NCBI RefSeq assembly: GCF_001645185.1
Contig: NZ_LXTQ01000030.1
Coordinates: 62,001-126,000 of the forward strand
Direction: 5' to 3'
DNA from: Methylobacillus sp. MM3
GTDB taxonomy: Bacteria; Pseudomonadota; Gammaproteobacteria; Burkholderiales; Methylophilaceae
Length of the DNA stretch: 64,000 nt
Under the pieces are notes generated by a model. That model saw only the letters and a program-made list of their open reading frames with translations. It was not told the DNA's origin and did not search any database. Shown here in pieces: positions 1 to 64,000 of this stretch (positions are counted from its first letter, which is position 1; each line of letters starts with the position of its first letter). Made by a program: the position numbers and the translations under genes.

Positions 1-418
1 CAACAAGATTGAGATGAATGGTTCGCATCACACCAAACGTGAGCGCCAGAGAATGCGTCAGGAAATCAGGATTGTGCAGCTTGTATGAGCTGACCAGCCC
101 TGCCAGCGATGCGAAAACGAGCCAGAAAACCGCGCTGCCAAACAAAACAAAACACGGAAGCGTACTCGAATGATCATGGGGACGATTAGCAATATCGCTG
201 TGACTTATGTTGCGTCGGCCAGTCTGAATATTAAGGGTGTCGATTTCATGGGGGTCGGCAGCAGGGTCATGGTAGTGACCGATGTCATCTGGGGTGAAGA
301 TCACTTTAGACCCCGAGGTTTCCACATCGAATAAGCCTTTACGTAGAGACCATATGAAGACAAATAACCCGGCTATGGATAATATGAAAGTGGCCAGGAG
401 CAAACTCGTAGGATTCAT
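1..418 (-). CDS. Heme-copper oxidase subunit I (CcoN-like), N-terminal part, runs off window
   Basis: The frame opens at an ATG (416-418) and leaves the window, so about 139 residues are visible. Residues 1-25 form a hydrophobic helix followed by SLRKGLFDVE, which resembles the small oxidase assembly protein CcoS. A His/Asp-rich polar linker follows, and then a second membrane segment with LAGLVSSYKLHNPDFL and FGVMRTIHLN. That last part matches the start of cbb3-type subunit I, where FGRLRPLHTN is typical. Inference: a cbb3/NO-reductase-like catalytic subunit with a CcoS-like N-terminal extension. The six His ligands cannot be checked because the rest is missing. It lies downstream of the hemerythrin gene on the same strand but 730 bases away, so it probably has its own promoter. 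Confidence 0.6.
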   Translation of the reverse strand, partial: MNPTSLLLATFILSIAGLFVFIWSLRKGLFDVETSGSKVIFTPDDIGHYHDPAADPHEIDTLNIQTGRRNISHSDIANRPHDHSSTLPCFVLFGSAVFWLVFASLAGLVSSYKLHNPDFLTHSLALTFGVMRTIHLNLV

Positions 419-1151
419 TGATAGTTACCTGTGCTAGATACGGCGAATTGGATGGATCTCTTGGTAGCGCTATGTCGGATGTTTGCCAATACTCAACAAC
501 CAGCGATAGCTGCTTTGAAACAAGCAGCGCTTTATGGGTTATTGGAGTGTTGAGGAATGAGTGATACCGATCATTTCGCGCTGCATGACGCCAATGATCA
601 TTGGTGCCTGACCATAGCTGTTGGACCAACAGTTCATCGTGTTCCAGCATTCATTGCCACAGACAATGAATATTTCGATATATCGCCAATCTTGATTTTC
701 ATTCCAAAGGCATAAGCGAATAAATCGTCGTTGAACTGCCCGACATAAATCACTTCCACCTGACGAAATGCAGTATGCAATTAAATTATTTTTATGGAAA
801 ATGAATTAATTTGCCATTTAATATTAATATTTTTGATATTAATAGAAATCAGCATGCGGGACATTGATGTGGCCGTATTTTTCTGAATTGTTCGAACTGG
901 AGGATTTATAGCGATTACGAATGATCGCTTGCGCCTAATCAGAAGAGTGATGGGTTGTCGCTGGAAAAACTCTCGCCCAGCTTGATCGCCTCCGGCACCG
1001 CTGTCGTCAAGTACTGTCTTACTAATGGGCGATAAAAAAGAAGAATGTAGGGATTATTGGGATATTAGTGGCCTAATCTCCACCATTCCCGGAATCTATT
1101 CAAAGCTTAAATTTACGATCTGTGGATCATAAATCCCCAAAGCCTATCAGA
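419..1151. other. Long non-coding stretch upstream of the oxidase gene
   Basis: No convincing gene was found in these 733 bases. A 103-codon open frame on the minus strand (339-650) overlaps the oxidase start and has no recognisable features. The 700-900 part is AT-rich and contains a perfect inverted repeat at 822-844, so it most likely holds the promoter and operator of the leftward oxidase gene. Around 960-1050 there are short open stretches on both strands that may be remnants of a decayed gene, but I cannot assign them. Confidence 0.5.
822..844. promoter_or_regulatory. Perfect AT-rich inverted repeat, candidate operator
   Basis: TATTAATAT and ATATTAATA form 9-bp arms separated by TTTTG. 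The repeat lies about 400 bases upstream of the leftward oxidase start in an AT-rich stretch. It may bind a dimeric regulator, for instance the HTH protein encoded at 2561. AT-rich palindromes can occur by chance, so this is tentative. Confidence 0.35.
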
Positions 1152-1544
1152 TCACTCAAGATGCAATATCTTTTCGGCGACATTGAAGAGCTCCCTCTCC
1201 TCAAATCTGACATGGGCAATTAAGAGGGCTCCAAAGGCTGCAAGCTCGGCCGGGGGTTTCTCGGTATTTATCGTGGTTATCATTTCCCTGAGCGCCGCAT
1301 GATCCTTCAACGCGCGTTTAACCAACTCGGCTGCCCCCGCCAGTTCCATCCGCGGAAACAAATCTTTCTCTTCAAGGTTGAAATGAGGCTCCAATTCATT
1401 ACGGAATGCCCGATTTAATTTTTCACACACCGCCGCGATACTTTCCTTGTCACCGGATTCAGCGGCGCGAATAAATGCCGTGCCGAGGGATAGGGCCGAA
1501 TGGTGTTCCCGAGATAGAGGTTTTAGAAATTCGCTCCGCTTCAT
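1152..1544 (-). CDS. Hemerythrin (HHE) domain protein
   Basis: A 130-residue all-helical protein with the spaced His/Glu ligands of hemerythrin-like domains: SREHHSAL near residue 13, LEPHFNLEEKDLF around 55, KDHAALREM around 80 and AHVRFEERELF near 110. Such proteins bind a di-iron centre and are linked to O2 or NO sensing, storage or Fe-S repair. ATG at 1544 is preferred over an in-frame TTG six bases upstream. It is third in a leftward cluster behind a DUF2231 protein and a small membrane protein, facing a Cys-rich HTH regulator. That suggests a redox or NO-responsive unit, by inference from context only. Confidence 0.85.
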   Translation of the reverse strand: MKRSEFLKPLSREHHSALSLGTAFIRAAESGDKESIAAVCEKLNRAFRNELEPHFNLEEKDLFPRMELAGAAELVKRALKDHAALREMITTINTEKPPAELAAFGALLIAHVRFEERELFNVAEKILHLE

Positions 1545-1668
1545 CTTCAAATTATCTTCAAATACCTACGCGACAGTACCAGGATACAACATGGCAATAG
1601 AGATAAAGCTTATGAATTAATAGTGAAAGCCACCATACAAATATGTGGAATCCAAGAGTGGGTAAATA

Positions 1669-2100
1669 CTATGCTTTCTTTACCCCGACTCCATTTTCAT
1701 AAACCAGTTTTCCTCCATACCACCCGGAACAAAAAAGTGAGATCAATCCAAGTCCCGAAAGTATTAACTCGATGGAGCCTGGCGCACCTAGCTGTTGAAA
1801 ACTATCTACTCGCAAGAAAAGACTTGTCCCGTATAGAGTACATGTCACAAGGACTAGCTGCATGTGCGTATTAACTACGCGAAGCACCTTATCGTCATCC
1901 GTCACTTTTCTTAATTCGAAAACTCCGGAAATCATTGCGGCAATAGCTGCAATTGTTCCTATGGTGAGCATCCATCCAGATGCCCACCACATGCACTCCC
2001 CCAACCAGATACTTGCAAAATCACCCAGCGTTGTGAGTGTCCAGCAAACAATCGGGAAATGAACAATCGCCGGATGAATGGGGTGAGTCATTCGTTGCAT
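1669..2100 (-). CDS. DUF2231-type membrane protein
   Basis: 143 residues with four predicted membrane helices and the opening HPIHPAIVHFPI, characteristic of the DUF2231 family. The conserved histidines lie near the membrane face and are suspected to bind heme or metal, but no function is established. The start ATG directly abuts the stop codon of the gene at 2101-2445, indicating translational coupling. The hemerythrin gene follows about 120 bases downstream on the same strand. Confidence 0.8.
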   Translation of the reverse strand: MQRMTHPIHPAIVHFPIVCWTLTTLGDFASIWLGECMWWASGWMLTIGTIAAIAAMISGVFELRKVTDDDKVLRVVNTHMQLVLVTCTLYGTSLFLRVDSFQQLGAPGSIELILSGLGLISLFCSGWYGGKLVYENGVGVKKA

Positions 2101-2445
2101 TTAAATACCCAGCAAAACAGTCAGTAGTATCAAAAAACCGATTACCGCAAGGCTTGCATGAATAATGACGAAGCCTTTTGGAGCGATTTTTTCCCGGATA
2201 TGATAGGAGGCCAGATAAAAGCCGCCCAAGGCAGCCATGATGAGCAACGCAAGGGAAGCCGTTACGCGTGATCCCCCTGTTCCATGAATGGCCTCAATGA
2301 TAAGCAGGATCAAACCTGCAGCCCCTGCCGAGGCATGCAGCAGAGAGATCGTCCATGAAGCAAACTTGCCACCAAGCACCTTTGATGCAAGGATTAACCC
2401 GCCCACAGCGGTAATCGCAAAAAGTAGAATAGCGGATATCAACAC
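2101..2445 (-). CDS. Small four-helix membrane protein of unknown function
   Basis: 114 residues, almost entirely hydrophobic, with four likely transmembrane helices and a His in helix 2 (LLHASAG) and helix 4 (IIHASLA). The GTG start is supported by AAGGAGA eight bases upstream. It is the first gene of the leftward cluster with DUF2231 and hemerythrin, and is divergent from the regulator at 2561. The paired membrane histidines could ligate heme b, but this is only a suggestion; the family is not recognised. Confidence 0.7.
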   Translation of the reverse strand: MLISAILLFAITAVGGLILASKVLGGKFASWTISLLHASAGAAGLILLIIEAIHGTGGSRVTASLALLIMAALGGFYLASYHIREKIAPKGFVIIHASLAVIGFLILLTVLLGI

Positions 2446-2505
2446 AAAAATTTCTCCTTAACTTAACAATCGAGAATGCAGTGTAAATATATTAATTATC
2501 TTTAT

Positions 2506-2519
2506 CAATATAAATATTG
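2506..2519. promoter_or_regulatory. Palindrome in the divergent promoter region
   Basis: CAATATAAATATTG is a perfect 14-bp palindrome in the AT-rich 115-bp gap between the leftward membrane-protein operon and the rightward regulator. It is well placed for autoregulation and control of the operon by the regulator. It is a candidate only, with no second identical copy in the window. Confidence 0.4.
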
Positions 2520-2560
2520 AATAAGTGACATTACAAATTTTAATTTGGTAGAATACGAAC

Positions 2561-3199
2561 ATGTCTGCTTTATCAAACATAGGTCAACGACAGCAACTCC
2601 TGCTCAAGGCGTTGTTGCATAGCCCCAAGGGATTGACTGTCGATCAACTGGCTCAAGAGCTCTCCATTTCAAGAAATGCCGTTCATCAACATCTGGCAAG
2701 CCTTGAAGGCCAGCGCTATGTAGAAAACTCCTTGCAATCGAGCACGGGAGGCCGGCCAGGGAGAATTTACAAGCTCTCGGCAATTGGACAAGAGCTTTTC
2801 CCCAGGCACTATTCGTTATTCTCCAGACTTCTTTTGCAGTTGGTTCAGCAAAAGCTTGGAGATGCGACGCTGAAAGAATGCATGTCCAGCCTGGGTGAGC
2901 AGTTGGCGTCCGAATACAAGACTCGAGTCCAGAACAAGGGGTCGACGGCTGATCAGATCCGCGAAGTCAAACTGATTATGTCTGAGTTAGGCTATGAAAC
3001 CCAACTCGGCGCAGATGAAGCGAATCCTTTGGAAATCGTTGCAAGCAACTGTGTTTTTCATCAGCTGGCAGCAGATTGCAAAGAGGTTTGCGAACTGGAT
3101 TTATCCCTAATGGCTTCTTTGCTGGATGCAAGCATCGAACATAAGGAATGCATGGTCAGAGGCGGAGAGTGTTGCCGGTTTGGTGTATCGATAAAATAA
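2561..3199 (+). CDS. SufR/COG2345-like HTH regulator with a cysteine cluster
   Basis: 212 residues. An N-terminal winged helix-turn-helix spans about residues 10-75 (LTVDQLAQELSISRNAVHQHL, then a GRPGRIYKL wing). The C-terminus has cysteines in the pattern NCVFHQLAADCKEVCELD ... ECMVRGGECCRF. This arrangement is typical of SufR-like and COG2345 regulators, where such cysteines bind a [4Fe-4S] cluster that senses Fe-S status, O2 or NO. The gene is divergent from the membrane protein-DUF2231-hemerythrin cluster, with a palindrome between them. The inferred role is a redox or NO-responsive repressor of that cluster and possibly of the oxidase gene. The ligand is not proven. Confidence 0.8.
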   Translation: MSALSNIGQRQQLLLKALLHSPKGLTVDQLAQELSISRNAVHQHLASLEGQRYVENSLQSSTGGRPGRIYKLSAIGQELFPRHYSLFSRLLLQLVQQKLGDATLKECMSSLGEQLASEYKTRVQNKGSTADQIREVKLIMSELGYETQLGADEANPLEIVASNCVFHQLAADCKEVCELDLSLMASLLDASIEHKECMVRGGECCRFGVSIK

Positions 3200-3268
3200 A
3201 CTCGCCTCCCCGGCCATGGTGGAGTTGGCCGCAAAGCGCATCTCTCCGCCTGGAGAACAGCAACACTC

Positions 3269-3742
3269 TTAAAGCCCTAATTCTGCCAATCCTGGATGAT
3301 CGTCGGGACGACGACCGAGAGGCCAGAAAAACTTACGCTCCGAAGCGCTTATAGGAAGGTCATTGATGCTGGCGTATCGCTTCTGCATCAACCCTTGGCC
3401 ATTAAACTCCCAGTTTTCATTGCCATAAGAGCGAAACCACTGTCCCGAATCGTCATGCCACTCATAAGCGAACCTGACCGCGATGCGATTGTCTGAGTAG
3501 GCCCACAGCTCCTTGATCAGCCGGTAATCCAGCTCGTTTATCCATTTACGCCGCAGAAACTGGCCAATTTGCTCGCGACCGACGGGAAATTCGGCACGGT
3601 TGCGCCACTCCGTATCCTTGCTATAGCCGAGTACTACAAGCTGGAGATCTCGGGTATTCCATGCATCCTCAGCAAGACGCACTTTTATCGAAGCCGTCTC
3701 TTTCGTAAACGGGGGAATCGGGGGTTTAATTTCCACAAACAT
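3269..3742 (-). CDS. DUF1348 (NTF2/SnoaL-like fold) protein
   Basis: About 157 residues. It strongly resembles the DUF1348 group: [13 protein letters not shown] near the start, [18 protein letters not shown], then [19 protein letters not shown] and a C-terminal [15 protein letters not shown]. These are small NTF2-like alpha+beta barrels of unknown substrate, often in stress or detoxification contexts. The ATG at 3742 gives the typical length; a GTG six bases further in has better Shine-Dalgarno spacing. It converges with the HTH regulator and stands alone. Confidence 0.85.
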
Positions 3743-3803
3743 GTCCTCATTCTGGTTGTCGACAGCCCGGCAATCCAAGCGGAACCAGACTCAACTGAAA
3801 ATC

Positions 3804-3837
3804 AATCCTCCAAGAACAATCTTGTCTTTGGAGGATT
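3804..3837 (-). terminator. Intrinsic terminator-like hairpin
   Basis: A perfect 10-bp stem (AATCCTCCAA with TTGGAGGATT) lies just downstream of the leftward gene at 3851. On the minus strand it is followed by a short T-rich run. It separates that gene from the DUF1348 gene. Confidence 0.6.
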
Positions 3838-3850
3838 TCCGAATACGGCT

Positions 3851-4498
3851 TTAGAACTTATCTGGGAACTGTTTCGCCAAGGCTCCCGTCAAGGCATCTG
3901 CGATGACATACATGTGATCCTTCATCGCACTCCATGTCCTGGCTTCTTCTGCGTACTGTTTGGCCTTGATTTGTTGAATTTGCTGGACGTGATGTCCACC
4001 GTGGGCCAACAGCAAGCTTTTCAGGGTTTCGAAAGGCAAATTCGGGTTCGCGCCGCTGAGAAAGGTTGCGATCTCGTCCACATTACTCGTTAATACCTTC
4101 ATGGCCGCATCCTGCTTTGACTTGCTGCCTTCAGTCGTTGCATCGAGGTATTGCTTAACGGCTCCATAATGCCCTGCCAGCAGTTTAAAGAGCTTTTCCG
4201 AGGCGGCTTTTCCATAAAACGGCTCGATGGAAGCGGCAATTTGTTTGGCGTTGGCCACGACTCCCTGTTCAGCGGCGCTTGCGCCTGCTTTATTGCCACG
4301 CAGCGTTTCAACCACTACGTTACGAACCCAGAACGCGTGCCCTACCCATAAGTCCCTCAGAACGGCATTTGTCTGTACTGTTTTCGTTGCTTCAGGAATG
4401 TTTGCATGACCTTCGTGCGCATAACTGGGCACTGCCATGGCAAACAATAAAGTGGAACAAACGGCTGCTACATAGGGTTTTAATTTAGGGAAGTTCAT
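3851..4498 (-). CDS. Secreted helical protein of unknown function
   Basis: 215 residues from the ATG at 4498, which has GGAG seven bases upstream; an earlier in-frame start would spoil the signal peptide. Residues 1-27 are a classical signal peptide ending AVPSYA, so the mature protein begins HEGHANIPEA. The rest is predicted all-helical, with conserved-looking segments LRDLWVGHAFWVRNVVVE, AASIEPFYGKAASEKLF and LLLAHGGHHVQQIQQIK. The histidine-rich N-terminus and the HGGHH segment suggest metal binding, by inference. It is divergent from a b561-type cytochrome gene, perhaps sharing control. I do not recognise a characterised homologue. Confidence 0.75.
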   Translation of the reverse strand: MNFPKLKPYVAAVCSTLLFAMAVPSYAHEGHANIPEATKTVQTNAVLRDLWVGHAFWVRNVVVETLRGNKAGASAAEQGVVANAKQIAASIEPFYGKAASEKLFKLLAGHYGAVKQYLDATTEGSKSKQDAAMKVLTSNVDEIATFLSGANPNLPFETLKSLLLAHGGHHVQQIQQIKAKQYAEEARTWSAMKDHMYVIADALTGALAKQFPDKF

Positions 4499-4782
4499 TT
4501 TTATCTCCAGGAAATTGAGGGGAGAACCCAGAATGCCCCTGGAGGAATACTTTGTCAACTTTAATATGTTATATGTAATTTATATTGCATTAGTCGGCCA
4601 CAATTTCGTTGAGTGCGGCCTATCGCTTATAATGCATAGTCTGTTCCAATGCATGCGCCTCCCGACAACCTCACAAAAGGCTGCGGTAAACCGCGCATGG
4701 GTTCAGGACTAATCCACGCCACAAGCGTTTTTACAATTACTGAGGCTCGGCAATCCCGGGTTTCGTGTATTTGGAGCTACAA

Positions 4783-5445
4783 ATGCAGAACAAAATCAAA
4801 GTATGGCCGCTTTCAGTGCGTACGCTGCACTGGGGATTGGCTGCTTCCTTCGCGGTCGCTTTCTACACCCGACACCTGGAACTGATGCGAGACATCCACG
4901 TCCTGGCTGGATATGGCGCTGGAGCCATCCTGGCCACCCGATGGCTGATTGGTTTCATTGCTCGGGATCACTCCGGTTTCCGTCGCTTTCCGCTTAATAT
5001 CAAGCAGGCCGCAATTTATCTTTACGGTCTTTTCTCAGGAGAAGCAAAGCGGTATATCGGCCATAATCCGGCAGGAGCCGTGGCTATTTACCTAATGCTT
5101 TCATTGGGGATATTGTCCGTAGTGACTGGATATATGTCGTTTAACGATATCGCCTTGCCATTTCTCGGCGATTTGGTCACGATCAAGGAGGCACATGAGG
5201 CGCTCGCCAATGTATGGACGATTACCATTGTGGTCCACGTTGCCGGTGTCGTCGTGGCCAGCCTTGCTCACCGCGAGAATTTGGTGGCCGCCATGATCAC
5301 TGGAGACAAACTTCGTCAGATTCAACACCGGCAATCCGATCTCATTGGCGAAGTTTCAGTCACCCTTTTAAAGGCGGTGATTTACGTGATTGACATTGTC
5401 ATGCGTGCCATAGGACGCAAAGGTGTCATCCTGCACTGCTCTTAA
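4783..5445 (+). CDS. Cytochrome b561-type membrane protein
   Basis: 220 residues from the ATG at 4783 (GGAG eight bases upstream). It opens with KVWPLSVRTLHWGLAASF, the usual first heme-ligating helix of bacterial b561 and Ni,Fe-hydrogenase b-type subunits. Further histidines in RDIHVLAGYG, KEAHEALAN and VVHVAG lie in the expected helices, so two b hemes are plausible. The role would be electron transfer between quinones and a periplasmic or soluble partner. No partner gene is adjacent, apart from the divergent secreted His-containing protein. Confidence 0.85.
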   Translation: MQNKIKVWPLSVRTLHWGLAASFAVAFYTRHLELMRDIHVLAGYGAGAILATRWLIGFIARDHSGFRRFPLNIKQAAIYLYGLFSGEAKRYIGHNPAGAVAIYLMLSLGILSVVTGYMSFNDIALPFLGDLVTIKEAHEALANVWTITIVVHVAGVVVASLAHRENLVAAMITGDKLRQIQHRQSDLIGEVSVTLLKAVIYVIDIVMRAIGRKGVILHCS

Positions 5446-5451
5446 CACAAG

Positions 5452-5478
5452 GCCCTTGATCAGGATGAGATCAGGGGC
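5452..5478 (+). terminator. Weak terminator-like hairpin after the b-type cytochrome
   Basis: GCCCTTGATC and GATCAGGGGC form a 10-bp stem with one wobble directly after the stop codon. It is followed by TTAAT rather than a clear T run, so its efficiency is uncertain. Confidence 0.4.
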
Positions 5479-5627
5479 TTAATCATTCCCCGTATCCCAT
5501 CCATCCGAATGCTCGACATCAAGACTGAATCTCTACAAAAGCCATGTAGCCCCTCTTTCACAACCTGATTTCCGGTGCATTAAAAAAGAAGCCACGCAAG
5601 GTGGCTGAGGGCAAGAACTTTTAGTCG

Positions 5628-5654
5628 CTAGCACTCTCCAATTGTGAGTGCTAA
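5628..5654 (+). promoter_or_regulatory. CIRCE operator (HrcA site) upstream of rpoH
   Basis: CTAGCACTC-N9-GAGTGCTAA differs from the CIRCE consensus (TTAGCACTC-N9-GAGTGCTAA) at one base and has the exact 9-base spacer. It sits 31 bases before the rpoH start codon and 10 bases before its Shine-Dalgarno. The binding protein would be the heat-shock repressor HrcA, which is not encoded in this window. This places the heat-shock sigma factor itself under a second, repressor-type control. Confidence 0.88.
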
Positions 5655-5685
5655 AATGGTTTCGAACCCAGGAGGTTAAAACGCA

Positions 5686-6543
5686 ATGAGTTATTCCCTG
5701 TCTTTACCGATGCCATCGGCGGTTGAAAGTATTGATCGTTACATGCAAACGATCCGCTCTTTTCCTGTGCTCAGCGCAGAAGAAGAGTACGACTACGCCA
5801 CCCGCCTGCAACGTGACAACGATCTGGAAGCAGCCAAGCAGTTGATTCTTTCGCATCTGCGGCTCGTGGCCAGCATCGCACGCGGCTACTCAGGCTATGG
5901 CCTGCCGCAGGCCGACCTGATTCAGGAAGGCAATATCGGTCTGATGAAGGCGGTGCGCCGCTTTGACCCGGAACGCGGCGTTCGGCTGGTTTCGTTTGCC
6001 GTGCACTGGATCAAGGCTGAAATCCACGAATTCATTCTGCGCAACTGGCGCCTGGTCAAGGTGGCCACCACCAAGGCGCAGCGTAAACTGTTCTTTAACC
6101 TGCGCAGCATGAAAACCCATAGCGGCAGCCTGCATCCCGATGAAGTGCTGGAAATTGCGCGCGAATTGAAGGTTAAACCGGAAGAAGTCATCGAAATGGA
6201 ATCCCGCATGGGTGGCCAGGACATCGCGCTGGAATCCCACGGCGAGGATGACGGCGAAGAAAGCTGGAGTCCGATTGCCTATCTCGAAGACCACCGCCCC
6301 GAACCGTCGGAAATGCTGGCCGAACAGCAAATCGAAGTGTTGCAAACCGTTGGCCTGGAAACCGCATTGAACAGCCTGGATGATCGCAGCCGCCGTATTG
6401 TCGAGGCACGCTGGCTAAAGGACGATGGCAGCGCCACGCTGCACGAACTGGCGGCCGAATATGGCGTTTCTGCCGAGCGGATTCGCCAGATTGAACAAAA
6501 AGCCATGCAGAAAATGAAGGGGATTATCGGCGCAACGATGTAA
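5686..6543 (+). CDS. rpoH: RNA polymerase sigma-32 factor, heat shock
   Basis: 285 residues, normal for RpoH. Region 2 is clear (RLVASIARGYSGYGLPQADLI, then EGNIGLMKAVRRFDP). The RpoH box QRKLFFNLR is at residues 132-140, and region 4 ends with a helix-turn-helix (LHELAAEYGVSAERIRQIEQ). It directs transcription of chaperone and protease genes after heat or unfolded-protein stress. AGGAGG lies 10 bases before the ATG. A CIRCE operator precedes it and a strong terminator follows, so it is monocistronic. Confidence 0.97.
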   Translation: MSYSLSLPMPSAVESIDRYMQTIRSFPVLSAEEEYDYATRLQRDNDLEAAKQLILSHLRLVASIARGYSGYGLPQADLIQEGNIGLMKAVRRFDPERGVRLVSFAVHWIKAEIHEFILRNWRLVKVATTKAQRKLFFNLRSMKTHSGSLHPDEVLEIARELKVKPEEVIEMESRMGGQDIALESHGEDDGEESWSPIAYLEDHRPEPSEMLAEQQIEVLQTVGLETALNSLDDRSRRIVEARWLKDDGSATLHELAAEYGVSAERIRQIEQKAMQKMKGIIGATM

Positions 6544-6565
6544 TCGCTGCCAGGTTTTACCCATT

Positions 6566-6592
6566 AAAAAAGGCTGCGTTTGCAGCCTTTTT
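6566..6592. terminator. Strong bidirectional terminator after rpoH
   Basis: AAAAAAGGCTGC, loop GTTT, then GCAGCCTTTTT: a stem with A and T tracts on both sides. It ends rpoH and, read on the minus strand, the leftward ccoS/micropeptide unit that stops at 6615. Confidence 0.9.
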
Positions 6593-6614
6593 ATTTATTC
6601 GCACGATGGCGTCA

Positions 6615-6710
6615 TCAAGCCAGAATCACGGAGAAGAACGCAATCCAGGACCAGGCAATCAAACCAACGATGACGGTCATCGGCAGGTTTTCCCAAGTAA
6701 AAAAACGCAT
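6615..6710 (-). CDS. 31-residue single-pass membrane peptide downstream of ccoS
   Basis: An ATG at 6708-6710 opens a 31-codon frame ending TGA at 6615. GGGGA lies about nine bases before the start. The peptide begins MRFFTWENLP and continues with one hydrophobic helix rich in Ile, Val, Trp and Phe (TVIVGLIAWSWIAFFSVI). It follows ccoS by 29 bases on the same strand and is closed by the terminator at 6566. It could be a small oxidase subunit or assembly peptide, by analogy with other short cbb3-associated proteins. No family is recognised. The Shine-Dalgarno, context and amphipathic start make it a credible gene. Confidence 0.6.
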   Translation of the reverse strand: MRFFTWENLPMTVIVGLIAWSWIAFFSVILA

Positions 6711-6739
6711 TTCCAAATTCCCCAATTGAAATAAAGATA

Positions 6740-6943
6740 TTACTGTCTTATTTTATTCGTTTCATCATCCGATTTCAAGCGTTGAAATGGGATCATCGGA
6801 TCATCGTCATCCATCAATATCCGCTGGGCCGGACCTTCAAGGTCGTCAAACTGCCCCGTCTTGATCGCCCATAGCACGCCAACTGCAGCAAAGCCCACGA
6901 AAACAAGCGTCAAGCCGAAGAGAAAGAGAAGATTTCCGGTCAT
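6740..6943 (-). CDS. ccoS: cbb3-type cytochrome oxidase assembly protein CcoS
   Basis: 67 residues: one N-terminal membrane helix, then WAIKTGQFDDLEGPAQRIL and an acidic DDDD patch, the signature of CcoS/FixS. CcoS is needed for maturation of the cbb3 oxidase, probably for heme or copper insertion into the catalytic subunit. Its ATG overlaps the stop of the upstream dynamin-like GTPase gene by four bases, so the two are translationally coupled. No ccoNOQP or ccoGHI genes lie beside it, although a CcoN-like fragment starts at 418. Confidence 0.92.
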   Translation of the reverse strand: MTGNLLFLFGLTLVFVGFAAVGVLWAIKTGQFDDLEGPAQRILMDDDDPMIPFQRLKSDDETNKIRQ

Positions 6944-8904
6944 GCTGCCAACACCTCGGGAGCCGGACTTTCCTCAAAGGCCAGCGCATTACCAATGTGC
7001 TGACGAATCACCTTGAGATCGGCAATCTGGTTGCGGATGCCCTGCTCGAAACTTTCCAGCTCGGCGATGCGATCTTCCAGCGTGTCCGTCGCCTTATAGA
7101 TGCGCTTGATACTTTCCATGCGACGGCGCAATTGCAATTGCTGCTCGCGAACTTGCGACTCCATCGGCGCCATGACGGCTTTTAGCCAATTCTCGACGTC
7201 TCGGTTGGCGATTTCATACACATTCACCACGCGATTCGCCATCGTCTCGAAGAATTTCGTGGTAAGCGTCATTTTCTCGTTCACGATCATATTCAAGGCC
7301 GTATCGAATTGCTCTTTGTAGGCACGTTCCAGCTTGCCAAGTTCCTTCTGATAGCGCGCCGTGGAGAAATTAGGCGCATTGACCGGCGCCGTGCCGTGCT
7401 CCTGCGCATATTTCTGGTACATGGCGTCCATCATGCTCTTGATTTCAGATATCTGCCGGTCGGAACTGGCCATGCGCTCATTAATATCCTTGAAAAAACC
7501 TTCCATCGCGGCACGAATACTCTTGGTGAAGTTGGCCGCCACCATCGCATGGCGCGTCTTGGCGACCTCCATGCGCAACCGCTCCATGCCCAGATAGGCA
7601 AACAGCGTATTGGTATGCTGCGAAAACACGCTGCGCAAGGCCTGGAAACGCTGCAAGCCGCGCTCGAAGCTCTCCTTGTCGGCCTTGACCTTGTTCATCA
7701 TGTGTTCTACCACATCGGCGTTCTTGCCACGTAGACCCTTCAACTCCGCCAATTGTTCCGAAAGTCCTTGAAGCCGCGACTGCAGGATAAGACCGGAATT
7801 GGCGATCAGGTCTTCGATCTCGCTTTCGGTATTGTCGCGCACGATTTCCTTCTTGGAAGGAATCAGCTCGTCAGACAAGGCTTTCTGCAATTCAGGAAGG
7901 CGGCTCTTGACCAGCAGCCCTTCATCATTGTTCACTTTGGCCAGCAGGCCCTTCTGTGCCGAAACCGGAAAAATCTGGCTGGAATCGAGGTCCAGCAACT
8001 CGGCGCTAACCTTGATCTGCTTGGCGATTTCCTTCTCGACTTCGCGCTCGCTTTTCAGCTCGTCCCACAAACCGTCAATCTTGTTAAGCACGGCCATGCG
8101 GCCCTTCTGCTTCCAGCGCGTGCCGCTGATGTACTGGCGCCAGACGTCGCTCTCCGACTTGGTCACTCCCGTATCGGCCGCAAGAATGAAAAGCACCGCA
8201 TGTGCATTCGGCAGCATGTTGAGCGTCAGTTCGGGTTCGGTGCCGATGGCATTCAGCCCCGGCGTATCCAGGATGACGAGGCCTTGCTCAAGCAAAGGAT
8301 GCGGGAAGTTGATGATCGCGTAACGCCAGCACGGAATATCGATCGTGCCGTCCTCGTTGAGATTCATCGCATCGTCGGGATTATTCGGGTCGTAAAGTTC
8401 ATAGCGCTGCGCTTCCTCGACCGAAACGCGTTTGGTGCGGCTCACCTCCTTGAAGGCATCGACCATGCTGTCGCTGGAATTGACGTCGAACTCGAACACC
8501 GTCCATTCGGCGGGGAAACGCTTGAATTCCGTGGTGGTGGTATCGGTACCGCGCGTTTCGATGGGCAGCAGCCGCAAGGAAGTGGGCTTGTCGGATTCGA
8601 ACAGAAGTTCGGTAGGACACATGGTCGTGCGGCCCGCACTCGAAGGCAGCAGCCGCTGACCATAATCGGCAAAGAAAATCGCGTTGATCAGCTCGGATTT
8701 GCCCCGCGAGAACTCGGCTACGAAAGCCACATTCAGCTTGTCCTCATGCAGGCGATCCAGTAAGTGCTGGACACGCAGATCGACCTGCGCATCATTCAAC
8801 TCCTGCTCATTCAGCCAACTGCGGTAATCGCAGATGGTATCGATCAGCGCCTTGCGCCATGTGCTGTATGCAGCAAACTGATCGGCAAGCTTGTTTTCAA
8901 CCAT
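6940..8904 (-). CDS. Dynamin-family large GTPase
   Basis: 654 residues. The GTPase domain shows G1 AEFSRGKSELIN (about residues 63-74), a switch threonine in SSAGRTTMCPTEL, G3 DTPGLNAIG, and G4 NKIDGLWDEL. After residue 350 the protein is predicted long alpha-helical with coiled coils, consistent with a stalk and a membrane-interacting tip. Bacterial dynamins remodel or protect membranes; some act in envelope stress or phage defence. The start at 8904 gives a normal length. It overlaps ccoS by four bases and is followed by the 31-residue membrane peptide, an unusual link between a membrane GTPase and oxidase assembly. Confidence 0.9.
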   Translation of the reverse strand: MVENKLADQFAAYSTWRKALIDTICDYRSWLNEQELNDAQVDLRVQHLLDRLHEDKLNVAFVAEFSRGKSELINAIFFADYGQRLLPSSAGRTTMCPTELLFESDKPTSLRLLPIETRGTDTTTTEFKRFPAEWTVFEFDVNSSDSMVDAFKEVSRTKRVSVEEAQRYELYDPNNPDDAMNLNEDGTIDIPCWRYAIINFPHPLLEQGLVILDTPGLNAIGTEPELTLNMLPNAHAVLFILAADTGVTKSESDVWRQYISGTRWKQKGRMAVLNKIDGLWDELKSEREVEKEIAKQIKVSAELLDLDSSQIFPVSAQKGLLAKVNNDEGLLVKSRLPELQKALSDELIPSKKEIVRDNTESEIEDLIANSGLILQSRLQGLSEQLAELKGLRGKNADVVEHMMNKVKADKESFERGLQRFQALRSVFSQHTNTLFAYLGMERLRMEVAKTRHAMVAANFTKSIRAAMEGFFKDINERMASSDRQISEIKSMMDAMYQKYAQEHGTAPVNAPNFSTARYQKELGKLERAYKEQFDTALNMIVNEKMTLTTKFFETMANRVVNVYEIANRDVENWLKAVMAPMESQVREQQLQLRRRMESIKRIYKATDTLEDRIAELESFEQGIRNQIADLKVIRQHIGNALAFEESPAPEVLAA

Positions 8905-9033
8905 GTATGTTCTCGCCTGAATACCCCGCTGCTACTCTAGCATGATTCATAAATTAATCAAAAAATCAGGCGGGTATATGCGATGCGGCGGCCCGAACGC
9001 AAGCTCCTGATGAAACCGCGATTCTGCTATCAT

Positions 9034-9048
9034 TTTGACTTAGTCAAA
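9034..9048. promoter_or_regulatory. Palindrome upstream of the DUF971-ubiE operon
   Basis: TTTGACT-T-AGTCAAA is a perfect inverted repeat with 7-bp arms, 15 bases before the start at 9064. It contains a TTGACT hexamer that could serve as a -35 element, but no convincing -10 lies at the right distance. It is a candidate operator or promoter part. Confidence 0.3.
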
Positions 9049-9063
9049 TCATATGCCACGAAC

Positions 9064-9444
9064 ATGACCGGCCTCACATCCAGCACTCCACGCCCGACCG
9101 ATATTCGCCTTCACCAAGCCTCCCGCAAACTGGAAATCGTGTTCGACGACGGCGCGCACTTTCATCTGTCCTGCGAATTCCTGCGGGTCTATTCCCCTTC
9201 TGCTGAAGTGCGCGGCCACGGCGCCGGGCAGGAAGTGCTGCAGGTGGGTAAAGAAGACGTCAACATTGTCAACATCGAGCCGGTCGGCCAATACGCAGTC
9301 AAGCTGAGCTTTTCCGACGGGCATAGCACCGGGCTGTACTCCTGGGATTATCTTTACGATCTCGGCGCCCGCCAGGCCGAACTGTGGCAAACCTATCTCG
9401 CGCGGCTTGCCGCCGCCGGCATCCAGCATAAGGATCAGGCATGA
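9064..9444 (+). CDS. DUF971 protein (gamma-butyrobetaine hydroxylase N-terminal-like)
   Basis: 126 residues from the ATG at 9064, matching the usual DUF971 length; an upstream in-frame ATG at 8983 would add a Lys/Arg-rich segment not typical of the family. Features include [37 protein letters not shown], and a C-terminal [17 protein letters not shown]. This fold occurs at the N-terminus of eukaryotic gamma-butyrobetaine hydroxylases. The stand-alone bacterial version is often next to ubiE, as here, where the stop overlaps the ubiE ATG. Its function is not established. Confidence 0.88.
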
Positions 9445-10178
9445 GCGAAAACACCACGCACTTCGGCTTCAAGACCGTTGCCGAATCCGAAAAAGCACAC
9501 AAGGTTGGCGAAGTTTTCCATTCCGTCGCCAGCCGTTACGATTTGATGAACGATGTCATGTCCGCCGGGCTGCATCGGCTCTGGAAGCGCTTTACCATTG
9601 AATCCAGCGGCGTGCTGCCGGGTAACCGCGTGCTGGATATCGCTGGCGGCAGCGGCGACCTTTCCCGCCTGTTCGCCAAAAAGGTCGGCAAGCTGGGCAA
9701 GGTAATCCTGACAGACATAAACGCCTCCATGCTTTCGGTCGGCCGCGACCGCATGCTGGATGAAGGCCTGGCAGTGCCCGCTGCGCAATGCGATGCGGAA
9801 AAGTTGCCGTTCCCCGACAATTATTTCGATTGTGTTTCGGTTGCATTCGGCCTGCGCAACATGACGCACAAGGATCTCGCACTGAAGGAAATGCTGCGCG
9901 TGCTCAAACCCGGCGGCAGGCTGCTGGTGCTGGAGTTTTCACACGTCTGGAAACCGCTGCAACCGGCTTACGATGCCTACTCTTTCAAGCTTCTGCCGGT
10001 GATGGGCAAGCTGCTGGCAAGTGACGCGGATAGCTATCGTTACCTCGCCGAATCCATCCGCATGCACCCCGATCAGGAAACCCTGAAGCAGATGATGCTG
10101 GATGCCGGGTTCGATAAGGTGGATTACCACAACCTGACCGCCGGCGTCGTCGCGCTGCACAAGGGCGTCAAATATTGA
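9441..10178 (+). CDS. ubiE: Demethylmenaquinone/2-octaprenyl-benzoquinol C-methyltransferase UbiE
   Basis: 245 residues, class I SAM methyltransferase. The conserved opening [25 protein letters not shown] and motif [16 protein letters not shown] are clear, followed by the UbiE signature [26 protein letters not shown]. It adds the C-methyl group in ubiquinone (and menaquinone) biosynthesis at the membrane. It is the second gene of an operon with DUF971, ubiJ and ubiB; start and stop codons overlap on both sides. Confidence 0.97.
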
Positions 10179-10744
10179 AGCTGACTGCCGATGCACTCAA
10201 TCATCTTCTGCGCCAGAACGCCTGGGCGAGCGAGCAGCTTCGCCCCTACGCCGGAAAAATCGTCCGCATTTCCATGCCGCCTCTCGGCGCTACGCTGGCG
10301 ATAGACCGTGCCGGCGAATTCTCCACTGCCCCGCATGATGCCGAGATCGATGCTGAAATCGGCCTGACTCCAGGCGCGGCCCTGCGCATGCTGCTGGAAC
10401 CCGACGCCGCGAGCGGTCTCGCCACCTTGCAGGGCGACGCCGAGTTGGCCGCAGCAGTCGGCAAAGTTCTGCACGGACTGCGCTGGGATGCCGAGGAAGA
10501 CCTGAGCCGCATCGTCGGCGACATCCCAGCCCACGAACTGAGCCAGGCCGGCGCGCGCATTCGGCAGGAAATTGCGCGCCAAGCCATGTCCATGGCCGGC
10601 ATGCTTTCCGAATTCTGGCTGGAAGAGCAGCCGCAGATTGCCAAAAAGCGTCATCTGGATAATTTCTCCAGGGACGTCGACGCCTTGCGCGACGACGTCG
10701 AGCGCTTCGCCAAACGGTTGGAGCGGTTGGAGAAAAACATCTGA
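10175..10744 (+). CDS. ubiJ: Ubiquinone biosynthesis accessory factor UbiJ (SCP2 domain)
   Basis: 189 residues. The TTG start overlaps the ubiE stop (TTGA). The N-terminal 110 residues are an SCP2 sterol-carrier fold ([26 protein letters not shown], then the helical end of the domain). The C-terminus is a charged coiled coil ([25 protein letters not shown]). UbiJ binds lipid intermediates and scaffolds the soluble ubiquinone-synthesis complex with UbiK. Its position between ubiE and ubiB is the standard proteobacterial order. Confidence 0.9.
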
Positions 10745-12282
10745 TGCGTTTTCTGCGGTTGTTCAAAATCATCTTCGTCAGCCTGCGCTTCGGGCTGGAC
10801 GAGCTCATATTCAGCCACGCCCGGCTGCGCGGCCTGCAAGCATTGACGCGCGGCCTGTTCTTCTGGCGCCGCTTCGATCAGCCGCGCGGAGTACGATTGC
10901 GCCTGGCATTGGAAAATCTTGGGCCCATCTTCGTCAAATTCGGCCAGATGCTTTCTACGCGCCGCGACCTGATTCCGCTCGATATCGCGGACGAATTGGC
11001 CAAGCTGCAGGACAGCGTGCCGCCGTTTTCCGCGCCGCAAGTGCAAGCCGTTTTACAGCAGGCTTATGGTGCGCAGGCGACGGAAATATTCGCCAGCTTC
11101 GACCCGACGCCCGTCGCCAGTGCCTCGGTTGCGCAAGTCCACTTTGCCACTTTGCCAGATGGTCGCCCGGTCGCCGTCAAGATACTCCGCCCGGGAATCG
11201 ACGCCGTGATCGACAAGGACCTGGCGTTACTCGACGTCGCGGCGATGCTGCTGGAAAATCTGTCGTCCGACGGCAAACGCCTGCGCCCGCGCGAGGTAGT
11301 CGCGGAGTTCGGCCGGCATATCCATAACGAACTCGACCTGATGCTGGAAGCCGCGAATTGCAGCCAGTTGCGGCGCAATTTTTCCGATGGCCGATTGCTG
11401 CTGGTACCGGAAGTATATTGGGATGCGTGCCGCGAACAAGTCATGGTGATGGAGCGCATGACCGGCACGCCGATCAGCCAGGTAGCGCGTTTGCGCGAGC
11501 TCGGCGTGGACATTCCCCGGCTTGCGCGCAATGGCGTCGAAATCTTTTTCACGCAGGTCTTCCGCGACAGTTTCTTTCATGCCGACATGCACCCCGGCAA
11601 CATTCTGGTTGAGAATGATGGGCGTTATGTCGCGCTCGATTTCGGCATCATGGGAACGCTAAGCGATACGGATAAACAGTATCTGGCGCGGAATTTCCTG
11701 GCGTTTTTCCGGCGCGACTACCGCGAAGTCGCCCGCGCGCACATCGAATCAGGCTGGGCACCGAAAGACACCCCGCAAGACGAATTCGAAACCGCGATTC
11801 GCGCCGTGTGCGAGCCAATATTCGACAAGCCGCTCAAGGACATCTCCTTCGGGCGCGTGTTATTGCGGCTGTTCCAGACCTCGCGCCGCTTCGGGGTGGT
11901 CATCCAGCCGCAGCTGGTGATGTTGCAAAAGACATTGCTGAATATCGAAGGCCTGGGACGCGAACTCGACCCGGAACTGGATCTGTGGAAAACGGCCAAG
12001 CCCTATCTGGAACAATGGATGAGCGAACAGATGGGCTGGCGCAGCATCATCGAGAATTTCCGCGCAGAAGCGCCGCACTGGGGAAAAATACTGCCGCAGT
12101 TGCCGCGCCTGGTGCATGAAAACCTGTCGCGCAACGACATGGCTATTCTGACGGAAAAAATGGAAGCGCTCGCAACGGAGCAGAAACGCCGCAACCACCT
12201 GCTTTTCTGGGCAACCTCCGCGCTGGTACTGCTTGCCCTGCTGCAGCTTGCAGGCTTTATGCTGTTGATGGGCTGGGGCTAG
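10744..12282 (+). CDS. ubiB: Ubiquinone biosynthesis regulatory kinase-like protein UbiB
   Basis: 512 residues, the family norm. It has the KxGQ motif ([16 protein letters not shown]), an atypical A-rich nucleotide loop (ASASVAQVH), the invariant Lys in AVKIL, and the catalytic region [11 protein letters not shown] ... ALDFGIMG. Two C-terminal membrane helices ([20 protein letters not shown]) anchor it. UbiB is an atypical kinase-like ATPase needed for ubiquinone synthesis. The start overlaps the ubiJ stop (TGATG), and the 3' end overlaps the convergent HDOD gene by 26 bases. Confidence 0.97.
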
Positions 12283-13084
12283 CACCCACCATTGCCATAA
12301 CCTTCTCCGGATCGACCCGCAATAACGCCGCGATGTCGCGATAATCGTCCGGCAGTGCCGCATCATCCCAGCCATTGGCGGAATGGCGCGCCAGATTGAG
12401 TGCCAGCATCACGTTGCGCACCCGCGTATTCTGCGAGTGTGCCGGATCCATCAGCGTCAGCAGTAACTCCGGCAGTTTCCATTCAAGGGCAAGAGCATGC
12501 TGCAACTCGATGCCCTTGAACCCCAGCACCTCCTGTTGAACCGCCGCACTGCGTAAACTTTTATCGGCCTCCTGCATCGCATGGATTTTCAGCATCGCGT
12601 CCGGATTGAAGCACCACATCAGCATTTCGGAAAGATAGCTCAGTAGCGCCGCGATGCGGACTTCTTCGGCATGCAGGTCGTGCAGCAGCAGTGCCCAGTC
12701 AAAGGCGTAGCGCGAGGCGCGTTGCGCACGACGCACGGTACGCAGGAGATTGGTCAATGCAGCAAGATGACCGTGCAGTACATCCTCTACCCGCGGTTCA
12801 GGTCTGATTTCGCGAAAAAAGGCATTGAAGCCCATCATCATGATGCCCTGCTCCACCTGCACGAGTTCCTGCGTATGGCTGCGTCTGTGCGCCTGCAGGA
12901 ATCGCAGCAGTTTGACCGTCATCATGGGATCGCTGGTAATCACGTGTGCAACGCTGCGCGCATTGAGATTTTCTTCGTCGGCATGCATGCGCTCCAGCTC
13001 GCGCGCCGTATGCTTCAACACGGGCAATTCGGCATTGCTCAAGTAAGCTACCCACCCGGCCAGATTCTGTGGTTGCTGCACCAT
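12257..13084 (-). CDS. HDOD domain protein
   Basis: 275 residues with the features of the HDOD (HD-related output domain) family: [34 protein letters not shown] near the N-terminus and a helical bundle containing [25 protein letters not shown] proteins usually lack catalytic HD residues and act in signalling or regulation of motility, biofilm or c-di-GMP networks. No receiver domain is attached. It converges with ubiB, overlapping it by 26 bases, and is divergent from the symporter at 13206. Confidence 0.85.
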
Positions 13085-13205
13085 TGTTTTTCTCCAGCAA
13101 AAGCTTTTCGGCCGATTGTAGCACCACTATTATTTAGTAGATCGTTTGCTAGAATAGCCGCGATTCAAACGCATTCTTTCAATCAAAAATTTTAAGGATA
13201 AAACC

Positions 13206-14648
13206 TTGCTGCTCGGATTCGTCATTCTCTATCTGGTCATTTCCATCGGCATCGGCGTCTATGCTGCGACGCGCGTCCACAATACCCGCGATTACGTGAC
13301 TGCCGGTCGCAGCCTGCCGCTGGTCATGGTGATTGCGATGGTGTTTGCCACATGGTTCGGCGCAGAAACGGTGTTAGGCATTCCTGCGACCTTCCTCGAA
13401 GAGGACCTCGGCGGCCTGATTTCCGACCCTTTCGGCGCATCGCTCTGCCTGGTGTTATTCGGCCTGTTTTTCGCCCGGCCGCTGTACCGGATGAATTTAC
13501 TGACCATCGGCGACTTCTACCGTAAAAAATATAATCGTTTTGTTGAAGTGGTAGTCTCGATCGCCATTGCACTGTCTTATCTCGGCTGGGTTTCAGCGCA
13601 GGTGACGGCACTCGGGTTGGTATTCAACGTGCTTTCCGATGGCAGCATTACACAAGCGCAGGGCATCCTGATCGGCGCTGCGGTCGTGCTGCTATATACC
13701 TTGTATGGTGGCATGTGGTCGGTTGCGCTGACGACCTTTTTCCAGATGATCATCATCGTGCTGGGATTGTTCTGGATCGCCTACCTGGTATCGGATATGG
13801 CAGGCGGAGTCGGCACGGTGGTCGCGCATGCGCAATCTGCGGGAAAATTCAACTTCTGGCCAAAGTTGAATACCGTCGCGATGATTGCTTTCATTTCGGG
13901 GCTGCTCACGATGGGTTTCGGCTCCATTCCGCAGCAGGACGTTTTCCAGCGCGCGAATGCATCGCAAAACGAAAAGGTTGCGGTCTGGGGCTCAGTGCTT
14001 GGTGGCGTGTCCTATTTTCTGTTTGCCGCAGTGCCGCTTTTTCTTGCCTATGCCGCAACGCTGATCGATCCGAACATGGTGACCGGCCTGCTAGCCAAAG
14101 GCGATTCCCAGCATATCCTGCCTTCACTGGTTGTCGGCCATCTGCCGCTGTATGCCCAGGTTATCTTTTACGGAGCCCTGCTCTCGGTCATCATGAGCAC
14201 TGCCTCCGGCACATTGCTCGCACCATCCGTCACGATTTCGGAAAACATTCTGAAAGGCTTCATGAACCGGCTGGATGACAAACATTTTCTGTGGGTTACA
14301 CGCGGCGTTGTCGCCGCCTTTAGCATCTGCGTAACGATTTATGCCCTGTGGTCGCTCGAAACCGAGACGGGCATTCATCAAATGGTAGAAAACGCTTATA
14401 AAGTTACGCTGGTAATTGGATTTACGCCGCTTGTGGCAGGCCTGTACTGGAAGCGCGCCAGCGCCCAAGGCGCCATACTGGCAATTCTGCTGGGAACATT
14501 GACCTGGATTCCCATGGAAATTTTCATGCCCGAAGGCGAAGGCATGATCCCGCCTCAGTTTGCCGGTTTCCTGATGAGCGTGCTTGGTATGTTGATTGGC
14601 TCGCTGATGCCAAAAATGTGGTTGGCACATCGACACTCCGGCAACTAA
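13206..14648 (+). CDS. Sodium:solute symporter family transporter
   Basis: 480 residues with about 12-13 membrane helices. The SSS-family pattern is visible: an N-terminal GVYAATRVHNTRDYVTAGRSLP, then FGAETVLGIPATFLEEDLGG, YTLYGGMWSVALTTFFQM and a core region with GFGSIPQQDVFQR. It couples Na+ influx to uptake of a small organic solute (the family includes proline, pantothenate and acetate carriers). The substrate cannot be told from sequence. The TTG start has AAGGA eight bases upstream. It is a single gene. Confidence 0.88.
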   Translation: MLLGFVILYLVISIGIGVYAATRVHNTRDYVTAGRSLPLVMVIAMVFATWFGAETVLGIPATFLEEDLGGLISDPFGASLCLVLFGLFFARPLYRMNLLTIGDFYRKKYNRFVEVVVSIAIALSYLGWVSAQVTALGLVFNVLSDGSITQAQGILIGAAVVLLYTLYGGMWSVALTTFFQMIIIVLGLFWIAYLVSDMAGGVGTVVAHAQSAGKFNFWPKLNTVAMIAFISGLLTMGFGSIPQQDVFQRANASQNEKVAVWGSVLGGVSYFLFAAVPLFLAYAATLIDPNMVTGLLAKGDSQHILPSLVVGHLPLYAQVIFYGALLSVIMSTASGTLLAPSVTISENILKGFMNRLDDKHFLWVTRGVVAAFSICVTIYALWSLETETGIHQMVENAYKVTLVIGFTPLVAGLYWKRASAQGAILAILLGTLTWIPMEIFMPEGEGMIPPQFAGFLMSVLGMLIGSLMPKMWLAHRHSGN

Positions 14649-14707
14649 TACTGGATTCTAAGTCGACCACGTAGCGCGGACGGGGAATCCCTGCATTGGA
14701 AAATCGC

Positions 14708-15520
14708 CTATCGCTGGCAACGCGGGCAATAAAACGTCGAGCGCTGCCCTTGCCTGATCATCGCGATAGGCGTACCGCAAACCTTGCAGGGTTCCCCGGT
14801 GCGCCCATAGACGAAATATTCCTGCTGGAAATACCCCGGATTGCCGTCCGCGCCAAAGAAATTCCGCAGACTGCTGCCACCGGCCTTGATGGCGTCCGCC
14901 AGAGTCGCCTTGATTTCCTGCACCAGCCGTTCGCAACGTGCCACGCTGAGTTTGTTGGCGGCCGTTTTTGGATTGATGCCTGCGCGGAATAGCGATTCGC
15001 TGGCATAGATATTCCCCACGCCGACTACCAGTTTTCCATCCATTACTACCTGCTTGATCGCTGCCGTGCGCGTGCGAATATTCCGATGCAGCCACTCGCC
15101 ATTGAAGGTATCGAGCAAAGGCTCCACGCCGAGACTGCCTAGAATGGGATGCAGCAAAGGGTCTTCAGCCCACAACACTGCGCCGAAACGGCGCGGGTCG
15201 CGCAGGCGGACCAGCGCACCGTTATCCAGCACCAGATCAAAGTGATCGTGCTTCTCCGGCAGCTCGTTTCCGATCAGATGGCACAGCCTGCCGGACATGC
15301 CGAGATGCAGGATTAGCGTACCGTGATCGAAATGAATTAACAGGTATTTAGCGCGGCGCGACAAGCTGCGTATGGGTTTTCCCACCAGCAGCTCTTGCAG
15401 ATTGGCAGGAACCGGCCAGCGCAATGCTGCGTTGCGCACGACCACCGCGGCGACGGTACGTCCCGCCAGCGGGCGTTCGAGGCCACGCAGCGTGGTCTCG
15501 ACCTCCGGCAATTCAGGCAT
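14708..15520 (-). CDS. mutM: Formamidopyrimidine-DNA glycosylase (Fpg/MutM)
   Basis: 270 residues from the ATG at 15520; the processed protein begins PELPEVETT, with catalytic Pro1, Glu2 and Glu5. The DNA-binding helix-two-turn-helix and a C-terminal Cys4 zinc finger (CKVCGTPI ... FYCPRCQR) are complete. It excises 8-oxoguanine and formamidopyrimidines. The Shine-Dalgarno AAGGAGG lies eight bases upstream, inside the end of a 271-bp structured repeat (15523-15793). In an RNA of that strand it would be base-paired. Confidence 0.97.
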   Translation of the reverse strand: MPELPEVETTLRGLERPLAGRTVAAVVVRNAALRWPVPANLQELLVGKPIRSLSRRAKYLLIHFDHGTLILHLGMSGRLCHLIGNELPEKHDHFDLVLDNGALVRLRDPRRFGAVLWAEDPLLHPILGSLGVEPLLDTFNGEWLHRNIRTRTAAIKQVVMDGKLVVGVGNIYASESLFRAGINPKTAANKLSVARCERLVQEIKATLADAIKAGGSSLRNFFGADGNPGYFQQEYFVYGRTGEPCKVCGTPIAMIRQGQRSTFYCPRCQR

Positions 15521-15522
15521 TC

Positions 15523-15793
15523 TAGAGCCTCCTTCAATAGGTTTCATACTCCGCGCAGCTTGCCTGCGGGATGCAGTGCAAGGCGCGGGCTGCGCCGTGG
15601 AGCCATTCTCCACAAGCAGCCTGCCACGCCGCAATGCGCCTGCAGGCAAGCTGCCCTCCGGGTTGAGTCAGGACGCGGCGTCTGCCGCGTTGCACCGCTT
15701 GCCAAGGGAGTGACCCTTGGCTGCACGGCACGCCTTGCATCCATCCGCGCCCTGACTCAACGCGAAGTATGAAACCTATTGAAGGAGGCTCTA
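15523..15793 (-). repeat. Structured ~270-bp repeat element, copy A (upstream of mutM)
   Basis: Perfect 27-bp inverted terminal repeats (15523-15549 with 15767-15793) enclose two nested arms. Arm 1 is a 16-bp stem at 15663-15678/15745-15760 with an A-C opposition on the plus strand that becomes a U-G wobble on the minus strand. It contains an inner hairpin GCCAAGGG/CCCTTGGC. Arm 2 is a 13-bp stem at 15555-15567/15642-15654. Read on the minus strand it shares GGATGCAAGGCG, GGCAAGCGGTGCAACGC and the CCCGGAGGG junction with copy B at 49470. It fills the gap between the DUF4340 gene, whose stop codon lies in one terminal repeat, and mutM, whose Shine-Dalgarno lies in the other. Confidence 0.85.
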
Positions 15794-16666
15794 ATGCGCG
15801 CCGACCGGCGGATTAAGCAGGGAAAATCCGAGATCGGGCGGGAAATGGTAGAGCATGCCTTCATCGGGTCGCGCCAGCAGCATCTCGGGCGATTCGAGTT
15901 GCTTGTCGACATGAATGCGCTTGCCATTCTTGAGGATGATTTCGAAGTAAGGATAAACCGTCTTGCTATCGACCCGGTAAGGCTCGACGGAGTTGGCACT
16001 TAGCGTCTTCCAGCCATCGCCAAACCACTCATCCAGCTCAGCGCGGACGGGCTTGGCGCCCGGAATGGAAACCTTCCATTCGCTGCCCTTGCGCTCCAGA
16101 CGCAGGCCGGTCGCTTCCCATTGTTCCAGGTGCGAGAAATCGAAGCCGACCACTTCTTCACCCGGCCCCAGCAGTTTTTTGTCCAGCAGTTCAACCACCT
16201 GGGTTGCGGCCGCGTCCGAATAAGACGTTGAAATCAGGTAGACCGAGTTTCCAAAGGCCACATACTGCTGGCCATTGACGGGATTGAACGTGCCGAACAG
16301 CAATTCCTTGTCGTCCAGCTTCAGCCGTAGCGAGGGGTGATCCAGACCGAAACGCGCAAGATCGGAAGTATCGAACTTGTCGACACTGTCTGCATTGAGC
16401 ACGGCGAGTATCCGGTTGACCGCCTGTTCGCCTGCACGCGCCGCATATGGCTGCACCAGGAACCAGTTGCCGTCGCGCTTTTCCAGCACCACCGGCTTTT
16501 TGGCGGAAAACTCGATTTCAACCTTGCGGACATCCGCCTGGCTGAGCTCGGAAACCTTCACCGAATTGGGCGATTCCTCTTCCTTTTTCGGATTCAGATA
16601 GAGGAACAGCGCGAGGCCTGCAATGACGACCAGCAGGCCAAGATTGACGAGCCAGCGCGATTTCAT
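15791..16666 (-). CDS. DUF4340 domain protein (Gld-like ABC operon)
   Basis: 291 residues: one N-terminal membrane anchor (LGLLVVIAGLALFLYLNP), then an extracytoplasmic beta-rich region with VEKRDGNWF-like repeats (VLEKRDGNWFLVQPYAARA, LRLERKGSEWKVSIP). This pattern defines DUF4340. The family nearly always accompanies GldG-like and ABC-2 permease genes, as here. The start overlaps the stop of the upstream GldG-like gene by four bases. The stop codon falls within the terminal repeat of element A. The function of the complex is unknown. Confidence 0.88.
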   Translation of the reverse strand: MKSRWLVNLGLLVVIAGLALFLYLNPKKEEESPNSVKVSELSQADVRKVEIEFSAKKPVVLEKRDGNWFLVQPYAARAGEQAVNRILAVLNADSVDKFDTSDLARFGLDHPSLRLKLDDKELLFGTFNPVNGQQYVAFGNSVYLISTSYSDAAATQVVELLDKKLLGPGEEVVGFDFSHLEQWEATGLRLERKGSEWKVSIPGAKPVRAELDEWFGDGWKTLSANSVEPYRVDSKTVYPYFEIILKNGKRIHVDKQLESPEMLLARPDEGMLYHFPPDLGFSLLNPPVGAH

Positions 16667-18012
16667 CGTGTGCGTCTCCGGCGCCAGATCACAATGCCGG
16701 CAACCAGCAAGGCCAGCGGCAGCAGGATGACAAAGCCGCCGAAAATCAGGATGCCTTCCGTCGCCGTGTAGGTCACCGTCACGTCCTTGAGCGGCTTGGG
16801 CTGAATGCTGATCAGTTGATCATCGCCAGCCAGCCAGTTGACCATGTTGATGCCGAGGTCGAGATTGCCGCCGTTAGCGACAAAGGAGTTCGCAAGGAAA
16901 TTGCCGTTGCCGACCACGACCACGCGCTGGGTAATGTTCTCCGCCTTGCGCTGCATCGCTACCGCGATGTTTACCGGACCGGGCACGTCGGTCTTGTCGT
17001 CGAAGCTGATCTTGCCATCGAGCTTGCCGGTTTCCAGCCAGCCGTTATGCGCCACCGAAATCAGGCGAGTCACTTCCCAGTCGCCGGTCTGGTCATTGAC
17101 ATCGACCGCGCGCGCCTCGGGGAAAGCCGTCAGCAACGTGAATTCCTTGGTAATGGGGTGCTCGGTGTATTGACGGCCGATGACGGTACGCGGATCGACA
17201 CCGTTCTGCGACGAGGTCGGATCGACCGCGACGCCGGGGGTCAGCACCAAACCAAGATACTCGGCCAGCGGCTGCAGGCCATGCAGCGACTCCTGATCGA
17301 TCATCCACAACAGATTGCCGCCAGTGGCGACGTAATGCACGATCTTCTTCACCTCGGCTTCGGTCACATCGACCTGCGGCCCGGCAATCACCAGCATTGC
17401 GCCGTTGCGCGGCACTTCCTGTGCAATCGTCAGGTCCGGATTGGCCAGCTTGAAACCCTTGGTGCCCAACTGATGACCGAACTCGCCCAGATCGAAATTC
17501 TTTTCGCCGATCAGGCTGCGCTCGCCGTGACCGTCGAGATACATTACGGCACGGGATTGCGAGCGTTGCAAACGCACCAGCACGTTGGTCAGGTCGCGCT
17601 CGGTGTAATTCGGCACCAGATTTTCGGTGCGCTTCTGGAATTCCACCACCAGTTCGCCATCCTTGCGGATGCCGGCTTCCTGGGCGCGTTTCGGCTCCTT
17701 GGTGGAGTTGACGAACGTCAGGTTGATATCGGATTTGGCACGCTGATAACGGGCAATAAAGTCGTGTATGGTCTTCTTGCGCTCGGGATCGTCGTTTTCA
17801 ACGAAGGCGGTGATGTTGACCGGCCCTTTCATCTTCTTGACCACGTTGGCACTGCCTTCTGTCAGCAGATTGCGCGCGGCTTGCGTGACATCGCGCTCGA
17901 TGCTGTATTCGCGTGTCAAATAGCCCAGCATTCCGACCAGCGCAAGAAAGAGAACGACGAACAGCCAATTCTGTACGAACAGCTGGAAACGGATTTTACG
18001 ATTGATCTTCAT
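16663..18012 (-). CDS. GldG-family ABC-associated membrane protein
   Basis: 449 residues from the ATG at 18012. There is an N-terminal membrane helix (NWLFVVLFLALVGMLGYL), a large extracytoplasmic domain (GKFVGL-like thioredoxin/IFT52-like fold with YLDGHGERSL and NGAMLVIAGPQ), and a C-terminal helix followed by a basic tail (IWRRRRTR). This is the layout of GldG/DUF4350-type proteins. It is coupled to the permease gene upstream and DUF4340 downstream. The substrate and role are unknown outside gliding Bacteroidetes. Confidence 0.85.
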   Translation of the reverse strand: MKINRKIRFQLFVQNWLFVVLFLALVGMLGYLTREYSIERDVTQAARNLLTEGSANVVKKMKGPVNITAFVENDDPERKKTIHDFIARYQRAKSDINLTFVNSTKEPKRAQEAGIRKDGELVVEFQKRTENLVPNYTERDLTNVLVRLQRSQSRAVMYLDGHGERSLIGEKNFDLGEFGHQLGTKGFKLANPDLTIAQEVPRNGAMLVIAGPQVDVTEAEVKKIVHYVATGGNLLWMIDQESLHGLQPLAEYLGLVLTPGVAVDPTSSQNGVDPRTVIGRQYTEHPITKEFTLLTAFPEARAVDVNDQTGDWEVTRLISVAHNGWLETGKLDGKISFDDKTDVPGPVNIAVAMQRKAENITQRVVVVGNGNFLANSFVANGGNLDLGINMVNWLAGDDQLISIQPKPLKDVTVTYTATEGILIFGGFVILLPLALLVAGIVIWRRRRTR

Positions 18013-18028
18013 CTTGAATTCTTTCCCG

Positions 18029-18778
18029 TTATCCGCGCAGCCGGTCGGCATCGAGGCGGCGCACGGTCAGCACCAGGAACGTCGTTATGAACAATGCGAA
18101 GTAGGCGATATCGGTCGTGCTCAGGACGCCTGTCGCCAGCGGCTCGAAATGGCGCATTAACGAGAGGTAATTGAGCGGGCTTTCCGGATCGGCGGCGAAA
18201 TTGTCGATGATCACCAGCCCCAGCAGGGCGATAAAGCTCAGGATCGCCGCGATAATGGGCTGCTGCGTCAGACTGGACATGAATATTCCCAACGCGGCGA
18301 AAGACGCTGCCATCAGCCACAACCCCAGGGCATTGGTAAGGAGATGCGCAATATCGAGATCGGTGGCCACATTCATCGATAACGCCATCATCAGCACCAT
18401 GACGGTGACGATGCTGATGAATGTCATCAGGCCGACGAATTTGCCAAATACGATTTCGAACAGAGAAACCGGAGAGGAGAACAGAAACACCATGGTGTGG
18501 TTTTTGCGCTCTTCGGCGATCTGACGCATGGTCAGCAGCGGCACAGCCGTCAGCAGCACCAACACGGCGACTCCGAACACCTGCGGCATCACGAAAGCGG
18601 TAAAGCCGATGCGCTGCTCGGGCAGCATCGAGCCCTGCATCGCCTCGAAATAGCGGCCGACGGAATTGGTAAAGAACAGCCCCAGCAGCAATTGCAGCAA
18701 CGCCAGGATCACCCAGGCCATCGGGGACGCAAACAGGCTGCGTAGCTCCTTGCCTGCAATGGTCAAAATCATCTTCAT
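18029..18778 (-). CDS. ABC-2 type transporter permease (GldF-like)
   Basis: 249 residues with six predicted membrane helices. It opens ILTIAGKELRSLFASPMAWVI, usual for ABC-2 permeases, and contains RQIAEERKNHTMVFLFSSPVS, the conserved cytoplasmic loop. It overlaps the ATPase gene by four bases and precedes the GldG-like gene by 16. It forms the membrane channel of the operon's transporter. Confidence 0.92.
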   Translation of the reverse strand: MKMILTIAGKELRSLFASPMAWVILALLQLLLGLFFTNSVGRYFEAMQGSMLPEQRIGFTAFVMPQVFGVAVLVLLTAVPLLTMRQIAEERKNHTMVFLFSSPVSLFEIVFGKFVGLMTFISIVTVMVLMMALSMNVATDLDIAHLLTNALGLWLMAASFAALGIFMSSLTQQPIIAAILSFIALLGLVIIDNFAADPESPLNYLSLMRHFEPLATGVLSTTDIAYFALFITTFLVLTVRRLDADRLRG

Positions 18779-19710
18779 GCTAACGCCTCTTCCTGTTGGG
18801 TCAAATGCAGGAACACATCTTCGAGCGATGTCACGTCCGGGGCGATCTGATACAAGCCCCAGTCACCTGCCACGGATGCCTGCACAATGGCTTCCGGAAC
18901 GCCGGCAGCGCCATCGGAAAACTGCACGCGCAGCAGGCCTTCGGCCTCTTCGACCGCCGCCACGCCGGGCAGTGCCAGCAGCGCGTCGTTCGCCGGCGGA
19001 CGGCGCAAGCCGACACACAATCGATTGCTTTCTCGACTACGTTTCAAGGCTTCGATCTCGCCGCTGAATACCAGCTTGCCCTGATGAATGATCTGGACGC
19101 GGTCGCAGACCATTTCGACCTCGGGAAGAATATGGGTGGACAGCACTACGCTGTGCTCGCCGCCCAATTCCTTGATCAGCGCGCGGATGTCGCGAATCTG
19201 AATCGGATCGAGGCCGCGCGTCGGCTCGTCCAGCACCACCACCATCGGGTGATGGATGATCGCCTGGGCGATGCCCACGCGCTGCTGGTAGCCGGTTGAA
19301 AGGTTTTCGCACAGGCGCTTGCCCATTTCGGTGAGGCCCGTGCGCTCCTTGGCCTGCTCGACCGCACGTTGCACCTTGGCGCGTGGGATGCCGTGAATAC
19401 GGGCGGCCAGCGCCAGCATTTCGTCAACGGTCAATTCGCGATAGAGCGGCGGCGTTTCCGGCAAATAGCCGATCAGCGCCTTGGCTTCCTTGGGGTTTTC
19501 GATCATGTCGATGCCGCAAATCTTGACGGTGCCCGCAGTGGGCGCCAGATTGCCGGTAAGCATCTTCATCGTGGTGGATTTGCCCGCGCCATTCGGGCCT
19601 AGAAATCCGAGCACTTCGCCCTTGTTCAGGGTGAAATTCACATCGCTGACGACAGCACGGCCTCCATAGGCTCGCGTCAGATCGCTAGCCTCGACGGTAA
19701 CAGTATTCAT
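18775..19710 (-). CDS. ABC transporter ATP-binding protein (GldA-like)
   Basis: 311 residues from the ATG at 19710, which matches other members; the Shine-Dalgarno is weak. Walker A GPNGAGKSTTMKML, Q-loop GYLPETPPLYRELTVDEML, signature LSTGYQQRVGIAQA and Walker B VVVLDEPTRGLDP are intact, followed by the H-loop STHILPEVE. It energises the ABC-2 permease at 18029. First gene of a four-gene leftward operon with GldG-like and DUF4340 proteins; a good sigma-70 promoter lies at 19749-19776. Confidence 0.93.
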   Translation of the reverse strand: MNTVTVEASDLTRAYGGRAVVSDVNFTLNKGEVLGFLGPNGAGKSTTMKMLTGNLAPTAGTVKICGIDMIENPKEAKALIGYLPETPPLYRELTVDEMLALAARIHGIPRAKVQRAVEQAKERTGLTEMGKRLCENLSTGYQQRVGIAQAIIHHPMVVVLDEPTRGLDPIQIRDIRALIKELGGEHSVVLSTHILPEVEMVCDRVQIIHQGKLVFSGEIEALKRSRESNRLCVGLRRPPANDALLALPGVAAVEEAEGLLRVQFSDGAAGVPEAIVQASVAGDWGLYQIAPDVTSLEDVFLHLTQQEEALA

Positions 19711-19748
19711 AGGATTGAACGTCCGGATTCGTGAAGTAAGCTGCAAAA

Positions 19749-19776
19749 CTTATAAAAAACGCCTGACAGTTGTCAA
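19749..19776 (-). promoter_or_regulatory. Sigma-70 promoter of the Gld-like ABC operon
   Basis: On the minus strand, TTGACA (19771-19776) is followed after 16 bases by TATAAG (19749-19754), about 40 bases before the ATPase start. The -35 lies within an almost perfect 10-bp inverted repeat (19759-19780) that could also be an operator. Confidence 0.6.
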
Positions 19777-19902
19777 GCGTTGCACTGATTGGAAAATCCA
19801 TATAAACAAGCTATATTGAGCAGGCATTATGGATGAACTTGGTTGGCCTGTCACGGACTAACCAAGCATCCATACAACAGGTAACGGACCCGGCTTCAAC
19901 CC

Positions 19903-21588
19903 ATGAAAAATTCACCGCATTCGCTGAGGCGCGCCTCACTCGCCCTTGCAATTCTTTTTGCCAGCCTGGGCGCCCAGGCGCAGGAAGCCGCACCCCCTCC
20001 GACAGAAGGGCTAACCAGTGAATTCATTTTCAAATATCTGGTTGGCGAAGTCGCCGGGCAGCGCGGCGATATCGCGCTGGCAAGCTCAGTCTTCTTCGAA
20101 TTGGCAAAATCCACCCGCGACCCGCGCCTGGCCGAACGTGCCGCCCGCGCGGCCGTATATGGCAACCAGCAGCAACTTGCCATCCGTTCTGCCGGGCTGT
20201 GGGCCGAACTGGACCCCGATTCCGTCGAAGCCCAGCAGGCCATGGCGCAACTGCTGCTGAGCACCGGCAACCTCGAAGACGCGCGTCCATTCCTTGAAAA
20301 ACTGCTGGTCGCAAACGATACGCGCGCCAACGGATTTCTCTACCTCAATGGCGTGCTTTCGCGCCACCCGGACAAGGATGCCGCGCTTGCCCTAGTTCAG
20401 GACCTGGCCGCTCCCTACCCCAAACAAGCCGAGGCCAAATTCGCGGTGGCGCACATGGCGTTCAATGCCGGACAGAACGAGCTAGCCCTGCAAGAGCTCG
20501 GCGCCGCAGAAACGTTGCGCCCGGGCTGGGAGTCCGCAGCGGCACTCCATGGCGAGATTCTCCTGCGCGAATCGCCGGACAAGGCGCTCGCGTTTTTCCA
20601 TAGCTTCCTTGAAAAATACCCCGAGACCAGCAATATCCGCCTGACCTATGCCAAGCTGCTGGTCAACGAGAAAAAACTCGACGAAGCCCGCACCCAGTTC
20701 ACCAAGCTCGCTGATGCCGTCCAGGAAAATCCGGAAATGGCCGTGGTGGTCGGTCTCCTTGCCGGCCAGCTCGGCGATTACGCGCAAGCCGACAAATATT
20801 TCAAGCAAGCGCTGGAGCACAATTACAAGGAGCCCGAGCAGCTCTACCTGTATCTGGGCCAATCCGCGGAGAAGCAAAAACGCAACGATCAAGCCTATGA
20901 GTGGTACAAGCAGGTTACGAGCGACGAACTGCGGTTCGATGCCCAACTGCGCATCGCCTCCTTGCTTGCCAGCGAGAAAAAACTTCCCGAAGCGCGCAAG
21001 ATGCTGCAAGCCTTGCCCAACCTGACCAGCGAACAGCAAGCGGTGGCCCTGCAAGTGGAAGCAAACCTGCTGGTGCAGGAAAAGCAGTATGCCGAGGCCT
21101 ACGCCATTCTCGATCGTGCCATCAACACGCTGCCAAACACGCCGGAAATGATTTACGACTTCGCGATGCTGGCGGAGAAAGTGCTGCGTTTCGATGTCAT
21201 GGAGCAGCAGTTGCGCAAACTGATCACGCTCAAGCCGGACTTCGCACAAGCCTACAATGCCCTGGGCTACACCCTGGCCGACCGCAACGAGCGCCTCGAC
21301 GAAGCCGCGGGCCTGATCGAAAAGGCGCTTGCCCTCAGCCCGGACGACCACTACATCCTCGACAGCATGGGATGGGTGCAATACCGGCGCGGCATGCTGA
21401 ATGAGGCTGCGGATTATTTGCGCCGCGCTTATTCCGAAAAGACCGACCCCGAAATCGCGGCGCACCTCGGTGAAGTGCTGTGGCAACAAGGCAAACGCGA
21501 TGAAGCAGTAAAAACCTGGGAAGAAGCGCTGCGCGCCCATCCCGACAACGAGGTACTGCTCAACACGACGAAGAAATTCCGTCAGTGA
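19903..21588 (+). CDS. Secreted tetratricopeptide-repeat protein
   Basis: 561 residues. An N-terminal signal peptide (LALAILFASLGAQAQ) is followed by at least ten TPR-like helical pairs with the A/G/P spacing seen in AYNALGYTLADRNERLDEAAGLIEKALALSPDDHYI. It is exported and probably acts as a scaffold at the inner or outer membrane. It sits directly upstream of lolB, with a four-base overlap (GTGA), a common betaproteobacterial arrangement that suggests a role in envelope biogenesis. The exact function is unknown. Confidence 0.88.
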   Translation: MKNSPHSLRRASLALAILFASLGAQAQEAAPPPTEGLTSEFIFKYLVGEVAGQRGDIALASSVFFELAKSTRDPRLAERAARAAVYGNQQQLAIRSAGLWAELDPDSVEAQQAMAQLLLSTGNLEDARPFLEKLLVANDTRANGFLYLNGVLSRHPDKDAALALVQDLAAPYPKQAEAKFAVAHMAFNAGQNELALQELGAAETLRPGWESAAALHGEILLRESPDKALAFFHSFLEKYPETSNIRLTYAKLLVNEKKLDEARTQFTKLADAVQENPEMAVVVGLLAGQLGDYAQADKYFKQALEHNYKEPEQLYLYLGQSAEKQKRNDQAYEWYKQVTSDELRFDAQLRIASLLASEKKLPEARKMLQALPNLTSEQQAVALQVEANLLVQEKQYAEAYAILDRAINTLPNTPEMIYDFAMLAEKVLRFDVMEQQLRKLITLKPDFAQAYNALGYTLADRNERLDEAAGLIEKALALSPDDHYILDSMGWVQYRRGMLNEAADYLRRAYSEKTDPEIAAHLGEVLWQQGKRDEAVKTWEEALRAHPDNEVLLNTTKKFRQ

Positions 21589-22190
21589 GTTTTTTCCGTT
21601 ACTTTCTACTGGCGGCCGCCTTGTCGCTGGCCGGTTGTGCCAGCTTGCCTCCGCCAACGCCTACCGACCCGGAAGCGCAGGCCAGGCATCTGCGTAACCT
21701 TGAGCAGATCGGCGCATTCAGCCTTTCCGGCCGCATGGCGGTCCAGACCGAGAAGCGCGGATTCTCAGGCTCCCTGCGCTGGAAACATACCGAGGACGGC
21801 GATCATTTCGCGCTTTACTCCCCTCTCGGGGCCCAGGTCGCGGATATCCAATCCAACGGCGGCGGCGTAACGCTGGTTACCAATGACCGTAAAACCTATC
21901 AGGCAGACAACGCGGAAACCCTGCTGCAACAGACCATGGGCTGGAGTCTGCCGCTGACCGGCCTGTCGGACTGGATCGTCGGCCGTCCCACTTCCAGCAG
22001 TTACGAGACCATCGTGCGGGACGCACAGGGCCGGCTGTCGCGCCTAAAACAGGACGGTTGGGATATCGAATACTCCGCCTACCAGACGGTGGAAGGCACC
22101 GACCTGCCAAGCAAGGTGTTGCTGAGAAGTCCGCAGCTCGACCTCAAGCTGCTTATCGATCAGTGGGGAACGCTGGCGCGCGAACCATGA
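21585..22190 (+). CDS. lolB: Outer-membrane lipoprotein receptor LolB
   Basis: 201 residues starting with GTG that overlaps the stop of the TPR gene. A lipoprotein signal ends in LSLAGC, giving a lipidated Cys near residue 18. The body is the LolB half-barrel: [42 protein letters not shown], and a C-terminal [15 protein letters not shown]. It receives lipoproteins from LolA and inserts them into the outer membrane. The stop overlaps the ispE start. Confidence 0.93.
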
Positions 22191-23029
22191 CAGACCAGTT
22201 TCACGCTTTTCCAGCCCCGGCCAAGGTCAATCTTTTTCTGCATATCACGGGACGGCGTGCCGACGGTTACCACTTGTTGCAATCCGTATTCCGCCTGATC
22301 GACAAAAGCGATGTCCTGCATTTGCGCCCTACCGATGACGGCGTAATCCGTCGCATGCAAGACATCCCCGGCGTTCCCGAAGAAAATGACCTATGCGTTC
22401 GCGCGGCACGCCTGCTGCAGAAACATTCCGATTGCCGGCAAGGCGTCGATATCCGGCTGGAGAAAAATCTGCCCATGGGCGGAGGGTTGGGCGGTGGCAG
22501 TTCCGATGCAGCCACCGTGCTGCTGGCGCTGAACCGCTTGTGGAATCTGGATTTGCCGCGCGAGGAGCTTCTGGCGCTGGGCCTGCAGCTTGGTGCCGAT
22601 GTTCCGATTTTCATCTTCGGCAAAAATGCCTGGGCGGAAGGCATCGGCGAACAATTGCAGTCAATTTCGCTGCCTGACGCCTGGTACGTGGTGCTTACTC
22701 CGGACGTGCATGTATCGACCGCGGAGATATTTTCCAGTCAGGAATTGACAAGGGACACGATTACCGCGAAAATGGCGGCCTTTTTCAAGGGCTACGGTCA
22801 CAACGACCTGGAACCCGTAGTGTGCCGACACTATCCCGCAGTTGAAAGCTGTCTTGCCTGGCTAAAGAAATTTGGCGATGCGAGAATGAGCGGGTCCGGC
22901 GCCAGCGTATTTCTGGAAGTGGAAAGTGAAGCCGAAGCACAGCGCATATTCGCGCTGAAACCCGAAAATTTTTGCGGGTTCGTCGCGCAGGGGTTGGATA
23001 AACATCCTTTGCACGATTTTGCAGATTGA
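22187..23029 (+). CDS. ispE: 4-diphosphocytidyl-2-C-methyl-D-erythritol kinase
   Basis: 280 residues from the ATG at 22187, which overlaps the lolB stop (ATGA). GHMP-kinase motifs are present: [23 protein letters not shown] at the N-terminus, the glycine-rich ATP loop [20 protein letters not shown], and the C-terminal [12 protein letters not shown]. It catalyses the fourth step of the MEP isoprenoid pathway. The order lolB-ispE-tRNA-Gln-prs is conserved in related bacteria. Confidence 0.97.
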
Positions 23030-23035
23030 GATTAT

Positions 23036-23112
23036 TGGGGAGTCGCCAAGCTGGTTAAGGCACCGGATTTTGATTCCGGCATGCGAAGGTTCGAATCCTT
23101 CCTCCCCAGCCA
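23036..23112 (+). tRNA. tRNA-Gln (anticodon TTG)
   Basis: A 77-base cloverleaf. The acceptor TGGGGAG pairs with CTCCCCA; the anticodon stem CCGGA/TCCGG encloses loop TTTTGAT with anticodon TTG; and the T-arm is AAGGTTCGAATCCTT. The CCA end is encoded. It lies 7 bases after ispE and is followed by a strong terminator. Confidence 0.97.
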
Positions 23113-23118
23113 CTAATA

Positions 23119-23152
23119 AAATAGCGTGTAGCCTTACACGCTATTTCTTTTT
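23119..23152 (+). terminator. Intrinsic terminator between tRNA-Gln and prs
   Basis: AAATAGCGTGTA and TACACGCTATTT form a perfect 12-bp stem with a 4-base loop, followed by CTTTTTT. It ends about 9 bases before the prs Shine-Dalgarno, leaving no room for a promoter after it. Confidence 0.88.
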
Positions 23153-23174
23153 TGAGAGTAAAGGAACCGCGGTC

Positions 23175-24125
23175 TTGGCTAACGGCGACATGATGGTTTT
23201 TACCGGCAATGCCAATCCCAAGCTTGCCGAAGAAGTAGTCGCTCATCTCAACATCAGCCTGGGCCGTGCCACCGTCGGTCGCTTCAGCGACGGCGAAGTG
23301 ATGGTCGAACTACTGGAAAACGTACGCGGCAAGGACGTGTTCATCCTGCAGTCCACCAGCGCGCCGACCAATGACAACCTGATGGAAGTCATGGTCATGG
23401 CAGACGCCCTGCGCCGTTCCTCCGCCGCCCGTATTACCGCCGCCATTCCTTACTTCGGCTACTCGCGCCAGGATCGCCGCCCGCGCTCCGCCCGTGTCGC
23501 GATTACCGCCAAGATCGTCGCCAACATGCTGACCAGCGTCGGCGTCGACCGCGTGCTGACGATGGATTTGCACTCCGACCAGATTCAGGGCTTTTTCGAT
23601 ATCCCGGTCGATAACATTTACGCTTCCCCCATCCTGCTGGGTGACGTGTGGAAGCACAATTACAGCAACCTCGTGGTGGTTTCGCCCGACGTCGGCGGCG
23701 TGGTTCGTGCCCGCGCGCTTGCAAAACAACTGAGCTCCGACCTCGCCATCATCGACAAACGCCGCCCGAAGCCGAACGTCGCCAAGGTCATGAACATCAT
23801 CGGCGAGGTCGAAGGCCGCACCTGCGTCATCATGGACGACATGGTGGATACCGCCAACACCCTCTGCGAAGCCGCCAACGCGCTCAAGGAGCAAGGCGCA
23901 GTCAAGGTAGTCGCCTACTGTACGCATCCGGTGCTTTCCGGCTCGGCCGTCGAGCGCATCACCAATTCGCGCCTGGACGAGCTGGTGGTTACCAATACGA
24001 TTCCGCTGCGCTCCGATGCCGCCTCAAGCTCGAAAATTCGCCAGCTCAGTACCGCTGAAATTCTGGCGGAAACGATACGTCGCATCAGCCGCGAGGATTC
24101 GGTCAGTTCGCTGTTCATGGAATAA
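23175..24125 (+). CDS. prs: Ribose-phosphate pyrophosphokinase
   Basis: 316 residues from a TTG start at 23175, the standard Prs length; AAGGA is nine bases upstream. An in-frame ATG at 23190 is the alternative. Motifs: [32 protein letters not shown], the PRPP loop [19 protein letters not shown], and [13 protein letters not shown] for PRPP binding. It makes PRPP for nucleotide, histidine and tryptophan synthesis. A terminator hairpin stands directly in its leader, so expression may depend on read-through from the tRNA-Gln unit. Confidence 0.96.
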
Positions 24126-24133
24126 GAATTCTG

Positions 24134-24155
24134 CTGCCAGCCGTTTGGCTGGCGG
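24134..24155 (+). terminator. Hairpin between prs and rplY
   Basis: CTGCCAGCC, loop GTTT, GGCTGGCGG: a stable stem with one mismatch, without a T run. It may attenuate transcription or protect RNA ends rather than terminate fully. Confidence 0.35.
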
Positions 24156-24209
24156 CGAATAAGAGTTGCCTGGTCGCGGGCAGCCTTTTCAACTACTAGG
24201 AGTTTCAAC

Positions 24210-24827
24210 ATGCAAATCGAAATCAATGCCAAGAAGCGCGAAGCGCAAGGTACGGGTGCGAGCCGCCGTCTGCGTCGTTCAGGCAACGTTCCCGGCATCG
24301 TTTACGGTGGCGGCAAGGACGCTGTCAACGTCGAGCTCAATCACAAGGAACTGTTCCTGCAATTCCGCCACGAAGCTTTCCACGCTTCCATCCTGAACCT
24401 GAACCTGGATGGCAAGAAGGAACAAGTGCTGCTGCGCGACTACCAGATGCACCCGGTCCGCAATGAAATCCAGCACATCGACTTTCAACGCGTCAGCGCT
24501 ACCGAAAAGATCCACGTGAAGGTACCGTTCCACTTCATCAACGCCGAAGTTGCTCCGGGCGTGAAGCTGGCACACGGCATCGTCACCCACGTGATGACCG
24601 AAGCCGACGTGAACTGCCTGCCGAAAAACTTGCCTGAGTTCATCGAAGTCGACCTGGCAACCCTGGAAGCCGGCCACTCCATCCACTTGTCCGAACTGAA
24701 GCTGCCCAAGGGCGTGGAATTCGTACAACTGGCACACGGCGAAGATGCTGCCGTGGCATCCATTCCGGTGCCGCGCGGTGGCGTAGTTGCCGAAGAGGGC
24801 GAAGAAGAGGCTCCGGCTGCAGAGTAA
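24210..24827 (+). CDS. rplY: 50S ribosomal protein L25 (long Ctc form)
   Basis: 205 residues. The N-terminal L25 domain binds 5S rRNA ([20 protein letters not shown], then [22 protein letters not shown]). The C-terminal TL5/Ctc domain (residues about 100-190) ends in an acidic tail. The long form is usual in betaproteobacteria. TAGGAG precedes the start by about nine bases. It lies between prs and pth as expected, and is followed by a strong terminator. Confidence 0.95.
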
Positions 24828-24847
24828 GCCGGTCTCGGCATGAAAAC

Positions 24848-24884
24848 AACGCGCGTTGCGGAATCCCGGACGCGCGTTTTTTAT
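24848..24884 (+). terminator. Intrinsic terminator after rplY
   Basis: AACGCGCGT and ACGCGCGTT form a 9-bp GC-rich stem, followed by TTTTTATT. It separates rplY from pth. Confidence 0.88.
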
Positions 24885-24901
24885 TGATGGAACGCTAACG
24901 C

Positions 24902-25486
24902 ATGAATGGCATCCGGCTGTTTGTCGGTCTGGGCAATCCCGGGCCGCAATATGAAGCGACCCGGCATAACGCCGGATTCTGGTGGATAGACGAAGTCTGT
25001 CGTGCCACGGGCAGCCGTTTGTCCGTCGAAGCAAAATTTTTTGGCTTGGCAGGCCGGATAAAATCGGGCGCACATGAAGCCTGGCTGCTTGCGCCGACCA
25101 CCTTCATGAACGCCAGCGGCCGCTCCGTTGCGGCATTGGCCCGTTTTTACAAGATCGCGCCGGAAGAAATCCTCGTGATTCACGATGAGCTTGACCTGGC
25201 ACCCGGCACCGCCAAGATCAAGAAAGGCGGCGGCAACGGCGGGCATAACGGGCTCAAGGATATTTCCGCCCATCTCGGCACGCCGGATTACTGGCGCCTG
25301 CGCCTCGGCATCGGCCATCCCGGCGAGAAAAGCGCGGTGGTCAACTTCGTGCTGCATGAGCCTTCGCGCGACGAAGCCAACCTGATCCAGGACACCATCG
25401 ACCAAAGCGTGAAACTGCTGCCATTGCTGCTGGAAGGCAGCATGGAAGCAGCCATGCTTAAATTGCATACCAAACCAAAGGGTTAA
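24902..25486 (+). CDS. pth: Peptidyl-tRNA hydrolase
   Basis: 194 residues. Conserved regions: [22 protein letters not shown], containing the catalytic His; [16 protein letters not shown]; the active-site segment [30 protein letters not shown]; and [10 protein letters not shown]. It releases tRNA from peptidyl-tRNA that drops off ribosomes. It is followed after four bases by ychF, and the two probably form one transcript. Confidence 0.96.
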
Positions 25487-25490
25487 TACT

Positions 25491-26576
25491 ATGAAGTGCG
25501 GAATCGTCGGACTCCCGAATGTCGGCAAGTCCACCCTGTTCAACGCCATCACCCGTGCCGGCATCGAAGCGGCCAATTATCCTTTTTGCACCATCGAGCC
25601 CAATGTGGGCATCGTTGAAGTGCCGGATGCGCGCCTCGACGCGCTGGCCAAAATCGTCAATCCGCAGAAACTGCAGCATGCCATTGTCGAATTCGTCGAC
25701 ATCGCGGGCCTGGTGGCTGGCGCCTCCAAGGGTGAAGGCCTGGGCAACAAGTTCCTCGCCAACATCCGCGAAACCGACGCCATCGCCCACGTGGTGCGCT
25801 GCTTCGACGACGGCAATATCGTGCATGTCGCCGGCAAGGTCGATCCGCTGGCCGACGTGGAAGTGATCAATACCGAACTCGCGCTGGCCGACATGGAAAC
25901 CGTGGAAAAAGCCAACGCCCGCGAAAGCAAGAAAGCCAAGTCCGGCGACAAGGAAGCCATCGTACTTTGCGCATTGCTGGATAAAGTCCAGAAACACCTG
26001 GATCAGGGCCAGCCGGTGCGCACCATGGGCCTGGACGAGGATCAGCTCTTCCTGCTGAAGCCGCTATGCCTGCTGACCGTCAAGCCGGTCATGTATCTCG
26101 CCAACGTCGAGGAAAACGGCTTCGAGAACAACCCCCTGCTCGCCAAGGTCGAGGAAATGGGCAAAAAGGAAGGCGCGCCCGTCGTTGCCATCTGCGCCAA
26201 GATCGAATCCGAAATCGCCGACCTGGAAGACGAAGACAAGGCGATGTTCCTGGCTGAAATGGGCCTGGAAGAACCCGGCCTCAATCGCGTCATCCGCGCC
26301 ACTTACGACCTGCTCGGCCTGCAAACCTATTTCACTGCCGGCGTAAAGGAAGTCCGCGCCTGGACGATTCATAAAGGCGACACCGCCCCGCAGGCCGCCG
26401 GCGTCATCCACACCGACTTCGAAAAAGGCTTCATCCGCGCCCAGACCATCGCTTACGCCGACTTTGTCACTTGCGGCGGCGAGCAAGGCGCCAAGGAAGC
26501 TGGCAAGATGCGCTCGGAAGGCAAGGAATACGTCGTGCAGGACGGCGACGTGATGAACTTCCTGTTCAACGTCTGA
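25491..26576 (+). CDS. ychF: Redox-responsive ATPase YchF
   Basis: 361 residues. The N-terminal OBG-type nucleotide domain has G1 [31 protein letters not shown] and the altered G4 motif NVEE, typical of the ATP preference of YchF. A helical insert and a C-terminal TGS domain ([27 protein letters not shown]) follow. It associates with ribosomes and influences stress translation. It lies directly behind pth. Confidence 0.96.
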
Positions 26577-26646
26577 TTTTCCTGGCAAAAACTTCGGGCG
26601 CAAGAATCCGCCTTTGCAGCGGAATGCCGAGACAACGCAATCTGCT

Positions 26647-26675
26647 TTGACAATCGGCCCGTTAAAAAATAAAAT
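26647..26675 (+). promoter_or_regulatory. Sigma-70 promoter of tRNA-Met
   Basis: TTGACA (26647-26652), a 17-base spacer and TAAAAT (26670-26675) lie 20 bases before the tRNA. The expected transcription start falls about 12 bases upstream of the mature 5' end. Confidence 0.75.
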
Positions 26676-26694
26676 GTCGGACTTTGCTGGATCC

Positions 26695-26771
26695 GGTGAT
26701 GTAGCTCAGCTGGTTAGAGCGACGGATTCATAATCCGTAGGTCGAGGGTTCAAGTCCCCCCATCACCACCA
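26695..26771 (+). tRNA. tRNA-Met, elongator type (anticodon CAT)
   Basis: A 77-base cloverleaf. The acceptor GGTGATG pairs with CATCACC; the D-arm is GCTCAGCTGGTTAGAGC; the anticodon stem ACGGA/TCCGT encloses TTCATAA; and the CCA end is encoded. The CAT anticodon with these arms fits elongator Met better than initiator. A lysidine-modified tRNA-Ile2 cannot be ruled out by eye. Confidence 0.92.
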
Positions 26772-26777
26772 ATAAAA

Positions 26778-26808
26778 AACGGCTCCCAGAAATGGGGGCC
26801 GTTTTCAT
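26778..26808 (+). terminator. Terminator after tRNA-Met
   Basis: AACGGCTCCC and GGGGGCCGTT make a 10-bp stem with one mismatch, followed by TTCATTT. Confidence 0.8.
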
Positions 26809-26987
26809 TTGTGAATCAATATAGCCTTCTCATCTGAACTAATCCGTCAGCTCACTCGCAATCATCTCAGCCTGCTTCAAGACTGTTTCCGAGGTTGAGA
26901 CCGCATTAATCGCGACTTCTACATGACATCGTCATCAGCATGATGTTTAATCGAACCATTACCGCTATCGATTGACTATGTTTGACC

Positions 26988-29102
26988 ATGAGAACCCTTT
27001 TTAACCGCACGCCTTTACTTAACGGCTCCGATGCCGAGCGCAAACGACAGGAAATCCGCGAATACTTTCATGCAACATGCGACCGCTACGAGCAGCTCTT
27101 TGAAACGCTCGCCAGCGACGAGGCTTTTTACCGCAAGTCGATTTCGCTGCGCCATCCGCTGATTTTCTATTTCGGCCATACCGCGACGTTTTTCATCAAC
27201 AAGCTCGTGCTGGCCGGGTTGGTTCCGCAGCGCCTCAATCCCGATTTCGAATCGATGTTCGCTATCGGCGTCGATGAAATGAGCTGGGACGATCTCGACG
27301 AGACCAATTACAAATGGCCGACAGTCGCCGAAGTGCGCGCTTACCGCGCTGAAATGCGGCGCGTGATCGATGAGGTGATCGCAAATACGCCGCTCGTGCT
27401 GCCCATAGATTGGGATCATCGGTGGTGGCCCATATTGATGGGTATCGAGCACGAGCGCATCCATCTTGAAACCTCGTCTGTGCTGATCCGGCAACATGCC
27501 CTGCATTACGTGAAACCGCACCCGGAGTGGCAGCCTTGCCGTATCAGCGGCGAAGCGCCGCGCAACGATGTCGTTAGTATCCCCGCCGGGCAGGTCAAGC
27601 TCGGCAAGCCGGCGTCGGACCAGACTTACGGCTGGGACAACGAATACGGCAGTCATGAAGCGGAAGTCCCGGCGTTCCAGGCCAGCCGCTATCTGGTAAG
27701 CAACCGCGAATATCTCGGCTTTGTCGAAGCAGGCGGTTACGGCAATGACAGTTACTGGGAAGACGAAGGCCGCCACTGGAAGGAATTCACCAAGGCGCAG
27801 CACCCCACTTTCTGGGTGCCCGACGGCAGCGCCTGGAGGTTGCGTTTGATGACGGAAGAAGTCGCGATGCCGTGGGATTGGCCGGCGGAAGTGAATTATC
27901 ACGAGGCCAAGGCCTTCTGTAACTGGAAGAAAGCCGAAACCGGGCAACCCGTGCGGTTGCCGATCGAAGATGAGTGGTATCGCCTGCATGAAGTTGCCGG
28001 GCTTGCAGAAATCCCAGCCGATCGACCTGCTACGGCCAACCTGCATCTCGACCATTACGCCTCGTCCTGCCCGGTAACCGAATTCCGTCACGGCGAACTG
28101 TACGATGTTGTCGGCAACGTGTGGCAATGGACGGAAACGTCGATTTACCCGTTCGACGGCTTCAAGGTGCATCCGCTCTACGACGATTTCACGGTGCCCA
28201 CCTACGACAATCGCCACAACCTGATGAAGGGCGGCTCATGGGTTTCGTGCGGCAATGAAGCACTGAAAAGCGCACGTTACGCATTTCGTCGCCACTTTTT
28301 CCAGCATGCCGGATTCCGCTATGTGATTTCCGAGTATGACGCACCCGAAGCGATGCCTGCCTCGCATTACGAAACCGACAAGATGCTGTCGGAATACGCC
28401 GAATTCCATTACGGCGATACTTATTACAACGTACCGAACTTCTCGAAAGCATTGAGCGAAATCGCCATCGCGGCCATGCAGGACAAACCGGCTCGCCGTG
28501 CGCTGGATCTCGGCTGCGCTGCCGGACGCGCCACCTTTGAATTGGCAAAGCATTTCGAGCACGTCACCGGCATCGATTTCTCGGCGCGCTTCATCGGCTT
28601 GGGCGTGCAACTCGCGCAGCAGGGCGTGCTGCGCTATACCCTCGCCGATGAAGGCGAGCTGGTGTTCTACAAGGAGCGCCGTCTCGCCGATCTCGGCCTC
28701 GACGGCGTGCGCGACAAGGTGGAGTTTTTCCAGGGCGATGCCTGCAACCTGAAACCGCATTTCTCCGGTTACGACCTCATCCTCGCCGCCAACCTGATCG
28801 ACCGCCTCTACAGTCCGCGCAAATTTCTCGGTAGCGTGCACGAACGGCTCAACCTCGGCGGCCTGCTGCTGATTGCCTCGCCCTATACCTGGCTGGAAGA
28901 ACACACTCCGCGCGAAGAGTGGATAGGCGGATTCAAGCAGTCTGGCGAAAACCTGAGCACGCTCGACGGGCTGAAAATCGAACTCGGCCCGCATTTCCGG
29001 CTGGTACAAGGTCCGCTGGAGGTGCCCTTCGTGATTCGCGAAACACGCCGCAAATTCCAGCACACCATTTCCGAAGTCACGGTGTGGGAGAAAGTGCGTT
29101 GA
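26988..29102 (+). CDS. ovoA: 5-histidylcysteine sulfoxide synthase / mercaptohistidine methyltransferase OvoA
   Basis: 704 residues in three parts. The N-terminal DinB-like domain carries iron-ligand histidines (FYFGHTATFF and MGIEHERIHLETS). A formylglycine-generating-enzyme-like domain spans about 190-440 (LMKGGSWVSCGNEALKSARYAFRRHF). The C-terminal SAM methyltransferase has ALDLGCAAGRATFEL. OvoA oxidatively joins cysteine to histidine and later N-methylates the product, giving ovothiol A. ATG at 26988 or TTG six bases earlier may start it. Its stop overlaps the start of a PLP lyase gene. The 180 bases upstream show no clear gene. Confidence 0.94.
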   Translation: MRTLFNRTPLLNGSDAERKRQEIREYFHATCDRYEQLFETLASDEAFYRKSISLRHPLIFYFGHTATFFINKLVLAGLVPQRLNPDFESMFAIGVDEMSWDDLDETNYKWPTVAEVRAYRAEMRRVIDEVIANTPLVLPIDWDHRWWPILMGIEHERIHLETSSVLIRQHALHYVKPHPEWQPCRISGEAPRNDVVSIPAGQVKLGKPASDQTYGWDNEYGSHEAEVPAFQASRYLVSNREYLGFVEAGGYGNDSYWEDEGRHWKEFTKAQHPTFWVPDGSAWRLRLMTEEVAMPWDWPAEVNYHEAKAFCNWKKAETGQPVRLPIEDEWYRLHEVAGLAEIPADRPATANLHLDHYASSCPVTEFRHGELYDVVGNVWQWTETSIYPFDGFKVHPLYDDFTVPTYDNRHNLMKGGSWVSCGNEALKSARYAFRRHFFQHAGFRYVISEYDAPEAMPASHYETDKMLSEYAEFHYGDTYYNVPNFSKALSEIAIAAMQDKPARRALDLGCAAGRATFELAKHFEHVTGIDFSARFIGLGVQLAQQGVLRYTLADEGELVFYKERRLADLGLDGVRDKVEFFQGDACNLKPHFSGYDLILAANLIDRLYSPRKFLGSVHERLNLGGLLLIASPYTWLEEHTPREEWIGGFKQSGENLSTLDGLKIELGPHFRLVQGPLEVPFVIRETRRKFQHTISEVTVWEKVR

Positions 29103-30259
29103 GTTTCGATTTCGACCGCGTGATTCCGCGGGAAGGTACCAGCGCGCTCAAATATGACGGCCGGACAGCCTATTTCGGCACCAGCGACGTGCAGCCGCTG
29201 TGGGTGGCCGACATGGATTTTGCCGCACCCGAAGCTGTTACCCATGCACTGATAGCACGCGCCACGCATCCCATCTATGGTTACACCCTGCCGCCAGAGA
29301 GCGTGTACGACGCGCTGATCGGCTGGATGAAAAAGCGCCATGCGTGGGTTATCGAACGCGAATGGATCGTGCTCGTGCCCGGCGTGGTGCCCTCGCTCAA
29401 TGCCGTGGCGATGGCACTGACGGAGCCGGACGAAGGCGTTATCGTGCAGCCGCCGGTGTACTTCCCCTTCTTTTCCGCCGCCACCAAGACCGGGCGGCGG
29501 CTCGTGCAGAATCCGCTCAAGCTCGACAACGGGCGCTACAGCATCGATTTCGAGCACCTGGAGCAATGCGCGCAGGAGGCCAGGCTGCTGCTGCTCTGCT
29601 CGCCGCACAACCCGGTCGGCCGCGTGTGGCAGCGGGAAGAACTCACGCAGGTGCTCGACATTGCCCGCCGCCACGACCTCACGGTACTCGCCGACGAAAT
29701 CCACGCCGACCTGATCTATCCGGAATACCGGCACCGTGCTCTCGCCACGCTAACCGATGACACAGCGAATATCGTCACCGCCGTTGCCCCGAGCAAAACC
29801 TTCAATATCCCCGGCCTCGGCCTTTCCGCGTTGATCATTCCCGACTCCGCGCGCCGGACCAGGATCAACCAGGTGCTGGACATGGTGCATATGACCGCCG
29901 GCAATCCTTTCAGCCTTACCGCCTTCGAAGCTGCCTACCGCGAAGGCGCGCCGTGGCTGGAAAGCCTGATGGCATACCTGCAGAAAACCCGCGACGAAGC
30001 AGCACGCTACATTGAACTGGAGCTGCCGCGAATCAAGCTGATCCCGGCGGAAGGTACTTACCTGCTTTGGCTGGACTGCCGCGAACTCGGCATGCGCGAC
30101 GACGAACTGAAACGCTTCATGATCCACGAAGCCGGCCTGGGGCTCTCCCCCGGCATCGCCTTTGGCATGGGCGGATCGGGATTCATGCGCATGAATATCG
30201 GCGCGCCACGAAGCCTGGTGATGGAAGCGTTGGAAAAATTGAAAGCAGCGCTTCGGTAA
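29099..30259 (+). CDS. ovoB: PatB/MalY-type PLP C-S lyase, likely OvoB
   Basis: 386 residues from a TTG that overlaps the ovoA stop (TTGA). Fold-type I aminotransferase features: PLWVADMDFAAPEAV, HPIYGYTLPPESVYDAL, PHNPVGRVWQREEL, ADEIHADLIYPEYRH, and the PLP lysine in VAPSKTFNIPGL. The family contains cystathionine beta-lyases. Coupling to ovoA, plus the need for a sulfoxide lyase in the pathway (OvoB), makes this the probable lyase that frees 5-thiohistidine. A general cystathionine lyase role is the alternative. The symbol rests on context. Confidence 0.8.
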   Translation: MSFDFDRVIPREGTSALKYDGRTAYFGTSDVQPLWVADMDFAAPEAVTHALIARATHPIYGYTLPPESVYDALIGWMKKRHAWVIEREWIVLVPGVVPSLNAVAMALTEPDEGVIVQPPVYFPFFSAATKTGRRLVQNPLKLDNGRYSIDFEHLEQCAQEARLLLLCSPHNPVGRVWQREELTQVLDIARRHDLTVLADEIHADLIYPEYRHRALATLTDDTANIVTAVAPSKTFNIPGLGLSALIIPDSARRTRINQVLDMVHMTAGNPFSLTAFEAAYREGAPWLESLMAYLQKTRDEAARYIELELPRIKLIPAEGTYLLWLDCRELGMRDDELKRFMIHEAGLGLSPGIAFGMGGSGFMRMNIGAPRSLVMEALEKLKAALR

Positions 30260-30277
30260 GTGTCTGGCGTTTAGCCC

Positions 30278-30919
30278 TTAGCGCCCATGGTTGATGCCCT
30301 CGACCAGAGCAGCCATTTCCAAAGCCTCCTCGCTACCGCTGGCCCGCAAGCCCTGAATGACGCCGGCCTGGTTCTCGGCAGGCTGGTTTTGGCTCGTTTT
30401 CCATTTGCCGGACAGGCGGGTGATCACGATCTCGATACCGACAACGCCACCCATCATTTTTTCTATGAAATCGGAAGGCGCATCCGCGAGGTGCCACGGC
30501 TCGGCAAACGCGGCCTCGTTATGCGCCGTGAGCGATTCGAGGTGATCACGCAACCACGCGGCATCGTCGATGACACGAAGCGTACCGTAGGCATGTGCCA
30601 CCACGTAGTTCCAGGTGGGGACGACCTTTCCCGTTTCTGCTTTGATCGGGTACCACGATGGCGTGATGTAAGCGCTGGGGCCGTGGAAGATTGCCAAGGC
30701 CTCAACGCCCTTGGCGATATCGCTCCAGATCGGGTTGGCACGGGCTACATGGCCGCGCAAAGTACCGAACGGGCCGGGTTGCTCGGACAGATGCAACGGA
30801 ATGTGATTGGCATTGAGCCCGCCCGAAGAAAGCGTGACCAGGCTGGCAAAAGGGCGCGAGCGTATGAACTGGTGCAGAACATCAACTCTCGGCTCATCGA
30901 ATTGCTTGGGTATGTACAT
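30278..30919 (-). CDS. PaiB-family FMN-binding protein
   Basis: 213 residues from the ATG at 30919. Typical PaiB-like features: MYIPKQFDEPRVDVLHQFIR, the split-barrel segment FASLVTLSSGGLNANHIPLHL, YITPSWYPIKAETGKVVPTWNYVVAHAYG, and a C-terminal GKWKTSQNQP. The family resembles FMN-binding split-barrel oxidoreductases; the Bacillus member influences protease synthesis. No Shine-Dalgarno is obvious. It stands between ovoB (convergent) and a monooxygenase-like gene on the same strand. Confidence 0.88.
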   Translation of the reverse strand: MYIPKQFDEPRVDVLHQFIRSRPFASLVTLSSGGLNANHIPLHLSEQPGPFGTLRGHVARANPIWSDIAKGVEALAIFHGPSAYITPSWYPIKAETGKVVPTWNYVVAHAYGTLRVIDDAAWLRDHLESLTAHNEAAFAEPWHLADAPSDFIEKMMGGVVGIEIVITRLSGKWKTSQNQPAENQAGVIQGLRASGSEEALEMAALVEGINHGR

Positions 30920-30957
30920 GTGAATGCGCGCTATGTTGGAAGGGAAAAGCGAAAAAA

Positions 30958-31284
30958 TTAACCCGCCTTGGCTATAGGCAAGCTCGTCAGCCTGGCATCG
31001 CCATAGGTCTTGATAACCTCGGAAATAATCACTTGATAGCCATCCAGCCAATTTTCCTGAGCGGCTTTCGCCTCCAGATGCTTGGGATGCGTCACCAAAG
31101 TTTGCAGCGCCTCCAGAGTTTCCCAATAGTAGACATTCGAAACCAGCCCGGTAGTTGGGTTCTCCCAAGCCTCTTCGCCCAGATATCCGGGAATTTCCTT
31201 TGCCGCCTCTGCAATGGCCTGATCAAGACGATAGAAGTCATTGTCATATTGCTTCTTGGCAAAGATGAATGTCGATGAATACAT
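30958..31284 (-). CDS. ABM-fold (antibiotic biosynthesis monooxygenase-like) protein
   Basis: 108 residues with the ferredoxin-like pattern of the ABM superfamily: a short strand, FYRLDQAIAEAAKEIPGYLGEEAWENP, then VYYWETLEALQTLVTHPKHLEAKA. Such small dimeric proteins include cofactor-free monooxygenases and heme-degrading enzymes. No substrate is indicated. It may share a transcript with the PaiB-like gene 38 bases downstream. Confidence 0.75.
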   Translation of the reverse strand: MYSSTFIFAKKQYDNDFYRLDQAIAEAAKEIPGYLGEEAWENPTTGLVSNVYYWETLEALQTLVTHPKHLEAKAAQENWLDGYQVIISEVIKTYGDARLTSLPIAKAG

Positions 31285-31470
31285 TCTTGCGGTGTCTCCG
31301 GCGAGGGGTGGTAAATGGCTAGTTTGCCATCAAGCGCACGCTTTAGGGCGTCCGCTTGACTGAATTGCTGGCTGCAGGCAAGTGAAGCTTGCCGGATGAT
31401 GTCAGCCAAATGGAAGATTAGTCGGCTGTTCGATCAATGAAATGGCCGGCCATGGCTGAGCCCTTGAGCG

Positions 31471-31956
31471 TCAGCCGCGCCGGGCCGCTTCGATCGCCGC
31501 GATGTCGATCTTTCTCATTTGCATCATCGCCTCGAAAGCGCGCTTGGCTGCGGCGCGATCGGGATCGGCGATTGCGTCAGTGAGCGCGCGCGGCGTGATT
31601 TGCCACGACAGGCCCCACTTGTCCTTACACCAGCCGCAGGCGCTTTCCTGACCGCCGTTGCCTACGATCGCATTCCACAAGCGGTCGGTTTCGGCTTGGT
31701 CGTCAGTCGCAACCTGGAATGAAAAAGACTCGTTGTGCTTGAACGCCGGACCGCCATTCAGACCGAGACAAGGGATGCCGATTACGGTGAATTCGACCGT
31801 CAAGACATCGCCCTGCTTGCCCGCCGGATAGTCGCCGGGGGCATGAAGGACCTTTCCTACTGCGCTATCCGGGAACGTCTCGGCGTAGAACCTTGCTGCA
31901 TCCAGGGCGGCGCCTTCGTACCAGAGACAGATCGTATTCTTGGGGACCATTTTCAT
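31471..31956 (-). CDS. VOC-family (PhnB-like) protein
   Basis: 161 residues. The pattern of the PhnB/3-demethylubiquinone methyltransferase-like VOC group is clear: CLWYEGAALDAARFYAETFPDS, VEFTVIGIPCLGLNGGPAFKHNESFSFQV, and CGWCKDKWGLSWQITP. These fold as paired beta-alpha-beta-beta-beta units; enzymatic activity is mostly unknown. A short hairpin (ATGGC/GCCAT) lies in the 185-base gap after it. Confidence 0.88.
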   Translation of the reverse strand: MKMVPKNTICLWYEGAALDAARFYAETFPDSAVGKVLHAPGDYPAGKQGDVLTVEFTVIGIPCLGLNGGPAFKHNESFSFQVATDDQAETDRLWNAIVGNGGQESACGWCKDKWGLSWQITPRALTDAIADPDRAAAKRAFEAMMQMRKIDIAAIEAARRG

Positions 31957-32032
31957 TCTCCATTCGTAACCGTTAAGTACATCCTATCCTCGCAAGCTTA
32001 CACGTGAGCCGACCAATAGGGCGAGGTCTGGA

Positions 32033-33136
32033 CTATGTGGCCGCTTGACGCATCAACGCATGCTGCAATAACTCCAGCGTAAACGCTTCTTCCTTATCGA
32101 TGAGCGTTTGCATTTCGTTTCCCTTCTTCTCCATCAACTCATGCAAATCCCCATTTGCATAAGCCTCCAGCACCGTCGGATGCACATAGCATTTCCTGCA
32201 GATCGTCGGCGTATTTCCGAGCTTGTTTGCGGCAGTTTCGATAGCTTCGCGGGTCTTCTGCTTAGCTTCCGCGAGGGTTTCGGCGGGGCCGAGCGCCTTG
32301 AGGGCGATGACGGTCTGGACGGTGCCGGACCAGGTGCGGAAATCCTTGGCGGTGTAGTTTTCGCCGGTGATGGTTTTGAGGTAATCGTTGACGTCGGCGG
32401 AGCCGATGGAGTGGCGCGCGCCTTCGCTGTCGACGTATTGAAAGAGCTCCTGCCCCGGCAACTCGCGCATGCGGCGGACGATGCGCGCAAGGCGCGGTTC
32501 GCTAATGCGGATGTTGTGCGAAATGCCGCTTTTACCTTTGAAATTGAATTCGATGGCGGCGCCGTCGATGGTGACGTGGCGGTTTCTTAGCGTAGTGAGG
32601 CCGAAGGATTTGTTGGCCTGGGCGTACTCTTCGTTGCCAACGCGGATCATGGTGACGTCGAGCAGGCGGATGATGGTGGCGATGACTTTTTCGCGGCTCA
32701 AACCGGGACGGCGGATGTCTTCTTCCAGCCGGGCGCGGGTGGCGGATAACTGCGTGGCGAAGGCTACCATGCGTTCGTACTTGGCTTCGTCCCGCACTTC
32801 GCGCCAATTCTTGTGATAGCGGTATTGCTTGCGGCCGCGTGCATCGCGGCCGGTGGCTTGCAGATGGCCGTTTTTATCGCGGCAGATCCATACATCCGTC
32901 CAGGCGGGTGGGATAGCAAGTGATTTGATGCGGGCGAGCTCGGCGGGGTCTTTTAGTGGATTGCCAGCGGCATCCAGATATCGAAAGCCGCTTCTCGTCC
33001 GCTTGCGGTTGAAGCCCGGAGCGCTGTCGGCAACGTAGCGCAATCCTCCTGCCTCTGCCGCCAGCACCCGCTCTGCCATGAGCGACGCATCTGCAGCAGC
33101 CGGTTCCGGTTCGATGTCGACAATGGCATCGGACAT
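32033..33136 (-). CDS. DNA topoisomerase IB
   Basis: 367 residues, a poxvirus-like bacterial type IB enzyme. The N-terminal domain includes FRYLDAAGNPLKDPAELARIKSL and GRDARGRKQYRYHKNWRE. Catalytic-core residues lie in TMIRVGNEEYAQ, FKGKSGISHNIRI, DFRTWSGTV, and a C-terminal region with the probable nucleophile Tyr in CRKCYVHPTVLEAY. It relaxes supercoils by a 3'-phosphotyrosyl intermediate. It is separated by six bases from the upstream Rieske oxidoreductase, so co-transcription is likely. Confidence 0.93.
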   Translation of the reverse strand: MSDAIVDIEPEPAAADASLMAERVLAAEAGGLRYVADSAPGFNRKRTRSGFRYLDAAGNPLKDPAELARIKSLAIPPAWTDVWICRDKNGHLQATGRDARGRKQYRYHKNWREVRDEAKYERMVAFATQLSATRARLEEDIRRPGLSREKVIATIIRLLDVTMIRVGNEEYAQANKSFGLTTLRNRHVTIDGAAIEFNFKGKSGISHNIRISEPRLARIVRRMRELPGQELFQYVDSEGARHSIGSADVNDYLKTITGENYTAKDFRTWSGTVQTVIALKALGPAETLAEAKQKTREAIETAANKLGNTPTICRKCYVHPTVLEAYANGDLHELMEKKGNEMQTLIDKEEAFTLELLQHALMRQAAT

Positions 33137-33142
33137 GTAACT

Positions 33143-34669
33143 CTATGCGGCTTTTTCGCGTGGCTTGACTGCCGCGAGCGGCGTTGTGGCCGGGCCGTGC
33201 ATGACCTCACCATCGATGCCGAAGCGGGAGCCGTGGCACGGACAATCCCAGGATTTCTCGGTGGAATTCCAGGAAACCTCGCAACCCAGGTGCGTGCAGA
33301 CAGCCGAGACGGCGTGCAGAACCCCTTCCTCATCACGATACACGGCTTGCTTGCCGAAGCCGGCCTTCACGATAGCACCTTCTCCCGGCGGGATTGCATC
33401 CGCGGAGTTGGCATCGGCGCCGGTGATCCATTTGCCGTATTGCGCCACGACATTAGCCTGTTCGCGCAGAAATTGCGCCGTGCCGTGGATGACCATGCGC
33501 GAGGGCGAATACAGCTCCGCCCACGGAGTGGGGCGGCCCATGATGAGATCGGTGATGAGCATGGCGCCGGCGGTGCAATGCGTCATGCCGTTGCCGGAGT
33601 CGCCGGTGATGATGTACACGTTTTTTTCGTTCGGGTTTTTCCCGAGGAATGCCATGCCGTCTGCAGGCTCCATCACCGTGCCGGACCACTGGTACTCGAT
33701 CTGTTTCGCCATGGGAAAACGTTCGCGCGTCCATTGCTCGATGGCGGTGAAGCGACTTTCCGGCGATCCGTCCTGGCCGCTTTTATGGTCCGCGCCGCCG
33801 ACGATGAGAATGTCGTCTGCAGAATTTTCCGGGGATTCCAGCCGGATGTAATAGTAAGGATCGCCGTCGTCCCACAACAGCAGACGCGGCACCGAACCGC
33901 GCGGCACGGCGATACCCAGCACATAAGTGCGGTAAGCGGATTGCTTGGTATGCATGACGACATGGTTGTTGAAAGGCGTATTGGTGGCGACTACGACATC
34001 CCGGGCGCGCACGTTGGCGCTGCCGGTGGTGACGATGCGCGCATCGCGCTCGTTATCGATCTGGAGCGCCCGCGTGCGGATGTAAATCTTGCCGCCGAGG
34101 CGCTCGATGGCCGCACACAAGCCTTGAAGGTAATGCAAGGGATGGAACTGCGCGAGGTTGTGGAATTGGATGCATGGGCCGGTATCGAACGGGAGTTCCG
34201 GCACATGTTCCAGCATCTCCACCGAAGCGCCGGCGCGCAAGGCTGCCTCCGACTCCTTCCGGAGATTGCTAGCACCGGCGTGATTCAGTGAAAACAGATA
34301 GCCTTCGAGCCGTTCAAAACTGCACTGTATGCCTTCCTCGCGCACGATCGCCTCGACGCGGTCGGTGGCCTTGGCGAAGCTGTCGACCACAAGCCGCGCG
34401 GCTTCGGCGCCGAAGACTTCTTCGATCCAATAATAGCGGTCGTCCGGCGGTGCGAAATGCGCTGTCGTGCGCCCGGTTTCGCCGCTGCCGATGTCGTCGG
34501 CCTCGATGAGCACGACCGACTTGCCTTCCTTGGCCAGCAAGTAGGCTGCGGTCAGTCCGGCGATGCCGCCACCGACAACGCAAACGTCGGCGGCGGCATC
34601 CTGTTCAAGGGAAGTGAAAATTGCTGGTTGCGTCGTCGCCATCCATACTGAGGTCGATCCATGTCGCAT
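33143..34669 (-). CDS. FAD-dependent oxidoreductase with C-terminal Rieske domain
   Basis: 508 residues. A Rossmann FAD motif ([21 protein letters not shown]) begins near residue 29, followed by a DadA/glycine-oxidase-like fold ([37 protein letters not shown]). A Rieske [2Fe-2S] domain occupies the last 90 residues: [27 protein letters not shown] gives the Cys-His/Cys-His ligands. The substrate is unknown. The ATG at 34669 has AAGGAGAT just upstream. It forms a probable unit with topoisomerase IB. Confidence 0.92.
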
Positions 34670-34718
34670 GTGATCTCCTTATCGGGCTTGCAATTGATAG
34701 CAAACCCATTTTGCGCCA

Positions 34719-34789
34719 GCCAGTTTGGGTCGGGCACGCGAGGTTGGATGAGCGAGCGAGACCTCCGCACCGCCACAACCCAAACTGGC
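34719..34789. repeat. 71-bp inverted-repeat element
   Basis: GCCAGTTTGGGT (34719-34730) and ACCCAAACTGGC (34778-34789) are perfect 12-bp arms. Inside is a second hairpin (GAGGT ... ACCTC). It lies between the leftward SRPBCC gene and the leftward oxidoreductase. It looks like a dispersed intergenic repeat that could fold as RNA; there is no second copy in the window. Confidence 0.6.
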
Positions 34790-34818
34790 ACTGCACAATA
34801 CCGGTATGCGCCTAACGA

Positions 34819-35274
34819 TCAGGAGGGACGAATCGTGCCTCTCCAACCTCCCGTTTCACTGCCGCGGGACTCAAGGAATTCTTTGAATCGTTCCAGGTCG
34901 CCTTCGAGACGATGGGAGACCAGGCCGACGGCATCGCCAGCGTTTTCCATCATTCCTTCCGGGTCGTAATCCATTTGCAGCATGACGCGAGTTGAACCGT
35001 CGTTCAGTTTGTGAAAGCTGACAACACCGGCATTCTGGCTGCCGTCCAGGCTGCGCCATGCGATGCGCTGATCAGGAATCTGCTCGGTGATCTCGGCATC
35101 CCACTCCACATCCTTGCCGGCAATTTCGGCGCACCAGTGGAGGTGTGCATCGTCCATCTGACGCACTTCCTTCACGCCCTCCATGAAAGCCGGAAACTCT
35201 TCGAACTGTGTCCACTGGTTGTAGACGGAAGTTACGGGGGCGTTGATATCAATGGATTTTTGCAATGTAGACAT
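34819..35274 (-). CDS. SRPBCC (polyketide cyclase/START-like) protein
   Basis: 151 residues: TLQKSIDINAPVTSVYNQWTQFEEFPAFMEGVKEV is the classic N-terminus of the cyclase/dehydrase group, followed by HWCAEIAGKDVEWDAEITEQIPDQRIAWRSLDG. It would bind a hydrophobic ligand in a helix-grip fold; the ligand is unknown. GGAGGA precedes the ATG by six bases. It is divergent from the Rrf2 regulator at 35487. Confidence 0.88.
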   Translation of the reverse strand: MSTLQKSIDINAPVTSVYNQWTQFEEFPAFMEGVKEVRQMDDAHLHWCAEIAGKDVEWDAEITEQIPDQRIAWRSLDGSQNAGVVSFHKLNDGSTRVMLQMDYDPEGMMENAGDAVGLVSHRLEGDLERFKEFLESRGSETGGWRGTIRPS

Positions 35275-35486
35275 GATCTTCCTCCAGTCAGTTTTGGCTT
35301 GTTTGCGATGATTTAAATTCGATGTAGCAAGTTAAAAATTCTAGGTTGATCACCTCGTGTTTTACGTCGGAAACGTCTGATTTGACTGTAGGAAGCGCGC
35401 GATAAAAACACCTGAAATAAGTGCTTGGGCTAGCGAGGGTTTTCCTATAAAATCAAAAGCGGACATAAATATCCTGAGTTCTTAAT

Positions 35487-35957
35487 ATGTTGCTTTCACA
35501 TACCAGCCAATACGCCATACAGTCCCTGGTTTATATCGCGCTTCACGGCGACGATGGGCCATTGCTGAGCCGCGAGATTGCTGCGCGGCTGGGCGTGCCT
35601 TCTGCCTATCTGGCCAAAATCCTGCAATCGCTTTGCAAGGGCGGCCTGCTCATTTCCCATCGCGGTCGATTGGGCGGGTTCAGCTTGTCCGAATCCCCGG
35701 ACAAAATGAGTTTGATGCGCGTGATCAACATTACCGAAGGCGCGGGCTTCACCAAGGAATGCCTGCTCGGGCTCAAGGTATGCAGCGACGAAACCGCCTG
35801 CCCGATGCATCCGATCTGGAAGCCGATCAAGGAACGCATCATGCAAATGATGGAAAGCCAGAATCTCACGACGGTGGCGGACGCGGTGCGCGAGGGAAAA
35901 TACCGGCTGACCGATCTGCCGGGTTCGCTTTGCCCCGAAATGGAAACGGTCAAATAA
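35487..35957 (+). CDS. Rrf2-family regulator with three conserved cysteines
   Basis: 156 residues. An N-terminal winged helix (SREIAARLGVPSAYLAKILQSL) is followed by RGRLGGFSLSESP, typical of Rrf2. The cysteines in ECLLGLKVCSDETACPMHPIW match the Fe-S ligand pattern of the IscR/NsrR/RsrR group. It probably senses Fe-S status, redox or NO. The CxxxxxCxxxxxC spacing is closer to NsrR-type than to IscR, but targets are unknown. It is divergent from the SRPBCC-topoisomerase region. Confidence 0.9.
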   Translation: MLLSHTSQYAIQSLVYIALHGDDGPLLSREIAARLGVPSAYLAKILQSLCKGGLLISHRGRLGGFSLSESPDKMSLMRVINITEGAGFTKECLLGLKVCSDETACPMHPIWKPIKERIMQMMESQNLTTVADAVREGKYRLTDLPGSLCPEMETVK

Positions 35958-36032
35958 GCCGCTGCGGCGCTTTCGAGCCGGCAAAACCGGCCTCCACTTC
36001 TTGACGCGGCCCGGCCCGCCACCTTGTAGAAT

Positions 36033-37025
36033 ATGGGCATGGCCGATCATCCAACACCTTTTTCCGAGCTTACGCCCGACTTCATCCTGAACGCACTGGA
36101 AAGCCTGCATCTGCGCTGCGATGGCAGGCTGCTGGCGCTCAACAGTTACGAAAACCGCGTCTATCAAGTCGGGATGGAAGACGCGCCGCCTTTCGTGGCG
36201 AAATTTTATCGGCCTTTCCGCTGGAGCGATGCGGCGATCCAGGAAGAGCACGACTTCTCGCAAGCCCTTGCAGCGCAAGAGATTCCCGTTGTTCCGCCAT
36301 TGGAGCTGGCCGGAAGAACGCTGCATCATTTCAACGATTTTCGTTTTGCCGTATTTCCGAGGCGCGGCGGACGCGCGCCGGAGTTAGGCGATCCTGATAC
36401 GCTCGAATGGCTGGGGCGTTTCATCGGCCGTATCCATGCGATCGGCGCTACCTCCGATTTTGTGCAACGGCCGACCCTGGATATTGAAAGCTTCGGCGTG
36501 GAACCGCGCGAGTATCTGCTCACCCACGGATTTATCCCGGCCGATCTGGATGCAGCCTATCGCAGCGTATCCGCCCAGGCGCTGGAAGGCGTGCGCCACT
36601 GCTTCGACCGCGCCGGCGATATCCGTCGTATCCGGCTGCACGGCGATTGCCACCCCGGCAACATACTATGGACGGATGACGGCCCGCACTTTGTCGATTT
36701 CGACGATTGCCGCATGGGGCCGGCCATCCAGGATTTATGGATGCTGCTTTCGGGAGAGCACGGCGACATGGTGCGCCAGCTTTCCGACCTGCTCGCCGGT
36801 TATGAGGATTTTCATGAATTCGATCCGCGCGAGCTGCATCTGGTCGAAGCCTTGCGCACCCTGCGCCTCATTCATTACTCCGCGTGGCTCGCGCGCCGCT
36901 GGGACGACCCGGCTTTCCCGAAAAACTTTCCCTGGTTCAACACCCAGCACTACTGGCAGGATCGCATCCTGGAATTGCGCGAGCAGATCGCACTGATGGA
37001 CGAACCACCGCTGTGGCCGGGATAA
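36033..37025 (+). CDS. srkA: Stress-response Ser/Thr kinase SrkA (YihE)
   Basis: 330 residues of the APH/ChoK kinase fold. Signature segments: LALNSYENRVYQVGMEDAPPFVAKFYRP, the catalytic loop IRLHGDCHPGNILW and metal-binding FVDFDDCRMGPAIQDLWML. In E. coli SrkA protects against programmed death linked to oxidative stress. ATGs at 36033 and 36039 are both possible; neither has a clear Shine-Dalgarno. It heads a rightward group with GNAT, DinB and SDR genes. Confidence 0.93.
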   Translation: MGMADHPTPFSELTPDFILNALESLHLRCDGRLLALNSYENRVYQVGMEDAPPFVAKFYRPFRWSDAAIQEEHDFSQALAAQEIPVVPPLELAGRTLHHFNDFRFAVFPRRGGRAPELGDPDTLEWLGRFIGRIHAIGATSDFVQRPTLDIESFGVEPREYLLTHGFIPADLDAAYRSVSAQALEGVRHCFDRAGDIRRIRLHGDCHPGNILWTDDGPHFVDFDDCRMGPAIQDLWMLLSGEHGDMVRQLSDLLAGYEDFHEFDPRELHLVEALRTLRLIHYSAWLARRWDDPAFPKNFPWFNTQHYWQDRILELREQIALMDEPPLWPG

Positions 37026-37050
37026 TCGATTAAAAACAACAGGAACGCGC

Positions 37051-37476
37051 ATGAATATCCGTACCGCCATCACCGAATCCGAGATTCGCGCCTGCTACCC
37101 TGCAATGCGCGAATTGCGACCGCATCTGAGCGAGGAGGTGTTTGTCTCGCAAGTACAGCGCCAGATGCAGAACCACGGCTACGTGCTGATCTATATTGCC
37201 GCAGAGGGAGAAGTCATGGCGGCCGCCGGTTATCGCGTCGCGGAATTTCTTGCCTGGGGCAAGGCGTGTTATCTCGACGATCTCGTCACACTTGAGTCAG
37301 CGCGCAAGCATGGCTACGGCGGCATGCTGCTGGATTGGCTGATGAACAAGGCCGAAGAGCTCGGCTGCCGGCAATTCCATCTCGATTCCGGCGTGCAGCG
37401 CCATGACGCGCACCGGCTATACCTCGGCCGCAAGATGCAGATCACTTCGCATCATTTTGCGAAAGCGCTGGCATGA
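37051..37476 (+). CDS. GNAT-family N-acetyltransferase
   Basis: 141 residues. GNAT motif A is recognisable in CYLDDLVTLESARKHGYGGMLLDWLMNKA, where the R/Q-x-x-G-x-G/A acetyl-CoA loop is KHGYGG. The C-terminus has FHLDSGVQRHDAHRLYLGRKM. The substrate is unknown. It overlaps the DinB gene by four bases. Confidence 0.88.
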   Translation: MNIRTAITESEIRACYPAMRELRPHLSEEVFVSQVQRQMQNHGYVLIYIAAEGEVMAAAGYRVAEFLAWGKACYLDDLVTLESARKHGYGGMLLDWLMNKAEELGCRQFHLDSGVQRHDAHRLYLGRKMQITSHHFAKALA

Positions 37477-38009
37477 ACGATTGCAAGCAAGTCATCCTGC
37501 TGGCCGCGTATAACGCATGGATGAATACCAAGGTTTTCGAGGCTGCCAGTCGCCTGCCGCATGAGGAAGTCGTACAGGATCGCGGCGCGTTTTTCGGCTC
37601 GATACTCGGCACGTTGAATCATATCGCCGTGGCCGACACCATCTGGTTGCGGCGTTTTTCGATCCTTTCCGCCGAGCAGGCCGCTCTCAAGCCTCTCGAC
37701 GACATGCCGATTCCCACCGCGCTGAATACCGTATTGTTCAGTGAACTTGCAGGGCTGATAGCCTATCGAAAAAGACTGGACGGCATGATCAACGCCTGGG
37801 CAGCAACGCTGACGGATGCGGACTTATCGCGTGAACTGCGTTATGCCAGCCTGAAGGGCATCGCGTCCAACAAGCGTCTGGGCGCCGCGCTCATGCATTT
37901 CTTCAATCATCAGACGCACCACCGCGGCCAGGCCACGACCCTGCTACACCAGGCAGGGCAGGATGTCGGGATAACCGACCTGATCGCGCTCATATCCGAC
38001 ACAGACTGA
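37473..38009 (+). CDS. DinB-family metal-binding protein
   Basis: 178 residues, a four-helix bundle. Metal-ligand histidines lie in GTLNHIAVADTIWLRRF and FNHQTHHRGQATTLL, the typical pattern of DinB/YfiT-like proteins. The family includes thiol-dependent S-transferases and damage-induced proteins of unknown activity. Coupled to the GNAT gene, and 14 bases before an SDR gene. Confidence 0.88.
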   Translation: MNDCKQVILLAAYNAWMNTKVFEAASRLPHEEVVQDRGAFFGSILGTLNHIAVADTIWLRRFSILSAEQAALKPLDDMPIPTALNTVLFSELAGLIAYRKRLDGMINAWAATLTDADLSRELRYASLKGIASNKRLGAALMHFFNHQTHHRGQATTLLHQAGQDVGITDLIALISDTD

Positions 38010-38023
38010 ATACTGGAGAACAC

Positions 38024-38719
38024 ATGTTTACCTTATTGATCACCGGCGCCAATCGCGGCCTCGGACTTGAATTCGCCAAGCAATATGCCACCGCCGGCTG
38101 GCGCGTACTGGCCTGCTGCCGCGCACCGGAAAATGCCGACAAACTGCAGGCGCTGGCGGACGCGGCGCAAGGGCGGGTGACGCTGCATGCACTCGATGTA
38201 GCAGACCTGAGCGCCATCGATGATCTGGCGCAGCAGCTCCGCGGCACGCCTATCGACCTCATCATCAACAATGCCGGCATATATCCGGATCGCACCGGCG
38301 GCTTCGGGCAACTCGATTACGACGCATGGATGATGGCTTTCCTCGTCAATACAATGGCACCGATGAAAATCACCGAGGCCTTCATTTCCAATCTTGAGTC
38401 GGGCAAGGGCAAAACCGTCGCCACGGTCAGCAGCAAGATGGGCAGCCTGGACGACAACACCAGCGGCGGCTGTTATCTCTATCGCTCCAGCAAGGCCGCG
38501 GTCAACATGGTGATGAAAAGCCTGTCGCTCGACCTTGAATCGCGTGGCATACGCGCGGTGATTCTGCATCCCGGCTGGGTGCAGACCGACATGGGCGGCG
38601 CGAACGCGCTGATCACTGCCGAGACCAGCGTTGCCGGCATGCGCAAGGTGCTGGATCATGCAACGGCCGATGACTCCGGCCGCTTTATCGGCTACGACGG
38701 CATCGAAATCGCTTGGTAA
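38024..38719 (+). CDS. Short-chain dehydrogenase/reductase
   Basis: 231 residues. The NAD(P)-binding TGANRGLGLEFAKQ is at the N-terminus, with NNAGIYPDRTGGFG and an active-site YRSSKAAVNMVMK; the catalytic Tyr and Lys are intact. Similar to C-factor/sniffer-type SDRs. TGGAG lies about eight bases before the ATG. It is the last of four genes from srkA. Confidence 0.9.
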   Translation: MFTLLITGANRGLGLEFAKQYATAGWRVLACCRAPENADKLQALADAAQGRVTLHALDVADLSAIDDLAQQLRGTPIDLIINNAGIYPDRTGGFGQLDYDAWMMAFLVNTMAPMKITEAFISNLESGKGKTVATVSSKMGSLDDNTSGGCYLYRSSKAAVNMVMKSLSLDLESRGIRAVILHPGWVQTDMGGANALITAETSVAGMRKVLDHATADDSGRFIGYDGIEIAW

Positions 38720-38789
38720 CCAAGGGCATCCGGTTAGTGCAGCCGGAGCCGCCTGCGGCTTGCACCCGACGGCTTTCTGGTCCAGAATC

Positions 38790-38814
38790 CCCCGGCCCTT
38801 TCGGGGAACCTTTT
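38790..38814 (+). terminator. Terminator-like hairpin after the SDR gene
   Basis: CCCCG-GCCCTTT-CGGGG with TTTT a few bases further. It is short and in a GC-rich stretch between the SDR gene and the beta-propeller gene. Confidence 0.35.
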
Positions 38815-38906
38815 ACCCCTGATCGATTCTCAACACCAGGTACATGGCGCCGGGCTTGGAAGCGTTCATGGTCTGTGGCAACCCCTTCAATACGGAGATT
38901 ATCTGC

Positions 38907-39977
38907 ATGAAACATCCGCAAAATAAATACAAGATTACTGCTGCATTACTGTTCGCCCTGGGCATGGGCAGCACATCCGCAATGGCCGGCGACAAAGGCG
39001 TGGCCTATGTTTCCAACCAGGACGGCGGCGTGACGATCATCGATCTTGCTACCATGGAAACCAAAGGTTCCCTCGATATCGGCGCCAAGGGCCCGCGCGG
39101 CATTGGCGTCACGAGCGACGGCAAATTTCTCGTCACCGCCAACCGCGACGACGGCAATATCTCCGTCATCGATCTTGCTGCCGGCAAGGTCGTGAAGCAT
39201 ATTCCCATCGGCAAGAATCCCGAATTCGTACGTGTATTGGGCGACAAGGTGTATATCTCCTATGAACCCAGCTCCAAGGGCGGCCCGCCCCCGAAACCTG
39301 GTGCCGCGCCTGTGGAAGACGATGACGACGACGAGGAAAAGATTCCGGCCAAGATTTCGGTCGTCGATCTGAAGCAAGGCAAGGTTGTGCAGGAAATCAC
39401 CGGCGGCCCGGAAACCGAAGGCATCGAGTTTTCCAAGGATGGCAAGAAACTGGTGATCACCAACGAAGCCGACAACACCATAACCGTACACGATATCCAA
39501 TCCGGCAAGCTGCTGAAGACGATCCATACGCATAAGTACGGCGATCGCCCGCGCGGCATCAAGGTTTCGCCGGATGGCTCCTTCTATGTTTCCACGCTGG
39601 AATACGGCAACAAGTTCATGGTGCTGGACAAGAACTTCAATCCGGTGAAGACGGTTAATACCGGCAAGACGCCTTACGGCATTTCGTTCGACCCCGAAGG
39701 CAAGAATATCTATGTCGCCGCTTCCAAGGAAAAGACCATGGAAGTATATAACGCCAAGACTTTCAAGAAAGTGAAGAGCGTGACCACCGGCGACCGTTGC
39801 TGGCACTTCAGCTTCACCCCCGACAAGCAGAACGTGTTGCTCGCCTGCGGCAAGTCCGATGAAGTGCTGGTGATCGATACCCAAAAACTGGAAGTCACCA
39901 AACGCATCGGCGACAAGCAAATGCCTTGGGGGATTGTGACGTACCCGAAATCAGCCGGCACGCTGGATAAGCCCTGA
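38907..39977 (+). CDS. YVTN/YncE-like secreted beta-propeller protein
   Basis: 356 residues from the ATG at 38907 with a signal peptide ending SAMA. About six to seven blades with YVTN-like units are visible (GVAYVSNQDGGVTIIDLATM; FLVTANRDDGNISVIDLAAGKVV; YVAASKEKTMEVYNAKTFKKV). A Pro-rich, highly acidic insert (EDDDDDEE) at about residues 135-143 interrupts one blade and may bind Ca2+ or a metal. Periplasmic. Such proteins often serve as scaffolds or redox partners; none is adjacent. Confidence 0.88.
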   Translation: MKHPQNKYKITAALLFALGMGSTSAMAGDKGVAYVSNQDGGVTIIDLATMETKGSLDIGAKGPRGIGVTSDGKFLVTANRDDGNISVIDLAAGKVVKHIPIGKNPEFVRVLGDKVYISYEPSSKGGPPPKPGAAPVEDDDDDEEKIPAKISVVDLKQGKVVQEITGGPETEGIEFSKDGKKLVITNEADNTITVHDIQSGKLLKTIHTHKYGDRPRGIKVSPDGSFYVSTLEYGNKFMVLDKNFNPVKTVNTGKTPYGISFDPEGKNIYVAASKEKTMEVYNAKTFKKVKSVTTGDRCWHFSFTPDKQNVLLACGKSDEVLVIDTQKLEVTKRIGDKQMPWGIVTYPKSAGTLDKP

Positions 39978-39983
39978 TCGATA

Positions 39984-40008
39984 GCCCGGCTTGGCTCCCA
40001 GGCCGGGC
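39984..40008 (+). terminator. Hairpin after the beta-propeller gene
   Basis: GCCCGGC and GCCGGGC pair across 11 bases immediately after the stop codon. There is no T run; the short dispersed repeat starts three bases later. Confidence 0.45.
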
Positions 40009-40010
40009 AT

Positions 40011-40081
40011 GTAGCGCAGGCGTCCTCGCCTGCATCAGCCCATGTGTCTACGGGGAATGCAGGCGAGGACGCCTGCGCTAC
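40011..40081. repeat. 71-bp palindromic repeat, family 2, copy 1
   Basis: Perfect 25-bp inverted arms (40011-40035 and 40057-40081) beginning GTAGCGCAGGCGTCC. The same arms recur, less perfectly, at 52582-52652, and one half-copy remains at 56027. It is an intergenic dispersed repeat with no coding content, lying between convergent genes. Confidence 0.85.
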
Positions 40082-40096
40082 GAAAATCAGCCTGGA

Positions 40097-40303
40097 TTAC
40101 TCCAGGCTGATTTCACCATCAAAGCTGACGTTGAGATTCAACTCCCCTATCATCAGCGTCATTTTTGCCGGCAGTTTCTCATAGCCTTTGAGCTGCCCGC
40201 TGGAAATAGCGGCGGTAACGGCCTTTTCAATTTCGTGCTGCGAATGCACGCCGACCATCTTGAGATACTTGCGTATGCTCATGTTGAAAGTTTCTTCGTT
40301 CAT
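40097..40303 (-). CDS. Small DUF6494-like protein
   Basis: 68 residues: MNEETFNMSIRKYLKMVGVHSQHEIEKAV, then GYEKLPAKMTLMIGELNLNVSFDGEISLE. This matches a widespread small proteobacterial protein (DUF6494) of unknown function: a helical first half and a two-strand end. It is likely co-transcribed with the Yip1-like gene upstream. Confidence 0.8.
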   Translation of the reverse strand: MNEETFNMSIRKYLKMVGVHSQHEIEKAVTAAISSGQLKGYEKLPAKMTLMIGELNLNVSFDGEISLE

Positions 40304-40345
40304 GTCGATATCCTTTCATCTTAAAGGATGGCGTGCGCTCAGCTG

Positions 40346-40951
40346 TCACGCCAATAGCGGCATGGAATATTGCAGATTCTGGATACTGCCCCAGACCACC
40401 AGCGTGCACACCATCAGAAAGCCCAAGGCCACCGTGCCGGCGATCAGCACCGCGCCGAATACAAGCGTGGCATGTCCTTGCTCCTTCATCCTGAATACAA
40501 CCGGAATGCCGTAATACAGCAGCCCAGCCGTCGCCATCAGCGCCATGGCAATGACAACCACGTTGACAAGGGCGTTCGGAACGAGCAGAAAAATCGGCGC
40601 CATCCATAACGGTGTTGGAGCCACGGCCGCAATGATGAACGAATCTTTGAAGGACGGATGAATTTCACCCAGTTCGCCCAACTGCCGGATCAACGTCGCC
40701 ATGACAGGCACCACCGCCAATTCCACCAGAAAAAACACCATACCGATCAGTAACAGCTTGGAGGAGTTCATGCTCGGGAAAAACTGGCCGCCGTATTTGC
40801 CGCCCGCCAGGAAAAGCATCAATGGGGGGATCAGCGAAAACGGAATGACATGCAGGAAAAAGATGCTGGATATCGTGGGCTTGCTGCGCACCAGACGGCT
40901 CCAGCCCTTGGCAGGTGTTGCAAATAGCGAGAACAGGGTTAACGGATTCAT
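40346..40951 (-). CDS. Yip1-domain inner-membrane protein
   Basis: 201 residues with five predicted membrane helices. The N-terminus (LFSLFATPAKGWSRLVRSKP) is the usual amphipathic start of bacterial Yip1 proteins; APTPLWMAPIFLLVPN and the ending hydrophobic helices complete it. Function unknown. Confidence 0.88.
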   Translation of the reverse strand: MNPLTLFSLFATPAKGWSRLVRSKPTISSIFFLHVIPFSLIPPLMLFLAGGKYGGQFFPSMNSSKLLLIGMVFFLVELAVVPVMATLIRQLGELGEIHPSFKDSFIIAAVAPTPLWMAPIFLLVPNALVNVVVIAMALMATAGLLYYGIPVVFRMKEQGHATLVFGAVLIAGTVALGFLMVCTLVVWGSIQNLQYSMPLLA

Positions 40952-41259
40952 TTATGTCTCCTCCTAATTCATTGCGAAGTCGCCTGAAAATGCAGCGAGG
41001 AAGACGTGATATCGGCGCTTGCAACCCGTGCGCATGACACTGACGGAGCTTCTCACCACATTCAAAAACAGCTTACAAGAGCTTGTTTTGATGCTCAGTT
41101 TACTATTTCGCCCTGCGTTGTACAGTGTTTTTAAAAGAGTTGCCACTCACCAAATATCATACTAACATTGTCGGGTATTGAGCTGTTTCAACAGGCTCTT
41201 ACGGGGTGTAGCACGAGTACTAGCGAAGAACTTCTTTGCTGTAGAAAGTGAGGCACGAC
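40952..41259. other. 308-base divergent region upstream of the oxidase cluster
   Basis: No gene is seen. A possible sigma-70 promoter for the rightward DUF2244-cox genes is TTGCCA (41140-41145), 17 bases, TAACAT (41163-41168). AAGAGCTTGTT (from 41077) and AACAGGCTCTT (to 41200) are imperfectly inverted and resemble the terminal repeats of the 270-bp elements. This may be a decayed, internally deleted relative. Confidence 0.35.
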
Positions 41260-41745
41260 ATGGTCGATGTCAGCGGTTCGACATCATCAGTGCACTACTC
41301 CATCACCGCCAGGCCAAATTGTTCATTGTCCCCGGCAGGCACTCTTTGCGCCTTCTGCATCATCGCTTTTGTCACGCTGGCGGTCGCGCTGGCTTTCACC
41401 TTACTCGGCGCATGGCCCATCCTGCCTTTTGCCGGCCTTGAACTGCTCATCCTCTGGTTCTGCTTCCGCCATATCTGGCGGCATGCCCATGATTACGAAC
41501 GCCTCACCATAGACGACCACAAGGTCATCGTCGAAAAGCACGATCCTACGTGCGACAGCCATGTCGAGCTGAACGGCTACTGGGCTGCCGTCGTCCTGGA
41601 GTTCATGCCCGATGGCGACTGCCGCCGGCTTGCATTGCGCTCACACGGCAAGGAAATCGAATTCGGAAGACTACTCAATAGCGAAGAAAAACTCGATCTC
41701 GGGCGAGTGCTGCAATCCCGCCTGGGTTCTTACCCGACGACATGA
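41260..41745 (+). CDS. DUF2244 membrane protein
   Basis: 161 residues from the ATG at 41260 (GTGAGG seven bases upstream). Two adjacent membrane helices (LCAFCIIAFVTLAVALAFTLLG; PILPFAGLELLILWFCF) are followed by HDYERLTIDDHKVIVEK and a C-terminal EIEFGRLLNSEEKLDLGRVL. The DUF2244 family is commonly encoded next to cytochrome c oxidase genes, as here, 12 bases before coxB; its role is unknown. Confidence 0.88.
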   Translation: MVDVSGSTSSVHYSITARPNCSLSPAGTLCAFCIIAFVTLAVALAFTLLGAWPILPFAGLELLILWFCFRHIWRHAHDYERLTIDDHKVIVEKHDPTCDSHVELNGYWAAVVLEFMPDGDCRRLALRSHGKEIEFGRLLNSEEKLDLGRVLQSRLGSYPTT

Positions 41746-41757
41746 AAGGATAAAAAT

Positions 41758-42948
41758 ATGCCCTGCAATATCCGATCAGCTCTACCAACAATAACGATCA
41801 GCTTATCCGCCACTTCGGCATATGCAGACTTCCGATTCAACCTTCAACCCGCAGTAACTCCGATTGCTACGGAAATCTATGATCTTCACAACCTGATCCT
41901 GCTGGTTTGCCTGGCGATCTTCATTGTCGTGTTCGGTGTGATGTTCTATGCGCTGTACAAGCATCGAAAATCGGTCGGGCATTCGCCAGCGCAATTCAGT
42001 CACAACACCAAGCTGGAAGTCGTCTGGACCATCATTCCGTTTTTCATCCTGGTCGGCATGGCCTACCCCACAACCCAGACTATCTTGCGAATGAAAACCG
42101 TCGAAAACACCGACATGAGCATCAAGGTGACGGGGCGCCAGTGGTATTGGGAATATGAATACATGGACGCGGGCGTCAACTACGTCAGCAATCTCGCCAC
42201 CCCGCGCGATCAGATCGACAACAAGGCGGCAAAAACCCCGCATTACCTGCTGGAAGTCGACCAGCCGATGGTCGTTCCCACCGGCAAGAAAGTCCGGCTG
42301 CTGCTGACGGCTTCGGATGTGATCCATTCATGGTGGATTCCGGCTTTCGGCGTCAAGCAGGATGCGATACCCGGTTTTATCAATGAAGCCTGGTTCCAGG
42401 TGGATAAACCCGGCATTTATCGCGGCCAGTGCGCCGAGCTGTGCGGTGTCGGCCACGGCTTCATGCCCATCGTCGTCGAGGCCAAGCCGCAGGAGGAATA
42501 CGACGCATGGCTCAAGAATCAAAAAGCCCAGCTTGCCGCGACCGCGGAAGCAGCGACCAAGGATTACACGCTGGACGAATTGAAGACACGCGGCGAAACC
42601 ATTTTCAATTCCCGCTGCGCCGCTTGCCACCAGGCCAACGGGCAGGGTATTCCGGGCGTATTTCCGCCGTTGGTCGGAGGCGCGGCATTCGCCAACCAGG
42701 ACACCCTCAAACGCCTTGCGGAACGGGGGTTCGCGAAAGACGGCAAGATTGTGCTGGGGCCGAAAGACAAGCATCTGGACATCGTGATGCACGGCATCCC
42801 CGGCACGGCTATGCAAGGGCTAGGCGCACAAATGACGGATCTGGAAGTGGCAGCCGTGATCACTTACGAACGCAATAGCTGGGGCAACAAGACGGGCGAT
42901 ATGCTTCAGCCCAAGGAAGTCGCCGCAGTACGCAAATCAAAAGGATAA
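41758..42948 (+). CDS. coxB: Cytochrome c oxidase subunit II with fused cytochrome c domain
   Basis: 396 residues: signal peptide, two membrane helices, then the CuA cupredoxin domain with [18 protein letters not shown] (both Cys, His and Met ligands). A C-terminal cytochrome c domain ([19 protein letters not shown]; axial Met in GTAMQGLG) follows, as in caa3-type enzymes. It passes electrons from its own heme c to CuA. First of coxB-coxA-coxC. No cox11/ctaG assembly gene sits between coxA and coxC, unlike many relatives. Confidence 0.95.
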
Positions 42949-42959
42949 GGAGAGGACGA

Positions 42960-44534
42960 ATGGCTACGACGACCCTGCACGATGCGCATCACGACGCACA
43001 TCCGACCGGCGTGATGCGCTGGCTGACTTCCACCAACCATAAGGATATCGGTACGCTGTACCTCTGGTTCAGCTTCATCATGTTCCTGTTTGCCGGCGGA
43101 CTGGCGATGCTGATCCGCGCGGAACTGTTTCAGCCCGGACTGCAATTCTTCCAGCCCAATCTGTTCAATCAGTTCACCACCATGCACGGCCTGATCATGA
43201 TTTTCGGCGCGATCATGCCGGCCTTCGTCGGCTTCGCCAACTGGCAGATTCCGATGATGATAGGTGCGCCGGACATGGCTTTCCCCCGGCTCAACAACTG
43301 GAGTTTCTGGCTGCTGCCGGCGGCGGCCTCGCTGCTGCTGATGTCCTTCCTGATGCCCGGCGGAGCGGCTGCGGGCGGCTGGACAATGTATCCGCCACTG
43401 TTTATCCAGGGCGGCATGTCGTATGACATGACGATATTTGCGATACATATCATGGGGCTATCATCGATCATCGGTTCGATCAATATCATCACTACCATAC
43501 TCAACATGCGCACTCCGGGCATGACGATGATGAAAATGCCGATTTTCGTGTGGACCTGGCTGATTACCGCCTTCCTGCTGCTTTCGGCCATGCCGGTGCT
43601 GGCTTCGGCGGTTACCATGCTGCTCACCGACCGTCATTTCGGCACGTATTTCTTCAATGCGGCCGGCGGCGGCGACCCGGTGATGTTCCAGCACATTTTC
43701 TGGTTCTTCGGGCATCCTGAGGTGTACATCATGATCCTGCCTGCGTTCGGCATCCTGTCGAGCATCATCCCGACCTTCTCGCGCAAGCCGCTCTTCGGCT
43801 ACGACTCGATGGTGTATGCCACGGCCGCCATCGCGCTGCTGTCTTTCCTCGTCTGGGCGCACCACATGTTCACCGTGGGCATGCCGGCGGCTTCGCAGCT
43901 GTTCTTCATGTATGCCACGATGCTGATCGCGATCCCAACCGGGGTAAAGGTATTCAACTGGACGGCGACGATGTGGCGCGGATCGATCACCTTCGAAACG
44001 CCCATGCTGTTTGCCATTGCCGTGGTCTGCCTGTTCACCATCGGCGGATTCAGCGGCCTGGTGCTGGCGATCGTGCCGGTGGATATCCAGTTGCAGGACA
44101 CTTATTACGTCGTCGCGCATTTCCATTACGTGCTGTTTTCCGGCGCGGCGATGAGCATCATGGCGGGCGTGTACTACTGGCTGCCAAAATGGACCGGCCA
44201 CATGTACGACGAGCGGCTGGGCAAGATCCATTTCTGGCTGACGACCATTGCGTTCAACGTCACGTTCTTTCCGATGCATTTCATCGGCCTGGCCGGCATG
44301 CCGCGCCGCATTCCCGATTATGCGTTGCAATTTGCCGAATTCAACATGCTGCAATCGATAGGCTCTTTTGTGCTGGGCGCGAGCCAGCTGCTATTCCTGT
44401 ATACGGTCATCAAGTGCATACGCGGCGGAGCAACCGCGGGAGACCGACCATGGGAAGGCGCGGACAGTCTGGAGTGGACGCTCACATCGCCGCCGCCTTA
44501 TCACTCGTTCCAAACCGCACCGGCGTTCAAATAA
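42960..44534 (+). CDS. coxA: Cytochrome c oxidase subunit I
   Basis: 524 residues with twelve helices. All key residues are visible: low-spin heme His in [10 protein letters not shown] and in HFHYVLFSG; CuB ligands in [14 protein letters not shown] (with the cross-linked Tyr) and WAHHMFTVG; and the high-spin heme His before YVLFSG. It belongs to A-type aa3 oxidases and pumps protons while reducing O2. It is 12 bases after coxB and 22 before coxC. Confidence 0.97.
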
Positions 44535-44555
44535 CGAATAACGGAAGGATTTGTA

Positions 44556-45401
44556 ATGGAAACCATCGAACATGTAGATACCGAGCGCTATTACGTTCCG
44601 GCGCCATCCTGGTGGCCGCTCATCGGCTCGATTGCCCTGCTCCTGCTGGCGTCCGGTTTTGTCGTCCTGCTACAGAACAATACTTTCGGCGCCTACGTGA
44701 TGATCGCCGGCGCACTGATTCTCGTCACCATGCTGTTCGGATGGTTCGGGACAGTCATACGCGAGAGCATCGGGGGCTTGTTCAACGATCAGGTCGATAC
44801 TTCCTACCGCTGGGGTATGGGCTGGTTCATTTTCTCTGAAGTGATGTTCTTCGGAGCATTGTTCGGCGCCCTCTTCTACTCACGCATCATTACCATCCCG
44901 GAATTGGGCGATACCGATCTGCTATGGCCGGGTTTCGACGCCGTCTGGCCCAGCGCCGGACCGGGGGTAAAAGAAGCATTCGCGCCGATGGGAGCCTGGG
45001 GCATCCCCGCCATCAATACGCTGATTTTGCTTAGCTCCGGCGCAACCATTACCTGGGCGCACTGGGGTTTGAAAAACAACAACCGCACCCAGCTCAAGGC
45101 CGGCCTGATACTCACCATCCTGCTCGGCGCACTTTTCATCGGCCTGCAGATACATGAGTACTCTACCGCCACCTTTACCTTCAAGACCGGCATCTACGGC
45201 GCCACCTTTTATATCCTGACAGGATTCCACGGCGCGCACGTCACCCTAGGAGCCATCATGCTCTCGGTCATTCTTGCCCGGGTTTATGCCGGCCATTTCA
45301 CGCCAGAACGCCACTTTGCCTTCGAAGCGGTGTCCTGGTACTGGCATTTTGTCGATGTAGTCTGGCTATTGCTGTTCGTCTTCGTTTACTGGCTGGTTTA
45401 G
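44556..45401 (+). CDS. coxC: Cytochrome c oxidase subunit III
   Basis: 281 residues, seven helices. Typical segments: RYYVPAPSWWPLIGSIALLLL, WGMGWFIFSEVMFFGALFGALFYSR (with the conserved Glu), and LTGFHGAHVTLGA, ending in SWYWHFVDVVWLLLFVFVYWL. It stabilises the subunit I core and its O2 channels. Located directly after coxA. Confidence 0.96.
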   Translation: METIEHVDTERYYVPAPSWWPLIGSIALLLLASGFVVLLQNNTFGAYVMIAGALILVTMLFGWFGTVIRESIGGLFNDQVDTSYRWGMGWFIFSEVMFFGALFGALFYSRIITIPELGDTDLLWPGFDAVWPSAGPGVKEAFAPMGAWGIPAINTLILLSSGATITWAHWGLKNNNRTQLKAGLILTILLGALFIGLQIHEYSTATFTFKTGIYGATFYILTGFHGAHVTLGAIMLSVILARVYAGHFTPERHFAFEAVSWYWHFVDVVWLLLFVFVYWLV

Positions 45402-45441
45402 CCAACCCTGATGTTTTTCATACAACGAAAGGGACTGGAAA

Positions 45442-45963
45442 ATGAATCGCAGACTTTATTTCATGCTTCCGGATACCGAGAGCGCACACGCGATGATGAA
45501 TGATTTGCTCCTCGCGCGCGTCAACGCTAACCGTATCCATTTTCTTGCAAAACCTGGCGTGGAGATCGGCGACCTGCCCGAAGCATCCATTGTCGAACGC
45601 ACCGACTTTCTCGAAGGCTGGGAAATCGGTACGCTTCTCGGCGGTGTGTTTGGCTTGGTGGCCGGGCTGCTGGCGGTATGGATTCCTCCTTGGCCGTTCG
45701 AAAATCCGGTGCCGCTGCTCGCCATCCCCATTTGCATTGTCGTTGGCCTGATTTCCGGCGGCCTGTGGACCGGGATGGTCGCGAGCGCCATTCCCGATCA
45801 CCGGCTGAAACCTTTCGAAGGAGAAATCGCGAAAGGCAAGGTATTGATGATGGTGCTGATACCGTTCCATCGCGTCGAGGAAATCCGGGCGCTAGTCGTC
45901 AAGAAACACCCGGAGGCCGTTTATGACGGGACATGGCCTTCGGAGCATGTGATTTTTCCGTAA
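45442..45963 (+). CDS. DUF1269-like two-helix membrane protein
   Basis: 173 residues. A ferredoxin-like N-terminus (RRLYFMLPDTESAHAMMNDLL) precedes two adjacent membrane helices rich in glycine (GTLLGGVFGLVAGLLAVW; PLLAIPICIVVGLISGGLW) and a C-terminal charged region. This layout is that of the DUF1269-type proteins; function unknown. It follows coxC by 40 bases and may belong to the oxidase transcript. Confidence 0.7.
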   Translation: MNRRLYFMLPDTESAHAMMNDLLLARVNANRIHFLAKPGVEIGDLPEASIVERTDFLEGWEIGTLLGGVFGLVAGLLAVWIPPWPFENPVPLLAIPICIVVGLISGGLWTGMVASAIPDHRLKPFEGEIAKGKVLMMVLIPFHRVEEIRALVVKKHPEAVYDGTWPSEHVIFP

Positions 45964-45980
45964 CGCTCAGGGAGAAACTG

Positions 45981-46007
45981 CCGGATGCGTGCCCCCCACG
46001 CATCCGG
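45981..46007. terminator. Bidirectional terminator-like hairpin
   Basis: CCGGATGCGTG, loop CCCCC, CACGCATCCGG: a perfect 11-bp stem between the rightward membrane protein gene and the leftward TetR gene. It lacks a T tract. Confidence 0.55.
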
Positions 46008-46011
46008 TACT

Positions 46012-46674
46012 TCAGGCGCTCGATTCAAGCACCTGGGGTTGGCTTGCCCCAGCCCCGCCCCGTTCGACGACGGGCCAATGCTTCAACACTCTGCCTACGA
46101 CTTCCAGAAGCTCGCCCTTGCTCGCGCCACTCGTCGCCTGCACAGACATCCCTTGATGGATAGTCGCCACATATTTGGCTAATTCCGCAGGGCTCTCATC
46201 CGCCGGTAAATCATCTTCTGCCCTGGCCCGTTCAAAACGCTGCTGCAGGCCATCCTCGTAGGCGCTTCGTCGCGCCCTTAATTCCTGTTGAATCAATTCC
46301 GCGCCTTCGCCGCAGGTCAACGCGCCCTGGATCACCATGCACCCTCGCGGGTTCTGATCGTGCGTCAGAAATTCTGCCGACATAGTCAGCAGCTTCTCCA
46401 CCACCCGGTATGCCGTCGGCTCGCTCAAGGCTTCACCGATATACGCCACCGGTCCGGCAAGATATTTCTGAACCACTTTCCGGAACAATTCCTCCTTGCC
46501 GCCGAAGGCTCCGTACAGACTCGGTTTGTTGATGCCCATGGCTGCCGTGAGCGCGGCCATCGACGAACCTTCGTAGCCGTGCGACCAAAATACGTGCATT
46601 GCTTTGTTCAATGCTTCGTCGTGATCAAACGCGGGTGGGCGGCCCCGTTGCCTGACTATTTTAGAAGTGTTCAT
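46012..46674 (-). CDS. TetR/AcrR-family transcriptional regulator
   Basis: 220 residues from the ATG at 46674; longer in-frame starts exist. The HTH is SMAALTAAMGINKPSLYGAFGGKEELF (about residues 35-60), preceded by RQRGRPPAFDHDEAL. The C-terminal ligand domain resembles the C_6/YxaF-like group. It is divergent from an SDR gene with a strong promoter between them overlapped by matching half-sites; it probably represses both. Confidence 0.92.
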   Translation of the reverse strand: MNTSKIVRQRGRPPAFDHDEALNKAMHVFWSHGYEGSSMAALTAAMGINKPSLYGAFGGKEELFRKVVQKYLAGPVAYIGEALSEPTAYRVVEKLLTMSAEFLTHDQNPRGCMVIQGALTCGEGAELIQQELRARRSAYEDGLQQRFERARAEDDLPADESPAELAKYVATIHQGMSVQATSGASKGELLEVVGRVLKHWPVVERGGAGASQPQVLESSA

Positions 46675-46706
46675 GGCATGCCATTCATGGTTGGACATTA
46701 ATATCA

Positions 46707-46773
46707 TACTACTCGGTAAATAAATTGTTGACAACCTTCTGAGTGCCGCCTAATATTAATTTACCAATCGGTA
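46707..46773 (+). promoter_or_regulatory. Promoter of the SDR gene with two TetR-type operators
   Basis: TTGACA (46728-46733), 17 bases, TAATAT (46751-46756) is a near-consensus sigma-70 promoter. TACCAATCGGTA (46762-46773), just downstream of the -10, and TACTACTCGGTA (46707-46718), upstream of the -35, are matching palindromes (TACC-N4-GGTA type). They are probable sites for the divergent TetR regulator. Confidence 0.75.
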
Positions 46774-46804
46774 CATATAAACCAAACATCTGGAGAGTAT
46801 CAAC

Positions 46805-47548
46805 ATGAATACACATGACGAAAAAGTAGCCTTCGTTAGCGGCGCCAATCGCGGCATCGGCTTTGAAACCGCCAAAGGGCTGGGTGAAGCGGGCATTACC
46901 GTGGTCATCGGGGTGCGTGACATCGCCAAAGGCAATGCTGCGGTCGAACAATTGCAAGGCCTTGGAATAAAGGCAGAAGCGATCCACTACGACGCGGCCC
47001 AGCCTGGCTCGGAGAATGCCGTGTTCGATCATCTGGCAAATCGTTACGGCAAGCTCGATATCCTGGTCAACAACGCCGGGATACTCAAGGAACAGCTCGT
47101 CGGCGGCAACAACAGCAGCTCCGTCGAGCAGGAAGTGCTCAAGGAGACGTTTCAGACCAACCTTTTTTCGGTCATTGCCCTCACGCAGAAACTGCTGCCT
47201 CTGCTACGCAAGGCGAAAGCCGGCCGTATCGTCAATCTTTCCAGCATCCTGGCATCGTTGACGCTGCACAGCATGCCCGAATCGCCCATAGATCCTGCCA
47301 AGGGCTTTGCCTACAACGCCTCCAAAACCGCGCTCAACGCCTACACTATCCATCTGGCACATGAGCTCAAGGACACACCGATCAAGGTAAATTCCGCCCA
47401 TCCGGGATGGGTTAAAACCGAACTCGGCGGCGCGAATGCGCCGATGGAAGTCGCAGATAGCGGCAAAACCAGCGTGCGTCTGGCCACTCTGGACGCAGCA
47501 GGACCGAGCGGCGGATTCTTCCACGAGTCCGAAACGCTGCCCTGGTAA
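46805..47548 (+). CDS. Short-chain dehydrogenase/reductase under TetR control
   Basis: 247 residues: FVSGANRGIGFETAKGLGEAG (cofactor loop), LVNNAGILKEQL, IVNLSSILASLTLH and active-site YNASKTALNAYTIHLA. A carbonyl-reductase-like SDR. The Shine-Dalgarno TGGAGAG is eight bases upstream. It is divergent from a TetR gene and driven by the promoter at 46728-46756. Likely induced by a small molecule sensed by the regulator. Confidence 0.93.
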   Translation: MNTHDEKVAFVSGANRGIGFETAKGLGEAGITVVIGVRDIAKGNAAVEQLQGLGIKAEAIHYDAAQPGSENAVFDHLANRYGKLDILVNNAGILKEQLVGGNNSSSVEQEVLKETFQTNLFSVIALTQKLLPLLRKAKAGRIVNLSSILASLTLHSMPESPIDPAKGFAYNASKTALNAYTIHLAHELKDTPIKVNSAHPGWVKTELGGANAPMEVADSGKTSVRLATLDAAGPSGGFFHESETLPW

Positions 47549-47617
47549 CAATGAGTGCGCATGCATGCCCTGATCATGTCATCAGGGCTTGCTTGTACTA
47601 GTCTTATGGAGTCATGA

Positions 47618-47860
47618 ATGAAGGCAAAAATACCGTATCGGTATCGCAACATCCTGTTCGCGTTGATCATGTCCGGCACGACTTCGTTAATTGTTTCCGC
47701 CATCATCATTTTTACCCATGCGCACACCAACGGAAGATTCATCGCCACCTGGCTCTTGGCGTTCTCGACCGCATGGCCTATCGTATTTGCGGCAATACTC
47801 GTCATTGCGCCACAGGTGCACAGGCTGCTGGACGTGATAGTTGATGAAGCAAGGAAATGA
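47618..47860 (+). CDS. DUF2798 membrane protein
   Basis: 80 residues: RYRNILFALIMSGTTSLIVSAIIIFTHAH and a second helix TWLLAFSTAWPIVFAAILVIAPQVHRL. This two-helix pattern fits DUF2798, a small inner-membrane family often induced together with oxidoreductases. It may share the SDR transcript 70 bases upstream. No function known. Confidence 0.85.
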   Translation: MKAKIPYRYRNILFALIMSGTTSLIVSAIIIFTHAHTNGRFIATWLLAFSTAWPIVFAAILVIAPQVHRLLDVIVDEARK

Positions 47861-47923
47861 TTGAACCCTTCCATTTGCAGCCGGTCTCGTACAATGATCC
47901 TTCATTAGCGCACAGGACCCGGC

Positions 47924-49000
47924 ATGACAAAAACAACGCCATTCAATTCCGCGCATCATCTTCTGAATGCCCGCATGGTCGATTTTCATGGCTGGGAGAT
48001 GCCGCTACATTACGGTTCGCAGATCGAGGAACATCACGCCGTGCGGCGCGATTGCGGGATGTTCGATATTTCGCATATGTGCGCGATCGACGCCATCGGA
48101 TTGGATGCCAAGCCATTTATGCAACGGCTGCTGGCCAATGACGTCGAGAAATTGCGGGCGGGCAAGGCGCTCTATAGCTGCATGCTGAACGAAGCCGGCG
48201 GCGTGCTGGACGACCTGATCGCCTATTACCTTGGCGGCGGGCGCTACCGCATTGTGGTGAATGCCGCCACAGCCGAGAAAGATATCGACTGGATGAAGGC
48301 CTGCGCAGCCGGCTGGAAAATGCAGCTGGCGCTAACGCCGCGCTGTGATCTTGCGATGCTGGCAGTACAAGGACCGAATGCCCGCGAAACCGTGTGGCAA
48401 GCATTGCCGGATATCCGCGACGCCACCACCGCAATGGCGCCTTTTCATGCGCAGCAAGTGGGTGATTACTTCGTCGCGCGCACAGGCTACACGGGCGAGG
48501 ATGGATTCGAACTCACTTTTTCTGCCCAGCATGCAGAAACGCTCTGGCAGCGCCTGCTCGAACTGGGCGTGCGGCCTTGCGGATTGGGGGCACGCGACAC
48601 CCTGCGTCTGGAAGCAGGCATGAATCTCTATGGTCAGGATATGGACGAGTCGGTTTCGCCGCTGGATGCCGGGCTGGGCTGGACGGTGGTATTCGATACA
48701 GCCCGCGAATTCGTAGGACGAAGCGCACTGCTTTCCCGGCCAAGGCAGTCGCAGTTTCTCGGATTGGTACTCGACGGCGGCGGGGTGCTGCGCCCCCAGC
48801 AGAAAGTGTTTACCGCCACCGGCGAAGGCCTGATCACCAGCGGTACTTTCTCGCCGACCATGGAAAAATCCATCGCACTGGCACGGCTGCCGCTCGACTC
48901 CACGATGGGCGACACGGTTGAAGTGGAAATTCGCGGCAAACGTCACAGTGCCCACATCGTGAAACCGCCGTTCGTACGCAACGGCAGGATTTTGGTCTAA
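47924..49000 (+). CDS. gcvT: Aminomethyltransferase, glycine cleavage T protein
   Basis: 358 residues. Folate-binding regions are seen in [51 protein letters not shown], and [12 protein letters not shown]; the C-terminal domain has [19 protein letters not shown]. It takes the methylene group to tetrahydrofolate and releases ammonia from the lipoylated H protein. First gene of gcvT-gcvH-gcvPA-gcvPB. The short leader (63 bases) leaves no space for a glycine riboswitch. Confidence 0.96.
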
Positions 49001-49078
49001 ACTTCCAGTCATGCAGGGCGGATAATCGCAGCGTTATCTACTCTACGGAAAAAACCGTAACGTCAGGAACAACAACCC

Positions 49079-49462
49079 ATGTCCAATATTCCAGCCGATC
49101 TCAAATACGCCAAAACCCATGAGTGGTCACGCCTGGAGGCTGATGGCACAGTCACCGTCGGCATCACCGATCATGCGCAATATCTGCTCGGCGACCTGGT
49201 GTTCATCGAGCTGCCGGAACCCGGAAAGCAAGTAAGCGCAGGCAAGGAAATCGCCGTTGTCGAATCGGTGAAAGCGGCCTCGGATATCTACGCGCCGCTT
49301 TCCGGCACGATCAGTGCAGTCAATCAGGATGCCGCCGACATGCCGGAACGAGTGAATAATGATGCCTACGCTACCTGGCTGTTCAAGATACAGCCGGACA
49401 ACGCGGCAGACCTCGACCAGTTGCTCGATGCGGCCGGCTACCAACAGGAAATCGGCGAATAG
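49079..49462 (+). CDS. gcvH: Glycine cleavage system H protein
   Basis: 127 residues, the usual length. The lipoyl-lysine is in [17 protein letters not shown]; the N-terminal [10 protein letters not shown]-like start and a C-terminal WLFKIQPDN complete the hammerhead-like fold. It shuttles the aminomethyl group between P, T and L proteins. The 282 bases to gcvPA hold structured element B. Confidence 0.96.
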
Positions 49463-49469
49463 TAGCCTA

Positions 49470-49739
49470 GAGAGCCTGTTTCAGCAGGAAACGACTGATG
49501 CGATATGACACAAAGGCGATGGATGCAAGGCGCACCGCGCAGCCAATGGCCGCCCATTGGCAAGCGGTGCAACGCCGCAGACGCGCTTTTGTGTCATACC
49601 CCGGAGGGGCAGCACTGCCTTGCGCGCAGAGCGTTGTTGCTCGCCACTTATTTGGAATAACCAAACCGCGCGGCTCACGCCTAGCTCTTCACGCAAGGCA
49701 GTGCTGTCGCACAGCCGTTTCCTGCTGAAACAGGCTCTC
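49470..49739 (+). repeat. Structured ~270-bp repeat element, copy B (upstream of gcvPA)
   Basis: Perfect 24-bp inverted ends (49470-49493 with 49716-49739) starting GAGAGCCTG. Arm 1 is a 15-bp stem at 49504-49518/49584-49598 with one G-T wobble. Within it are GCACCGC/GCGGTGC (49532-49538/49564-49570) and GCCAATGG/CCATTGGC (49542-49549/49554-49561). Arm 2 is a perfect 15-bp stem at 49610-49624/49692-49706, after a CCCCGGAGGGG junction. The same fold appears in copy A at 15523-15793 with different paired sequences. It starts 7 bases after gcvH and ends 5 before gcvPA. Confidence 0.85.
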
Positions 49740-49744
49740 CATCG

Positions 49745-51112
49745 ATGCCGTTCATTCCGCACACGCCTGACGACATCGCCCAAATGCTCAGCGCGATCGG
49801 CGTCGAGCGCATCGCCGATCTTTTCGATGAAATCCCTGCCGAGCTGCTGAACGGCGATCTCGGCGCAATTCCACCCGGCCTCAATGAAATGCAGGTCACG
49901 CGCCTGATGCAGGAGCGCGCCGCCTATGACGGCGGACAGCTCAGCTTCATCGGCGCGGGAGCCTACGAACATCACATCCCCGCTGCCGTCTGGCAGATTG
50001 CGACGCGCGGCGAATTCTATTCCGCCTATACGCCCTATCAGGCCGAAGCCAGCCAAGGCACGCTGCAGCTGCTGTACGAATGGCAGACGATGATGGCTTC
50101 GCTCACCGGCATGGAGGTTTCCAATGCTAGTTTGTACGACGGCGCGAGCGCAGTAGCCGAGGCGGTGCTGATGGCGGTCCGCGTCAACAAGGCCGGCGTG
50201 CATCGCGTGCTGGTGCCGGCGAATCTCCATCCACTCTATCGCGCGGCATTGCGCACCCTGCTCTCGCCGCAGAAAATCGCCATTGCCGAGATCGCATTCG
50301 ACCCCGCCACCGGCCGCATCGACCAGACCGCACTGGAAGCCGCCGGCCACGAGCCTTTCGCGGCGCTGATAATCAACCAGCCCAATTTCTTCGGCGTGCT
50401 GGAATCGCCCGATGCGCTGATCAACTGGGCACACGACAAGGGTGCGCTGGTCGTCGGCGTATCCAATCCACTCGCGCTGGCGCTAATCAAACCGCCCGGC
50501 GAATGGGGAGCAGGCGGCGCCGATATCGCCTGCGGCGAGGCGCAGCCGTTCGGCATTCCGCTGACCAGCGGCGGGCCCTATGTGGGGTATCTCTGCTGCA
50601 AGCAAAGCCTGGTGCGCCAGATGCCCGGGCGCCTGGTCGGGCGCACGGTCGACCTCGACGGCAAGCCCGGTTTCACGCTGACACTGCAGGCGCGGGAACA
50701 GCACATCCGCCGCGCCAAGGCCACCTCCAACATCTGCACCAATCAGGGCTTGATGGTTACGGCAGCCACCATCCATCTCGCATTGCTAGGCGCGCAAGGC
50801 ATCGAAGCAGTGGCAGCAGCCAGCCATGACAATACCCGAGTCTTAATCGACAAGCTCACTGCCATACACGGCATAGCGCGCATTTTCGACGCGCCGTACT
50901 TTCATGAGGCGGCGATTCGCCTGCCTTGTCCTGTGGCGCCGGTTCTGGAAAAACTGCGTCAGCACAATATCCTCGGCGGCCTCGATCTGGCCCCGTACTA
51001 CCCCGACCTCGGCAATGCGCTTCTGGTCTGCACCACCGAAACCAAGACCGAGGATGACCTAAACATCTACGCCGATATTCTCCGCTCGGTGCTGGAGGAG
51101 CTGGCATGCTGA
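49745..51112 (+). CDS. gcvPA: Glycine dehydrogenase (decarboxylating) subunit 1
   Basis: 455 residues: [47 protein letters not shown] and [23 protein letters not shown] are characteristic of the alpha half of split P protein. The PLP lysine is in the beta subunit. Structured element B lies immediately before the ATG and no strong Shine-Dalgarno is visible. The stop overlaps gcvPB by seven bases. Confidence 0.96.
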
Positions 51113-52548
51113 TCTTTGAACATTCACGCCACGGACGCGCCAACGCGGCGCAGCTCGCATCCAGGCAGCATGTATCCGATCTTCCGGAAGAGTTGCGCCG
51201 CACCTCGCGGCCATTGCTGCCGGAAGTCTCCGAACTCGACGCGGTGCGGCATTACACGCGCTTGAGCCAGCAGAATTTTTCCATCGACACGCACTTCTAC
51301 CCGCTCGGCTCGTGCACGATGAAATACAACCCGCGCGCGGCCAATGCGCTGGCGATGCTGCCGGGTTTTATCGGACGCCATCCGCTGGCACCTGACGACA
51401 CCGGACAAGGTTACCTTGCTTGTCTGTGGGAATTGCAGGAAATGCTCGCCGAAGTGACCGGCATGGCCGCCGTCAGCCTGGCACCGATGGCCGGCGCACA
51501 GGGCGAATTGGCGGGCATCGCGATGATCCACGCCTATCATGCGGCTCGCAACGACACTGCACGCAACGAAATCATCGTGCCAGACGCCGCGCACGGCACC
51601 AACCCGGCGACCGCGACGATGTGCGGCTACAACATCCGCGAAATCCCCACCGATGCCAACGGCGACGTCGACCTCGAAGCGCTGAAGGCCACCTGCGGAC
51701 CGCAGACAGCCGGGCTAATGCTGACCAATCCTTCCACCTTGGGCGTGTTCGAACGCAGCATCGGCGAAATCGCGCGCATCATGCACCAGGCCGGTGGCCT
51801 GCTGTATTACGACGGCGCCAACCTCAATGCGATCCTGGGCAAGGTGAAACCCGGCGACATGGGTTTCGACGTCATCCACATGAATCTGCACAAGACCTTC
51901 TCCACGCCGCACGGCGGCGGCGGGCCGGGCGCAGGCGCGGTCGGCGTGAGCAAGCGGCTGGAACCTTTCCTGCCGGTGCCGGTGGTCGCGCGCGAAGAAA
52001 ATCATTACCGCTGGCTCACGGAAAAAGACCGGCCGCAAAGCATCGGCCGGCTATCGGCCTTCATGGGCAATGCCGGCGTGCTGTTGCGCGCCTATGTATA
52101 CGCCCGTATGCTGGGCCGCACCGGCATGCAGCGCGTTGCGGAATTCGCCGCGCTCAATGCCAATTACCTGATGGACCGCCTGCGCGCATCCGGCTTCGAA
52201 CTGGCCTTCCCCACGCGCCGCGCCAGCCATGAGTTCATTATCACGTTGCAAAAGCTGAAGGAAGAAACCGGCGTCAGTGCGATGGACGTCGCCAAGCGTC
52301 TGCTGGACAAGGGCTTTCACGCCCCCACCGCCTACTTCCCCTTGCTGGTGCCGGAATGCCTGTTGATCGAGCCGACCGAAACCGAGTCGAAGGAAACGCT
52401 GGATGCCTTTGTGGAAGCCATGCGTGAGATCATGGCAGAAGCCCGCACCGTTCCCGATTTACTCAAAACGGCACCGCACACTATGCCGGTATGCCGCCTG
52501 GATGACGTCAAGGCCGCGCGCGAGCCGGATCTGGTATGGAAGGCCTAG
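51106..52548 (+). CDS. gcvPB: Glycine dehydrogenase (decarboxylating) subunit 2
   Basis: 480 residues. The PLP lysine lies in [33 protein letters not shown] and [22 protein letters not shown] are P-protein signatures. With gcvPA it decarboxylates glycine and transfers the aminomethyl group to lipoyl-GcvH. Its ATG lies inside the end of gcvPA. The glycine cleavage L protein (lipoamide dehydrogenase) is not in this window. Confidence 0.97.
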
Positions 52549-52581
52549 CACCCACGCTCCAGTTTCCCGGGCACTCCTTCC

Positions 52582-52652
52582 GTAGCGCAGGCGTTCCCGC
52601 CTGTATCCCCCCGATCCTCATGGTTTGTTGCAGGCGAGGACGCCTGCGCTAC
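52582..52652. repeat. 71-bp palindromic repeat, family 2, copy 2
   Basis: GTAGCGCAGGCGT ... and ... ACGCCTGCGCTAC arms as at 40011-40081, with two mismatches in the left arm. It has the same length as copy 1. It lies between gcvPB and the acylphosphatase gene. Confidence 0.8.
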
Positions 52653-52666
52653 AAAGTCTGCGCCGT

Positions 52667-52963
52667 ATGAGTCAGCAAGGCAGCATCCTTATAGCCAAAC
52701 TGCTGCGCATCCACGGCCAAGTGCAAGGTGTTGGTTACCGCGAGTCGATGCGGCGTGAAGCGGAGCGATTACATTTGTACGGCTGGGTACGCAACCGCCG
52801 CGACGGCACGGTAGAAGCGTTGGTCTGCGGTGAAGCCAACCAAGTCGAACGGATCGTGGAATGGGTCAAACAGGGGCCGCGCTTTGCCACAGTGGACCGG
52901 GTGGAAATAAGCGAGGCTGAAATCACGACCAGCGGCAGGTTTGAAATAGTATTCACCGAATGA
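52667..52963 (+). CDS. acyP: Acylphosphatase
   Basis: 98 residues from the ATG at 52667. The signature RIHGQVQGVGYRESMRREAERLHLYGWVRNRRDGTVEAL is complete, with the catalytic Arg in GYRESM and the Asn in WVRNR. It hydrolyses acyl phosphates in the cytosol. Preceded by the 71-bp repeat, with no clear Shine-Dalgarno; followed by an integron-type core site 17 bases after its stop. Confidence 0.92.
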   Translation: MSQQGSILIAKLLRIHGQVQGVGYRESMRREAERLHLYGWVRNRRDGTVEALVCGEANQVERIVEWVKQGPRFATVDRVEISEAEITTSGRFEIVFTE

Positions 52964-53002
52964 TTGGATGCCTACTTCATGTTAGGCAGACAAGGATCAT
53001 CA

Positions 53003-53329
53003 ATGACCATAGTTGAATCTGAGAAGCGGCAGAAGCTTGCTCTTGAAGCTATCAAACAAGCGTTTGGTACGGAATCCGGCGAAGACAACGTCAATTTGTT
53101 TGTCGAGCATCACATCGAGGAACTTCCGCAGAACTACTGGCAACAATATCTTGGCGGTGACACGCCAGAACCCGCGGCAGTAGTCGACCTGCTTCAACTT
53201 CGCTCGTCTTGGGGTCAAAACGACATCGAATACTTTGACTTCACTCTCCCCGGTGAGGTGACCGACTACGTCGTCTCGGTGCATTTCGATAGTTCAGGCG
53301 ATGTTGATGGCGTATCGATGGAGAGCTGA
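53003..53329 (+). CDS. DUF2004-like cassette protein
   Basis: 108 residues from the ATG at 53003, which has AAGGA seven bases upstream inside the cassette. A helical N-terminus (KRQKLALEAIKQAFGTESG) is followed by VDLLQLRSSWGQNDIEYFDFTLPGEVTDYVVSVHFD and GDVDGVSMES, resembling the C-terminal strands of DUF2004. Function unknown. Flanked by integron recombination sites. Confidence 0.7.
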   Translation: MTIVESEKRQKLALEAIKQAFGTESGEDNVNLFVEHHIEELPQNYWQQYLGGDTPEPAAVVDLLQLRSSWGQNDIEYFDFTLPGEVTDYVVSVHFDSSGDVDGVSMES

Positions 53330-53340
53330 CGTGCAATATC

Positions 53341-53404
53341 TGCCTAACAACTCCTTGCAGCGAACCGCCTTCGGCGGCCGCAAAAGTCAGGCGTAAGCGG
53401 CACA
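53341..53404 (+). repeat. attC-like recombination site, degenerate 3' core
   Basis: The left core GCCTAAC (53342-53348) and a central CCGCC-TTC-GGCGG hairpin (53365-53377) fit integron attC layout. TTGCAGCG and the CGC segment flank the hairpin. The expected right core GTTAGGC is replaced by GTAAGCG (about 53393-53399), so the site is probably inactive. Confidence 0.7.
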
Positions 53405-53406
53405 CC

Positions 53407-53861
53407 ATGCCTCCGCGATACTTCATAGCCCTACTGGCCGTTTTCCTGATCGGCGTCACCATTGGCGGCTACGTTTTCTCGCGCAGCCTGCCCCGATCAT
53501 TTCTGACGATAACCGAATGTGAGCAGCAATGCTTGCGCCCAAGTGAGCTGGCCGGCTTATTGGTTTCTGCCGGCATACAGCGCATGCCAGCCGCACTTCC
53601 GCGAGTCGAGTACGAATCGGACAAATGCATCGCCATTGCCCATCCATCGCCTCAAACCCGTATCCATCTCGTACTTTTCCCGAAGCGGGACATCAAGAAT
53701 ATTGGCGCCTTGTCGGTCGGCGATGCGCCCTACGTGCTGGATTGCTTTGCCATGGTTCGCGAGATCAGCCAACGCACCCAGATAAACACTATCGGCTACT
53801 CACCAATGGCCCGGCACGTCAGCATGTGGCGTATCTGCATTTCCATTTCATGGCAAGGTAA
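53407..53861 (+). pseudogene. HIT-domain protein gene, frameshifted
   Basis: The first part (53407 to about 53785) encodes an N-terminal membrane helix (YFIALLAVFLIGVTIGGYVF) and HIT-like strands (CIAIAHPSPQTRIHLVLFPK, then DAPYVLDCFAMVREI). The HIT C-terminus, HYRLLTNGPARQHVAYLHFHFMAR, appears in another frame and ends at the TAA at 53861. The break falls near 53786, in AGATAAACACTATC, as if one base were missing. A sequencing error or a genuine loss would both explain it. The middle and last His of HxHxH remain; the first is Tyr. Confidence 0.75.
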
Positions 53862-53948
53862 GAGGCGCAAAGCGCAATACCACGCAAGCCGAAATCGGTT
53901 TTATACTGATTGCTCGGGGTTACCCTTGATTGCATGGAGGTTGTCGGC

Positions 53949-56030
53949 ATGGCTACCACCCGCATTCCGCTGGATCGCGTACGCAACATCGGCATCATCG
54001 CGCACATCGATGCGGGGAAAACCACGGTCACCGAGCGCATCCTGTTTTATACCGGACGCACCCATCATATCGGCTCGGTGGACGACGGCAACACGGTCAC
54101 CGACTGGATGGCGCAGGAGCGCGAGCGCGGCATCACCATCGTATCGGCCGCCATCACCACCGACTGGCGCGACCATCGCATCAACCTGATCGACACCCCC
54201 GGCCACATTGACTTCACCGCCGAAGTACAGCGCTCGCTGCGCGTGCTGGACGGCGGCATCGTGGTATTCGATGCAGTGCATGGCGTAGAACCGCAGAGCG
54301 AAACAGTGTGGCGGCAGGCGGATCGCTTTCGCGTGCCACGCATTTGCCTCGTCAACAAGATGGACCGGCCCGGCGCCGATTTCGACCATGCGCTGCAAAC
54401 GATAGAACAGCGCCTTGGGGCGAACGCCGTGGCGGTGCAGCTGCCCATTGGCCGCGAACGCGAATTCGAGGGTGTGATCGACCTGCTGCGCATGCAGGCC
54501 ATCTACTGGCCGGAGGAAAGCGGCGTGCAGCCGGAAATCCGCGACATTCCAGATGCCTATCGCGAGGCAGCGGAAGCCGCGTGGACGAGATTAATCGAAA
54601 AAGTCGCCGAAACCGACGACGCGCTGCTCGAGCTCTACCTGCAAGGCGAGACACCGACCACCGAGCAGCTCATTGCCGCGCTGCGTAGCGCCACCATTGC
54701 AAACAACCTGTTTCCGGTATTCTGCGGCGCGGCCTTGCGCAACAAGGGCATCCAGCCGGTGCTGGACGGCATCATCGACTACCTGCCTTCGCCGCTGGAT
54801 ATCGGACAGGTCGCCGTAACCGACCCCGCTACCCACGCTGAAACCTTCCGCCAGCCGGACGATGACGAACCCTTGGCAGCGCTAGTGTTCAAGATCGTGC
54901 GCGACCCGTATGTCGGCCATCTGACTTACTTCCGGGTTTATTCCGGACGGCTGCATTCCGGCCAGCAGGTTTATAACGCCACGCGCGACCGCCCGGAACG
55001 TATCGGCCGGCTGGTGCGCATGTATGCCGACCGCCGTGAGGACATCGAGGAAGTGCACGCGGGCGACATCGTCGCAGCGCTGGGCATGAAAACGGCGCAG
55101 ACCGGCGATACGCTGTGCGCCCCGGAACAGCCGGTGCTGCTGGAGCGCATCGCCTTCCCCGAGCCGGTGATCCGTGTCTCGGTCGAACCGAAAACCAGCG
55201 CCGACCAGGACAAGCTCACCGACGCATTGCGCTATCTGGCGGAAGAAGACCCGACATTCAAGGTGACGGTGGACGAAGACACCGGCCAGACCATCATGGC
55301 CGGCATGGGCGAACTGCACCTGGAAATCCTCGCCGACCGCATCAAGCGCGAATACGGCGTGCAGGCCAACCTCGGCCGACCGCGTGTGGCTTACCGCGAA
55401 ACCATCACGAAAGCGGTGCCCAAGGTGGAGGGACGCTACATCCGCCAGACCGGTGGGCACGGCCAGTATGGCCACGTGGTCGTGGAACTGCGTCCGGCCG
55501 AGCCGGGGACCGGCATCCGCTTCGAAAACGCGATCACCGGCGGCGCCATCCCGCGCGAATTCATCCCCGCCATCGAACAGGGCTTCATCGAGGCGGCCGA
55601 AAACGGTGCCGTGGCGGGCTATCCGGCTACGGACATGACGATACGCCTCGTTGACGGCTCCACCCACCACGTCGACTCCAGCGAGATCGCCTATCGGAAC
55701 GCTGCCATCGCCGCCTTCCGGGAAGGCATGCCGCAGGGCGCGCCCATTCTGCTCGAACCGTATTCCAGGATCGAAATCGTGGTGCCGTCCGAATACCAGG
55801 GCGCCGTTGCCGCGCAGTTATCCGCCCGACGTTGCGAAATCGAAAACTCGGAATCCCGACCCGGCGGCGTGCAAGCGATACGCGGCATGGCGCCTCTGGC
55901 AGAAATGTTCGGCTACGCCACAGATTTGCGCTCCGCCACGCAGGGGCGCGGGCTGTTTACGCTGGAATTCGACCACTACGCGCCGGTGCCGACGACGGTG
56001 GCGAAAGAGGTATTGGCAGGAAGGCTGTAA
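53949..56030 (+). CDS. fusA: Elongation factor G paralogue
   Basis: 693 residues from the ATG at 53949, with GGAGG about nine bases upstream. G1 [16 protein letters not shown]2 region [14 protein letters not shown]3 DTPGHIDF and G4 NKMDRPG are intact. Domains II-V follow, with [13 protein letters not shown] in domain IV and a C-terminal [16 protein letters not shown]. It translocates tRNAs or acts in ribosome recycling. Lying outside a str operon and being diverged, it is probably a second EF-G copy. The main copy is not in the window. Confidence 0.93.
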
Positions 56031-56055
56031 CGCAGGCGAGACCGCCTGCTCCCGG
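56027..56055. repeat. Half-copy of palindromic repeat family 2
   Basis: GTAACGCAGGCGAGACCGCC resembles one arm of the 71-bp repeats and overlaps the fusA stop codon. The matching second arm is missing. GCAGGCG-AGAC-CGCCTGC forms a short hairpin. Confidence 0.5.
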
Positions 56056-56093
56056 TTTTACAATCAAGAACAACGACAAGGGAGAAATACATC

Positions 56094-57545
56094 ATGAGAA
56101 CCATATCGAGCTCACGCTCATGCATGTTAATCGCCGCAGCACTGCTTCTTGCCTCCTGCGACCGGCAGACGCCCCAGGCTGACCCCTACGATCAGAGCAA
56201 AATGGATCTGCATCTAGTGCCGGCCAAGTTAACGGACGAGCGTCATCAAGGCGCCTTCGCGGAAGGCAATGCGCTGAGCATGGGCGCGGAACTCAAGCCG
56301 CTCGACCCCGCGCCGGTCAAAACAATTCGGCTGGACACCACACACAAGATCATTGACATCGCGCCGGGCGTGAAATTCAGCGCCTGGACCTTCGGCGACC
56401 AGGTACCGGCGCCGACCATACGCGCACGTGTCGGCGACAAGATCAAATTCAGCATGAGCAATCGCAGCGACGAGCCGGTGCCCGGCGTGCAGTTGACGGC
56501 GGCGCCGATGATGCATTCCATGGATTTCCACGCAGCCATGGTCTCTCCGCAGGACAAATACCGCTCCATCGCCCCCGGGCAGACCATTGAGTTCGAATTC
56601 ACGCTCAACTATCCGGGCATTTTCATGTACCACTGCGGCACGCCGATGATCCTGGAGCATATTGCCTCGGGCATGTATGGCGCCTTGGTGGTCGAGCCGC
56701 GTGACGGCTATCCGACCAAGGTCAACCGCGAATACGTGATTATCCAGAGCGAGTTCTACGCCAAGCCCGACCCTTCCGGGCGCAAGGTCGATACTGCGCC
56801 GCTTTATGTGCTGGACGGCGACCGTTTGCGCGTCTCGCAGCCGACCCATATCGTGTTCAACGGCACCCACAACGGCATGGTGAAGCACCCCCTGCCGGCC
56901 AAGCCCGGCGAGCGCGTCCGTCTGTATGTGCTCAATGTCGGCCCCAGCAAGACCTCCAGCTTTCATGTCGTCGGCACCATCTTCGACCGCGTCTGGATCG
57001 AAGGCAATCCGGACAACCAGTTTCGCGGCATGCAGACGGTACTGCTCGGTTCTTCCAATAGCGCCGTCGTTGAATTCGTGATCCCCGAAGAAGGCTCCTA
57101 CATCATGGTCGACCACCATTTCGCCAATGCCTCGCAAGGCGCAATCGGGCTCATCTCCACCACAGCTGCGGCTCAGGAGAAAGACATCGAACACCATAAT
57201 ATTCCGGCCTCGGCCACCCCCACCGATCCGGACGCGGCGCAGGGCAAGCTCGACTTCGAAAGCAAGTGCCTCGCCTGCCATACGGTGGGCGGTGGCGACA
57301 AAGTCGGCCCCGATCTCGCCGGCGTTACAAAGCGACGCAGTGACGACTGGCTCGCCCGCTGGCTCAAGGAGCCCGAAAAAATGCTGGAGATCGATGCCGA
57401 CGCCAAAGCCATGCTGAAGCAATTCAACAACCTGCCGATGCCCAACCAGAACCTGACCGACAAGGAAATCAGCCGGTACATCCAGTACTTCCACTGGATA
57501 GATACACAACCGGCGGGCACAGCCAAAATTGCGGAGACGCATTGA
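56094..57545 (+). CDS. nirK: Copper nitrite reductase with fused cytochrome c domain (NirK-type)
   Basis: 483 residues. A lipoprotein signal ends LLLASC. Two cupredoxin domains follow: MMHSMDFHAAM supplies a type 1 His, the catalytic Asp and a type 2 His; MYHCGTPMILEHIASGM gives the type 2 His and type 1 Cys, His and Met; and SSFHVVG the third type 2 His. A C-terminal cytochrome c domain has CLACHTVGGGDKVG and an axial Met in LPMPNQNL. It reduces nitrite to NO at the periplasmic face, with the heme feeding the copper sites. Coupled to the small gene at 57542. Confidence 0.9.
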   Translation: MRTISSSRSCMLIAAALLLASCDRQTPQADPYDQSKMDLHLVPAKLTDERHQGAFAEGNALSMGAELKPLDPAPVKTIRLDTTHKIIDIAPGVKFSAWTFGDQVPAPTIRARVGDKIKFSMSNRSDEPVPGVQLTAAPMMHSMDFHAAMVSPQDKYRSIAPGQTIEFEFTLNYPGIFMYHCGTPMILEHIASGMYGALVVEPRDGYPTKVNREYVIIQSEFYAKPDPSGRKVDTAPLYVLDGDRLRVSQPTHIVFNGTHNGMVKHPLPAKPGERVRLYVLNVGPSKTSSFHVVGTIFDRVWIEGNPDNQFRGMQTVLLGSSNSAVVEFVIPEEGSYIMVDHHFANASQGAIGLISTTAAAQEKDIEHHNIPASATPTDPDAAQGKLDFESKCLACHTVGGGDKVGPDLAGVTKRRSDDWLARWLKEPEKMLEIDADAKAMLKQFNNLPMPNQNLTDKEISRYIQYFHWIDTQPAGTAKIAETH

Positions 57546-57964
57546 GCATCTTCACGCCCTTTGCCGCTCTTCTGATGCTGGCCCTGCACAGCACTGCCAT
57601 CCTCGCCTGTGGCCACTGCGTCGAGGACAAGATCGCAGCGGTGTACGACCATGCCAATGTGATGCAGGCGCTGGAACGAAAACACCCTATCGCCTTCTTC
57701 GCCATCGACGGACCTCTTGCCGATGGCACCGGGCGGACGCTGGAAACGCTTGCAGAATCGGTTACCGGCGTGGACAAGGGCAGCACACGCGTTTCGATGG
57801 AGTCCGCGGCGATGGCCGTGGCCTTCAATCCCGAGCGAACAACTTTCGCGAAAGTGCAAAAAGCGCTGGAACGAAAATTCAGCGGCAAGAAATTGACGTT
57901 GCAACCATTACGCATCATGGATAAGCCGGCGCAATTGAAGCCGGCCAGCCAACGCCAGGATTGA
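57542..57964 (+). CDS. Small exported protein with N-terminal CGHC, downstream of nirK
   Basis: 140 residues from a TTG that overlaps the nirK stop (TTGA). A short signal peptide ends near ALHSTAILA, followed by CGHCVEDKIAAVYDHANV. The rest predicts a beta-alpha-beta fold with VAFNPERTTFAKVQKALERKF, suggestive of a heavy-metal-associated domain with the CxxC at its start. It could deliver or receive copper for NirK. That is inference from position and motif. Confidence 0.7.
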   Translation: MSIFTPFAALLMLALHSTAILACGHCVEDKIAAVYDHANVMQALERKHPIAFFAIDGPLADGTGRTLETLAESVTGVDKGSTRVSMESAAMAVAFNPERTTFAKVQKALERKFSGKKLTLQPLRIMDKPAQLKPASQRQD

Positions 57965-57979
57965 TTCGATAAAAAGAAA

Positions 57980-58005
57980 GGCCGCGAACCTCTCGGATCG
58001 CGGCC
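57980..58005. terminator. Terminator between nirK unit and convergent His-rich gene
   Basis: GGCCGCGA and TCGCGGCC form a perfect 8-bp stem with AAAGAAA on the left, so it can act on leftward transcripts; the rightward side is C-rich. Confidence 0.65.
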
Positions 58006-58047
58006 TCCCGAGCTGCGGCGTCTGCCTGCAGCTCTCCCCCGGGCGGC

Positions 58048-58539
58048 TCAATGCTTGTCGTTGCCTTTTCCCGGCCCTCTGTCGTGGCCTTTACCTCCCT
58101 TGTCATGTTTCATTCCATGGTCGCCATGATCGCGGCCCCCATGGTCGCGGTCGCCCCTGGAGTGCTTGGACCCGCCGCCATGATGGCGCTCGCGATATTC
58201 CGGCACATACACGTCGTTGTACCAATGATCCTGCACGAAATACACCGGACGTCCGCAAGCGTTGTACTGGCCGCAATAGCTGCGCCATTTCTTCGCGTGC
58301 CCCGGAGGCACATGCAAATAAATCGGCTCGTACGCCACACCTACCGGCCGTACGATGATCGGCTCCGGATAAACCAGTACCGGTCGAGGAAAATCGCCGA
58401 TATCGATACGTCCGTAAAAGCCCGGCTGGCCAACCGTAACGGAAACGCCGACATCGGCGGCCGAAGCGGGCATGCCAACAAAAGCGGACACCGCGAACAA
58501 AGCGCCTGCCAGAAATTTCTTGCGGTTATGACCTTTCAT
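58048..58539 (-). CDS. Exported His/Gly-rich protein of unknown function
   Basis: 163 residues from the ATG at 58539 (AAGGA six bases upstream). A signal peptide ends MPASAA. The mature part has GQPGFYGRIDIGDFPRPVLVYPEPI and YEPIYLHVPPGHAKKWRSYCGQYNACGRPVYFV, a pattern of small periplasmic proteins with a Cys pair. The last 45 residues are almost only His, Gly, Asp, Lys and Arg (HHGGGSKHSRGDRDHGG ...), suggesting metal binding. Found convergent to nirK. Confidence 0.78.
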   Translation of the reverse strand: MKGHNRKKFLAGALFAVSAFVGMPASAADVGVSVTVGQPGFYGRIDIGDFPRPVLVYPEPIIVRPVGVAYEPIYLHVPPGHAKKWRSYCGQYNACGRPVYFVQDHWYNDVYVPEYRERHHGGGSKHSRGDRDHGGRDHGDHGMKHDKGGKGHDRGPGKGNDKH

Positions 58540-58693
58540 ATTTGATCCTTTTTCGATGAGGTAATGAAATAACGGATAATTGCTCTTTTTGGATGACAAA
58601 CGCTTACCGACCCGTTTGCAGGGCCATCAAGGCAAGCTGTCATTCGCTATCACAACTGCATCGGTGCCTCCCCAATCAAATTAAACCCCGTAA

Positions 58694-59251
58694 TCAATGC
58701 AAGGCCCCCATCGCCTGTATCGCGGCGTTCGGGTAGTCGTGTGCGGCAAACGGGTGATGCGCCGTCGATTCCTTCGCAATCACCTCGGTCGGCAGCGGCA
58801 AGCCCTCGACTGCACGCCGAATAGCGAGTTTGGTTGCTTCGTAGTTCCAGTCCTGGATCTTGGCATCGTCTACTGCATCCCAGTGAATGAATACGCCGAC
58901 GCAGACAAACAGGTCGTTGGCTTCGTCGATCGGGATGATGCCCTCCTTGACGCTGTCGGCGACCGCTTCTGCCACGCCGCATTGGGCAGGGCCGAACATC
59001 TGCACGGCCTGCTTGGCGTTTTTGATATCCACCTTGTTGAACATTACGGTGGGCGGTTTGGCCATCATGTTGGGTGCCAGAACGGCGAGCAGTGCATTGT
59101 CGCCGCGTTTCTGGTTGGTAAGAGCGATACAAAATGCCGTTTCGGCGCCGCTACCGCGCGGGCCGATGATCAGATCGACGTGAGCGACTTCATTTCCGTC
59201 TCCCACCAGCGCCTCTCCGATCATAACTTTATTGATTTTGGCTGTTTCCAT
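58694..59251 (-). CDS. fae: Formaldehyde-activating enzyme
   Basis: 185 residues, standard for Fae. Characteristic segments: [24 protein letters not shown] near the N-terminus (with the catalytic His), [21 protein letters not shown] and [21 protein letters not shown]. It condenses formaldehyde with tetrahydromethanopterin to start C1 oxidation. AGGAGGTG lies seven bases upstream of the ATG. No other H4MPT genes are nearby, so this may be a lone detoxification copy. The 223-base region before it holds only a short GCGGCAA/TTGCCGC hairpin at 59356-59376. Confidence 0.95.
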
Positions 59252-59474
59252 GGTTTCACCTCCTTTCCATCAAACACAGCCCATGCCGCGCAAAGAATGC
59301 GATATGAGCGTGCGAAAGCTGCAAAACCAGGACTATTTTTTAGAACGCTAATTTAGCGGCAAGTTCTGATTGCCGCGTAGGACGCCGCCGACGGCAGCAG
59401 GATGAAAATATTATCGGCCGGGTGCGGCAGGAATTAAATCAACCTTGATGGGTCGAAATGTTCAGAGGTTATCG

Positions 59475-59963
59475 ATGCGCTATCTCCGAGAACTTTTCAA
59501 TACCTGGTTTCTGACCGAACTGCTGCGCGGCATGGGTGTGACCGGAAGAAGTTTTTTCCGGCGCAAGGTCACCGTGCAGTATCCGGAAGAAAAAACCCCG
59601 CTTTCGCCACGATTCCGCGGCCTGCATGCGTTGCGCCGCTACCCCAATGGCGAGGAGCGCTGCATTGCCTGCAAGCTGTGCGAGGCAGTCTGCCCCGCAA
59701 TGTGCATCACCATCGACTCGGAAGAGCGGCCCGATGGCACGCGCCGCACGACGCGCTACGATATCGACCTTTTCAAATGCATCTATTGCGGCTTTTGCGA
59801 AGAAGCCTGCCCGACAGACGCGATTGTAATGACGCGCTACTTCGAATTCCATATGGAAGAGCGCAATCAGGCCGTCATCGACAAAAACGGCTTGTTGAAA
59901 CACGGAGACAAGTTCGAACGGCAGATCGCCGCCGACCGGGCGCAGGACGCACCCTATCGCTGA
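59475..59963 (+). CDS. nuoI: Stand-alone NADH-quinone oxidoreductase subunit I (NuoI)-like protein
   Basis: 162 residues, the normal NuoI length. Two [4Fe-4S] motifs are exact: [12 protein letters not shown] (about residue 62) and [12 protein letters not shown] (about 102), with [22 protein letters not shown] in between and after. AGAGG precedes the ATG by seven bases. It lies alone between fae and the suf operon, with no other nuo gene in the window, so it is either a paralogue or a displaced subunit. Confidence 0.9.
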
Positions 59964-59972
59964 ATGGCGAGG

Positions 59973-60290
59973 CTACACGCCCTCGGCATCCACTTCCACC
60001 CAGCCGTCGGTAACGCGCACGGGAAATGTCCGCAGATTTTCGATCGCGGGCGGCGCCAGTACCGCTCCGGTCACCACCGAAAATCGCGCTCCGTGCAACG
60101 GGCAAACGATCTCTTCGCCTTCCAGCTTGCCCTCGGAAAGTTCGGCGTACTCATGGGTGCAGGTATTCTCGATCGCGTAGTAGCGCCCGTCGAGGTTGAC
60201 CACGAGAATGGGAAAGTCGTCAGTGTCGATCTTGCGGCAAGTGCCGGGCAAGAATTCATCCACTGCCGCCACATCAATCCAGTCGCTCAT
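59973..60290 (-). CDS. Rieske-type ferredoxin of the SUF operon
   Basis: 105 residues: Rieske ligands in CTHEYAELSEGKLEGEEIVCPLHGARF. It is the last gene of the suf operon, as in several proteobacteria, and probably supplies electrons for Fe-S assembly or is a substrate. It converges with the nuoI-like gene. Confidence 0.92.
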   Translation of the reverse strand: MSDWIDVAAVDEFLPGTCRKIDTDDFPILVVNLDGRYYAIENTCTHEYAELSEGKLEGEEIVCPLHGARFSVVTGAVLAPPAIENLRTFPVRVTDGWVEVDAEGV

Positions 60291-60320
60291 GCGCTTCTCC
60301 TTTTCTGCAAAGCCTGTGCT

Positions 60321-60674
60321 TCAAAGCATGCCAAGTTGCAATCGCGCGGCCTCGGTCATGTTGTCCCGGCTCCATGGCGGATCCCACACCAGCTCCACAT
60401 TCGCGGCGCTGACGCCGCCCACGCATAGCAACGCCTCCTTCACGGTACCGGGAAAGCTTTGCGCGACCGGACAATTGGGCGCGGTCAGCGTCATGCGCAC
60501 ATGCACTTCTCCCTGGGGCGAGATAGCGAGATCGTAGATCAGGCCGAGATCATAGATATTCACCGGGATTTCCGGGTCGTAAATGCTGCGCAAAACATCG
60601 ATGACGCGCGCCTTGAGCTCATCGCCGGTAGCCGGTTTTTCCTGCTGATCCATGAGTGTTTTCCAATCGAGCAT
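60321..60674 (-). CDS. sufT: SUF-associated DUF59 protein SufT
   Basis: 117 residues: IDVLRSIYDPEIPVNIYDLGLIY is the DUF59/MIP18 signature, followed by VRMTLTAPNCPVAQSFPGTV (conserved Cys) and VELVWDPPWSRDNMTEAARL. SufT-like proteins help Fe-S maturation of specific targets. It starts four bases after the sufU stop and precedes the Rieske gene. Confidence 0.93.
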   Translation of the reverse strand: MLDWKTLMDQQEKPATGDELKARVIDVLRSIYDPEIPVNIYDLGLIYDLAISPQGEVHVRMTLTAPNCPVAQSFPGTVKEALLCVGGVSAANVELVWDPPWSRDNMTEAARLQLGML

Positions 60675-60677
60675 GAC

Positions 60678-61118
60678 TTACTCCGTCGTCACCGGAACGC
60701 GCTGGTTTTCCAGCGCTGCCAGCAAGGTATGCCAGGCCAGCGTCGCGCATTTGACGCGTGACGGAAATTCACGCACGCCTGCCAGCGCTTCCAGCTTGCC
60801 CAGGCCTTCCGGCTCGCCAGTGCCGGTTACCAGCTGCTGAAACTCTTCCATCAGGCGCATCGCCTCTACTTCGTCCTTACCTTTCAGGACTTCCGTCATC
60901 AAGGAGGCAGAAGCGGTTGAAATGGCGCAACCGGAACCTTCGAAATGCACATCGCGAATGATGCCGTCTTCGACCTGCAAATGGAGTTTCACGTGGTCGC
61001 CGCACAAGGGATTGTGGCCCTCCGCATCGCGATTCGCGGAAGGCAGCGGGCCATAATTTCGCGGCGAACGGTAGTGGTCGAAAATGACTTCCTGGTAGAG
61101 ATCGCGTAGTTCGTTCAT
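60678..61118 (-). CDS. sufU: Fe-S assembly sulfurtransferase/scaffold SufU
   Basis: 146 residues from the ATG at 61118; the longer upstream frame is read through sufS. Zinc/cluster residues: NPLCGDHVKLHL (Cys, Asp), GSGCAISTASASLMTEVL (Cys), and VKCATLAWHTL (Cys). It accepts persulfide sulfur from SufS. It overlaps sufS by four bases. Confidence 0.95.
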   Translation of the reverse strand: MNELRDLYQEVIFDHYRSPRNYGPLPSANRDAEGHNPLCGDHVKLHLQVEDGIIRDVHFEGSGCAISTASASLMTEVLKGKDEVEAMRLMEEFQQLVTGTGEPEGLGKLEALAGVREFPSRVKCATLAWHTLLAALENQRVPVTTE

Positions 61119-62365
61119 CGCTTGAATAGCTCCACTGCGCGCTGCAAGCCCGCTGCCAGCGCGTCGGCTTCTTCCTGCGTGTTGTAAAGCGCGAACGAGG
61201 CCCGCGCGGTGGCCGCCACGCCGAAACGCTGCATCAACGGCATCGCGCAATGATGGCCGGCGCGGATGGCGATGCCCTGGCGGTCGAGAATAGTGCCGAT
61301 ATCGTGGGCGTGCACGCCCTCCAACAGGAAGGAGAGAATGGCGGTTTTTTCCTTTGCCGTGCCGATCAGGCGTATACCGGGGATTGTTTCGACAACGCGC
61401 GTGGCATGGTCCAGCACTTCGTGCTCGTAGGCGGCGATCGTTTCCAGCCCTATCCCGGACAGGTAATCCAGCGCGGCCCCGAGACCGATGGCCCCCGCCA
61501 CGTTCGGCGTGCCGGCCTCGAATTTGTAAGGCAGCACGTTGTACTCGGTATGCTCGAAAGCCACCGTGCGTATCATGTCGCCGCCGCCCTGGTAAGGCGG
61601 CATTTCTTCCAGCAGCAAGGCCTTGCCATACAGCACGCCTATGCCCATGGGCGCATAGATCTTGTGGCCCGAAAACGCATAGAAATCGCAGCCCAGCGCC
61701 TGCACGTCGACCGGCAGATGCGCAATGGCCTGCGCGCCATCCAGCAATACCGGTACGCCATGGGCATGCGCCTTGGCGATCATCGCCCGTACCGGATTGA
61801 TGGTGCCGAGTGCATTGGAGACATGCGCCAGAGCCACCAGCTTTGTACGTTCATTCAGCAATTTTTCGTAGGCGTCGATATCCAGTTCACCAGCATCGCT
61901 GACCGGAATCACGCGCAATACCGCGCCGGTTTGCTGACATACCATCTGCCACGGCACGATGTTGGAGTGGTGTTCGAGCGCGGAAATAATGATCTCGTCG
62001 CCTTCACGCAAGCGCGGTCTGGCATAGCTTTGTGCGACGAGATTGATTGCCTCCGTGGTGCCGCGCACAAAAACGATTTCATCCGGACGGGCGGCATTAA
62101 TGAAGCGCTGCACCTTTATTCGCGCCCCTTCGTAAGCGTCCGTCGCACGCTGGCTCAGCATATGCACACCGCGATGCACGTTGGCATTATCCTCGCTGTA
62201 ATAACGCGCCTCGGCGTCAATGACCGCCTGCGGCTTCTGCGTCGTGGCGGCATTGTCCAGATAGACCAGAGGCTTGCCGTGAATCTCGCTTTCCAGGATA
62301 GGAAAATCGGCTCGCCAGCGCTCTACTCGCATTTCGTCCATCGTCGGTATTTCAACAAGCTTCAT
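61115..62365 (-). CDS. sufS: Cysteine desulfurase SufS
   Basis: 416 residues from the ATG at 62365, with AAGGAGC about ten bases upstream; a GTG three bases earlier is also in frame. PLP lysine in YAFSGHKIYAPMG and active Cys in IRAGHHCAMPLMQRFG; N-terminal VYLDNAATTQKP. It releases sulfur from cysteine as enzyme-bound persulfide for SufU and SufBCD. Confidence 0.97.
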   Translation of the reverse strand: MKLVEIPTMDEMRVERWRADFPILESEIHGKPLVYLDNAATTQKPQAVIDAEARYYSEDNANVHRGVHMLSQRATDAYEGARIKVQRFINAARPDEIVFVRGTTEAINLVAQSYARPRLREGDEIIISALEHHSNIVPWQMVCQQTGAVLRVIPVSDAGELDIDAYEKLLNERTKLVALAHVSNALGTINPVRAMIAKAHAHGVPVLLDGAQAIAHLPVDVQALGCDFYAFSGHKIYAPMGIGVLYGKALLLEEMPPYQGGGDMIRTVAFEHTEYNVLPYKFEAGTPNVAGAIGLGAALDYLSGIGLETIAAYEHEVLDHATRVVETIPGIRLIGTAKEKTAILSFLLEGVHAHDIGTILDRQGIAIRAGHHCAMPLMQRFGVAATARASFALYNTQEEADALAAGLQRAVELFKR

Positions 62366-62389
62366 CACGCAAGCTCCTTTTGGGCTTCG

Positions 62390-63706
62390 TTAAAGACTCA
62401 GGTTCTCCCCTTGCGGCAAACGATCGAGCACCAGACCCTCGATACGGTTGCGCAGGGTAGGATTTTCGATTTTCTCGATGATGTCGTTGGCAAAGCCATA
62501 CATCAGCATCGATTTCGCCAGATTGGCGTCTATGCCGCGCGAACACAGGTAGAACAAGGCATCGTCATCCAGCTGACCCACCGTCGCACCGTGCGTGCAT
62601 TTCACATCATCGGCGAATATCTCCAGTTGCGGCTTGGTGTCGACTTCCGCCTGGCGGGACAACAGCAAATTATGGTTGGACTGGTCGGCATCTGTTCTGA
62701 CGGCGCCCGGATGCACAATCACCTTGCCGTTGAACACACCGCTCGATGCCCCGTCGAGGATGCCGCGATAGGCCTCGCGGCTGGTTCCGTCGGGCGCCAG
62801 GTGGTCGATGCGGGTATGGTGATCCATGTGTTGCTTGTCATCCAGCAGATACAGACCGTTCATGGTGCAATGGCAATGAGGGCCGAGCAGGCGCGATGTA
62901 ATATCATTGCGCCCGAGGTGGCCTCCCAGTGCGTAGGAATGCGATGCAAACCGGCTATCCGCCTGCTGATCGGCATGAATGCCGGCGATATGCACGGCTG
63001 CCGGCCCTTCCTGCAACAGCTTGTAATGCCGGATATCGGCCGCGGCACCCAGGTTGAGCTCGGTTACCGCATCGGTGAAGTTGTGCGAGTCCAGCGTGCC
63101 CATGTAGTGCTCGATAATCGTCGCGCGCGCACCGGCACCGGCCAGCACGATATTGCGCGGATAAATGGCGACGCCGTGGCCGCTGGCGATGAACAACAGA
63201 TAGATCGGTCCATCCACGACGGTATTCGGCGGCAGGGAAATAACGGCGCCGTCGGTTGCAAAAGCATTGTTGAGCGCGCCGAACACGGTGTGCTCTTCGC
63301 CCTCGAAATAAGGCCGCAGCAATTCGTCTCCATCCTCAAGCCGTTGTGCAAGGCTGCCCAGATGAACGCCTTCCGGCAATTCGCCCATGGCCGACAATTC
63401 TTCCGAAAAATGCCCGTTCACGAACACCATCAGGTGCGTGCCTTCCTGCGCCAGCGACCAGGCATGCAGCGCTGCTTCGGAAGAAGGATCGGGCGGAATA
63501 TCGTCGGGGGCCAGTGAGGCACGGCGCGTGAGCACGGAAACGTCGGTATATTTCCACTCCTCGTCGCGGCGCGTCGGGAAACCCTGCGCGGAAAAACGTG
63601 CAAACGCTTGCTGACGCGCCCGAATCACCCAGGGCACATCGTGGCCGGCGAGCCCCGTGGGGACGCGCTCCAGCTCATCGCTATGCGTGATTTCCATGAC
63701 GTTCAT
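62390..63706 (-). CDS. sufD: Fe-S cluster assembly scaffold SufD
   Basis: 438 residues: WKYTDVSVLTRRA, LVFVNGHFSEEL-like region, and the beta-helix core with ARATIIEHYMGTLDSHNFTDAV; the C-terminus has THGATVGQLDDDALFYLCSRGI. It forms the SufBC2D scaffold with SufB and SufC. The ATG abuts the sufC stop. It is 25 bases before the sufS start. Confidence 0.96.
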   Translation of the reverse strand: MNVMEITHSDELERVPTGLAGHDVPWVIRARQQAFARFSAQGFPTRRDEEWKYTDVSVLTRRASLAPDDIPPDPSSEAALHAWSLAQEGTHLMVFVNGHFSEELSAMGELPEGVHLGSLAQRLEDGDELLRPYFEGEEHTVFGALNNAFATDGAVISLPPNTVVDGPIYLLFIASGHGVAIYPRNIVLAGAGARATIIEHYMGTLDSHNFTDAVTELNLGAAADIRHYKLLQEGPAAVHIAGIHADQQADSRFASHSYALGGHLGRNDITSRLLGPHCHCTMNGLYLLDDKQHMDHHTRIDHLAPDGTSREAYRGILDGASSGVFNGKVIVHPGAVRTDADQSNHNLLLSRQAEVDTKPQLEIFADDVKCTHGATVGQLDDDALFYLCSRGIDANLAKSMLMYGFANDIIEKIENPTLRNRIEGLVLDRLPQGENLSL

Positions 63707-64000
63707 TCAAGCCACCTGCCTTGCCCCGTTTTTGGCCTCGACCCAGCCATAGCCATGCAGCTCCAGTTCCCGCGCCAGTTCCGGCCCGCCGGATTTGACG
63801 ATACGGCCTTGTGACAGCACATGCACATAATCCGGCACGATGTAATCCAGCAGGCGCTGATAGTGGGTCACCACCACAATCGCCCGCTCCGGCCCGCGCA
63901 TCGCGTTGACGCCGTCCGCGACCGTCTTGAGCGCATCGATATCCAGCCCGGAGTCGGTTTCGTCCAGTATGGCCAGCAGCGGCTCCAGCACGGCCAGCTG
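63707..64000 (-). CDS. sufC: SufC ATPase, C-terminal part (continues past window)
   Basis: 98 residues visible. Walker B and D-loop [26 protein letters not shown] are typical of SufC; the H-loop His lies in [12 protein letters not shown], followed by [19 protein letters not shown]. The N-terminal part, with Walker A and signature, is beyond position 64000. SufC powers SufBC2D. The upstream operon (presumably sufB) also lies outside. Confidence 0.95.

Follow-up and report, generated by a model that had tools for sequence, protein, structure and literature searches.

A MITE-like repeat appears to supply the mutM Shine-Dalgarno sequence in Methylobacillus sp. MM3 and may tie its use to translation of the upstream gene

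How is mutM translated in Methylobacillus sp. MM3, where the ribosome-binding site of the gene lies in one end of a long inverted repeat and the stop codon of the upstream gene lies in the other? The locus was analysed within a stretch of 64,000 nucleotides, here called the window, and comprises the following features.

14708..15520, minus strand: mutM (formamidopyrimidine-DNA glycosylase; PF01149, PF06831, PF06827), start codon ATG at 15520-15518
15528..15534, minus strand: AAGGAGG Shine-Dalgarno (SD) sequence of mutM, anti-SD duplex -12.1 kcal/mol
15523..15793, minus strand: element A, a Y-folding repeat of 271 bp flanked by terminal inverted repeats (TIRs), separating the DUF4340 stop from the mutM start
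15523..15555, minus strand: 3' terminal repeat, holding the mutM SD
15555..15654, minus strand: hairpin arm 2
15656..15767, minus strand: hairpin arm 1, holding a 71-nt conserved core (model R1)
15761..15793, minus strand: 5' terminal repeat (5' with respect to the mutM strand), holding the CCUCCUU that pairs with the SD
15791..15793, minus strand: TAG stop of the DUF4340 gene, with which the 5' repeat begins
15791..16666, minus strand: DUF4340 gene (PF14238), the last of an upstream tandem cluster

The mutM start is fixed at MPELPE, because in Fpg/MutM chemistry the catalytic N-terminal proline must directly follow the initiator methionine; the same need rules out an in-frame ATG higher up in the repeat (MKPIEGGSR-MPELPE). 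A 7-nt spacer (CTCTAGA) separates the SD from the ATG, and none of the 42 gene starts scored in the window has a stronger SD. The original prediction described this sequence correctly in every checkable particular: the AAGGAGG is located inside the 3' terminal repeat on the minus strand, at 15534-15528, and the upstream stop codon inside the 5' repeat, at 15793-15791; the ends, given there as perfectly complementary over 27 bases, do pair perfectly, over 28 nt instead (15523-15550 / 15766-15793), within inverted-repeat arms of 33 nt (15523-15555 / 15761-15793) of which 32 are complementary.

A perfect run of 28 nt was matched in none of 100 dinucleotide shuffles of the window. For the RNA of element A with 20 nt added, the computed folding energy is -201.9 kcal/mol; shuffles average -122.3 (z = -13.8), and none of 200 was as stable. 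The minus-strand RNA takes the form of a Y, with a closing stem made of both terminal repeats and two hairpin arms. A search of Rfam over element A gave nothing at the gathering threshold, the sub-threshold matches being unrelated miRNA and sRNA families; no terminator was found inside the element, and a plasmid collection held no match to it. Its flanks have TA alone in common and no full 3-bp duplication.

Element A belongs to a family. A whole-genome search revealed many relatives in the source genome, where full-length copies measure 259-273 bp and their arms about 22-37 nt, and one copy of 175 bp is without the second hairpin arm. The two arms of one copy are 92% identical, those of different copies 44%; the arms of element A agree with each other at 26/27 positions, and the best arm of any other copy at 17/27. 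When 14 copies from the source genome are aligned, the consensus is a Y of 82 pairs, 48 of which are changed on both sides with pairing kept. The R1 covariance model, built on the core of arm 1 and applied at E <= 0.01, found this core in 41 of 120 sampled related genomes, some with at least 30 copies and some weakly positive. Copies in other genomes are mostly 266-276 bp and fall into several terminal-repeat subfamilies, and similar terminal inverted arms were recognised in 94 copies of 17 genomes. Clean 3-bp TAA/TTA duplications flank most copies in the genomes G104 and G115 as well as copies L002 and L003, and one subfamily has a flanking CTAG duplication. Such TNA and CTAG duplications may recall IS5-type transposition. 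An autonomous IS partner was not found: PF01609, the sole transposase family searched in the source genome, is absent from it, and ten proteins beside lone terminal repeats gave no transposase match and appear to be ordinary genes. By its anatomy, as judged from sequence, the family is MITE-like, with TIRs, short length, multiple dispersed copies, no transposase gene and empty sites in relatives.

One-arm copies also occur, and TIR-only hairpins of 50-52 bp are found at G115:C5:30669-30720, G115:C25:3463-3514 and G049:C73:73760-73809, so that TIR-only, one-arm and two-arm forms make up a modular size series. Around positions 2000-2215 of L188 (reverse strand), a lone terminal repeat is directly followed by another repeat, whose ends are GGAGCCTGCCGGACTTAA / TTCAAGTCCGACAGGCTCC; the two may represent a nested insertion. 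A different palindromic repeat (GTAGCGCAGGCG...) lies at 40010-40085 and 52578-52653 of the window, with perfect 25-nt arms at 40011-40081, and resembles a GTAG-tagged REP.

A comparison with relatives lacking the element, proposed along with the original prediction, returned junctions that overlap or are mostly very short and carry no SD. Element A is absent from the DUF4340/mutM junction in 29 relatives; the gap is 3-36 nt in most of them and consists of 100-217 nt of other sequence in four, and in one genome (G026) mutM was not found beside DUF4340. The junction of a congener (G001) is a TAATG overlap, and an overlap of this type is the probable ancestral state. The mutM leaders of 28 relatives contain no good SD, with anti-SD energies of +1.3 to -5.9 kcal/mol against -12.1 here, so the repeat supplied the mutM SD. 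The comparison with relatives shows element A as an insertion into a tight stop-start junction, and its 3' terminal repeat as the provider of an AAGGAGG otherwise missing from mutM in this lineage. Terminal repeats akin to those of element A read GAGCCTACTTCAGTAGGTTTCAT (L084) or GAGCCTATTTCAGTAGG. Those of element A read GAGCCTCCTTCAATAGGTTTCAT in both arms, so the changes that make the SD are present symmetrically. They could have arisen by template-switch correction of quasipalindromes, a route that we infer, or by insertion of a copy already carrying them.

In a genome of another genus (G027), the DUF4340-mutM junction (L072) holds a 108-nt insert with its own terminal inverted repeat, TTCCATTTCTTTAT / ATAAAGAAATGGA, which extends into a GGAG before mutM; the fold of this insert has z = -2.7, and it looks like a convergent case.

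What such an insertion would do to translation was calculated on a transcript covering 15900-15440. The SD is predicted to be masked in the read-through mRNA because the two terminal repeats pair, and in silico the ribosome site is sealed as originally predicted, since 21.9 kcal/mol would be needed to open it in the full transcript. The cost computed in silico drops to about 5 kcal/mol (5.0-7.0) when a ribosome at the DUF4340 stop covers at least 9 nt beyond it, in keeping with the earlier proposal that ribosomes ending there could open the helix. Transcripts without the 5' repeat give a computed 5.6-7.1 kcal/mol, the same cost as with the terminating ribosome, and termination at this stop would therefore remove the lock completely. 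Translation-dependent unmasking of the mutM SD is, on this model, geometrically sound.

The stop-start distance is now 270 nt, beyond the range of about 20 nt in which most relatives fall. In the gene pairs tested from E. coli and archaea, reinitiation is nearly lost at a separation of about 20 nt (PMC10666635), so coupling here would have to be either of the RNA-unfolding type, an accepted model of translational coupling (PMC12548453), or the result of a gap-bridging structure. The sequence of events that we consider has the following steps. The insertion would have moved DUF4340 and mutM 270 nt apart, where by the published distance dependence ordinary termination-reinitiation should break, and its 3' terminal repeat would now serve as the mutM ribosome-binding site. 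The paired terminal repeats would hide the SD in the read-through mRNA until ribosomes finishing DUF4340 reach its stop codon, which is part of the helix strand facing the SD, and expose the site. Translation of mutM would then stay dependent on that of DUF4340 through RNA unfolding and not through proximity, as the energies suggest; a read-through, uncut mRNA and the dependence of mutM on DUF4340 translation are the presumed steps. This reading as a whole, in which a MITE-like insertion donated the mutM SD, its paired ends mask it and ribosomes terminating on DUF4340 unmask it and keep mutM dependent, is given about an even chance.

The original prediction went further and called the arrangement a coupling or silencing switch for mutM. 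The masking geometry is borne out by the energies, whereas a switch under selection is not. Terminal-stem mismatches in the sense copies of the source genome comprise 15 G.U and 14 A.C pairs, and this comparison gave no signal of RNA-level selection in the terminal stem; with the two classes equal, the pairing is explained by the DNA-level symmetry of the terminal repeats. An exact scan of the genome contigs for the terminal-repeat variant of element A yielded one further match, L202, in a Gallionellales MAG. At about 2500-2605 of L202, a truncated element carries AAGGAGG 9 nt before an ATG and has no masking 5' arm; it immediately follows the stop codon of one gene and precedes another, which by inspection are a nadC-like gene and a class II glutamine amidotransferase gene. 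It fits a donation of the SD without the lock. Among AAGGAGG terminal repeats in 399 genomes, matches with the variant look like chance. On the sequence evidence there is no sign of a selected switch at mutM; taken as a model, the switch is a possible and well-posed one. In hairpin arm 2 of copies outside the source genome, G.U exceeds A.C mismatches by 106 to 57, an excess absent from the terminal stem.

The mismatch counts and L202, a copy that lost its 5' arm and kept the AAGGAGG close to a start, also suit another explanation. The terminal repeat may only have been co-opted as a ribosome-binding site, with the helix as a by-product of DNA-level symmetry and the mRNA cut within the helix by an enzyme such as RNase III; mutM would then be translated independently of DUF4340. 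Cutting of the long helix by RNase III might indeed free the SD whatever the translation of DUF4340, and RNase III cuts transcripts of Correia elements at their TIRs (PMC10969869). Against it, the SD would be about 22 kcal/mol from open in uncut RNA, and the differences from related repeats are identical in the two arms of element A, so that pairing was kept. We regard this explanation as possible, at clearly less than even chances. The evidence favours a MITE-like insertion whose end was turned into the mutM ribosome-binding site; what most likely followed is an unmasking that depends on translation.

The position of the other copies bears on the matter from another side, and a second one lies within the window.

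49470..49739, plus strand: second copy of the family, placed between a 128-aa gene inferred to be gcvH (its stop 7 nt upstream of the copy) and gcvPA (its start 5 nt downstream)

Of 16 copies with defined ends in the source genome, 13 have a start codon 0-11 nt from one end. In 12 of them the start follows the 3' end in sense orientation, and in one (L011) it is antisense and adjoins the 5' end; gene calls on the window give an expectation, in either orientation, of 31/511 TA sites or 40/715 TNA sites, about 6%. The genes after the 12 sense copies are mutM, an fdsA-like formate dehydrogenase subunit gene, gcvPA, nuoG, pdxA, hisG, an RluA-like gene, pyrB, an exbB-like gene, hisI and two others, and most of these copies also abut an upstream stop. 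In G001 and/or G006 the junctions nuoF-nuoG, pyrR-pyrB, murA-hisG, hisF-hisI, surA-pdxA and fdsB-fdsA are element-free, and these six are tight (overlap to about 13 nt), with surA-pdxA of G006 as the one wider case. Among the 94 copies of 17 genomes, 18 sense and 3 antisense copies lie at stop-start junctions, and start-adjacent copies are sense or antisense in a ratio of 25:8 overall, 12:1 in the source genome and 13:7 elsewhere, the last bias not being significant. Gene calls are rough in GC-rich genomes, and some of the starts flagged in G113 and G105 are probably spurious; clear junction cases elsewhere precede exbD-like and proA genes (G018), a riboflavin synthase gene (G006) and a nusB-like gene (G113). 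None of the 12 sense start-adjacent copies of the source genome has a clean 3-bp duplication, which is present in L002 and L003, away from starts; within these small numbers, the copies at junctions would seem to be old ones that were retained. Across copies L001-L017, L143 and L144 of the source genome, the stop/start junctions that the family occupies belong to housekeeping operons (nuo, his, pyr, gcv, pdxA, fds).

An SD is absent in 10 of the 11 other genes behind sense start-adjacent copies (-0.8 to -4.5 kcal/mol), gcvPA behind the second window copy among them, and the SD of the remaining gene, at L015 (-9.5 kcal/mol), lies outside the element; taken together, the family therefore does not work through an SD. 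The original prediction was concerned with element A alone; its anatomy was right, and the family of copies at stop/start junctions was missed. This positional specificity of the family is a larger finding than the mutM case.

The lack of an SD in these genes, the placement of 12 of 16 copies 0-11 nt before a sense start, most also abutting an upstream stop, the excess of sense copies at stop-start junctions and the Y-fold kept through many compensatory changes would agree with a role common to the whole family. The base of the helix would join the upstream stop and the downstream start and permit reinitiation across 270 nt; an element at such a junction would be nearly neutral for translation, and copies would therefore persist there. 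We consider such a structural bridge unlikely: no bacterial precedent was located, a terminating ribosome would itself open the helix beside the stop, the sense bias is not significant outside the source genome, and the terminal stem shows no G.U excess. An extended form is likewise improbable, in which a Y-folding mobile family specialised in operon stop/start junctions, keeping coupling across the 270-nt insert by an RNA bridge, and element A additionally evolved an SD in its closing stem.

It is similarly doubtful that the insertion has no translational role, with accidental SD-like letters and mutM expressed otherwise. TIR symmetry alone would explain the pairing, and the family has inserted often in these genomes, but a perfect AAGGAGG stands at 7-nt spacing where 28 relatives have none, and the same variant recurs just upstream of a start in L202. 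Transcription of mutM from a promoter inside the element, leaving the 5' repeat outside the mRNA, is very improbable even though Correia-type MITEs often carry promoters (PMC10969869), since a scan for one promoter type gave a single 9/12 sigma-70-like match, whose second hexamer (15524-15519) overlaps the start codon.

Several known systems are close to the arrangement favoured here, SD donation with translation-dependent unmasking. With bacterial MITEs such as Correia/NEMIS, ERIC and RUP (PMC2229807, PMC10969869), the family shares short, non-coding, multi-copy, TIR-flanked units with highly paired RNA, frequent gene adjacency and, around some of its copies, short target duplications. Unlike them, it has terminal repeats of 25-35 nt that vary by copy, a two-armed Y-fold, placement at stop/start junctions and, in element A, the donation of an SD. 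Correia elements supply promoters and RNase III sites (PMC10969869); a word search of two MITE reviews (PMC2229807, PMC10969869) found no mention of start codons or ribosome-binding sites. In coupling by RNA unfolding, for example in genes VII/IX of phage f1 (PMC12548453), a structure hides the downstream site and the upstream ribosome opens it, as predicted for element A, where the upstream ORF likewise ends within the masking structure; in contrast to the phage genes, a mobile-looking repeat here contributes both the masking arm and the SD, one from each end and separated by 270 nt. Termination-reinitiation at overlapping genes (PMC10666635, PMC6728339) corresponds to the probable ancestral state of DUF4340/mutM, and differs from the present one in that the distance is now far over the range where coupling is almost lost. 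REP and GTAG-tagged repeats (PMC3733652) are also palindromic and extragenic, but they are units of 20-40 bp and not a 270-bp TIR element, and the likeness of the TIR-only hairpins to them is superficial.

The anatomy of element A at mutM is unusual. Beyond this locus, natural insertions of the family split genes that are adjacent or overlapping in relatives, namely at hisG, hisI, nuoG, pyrB, pdxA, gcvPA, exbB-like, fdsA-like and mutM genes. Each of them tests the distance limit for coupled genes, the replacement of proximity by RNA structure and the turning of mobile repeats into ribosome-binding sites, and the location of 13 of 16 copies between a stop and a start, where about 6% would be expected, needs an explanation of its own.

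Follow-up and report, generated by a model that had tools for sequence, protein, structure and literature searches.

The locus described here lies in a 64-kb window, by which we mean the whole stretch of DNA analysed, and our analysis confirms that a solitary integron gene cassette of 412 bp is present in it, flanked by acyP and a HIT-like gene (Table 1). The cassette has the composition that defines such elements, an ORF with a GTTRRRY core on its left and an attC site on its right, although the right core itself departs from GTTRRRY. The crossover G of its right end is at 53393, the cassette ORF is oriented in the direction of the flanking genes, and the GC content is 51.7%, as compared with about 62% in the flanking stretches. 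In short, the object is of an ordinary kind, a single cassette in decay next to a core of attI type, and it is the left flank that is informative.

Table 1 Features of the interval from acyP to the HIT-like gene, with positions in the window
Feature	Position	Strand	Basis or remark
acyP (acylphosphatase), intact	52667..52963	+	Pfam PF00708 (87.1 bits), alignment complete to the domain end
attI-like core, GGATGCCTACTTCAT plus crossover G	52966..52981	+	ends at crossover G; top attI profile score in window
Left core site GTTAGGC (R box)	52981..52987	+	6/6 complementary to R''
Gene cassette, crossover to crossover	52982..53393	+	412 bp
Ribosome-binding site AAGGA	52992..52996	+	6 nt ahead of ATG 53003
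Cassette ORF, 108 aa	53003..53329	+	own ribosome site
attC site, 58 nt	53342..53399	+	covariance model, plasmid cassette attC matches, alignment
R'' GCCTAAC	53342-53348	+	sequence
L''/L' hairpin CCGCC-TTC-GGCGG, loop TTC	53365-53377	+	sequence
Right core GTAAGCG, not GTTRRRY	53393-53399	+	sequence
HIT-like gene, right neighbour	53407..53931	+	PF11969, 24.1 bits

The insertion point and the cassette protein

The acyP stop codon occupies positions 52961-52963, and the C-terminus it closes has the same length as in correctly oriented homologues (those compared were L040, L043, L044, L046, L047 and L048, while L038, L039, L041, L042 and L045, taken from the wrong strand, were set aside); the attI-like core starts directly after this natural end. 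On the other side, a flank of 13 bp lies between the right junction and the HIT-like start codon, whose position agrees with the start of a homologue. That homologue begins at the equivalent of 53407, for which reason we rejected the idea that, in the empty site, the HIT-like gene had its start further upstream. Since acyP keeps its natural C-terminus and the junction falls 13 bp before the homologue-aligned start, only the cassette separates the ends of the two genes, and the gap from acyP to the HIT-like gene without it measures 31 bp.

No empty acyP-HIT site was found in any of the relatives searched, in which the HIT-like gene, acyP and gcvPB never occurred together. The HIT-like protein had one match, a weak domain match, in 59 other near relatives and none in GTDB contigs; 399 genomes of the order yielded three good homologues, whose genes have no acyP upstream, or are situated close to the end of a contig or at the limit of the stretch examined. 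No close ortholog was found in relatives for the EF-G paralogue (E limit 1e-250), nor for gcvPB in relatives (10 genomes). The stretch 49745-56030 of the window, comprising a two-gene glycine decarboxylase, acyP, the HIT-like gene and the EF-G paralogue, is without close counterparts in most of the family members searched, and this block was possibly acquired.

The HIT-like gene is itself frameshifted near 53775-53784, the match to the homologue L128 running in frame 1 as far as 53775 and resuming in frame 3 at 53784, and its histidine-triad end lies in another frame. An Rfam scan returned two tRNAs only.

The protein encoded by the cassette matched no Pfam family above cut-off, no NCBIfam entry and no PDB sequence, and no relatives were found in IMG/VR, in GTDB contigs, in 59 other genomes or in 368 other genomes. 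Its best relative is in Listeria phage records (tblastn E 2e-3, 28% identity over 105 columns), the other matches being weak, and the AlphaFold model of the 108-aa ORF is poor (mean pLDDT 49.3). The original prediction had called the product DUF2004-like. That label found no direct Pfam counterpart, the cassette protein giving no match to DUF2004 (PF09406) at E up to 10, and is connected with the family through the distant Listeria relative, which scores 16.7 bits against it, below the cut-off of 27. DUF2004 is thus a lead only.

A decayed attC site and a left core that belongs to the cassette

A covariance model of attC, whose helix covaries in the alignment, rests on 17 sites taken from plasmids and other genomes, the window and its own genome being excluded. 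The attC site of the cassette is the top match of this model in the window, with 17.0 bits (E 0.039) against 12.0 bits for the second best; genome-wide, the same site has an E value of 1.77, which is not significant. Elsewhere in the window, a weak attC-like match of 12.0 bits lies at 31317-31373 on the minus strand. Two pattern scans for attC, one strict and one looser, did not list the site of the cassette, because its right core is not GTTRRRY.

Relatives of the site are found on plasmids. A blastn search of 72,556 plasmid records with the 59-nt site as query returned an attC-like site on plasmid 1 of Polaromonas JS666 (87.5% over 40 nt, E 2e-4). Another match was the attC of aacA34, a cassette adjacent to IntI1 in pEC732_IMP14 (NZ_CP015139.1; 84.2% over 38 nt, E 0.03). 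It is the attC body, CAGCG.ACCGCCTTCGGCGGCCGC, that matches these two sites. The aacA34 attC, from a class 1 integron and associated with a different gene, has an intact L' arm and a GTTAGAT core, whereas in the window site both the L' arm and the right core have decayed and lost their pairing. Folded as bottom-strand single-stranded DNA, the window site shows no advantage over shuffled sequences (z -0.43), as against z values of -7.65 for aacA34 and -3.37 for the other of two reference attC sites. The poor fold weakens the claim of a working cassette, not that of a cassette origin, and the decay of the attC site weakens all statements on the right half of the locus.

Circularisation builds R' from the last G together with the six bases at the start of the cassette; R'' is therefore expected to agree with the left core of its own cassette, not with the right core. 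This is what array cassettes display: in 76 of them the own left core agrees with R'' at 5.67 of 6 positions on average, and completely (6/6) in 59, as compared with means of 4.59 of 6 for the right core and 4.52 for shuffled cores. These 76 come from 93 neighbouring pairs, 17 having been skipped for non-canonical ends. The input comprised 98 of 122 rows from one list, without duplicate loci and most of the weak rows, and 35 of 45 rows from a second list. The cassette of the window behaves in the same way, R'' matching the left core at 6 positions and the right core at 3. Moreover, when the cassette ends are joined the attC profile score is 21.0 bits, as against 12.6 bits for the linear site, and R' and R'' pair fully in the circular form only (-13.6 versus -10.5 kcal/mol in the linear form). 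The profile used in this comparison was made from 71 of 122 alignment rows, after removal of rows from the own genome, of duplicates and of rows that were very short or very long. The left core belongs to the cassette.

The original prediction also held that the right core had changed to GTAAGCG, which would block excision. Such a change is not required, as target DNA may account for the six bases that follow the crossover G; yet GTAAGC differs from canonical GTTAAGC by a single missing base, and decay extends to the L' arm as well.

The attI-like left flank and other clusters of the genome

Related integrons have an attI core that agrees with the 16 nt ending at the left crossover (GGATGCCTACTTCATG), and the register is exact. 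This attI-like left flank is a new element with respect to the original prediction. In 14 related integrons a common form of the core is GGATGYCTACTTTAC followed by GTTRRRY, and in the window GGATGCCTACTTCAT is followed by GTTAGGC. A profile was made from these 14 integrons, all of other, related genomes, with the core placed by the rule that left core and R'' agree; one of them fits poorly (-0.9 bits). Over both strands of the 64-kb window the profile has its maximum, 17.89 bits, exactly at the left crossover, the next value being 12.25. Among 196,364 null positions three values equal that of the window, and their coordinates identify them as the window site itself, copied in L037, L118 and L123. 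The sequence conserved further upstream in attI is not present, and acyP coding sequence is found there instead.

Four sites in the 2.96-Mb genome lie within two mismatches of the attI family consensus, and two of the four are left ends of cassette clusters, namely that of the window and C30:209255. Allowing up to three mismatches adds a third cluster left end, C50:216026; at this level there are 26 sites genome-wide versus 60 for a reversed control pattern, so the motif is not enriched.

No trace of intI was detected by hmmsearch in positions 49,001-58,000, the 9 kb around the cassette, in agreement with the earlier statement that no integrase is nearby. In the genome as a whole TIGR02249 matched five times, never above its cut-off, so that an intact integron integrase was not found in it, nor an intact intI beside attI that would make a complete integron. 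One of the five is a C-terminal intI fragment of 66 aa on contig C11 (87.9 bits). The four others, on C40, represent two longer frames of 357-358 aa, which we take to be Xer-type recombinases.

A genome-wide search for intI and further attC sites, the check that had been proposed, thus revealed an intI remnant and four other cassette clusters, both missed by the original prediction. At E up to 10, attC matches lie at C11:367.0-370.4 kb (8), C30:210.2-211.2 kb (3), C57:141.0-141.8 kb (2), C50:216.8-217.3 kb (2) and in the window (1), with a weak one on C1. Two of the four other clusters, at C30:209 kb and C50:216 kb, are headed by an attI-like sequence without a trace of intI. That on C30 (L098, G000:C30:207500-214000) lies downstream of a DNA-polymerase-I-like ORF and has its attI-like core at 1753-1771 (18.28 bits, no intI trace); that on C50 (L100, G000:C50:214500-219500) has it at 1524-1542 (13.81 bits, no intI). 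With their attI-like core at the left end and no intI trace, both clusters (C30:209-211 kb and C50:216-217.5 kb) resemble the locus between acyP and the HIT-like gene. They differ from it in having several cassettes and AT-rich sequence upstream of the core, that locus having a single cassette without AT-rich upstream sequence.

On C11 a truncated intI lies beside eight attC sites (L001 1501-1698 and L060, G000:C11:367040-370838), which is the genome's own decayed integron. The cluster on C57 (L099, G000:C57:138500-145000), with its left core near 2065, is without an attI-like flank and adjoins the 3' end of an ORF that is presumably polysaccharide-deacetylase-like; it may represent a different kind of insertion, and the C-terminus of the neighbouring ORF may have been altered by it.

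Origin of the cassette and relation to known systems

The original prediction saw either an orphan cassette that a distant integron had inserted or the remnant of a lost array, and these are the two live options. We favour the former, to which we give about an even chance. We infer that the site between acyP and the HIT-like gene was once empty, and that an integron integrase acting in trans took up a circular cassette with a folded attC bottom strand. Recombination would have occurred into double-stranded attI-like sequence in the 31-bp gap, the cut falling after the G of GGATGCCTACTTCATG. As the insert has the orientation of the flanking genes, transcripts from upstream could run through its promoterless ORF. 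The integrase gene would later have been reduced to the C-terminal fragment found elsewhere in the genome, and the decay of attC would leave the cassette now fixed in place. Against insertion in trans speaks the target triplet GTA at 53393-53395, which deviates from the published GNT unless one T was lost later. The main rival, to our mind somewhat less probable, is that the locus is the relic of a complete integron of which the attI core and the first cassette survive, deletion having removed intI, the bulk of attI and all later cassettes, with a right core that is GTTAAGC minus one T. This would suit the attI-like left flank, the decayed attC arms and the sequence GTAAGC, one base short of a canonical GTTRRRY core, which cmsearch aligns with a one-base deletion. 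It is credible because attI-headed clusters without intI exist in the same genome, those on C30 and C50, and two clusters of the genome G021 combine attI with fragments of intI. However, the 9 kb around the cassette hold no intI trace and the AT-rich attI upstream sequence of L098 and L100 is missing. Furthermore, as the attI likeness stops at the natural acyP stop and the right junction lies 13 bp before the next start, a relic would need two deletions ending within a few bases of gene ends. Insertion in trans needs fewer events and is preferred for that reason.

Our first reading was insertion at an arbitrary non-attI site (attG), the likeness of the left flank to attI being coincidental; once the attI-like character of this flank had emerged, we no longer favoured it. 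The reaction is a described one (cited in PMC12901181 and PMC12444791), and the absence of enrichment of the attI pattern in the genome would agree with coincidence. Nevertheless this explanation appears improbable, as one of only four near-matches in 2.96 Mb sits exactly at the crossover and two other cassette clusters of the genome show an attI-like core at their left end too. Least probable of all, and hardly tenable in our opinion, is a chance resemblance, that is, an ordinary small gene with a hairpin and no integron cassette. The genome-wide E value of the attC model and a hairpin no better than shuffles would fit it, but it is contradicted by the attI-like core, the core site, the self-contained ORF, the match of R'' with the left core and the known attC body, all jointly in register, and the genome is rich in such cassettes. 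The earlier claim of one integron-type cassette is borne out by the same set of elements.

As a single attC site without an integrase, the locus is of a known kind, of which it is a well-documented example, and not a new system. It resembles a SALIN, a CALIN with one attC, in having one attC, one cassette and no intI near (definition in PMC12690207; the CALIN threshold is given in PMC9024848): there is no intI in 49,001-58,000 and no second attC above 12.0 bits in the window. It differs in that its left flank is attI-like and that its attC is so decayed as to make an IntegronFinder call uncertain. Cassettes are also described as inserting at secondary sites (PMC10127599; PMC4618277), where the published sites follow GNT (PMC3518468; PMC10127599), and at attG sites (PMC12901181; PMC12444791; also among the works cited in PMC11023631). 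Insertions at secondary, attG or attI-like sites, such as aadB in RSF1010 (cited in PMC10127599), likewise consist of a single cassette at a non-integron place, with its own left core and target DNA after the crossover G. The locus departs from secondary-site insertions in its triplet, GTA and not GNT, and in a left half that is much closer to attI than required.

The favoured insertion in trans would make the locus a natural example, concrete and open to test, of a cassette spreading beyond the integron. It is conceivable, but in our judgement unlikely, that in genomes that had an integron the integrase repeatedly used pre-existing attI-like sequences outside it as extra platforms, so that CALINs and SALINs would often be satellite arrays built in trans and not integron leftovers. 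If this were true, the locus, with a single cassette in an operon gap of 31 bp, would represent the simplest form. If such pseudo-attI landing places are common, the origin of integrase-less clusters could be tested through the core in empty relatives. A simple check would serve for any lone cassette, namely whether its left core pairs with R'' and whether its left flank is attI-like.

Related genomes hold further material of this kind. In G021, whose intI is still intact, the loci L116 (C4) and L117 (C1) have cassettes headed by copies of its own attI together with intI fragments, and these are duplicated integron ends. The other genome of the genus, G001, contains no integrase over the cut-off and 20 attC matches at E up to 0.01, which are spread over contigs C13, C19, C28, C42, C45, C69, C77 and C83.
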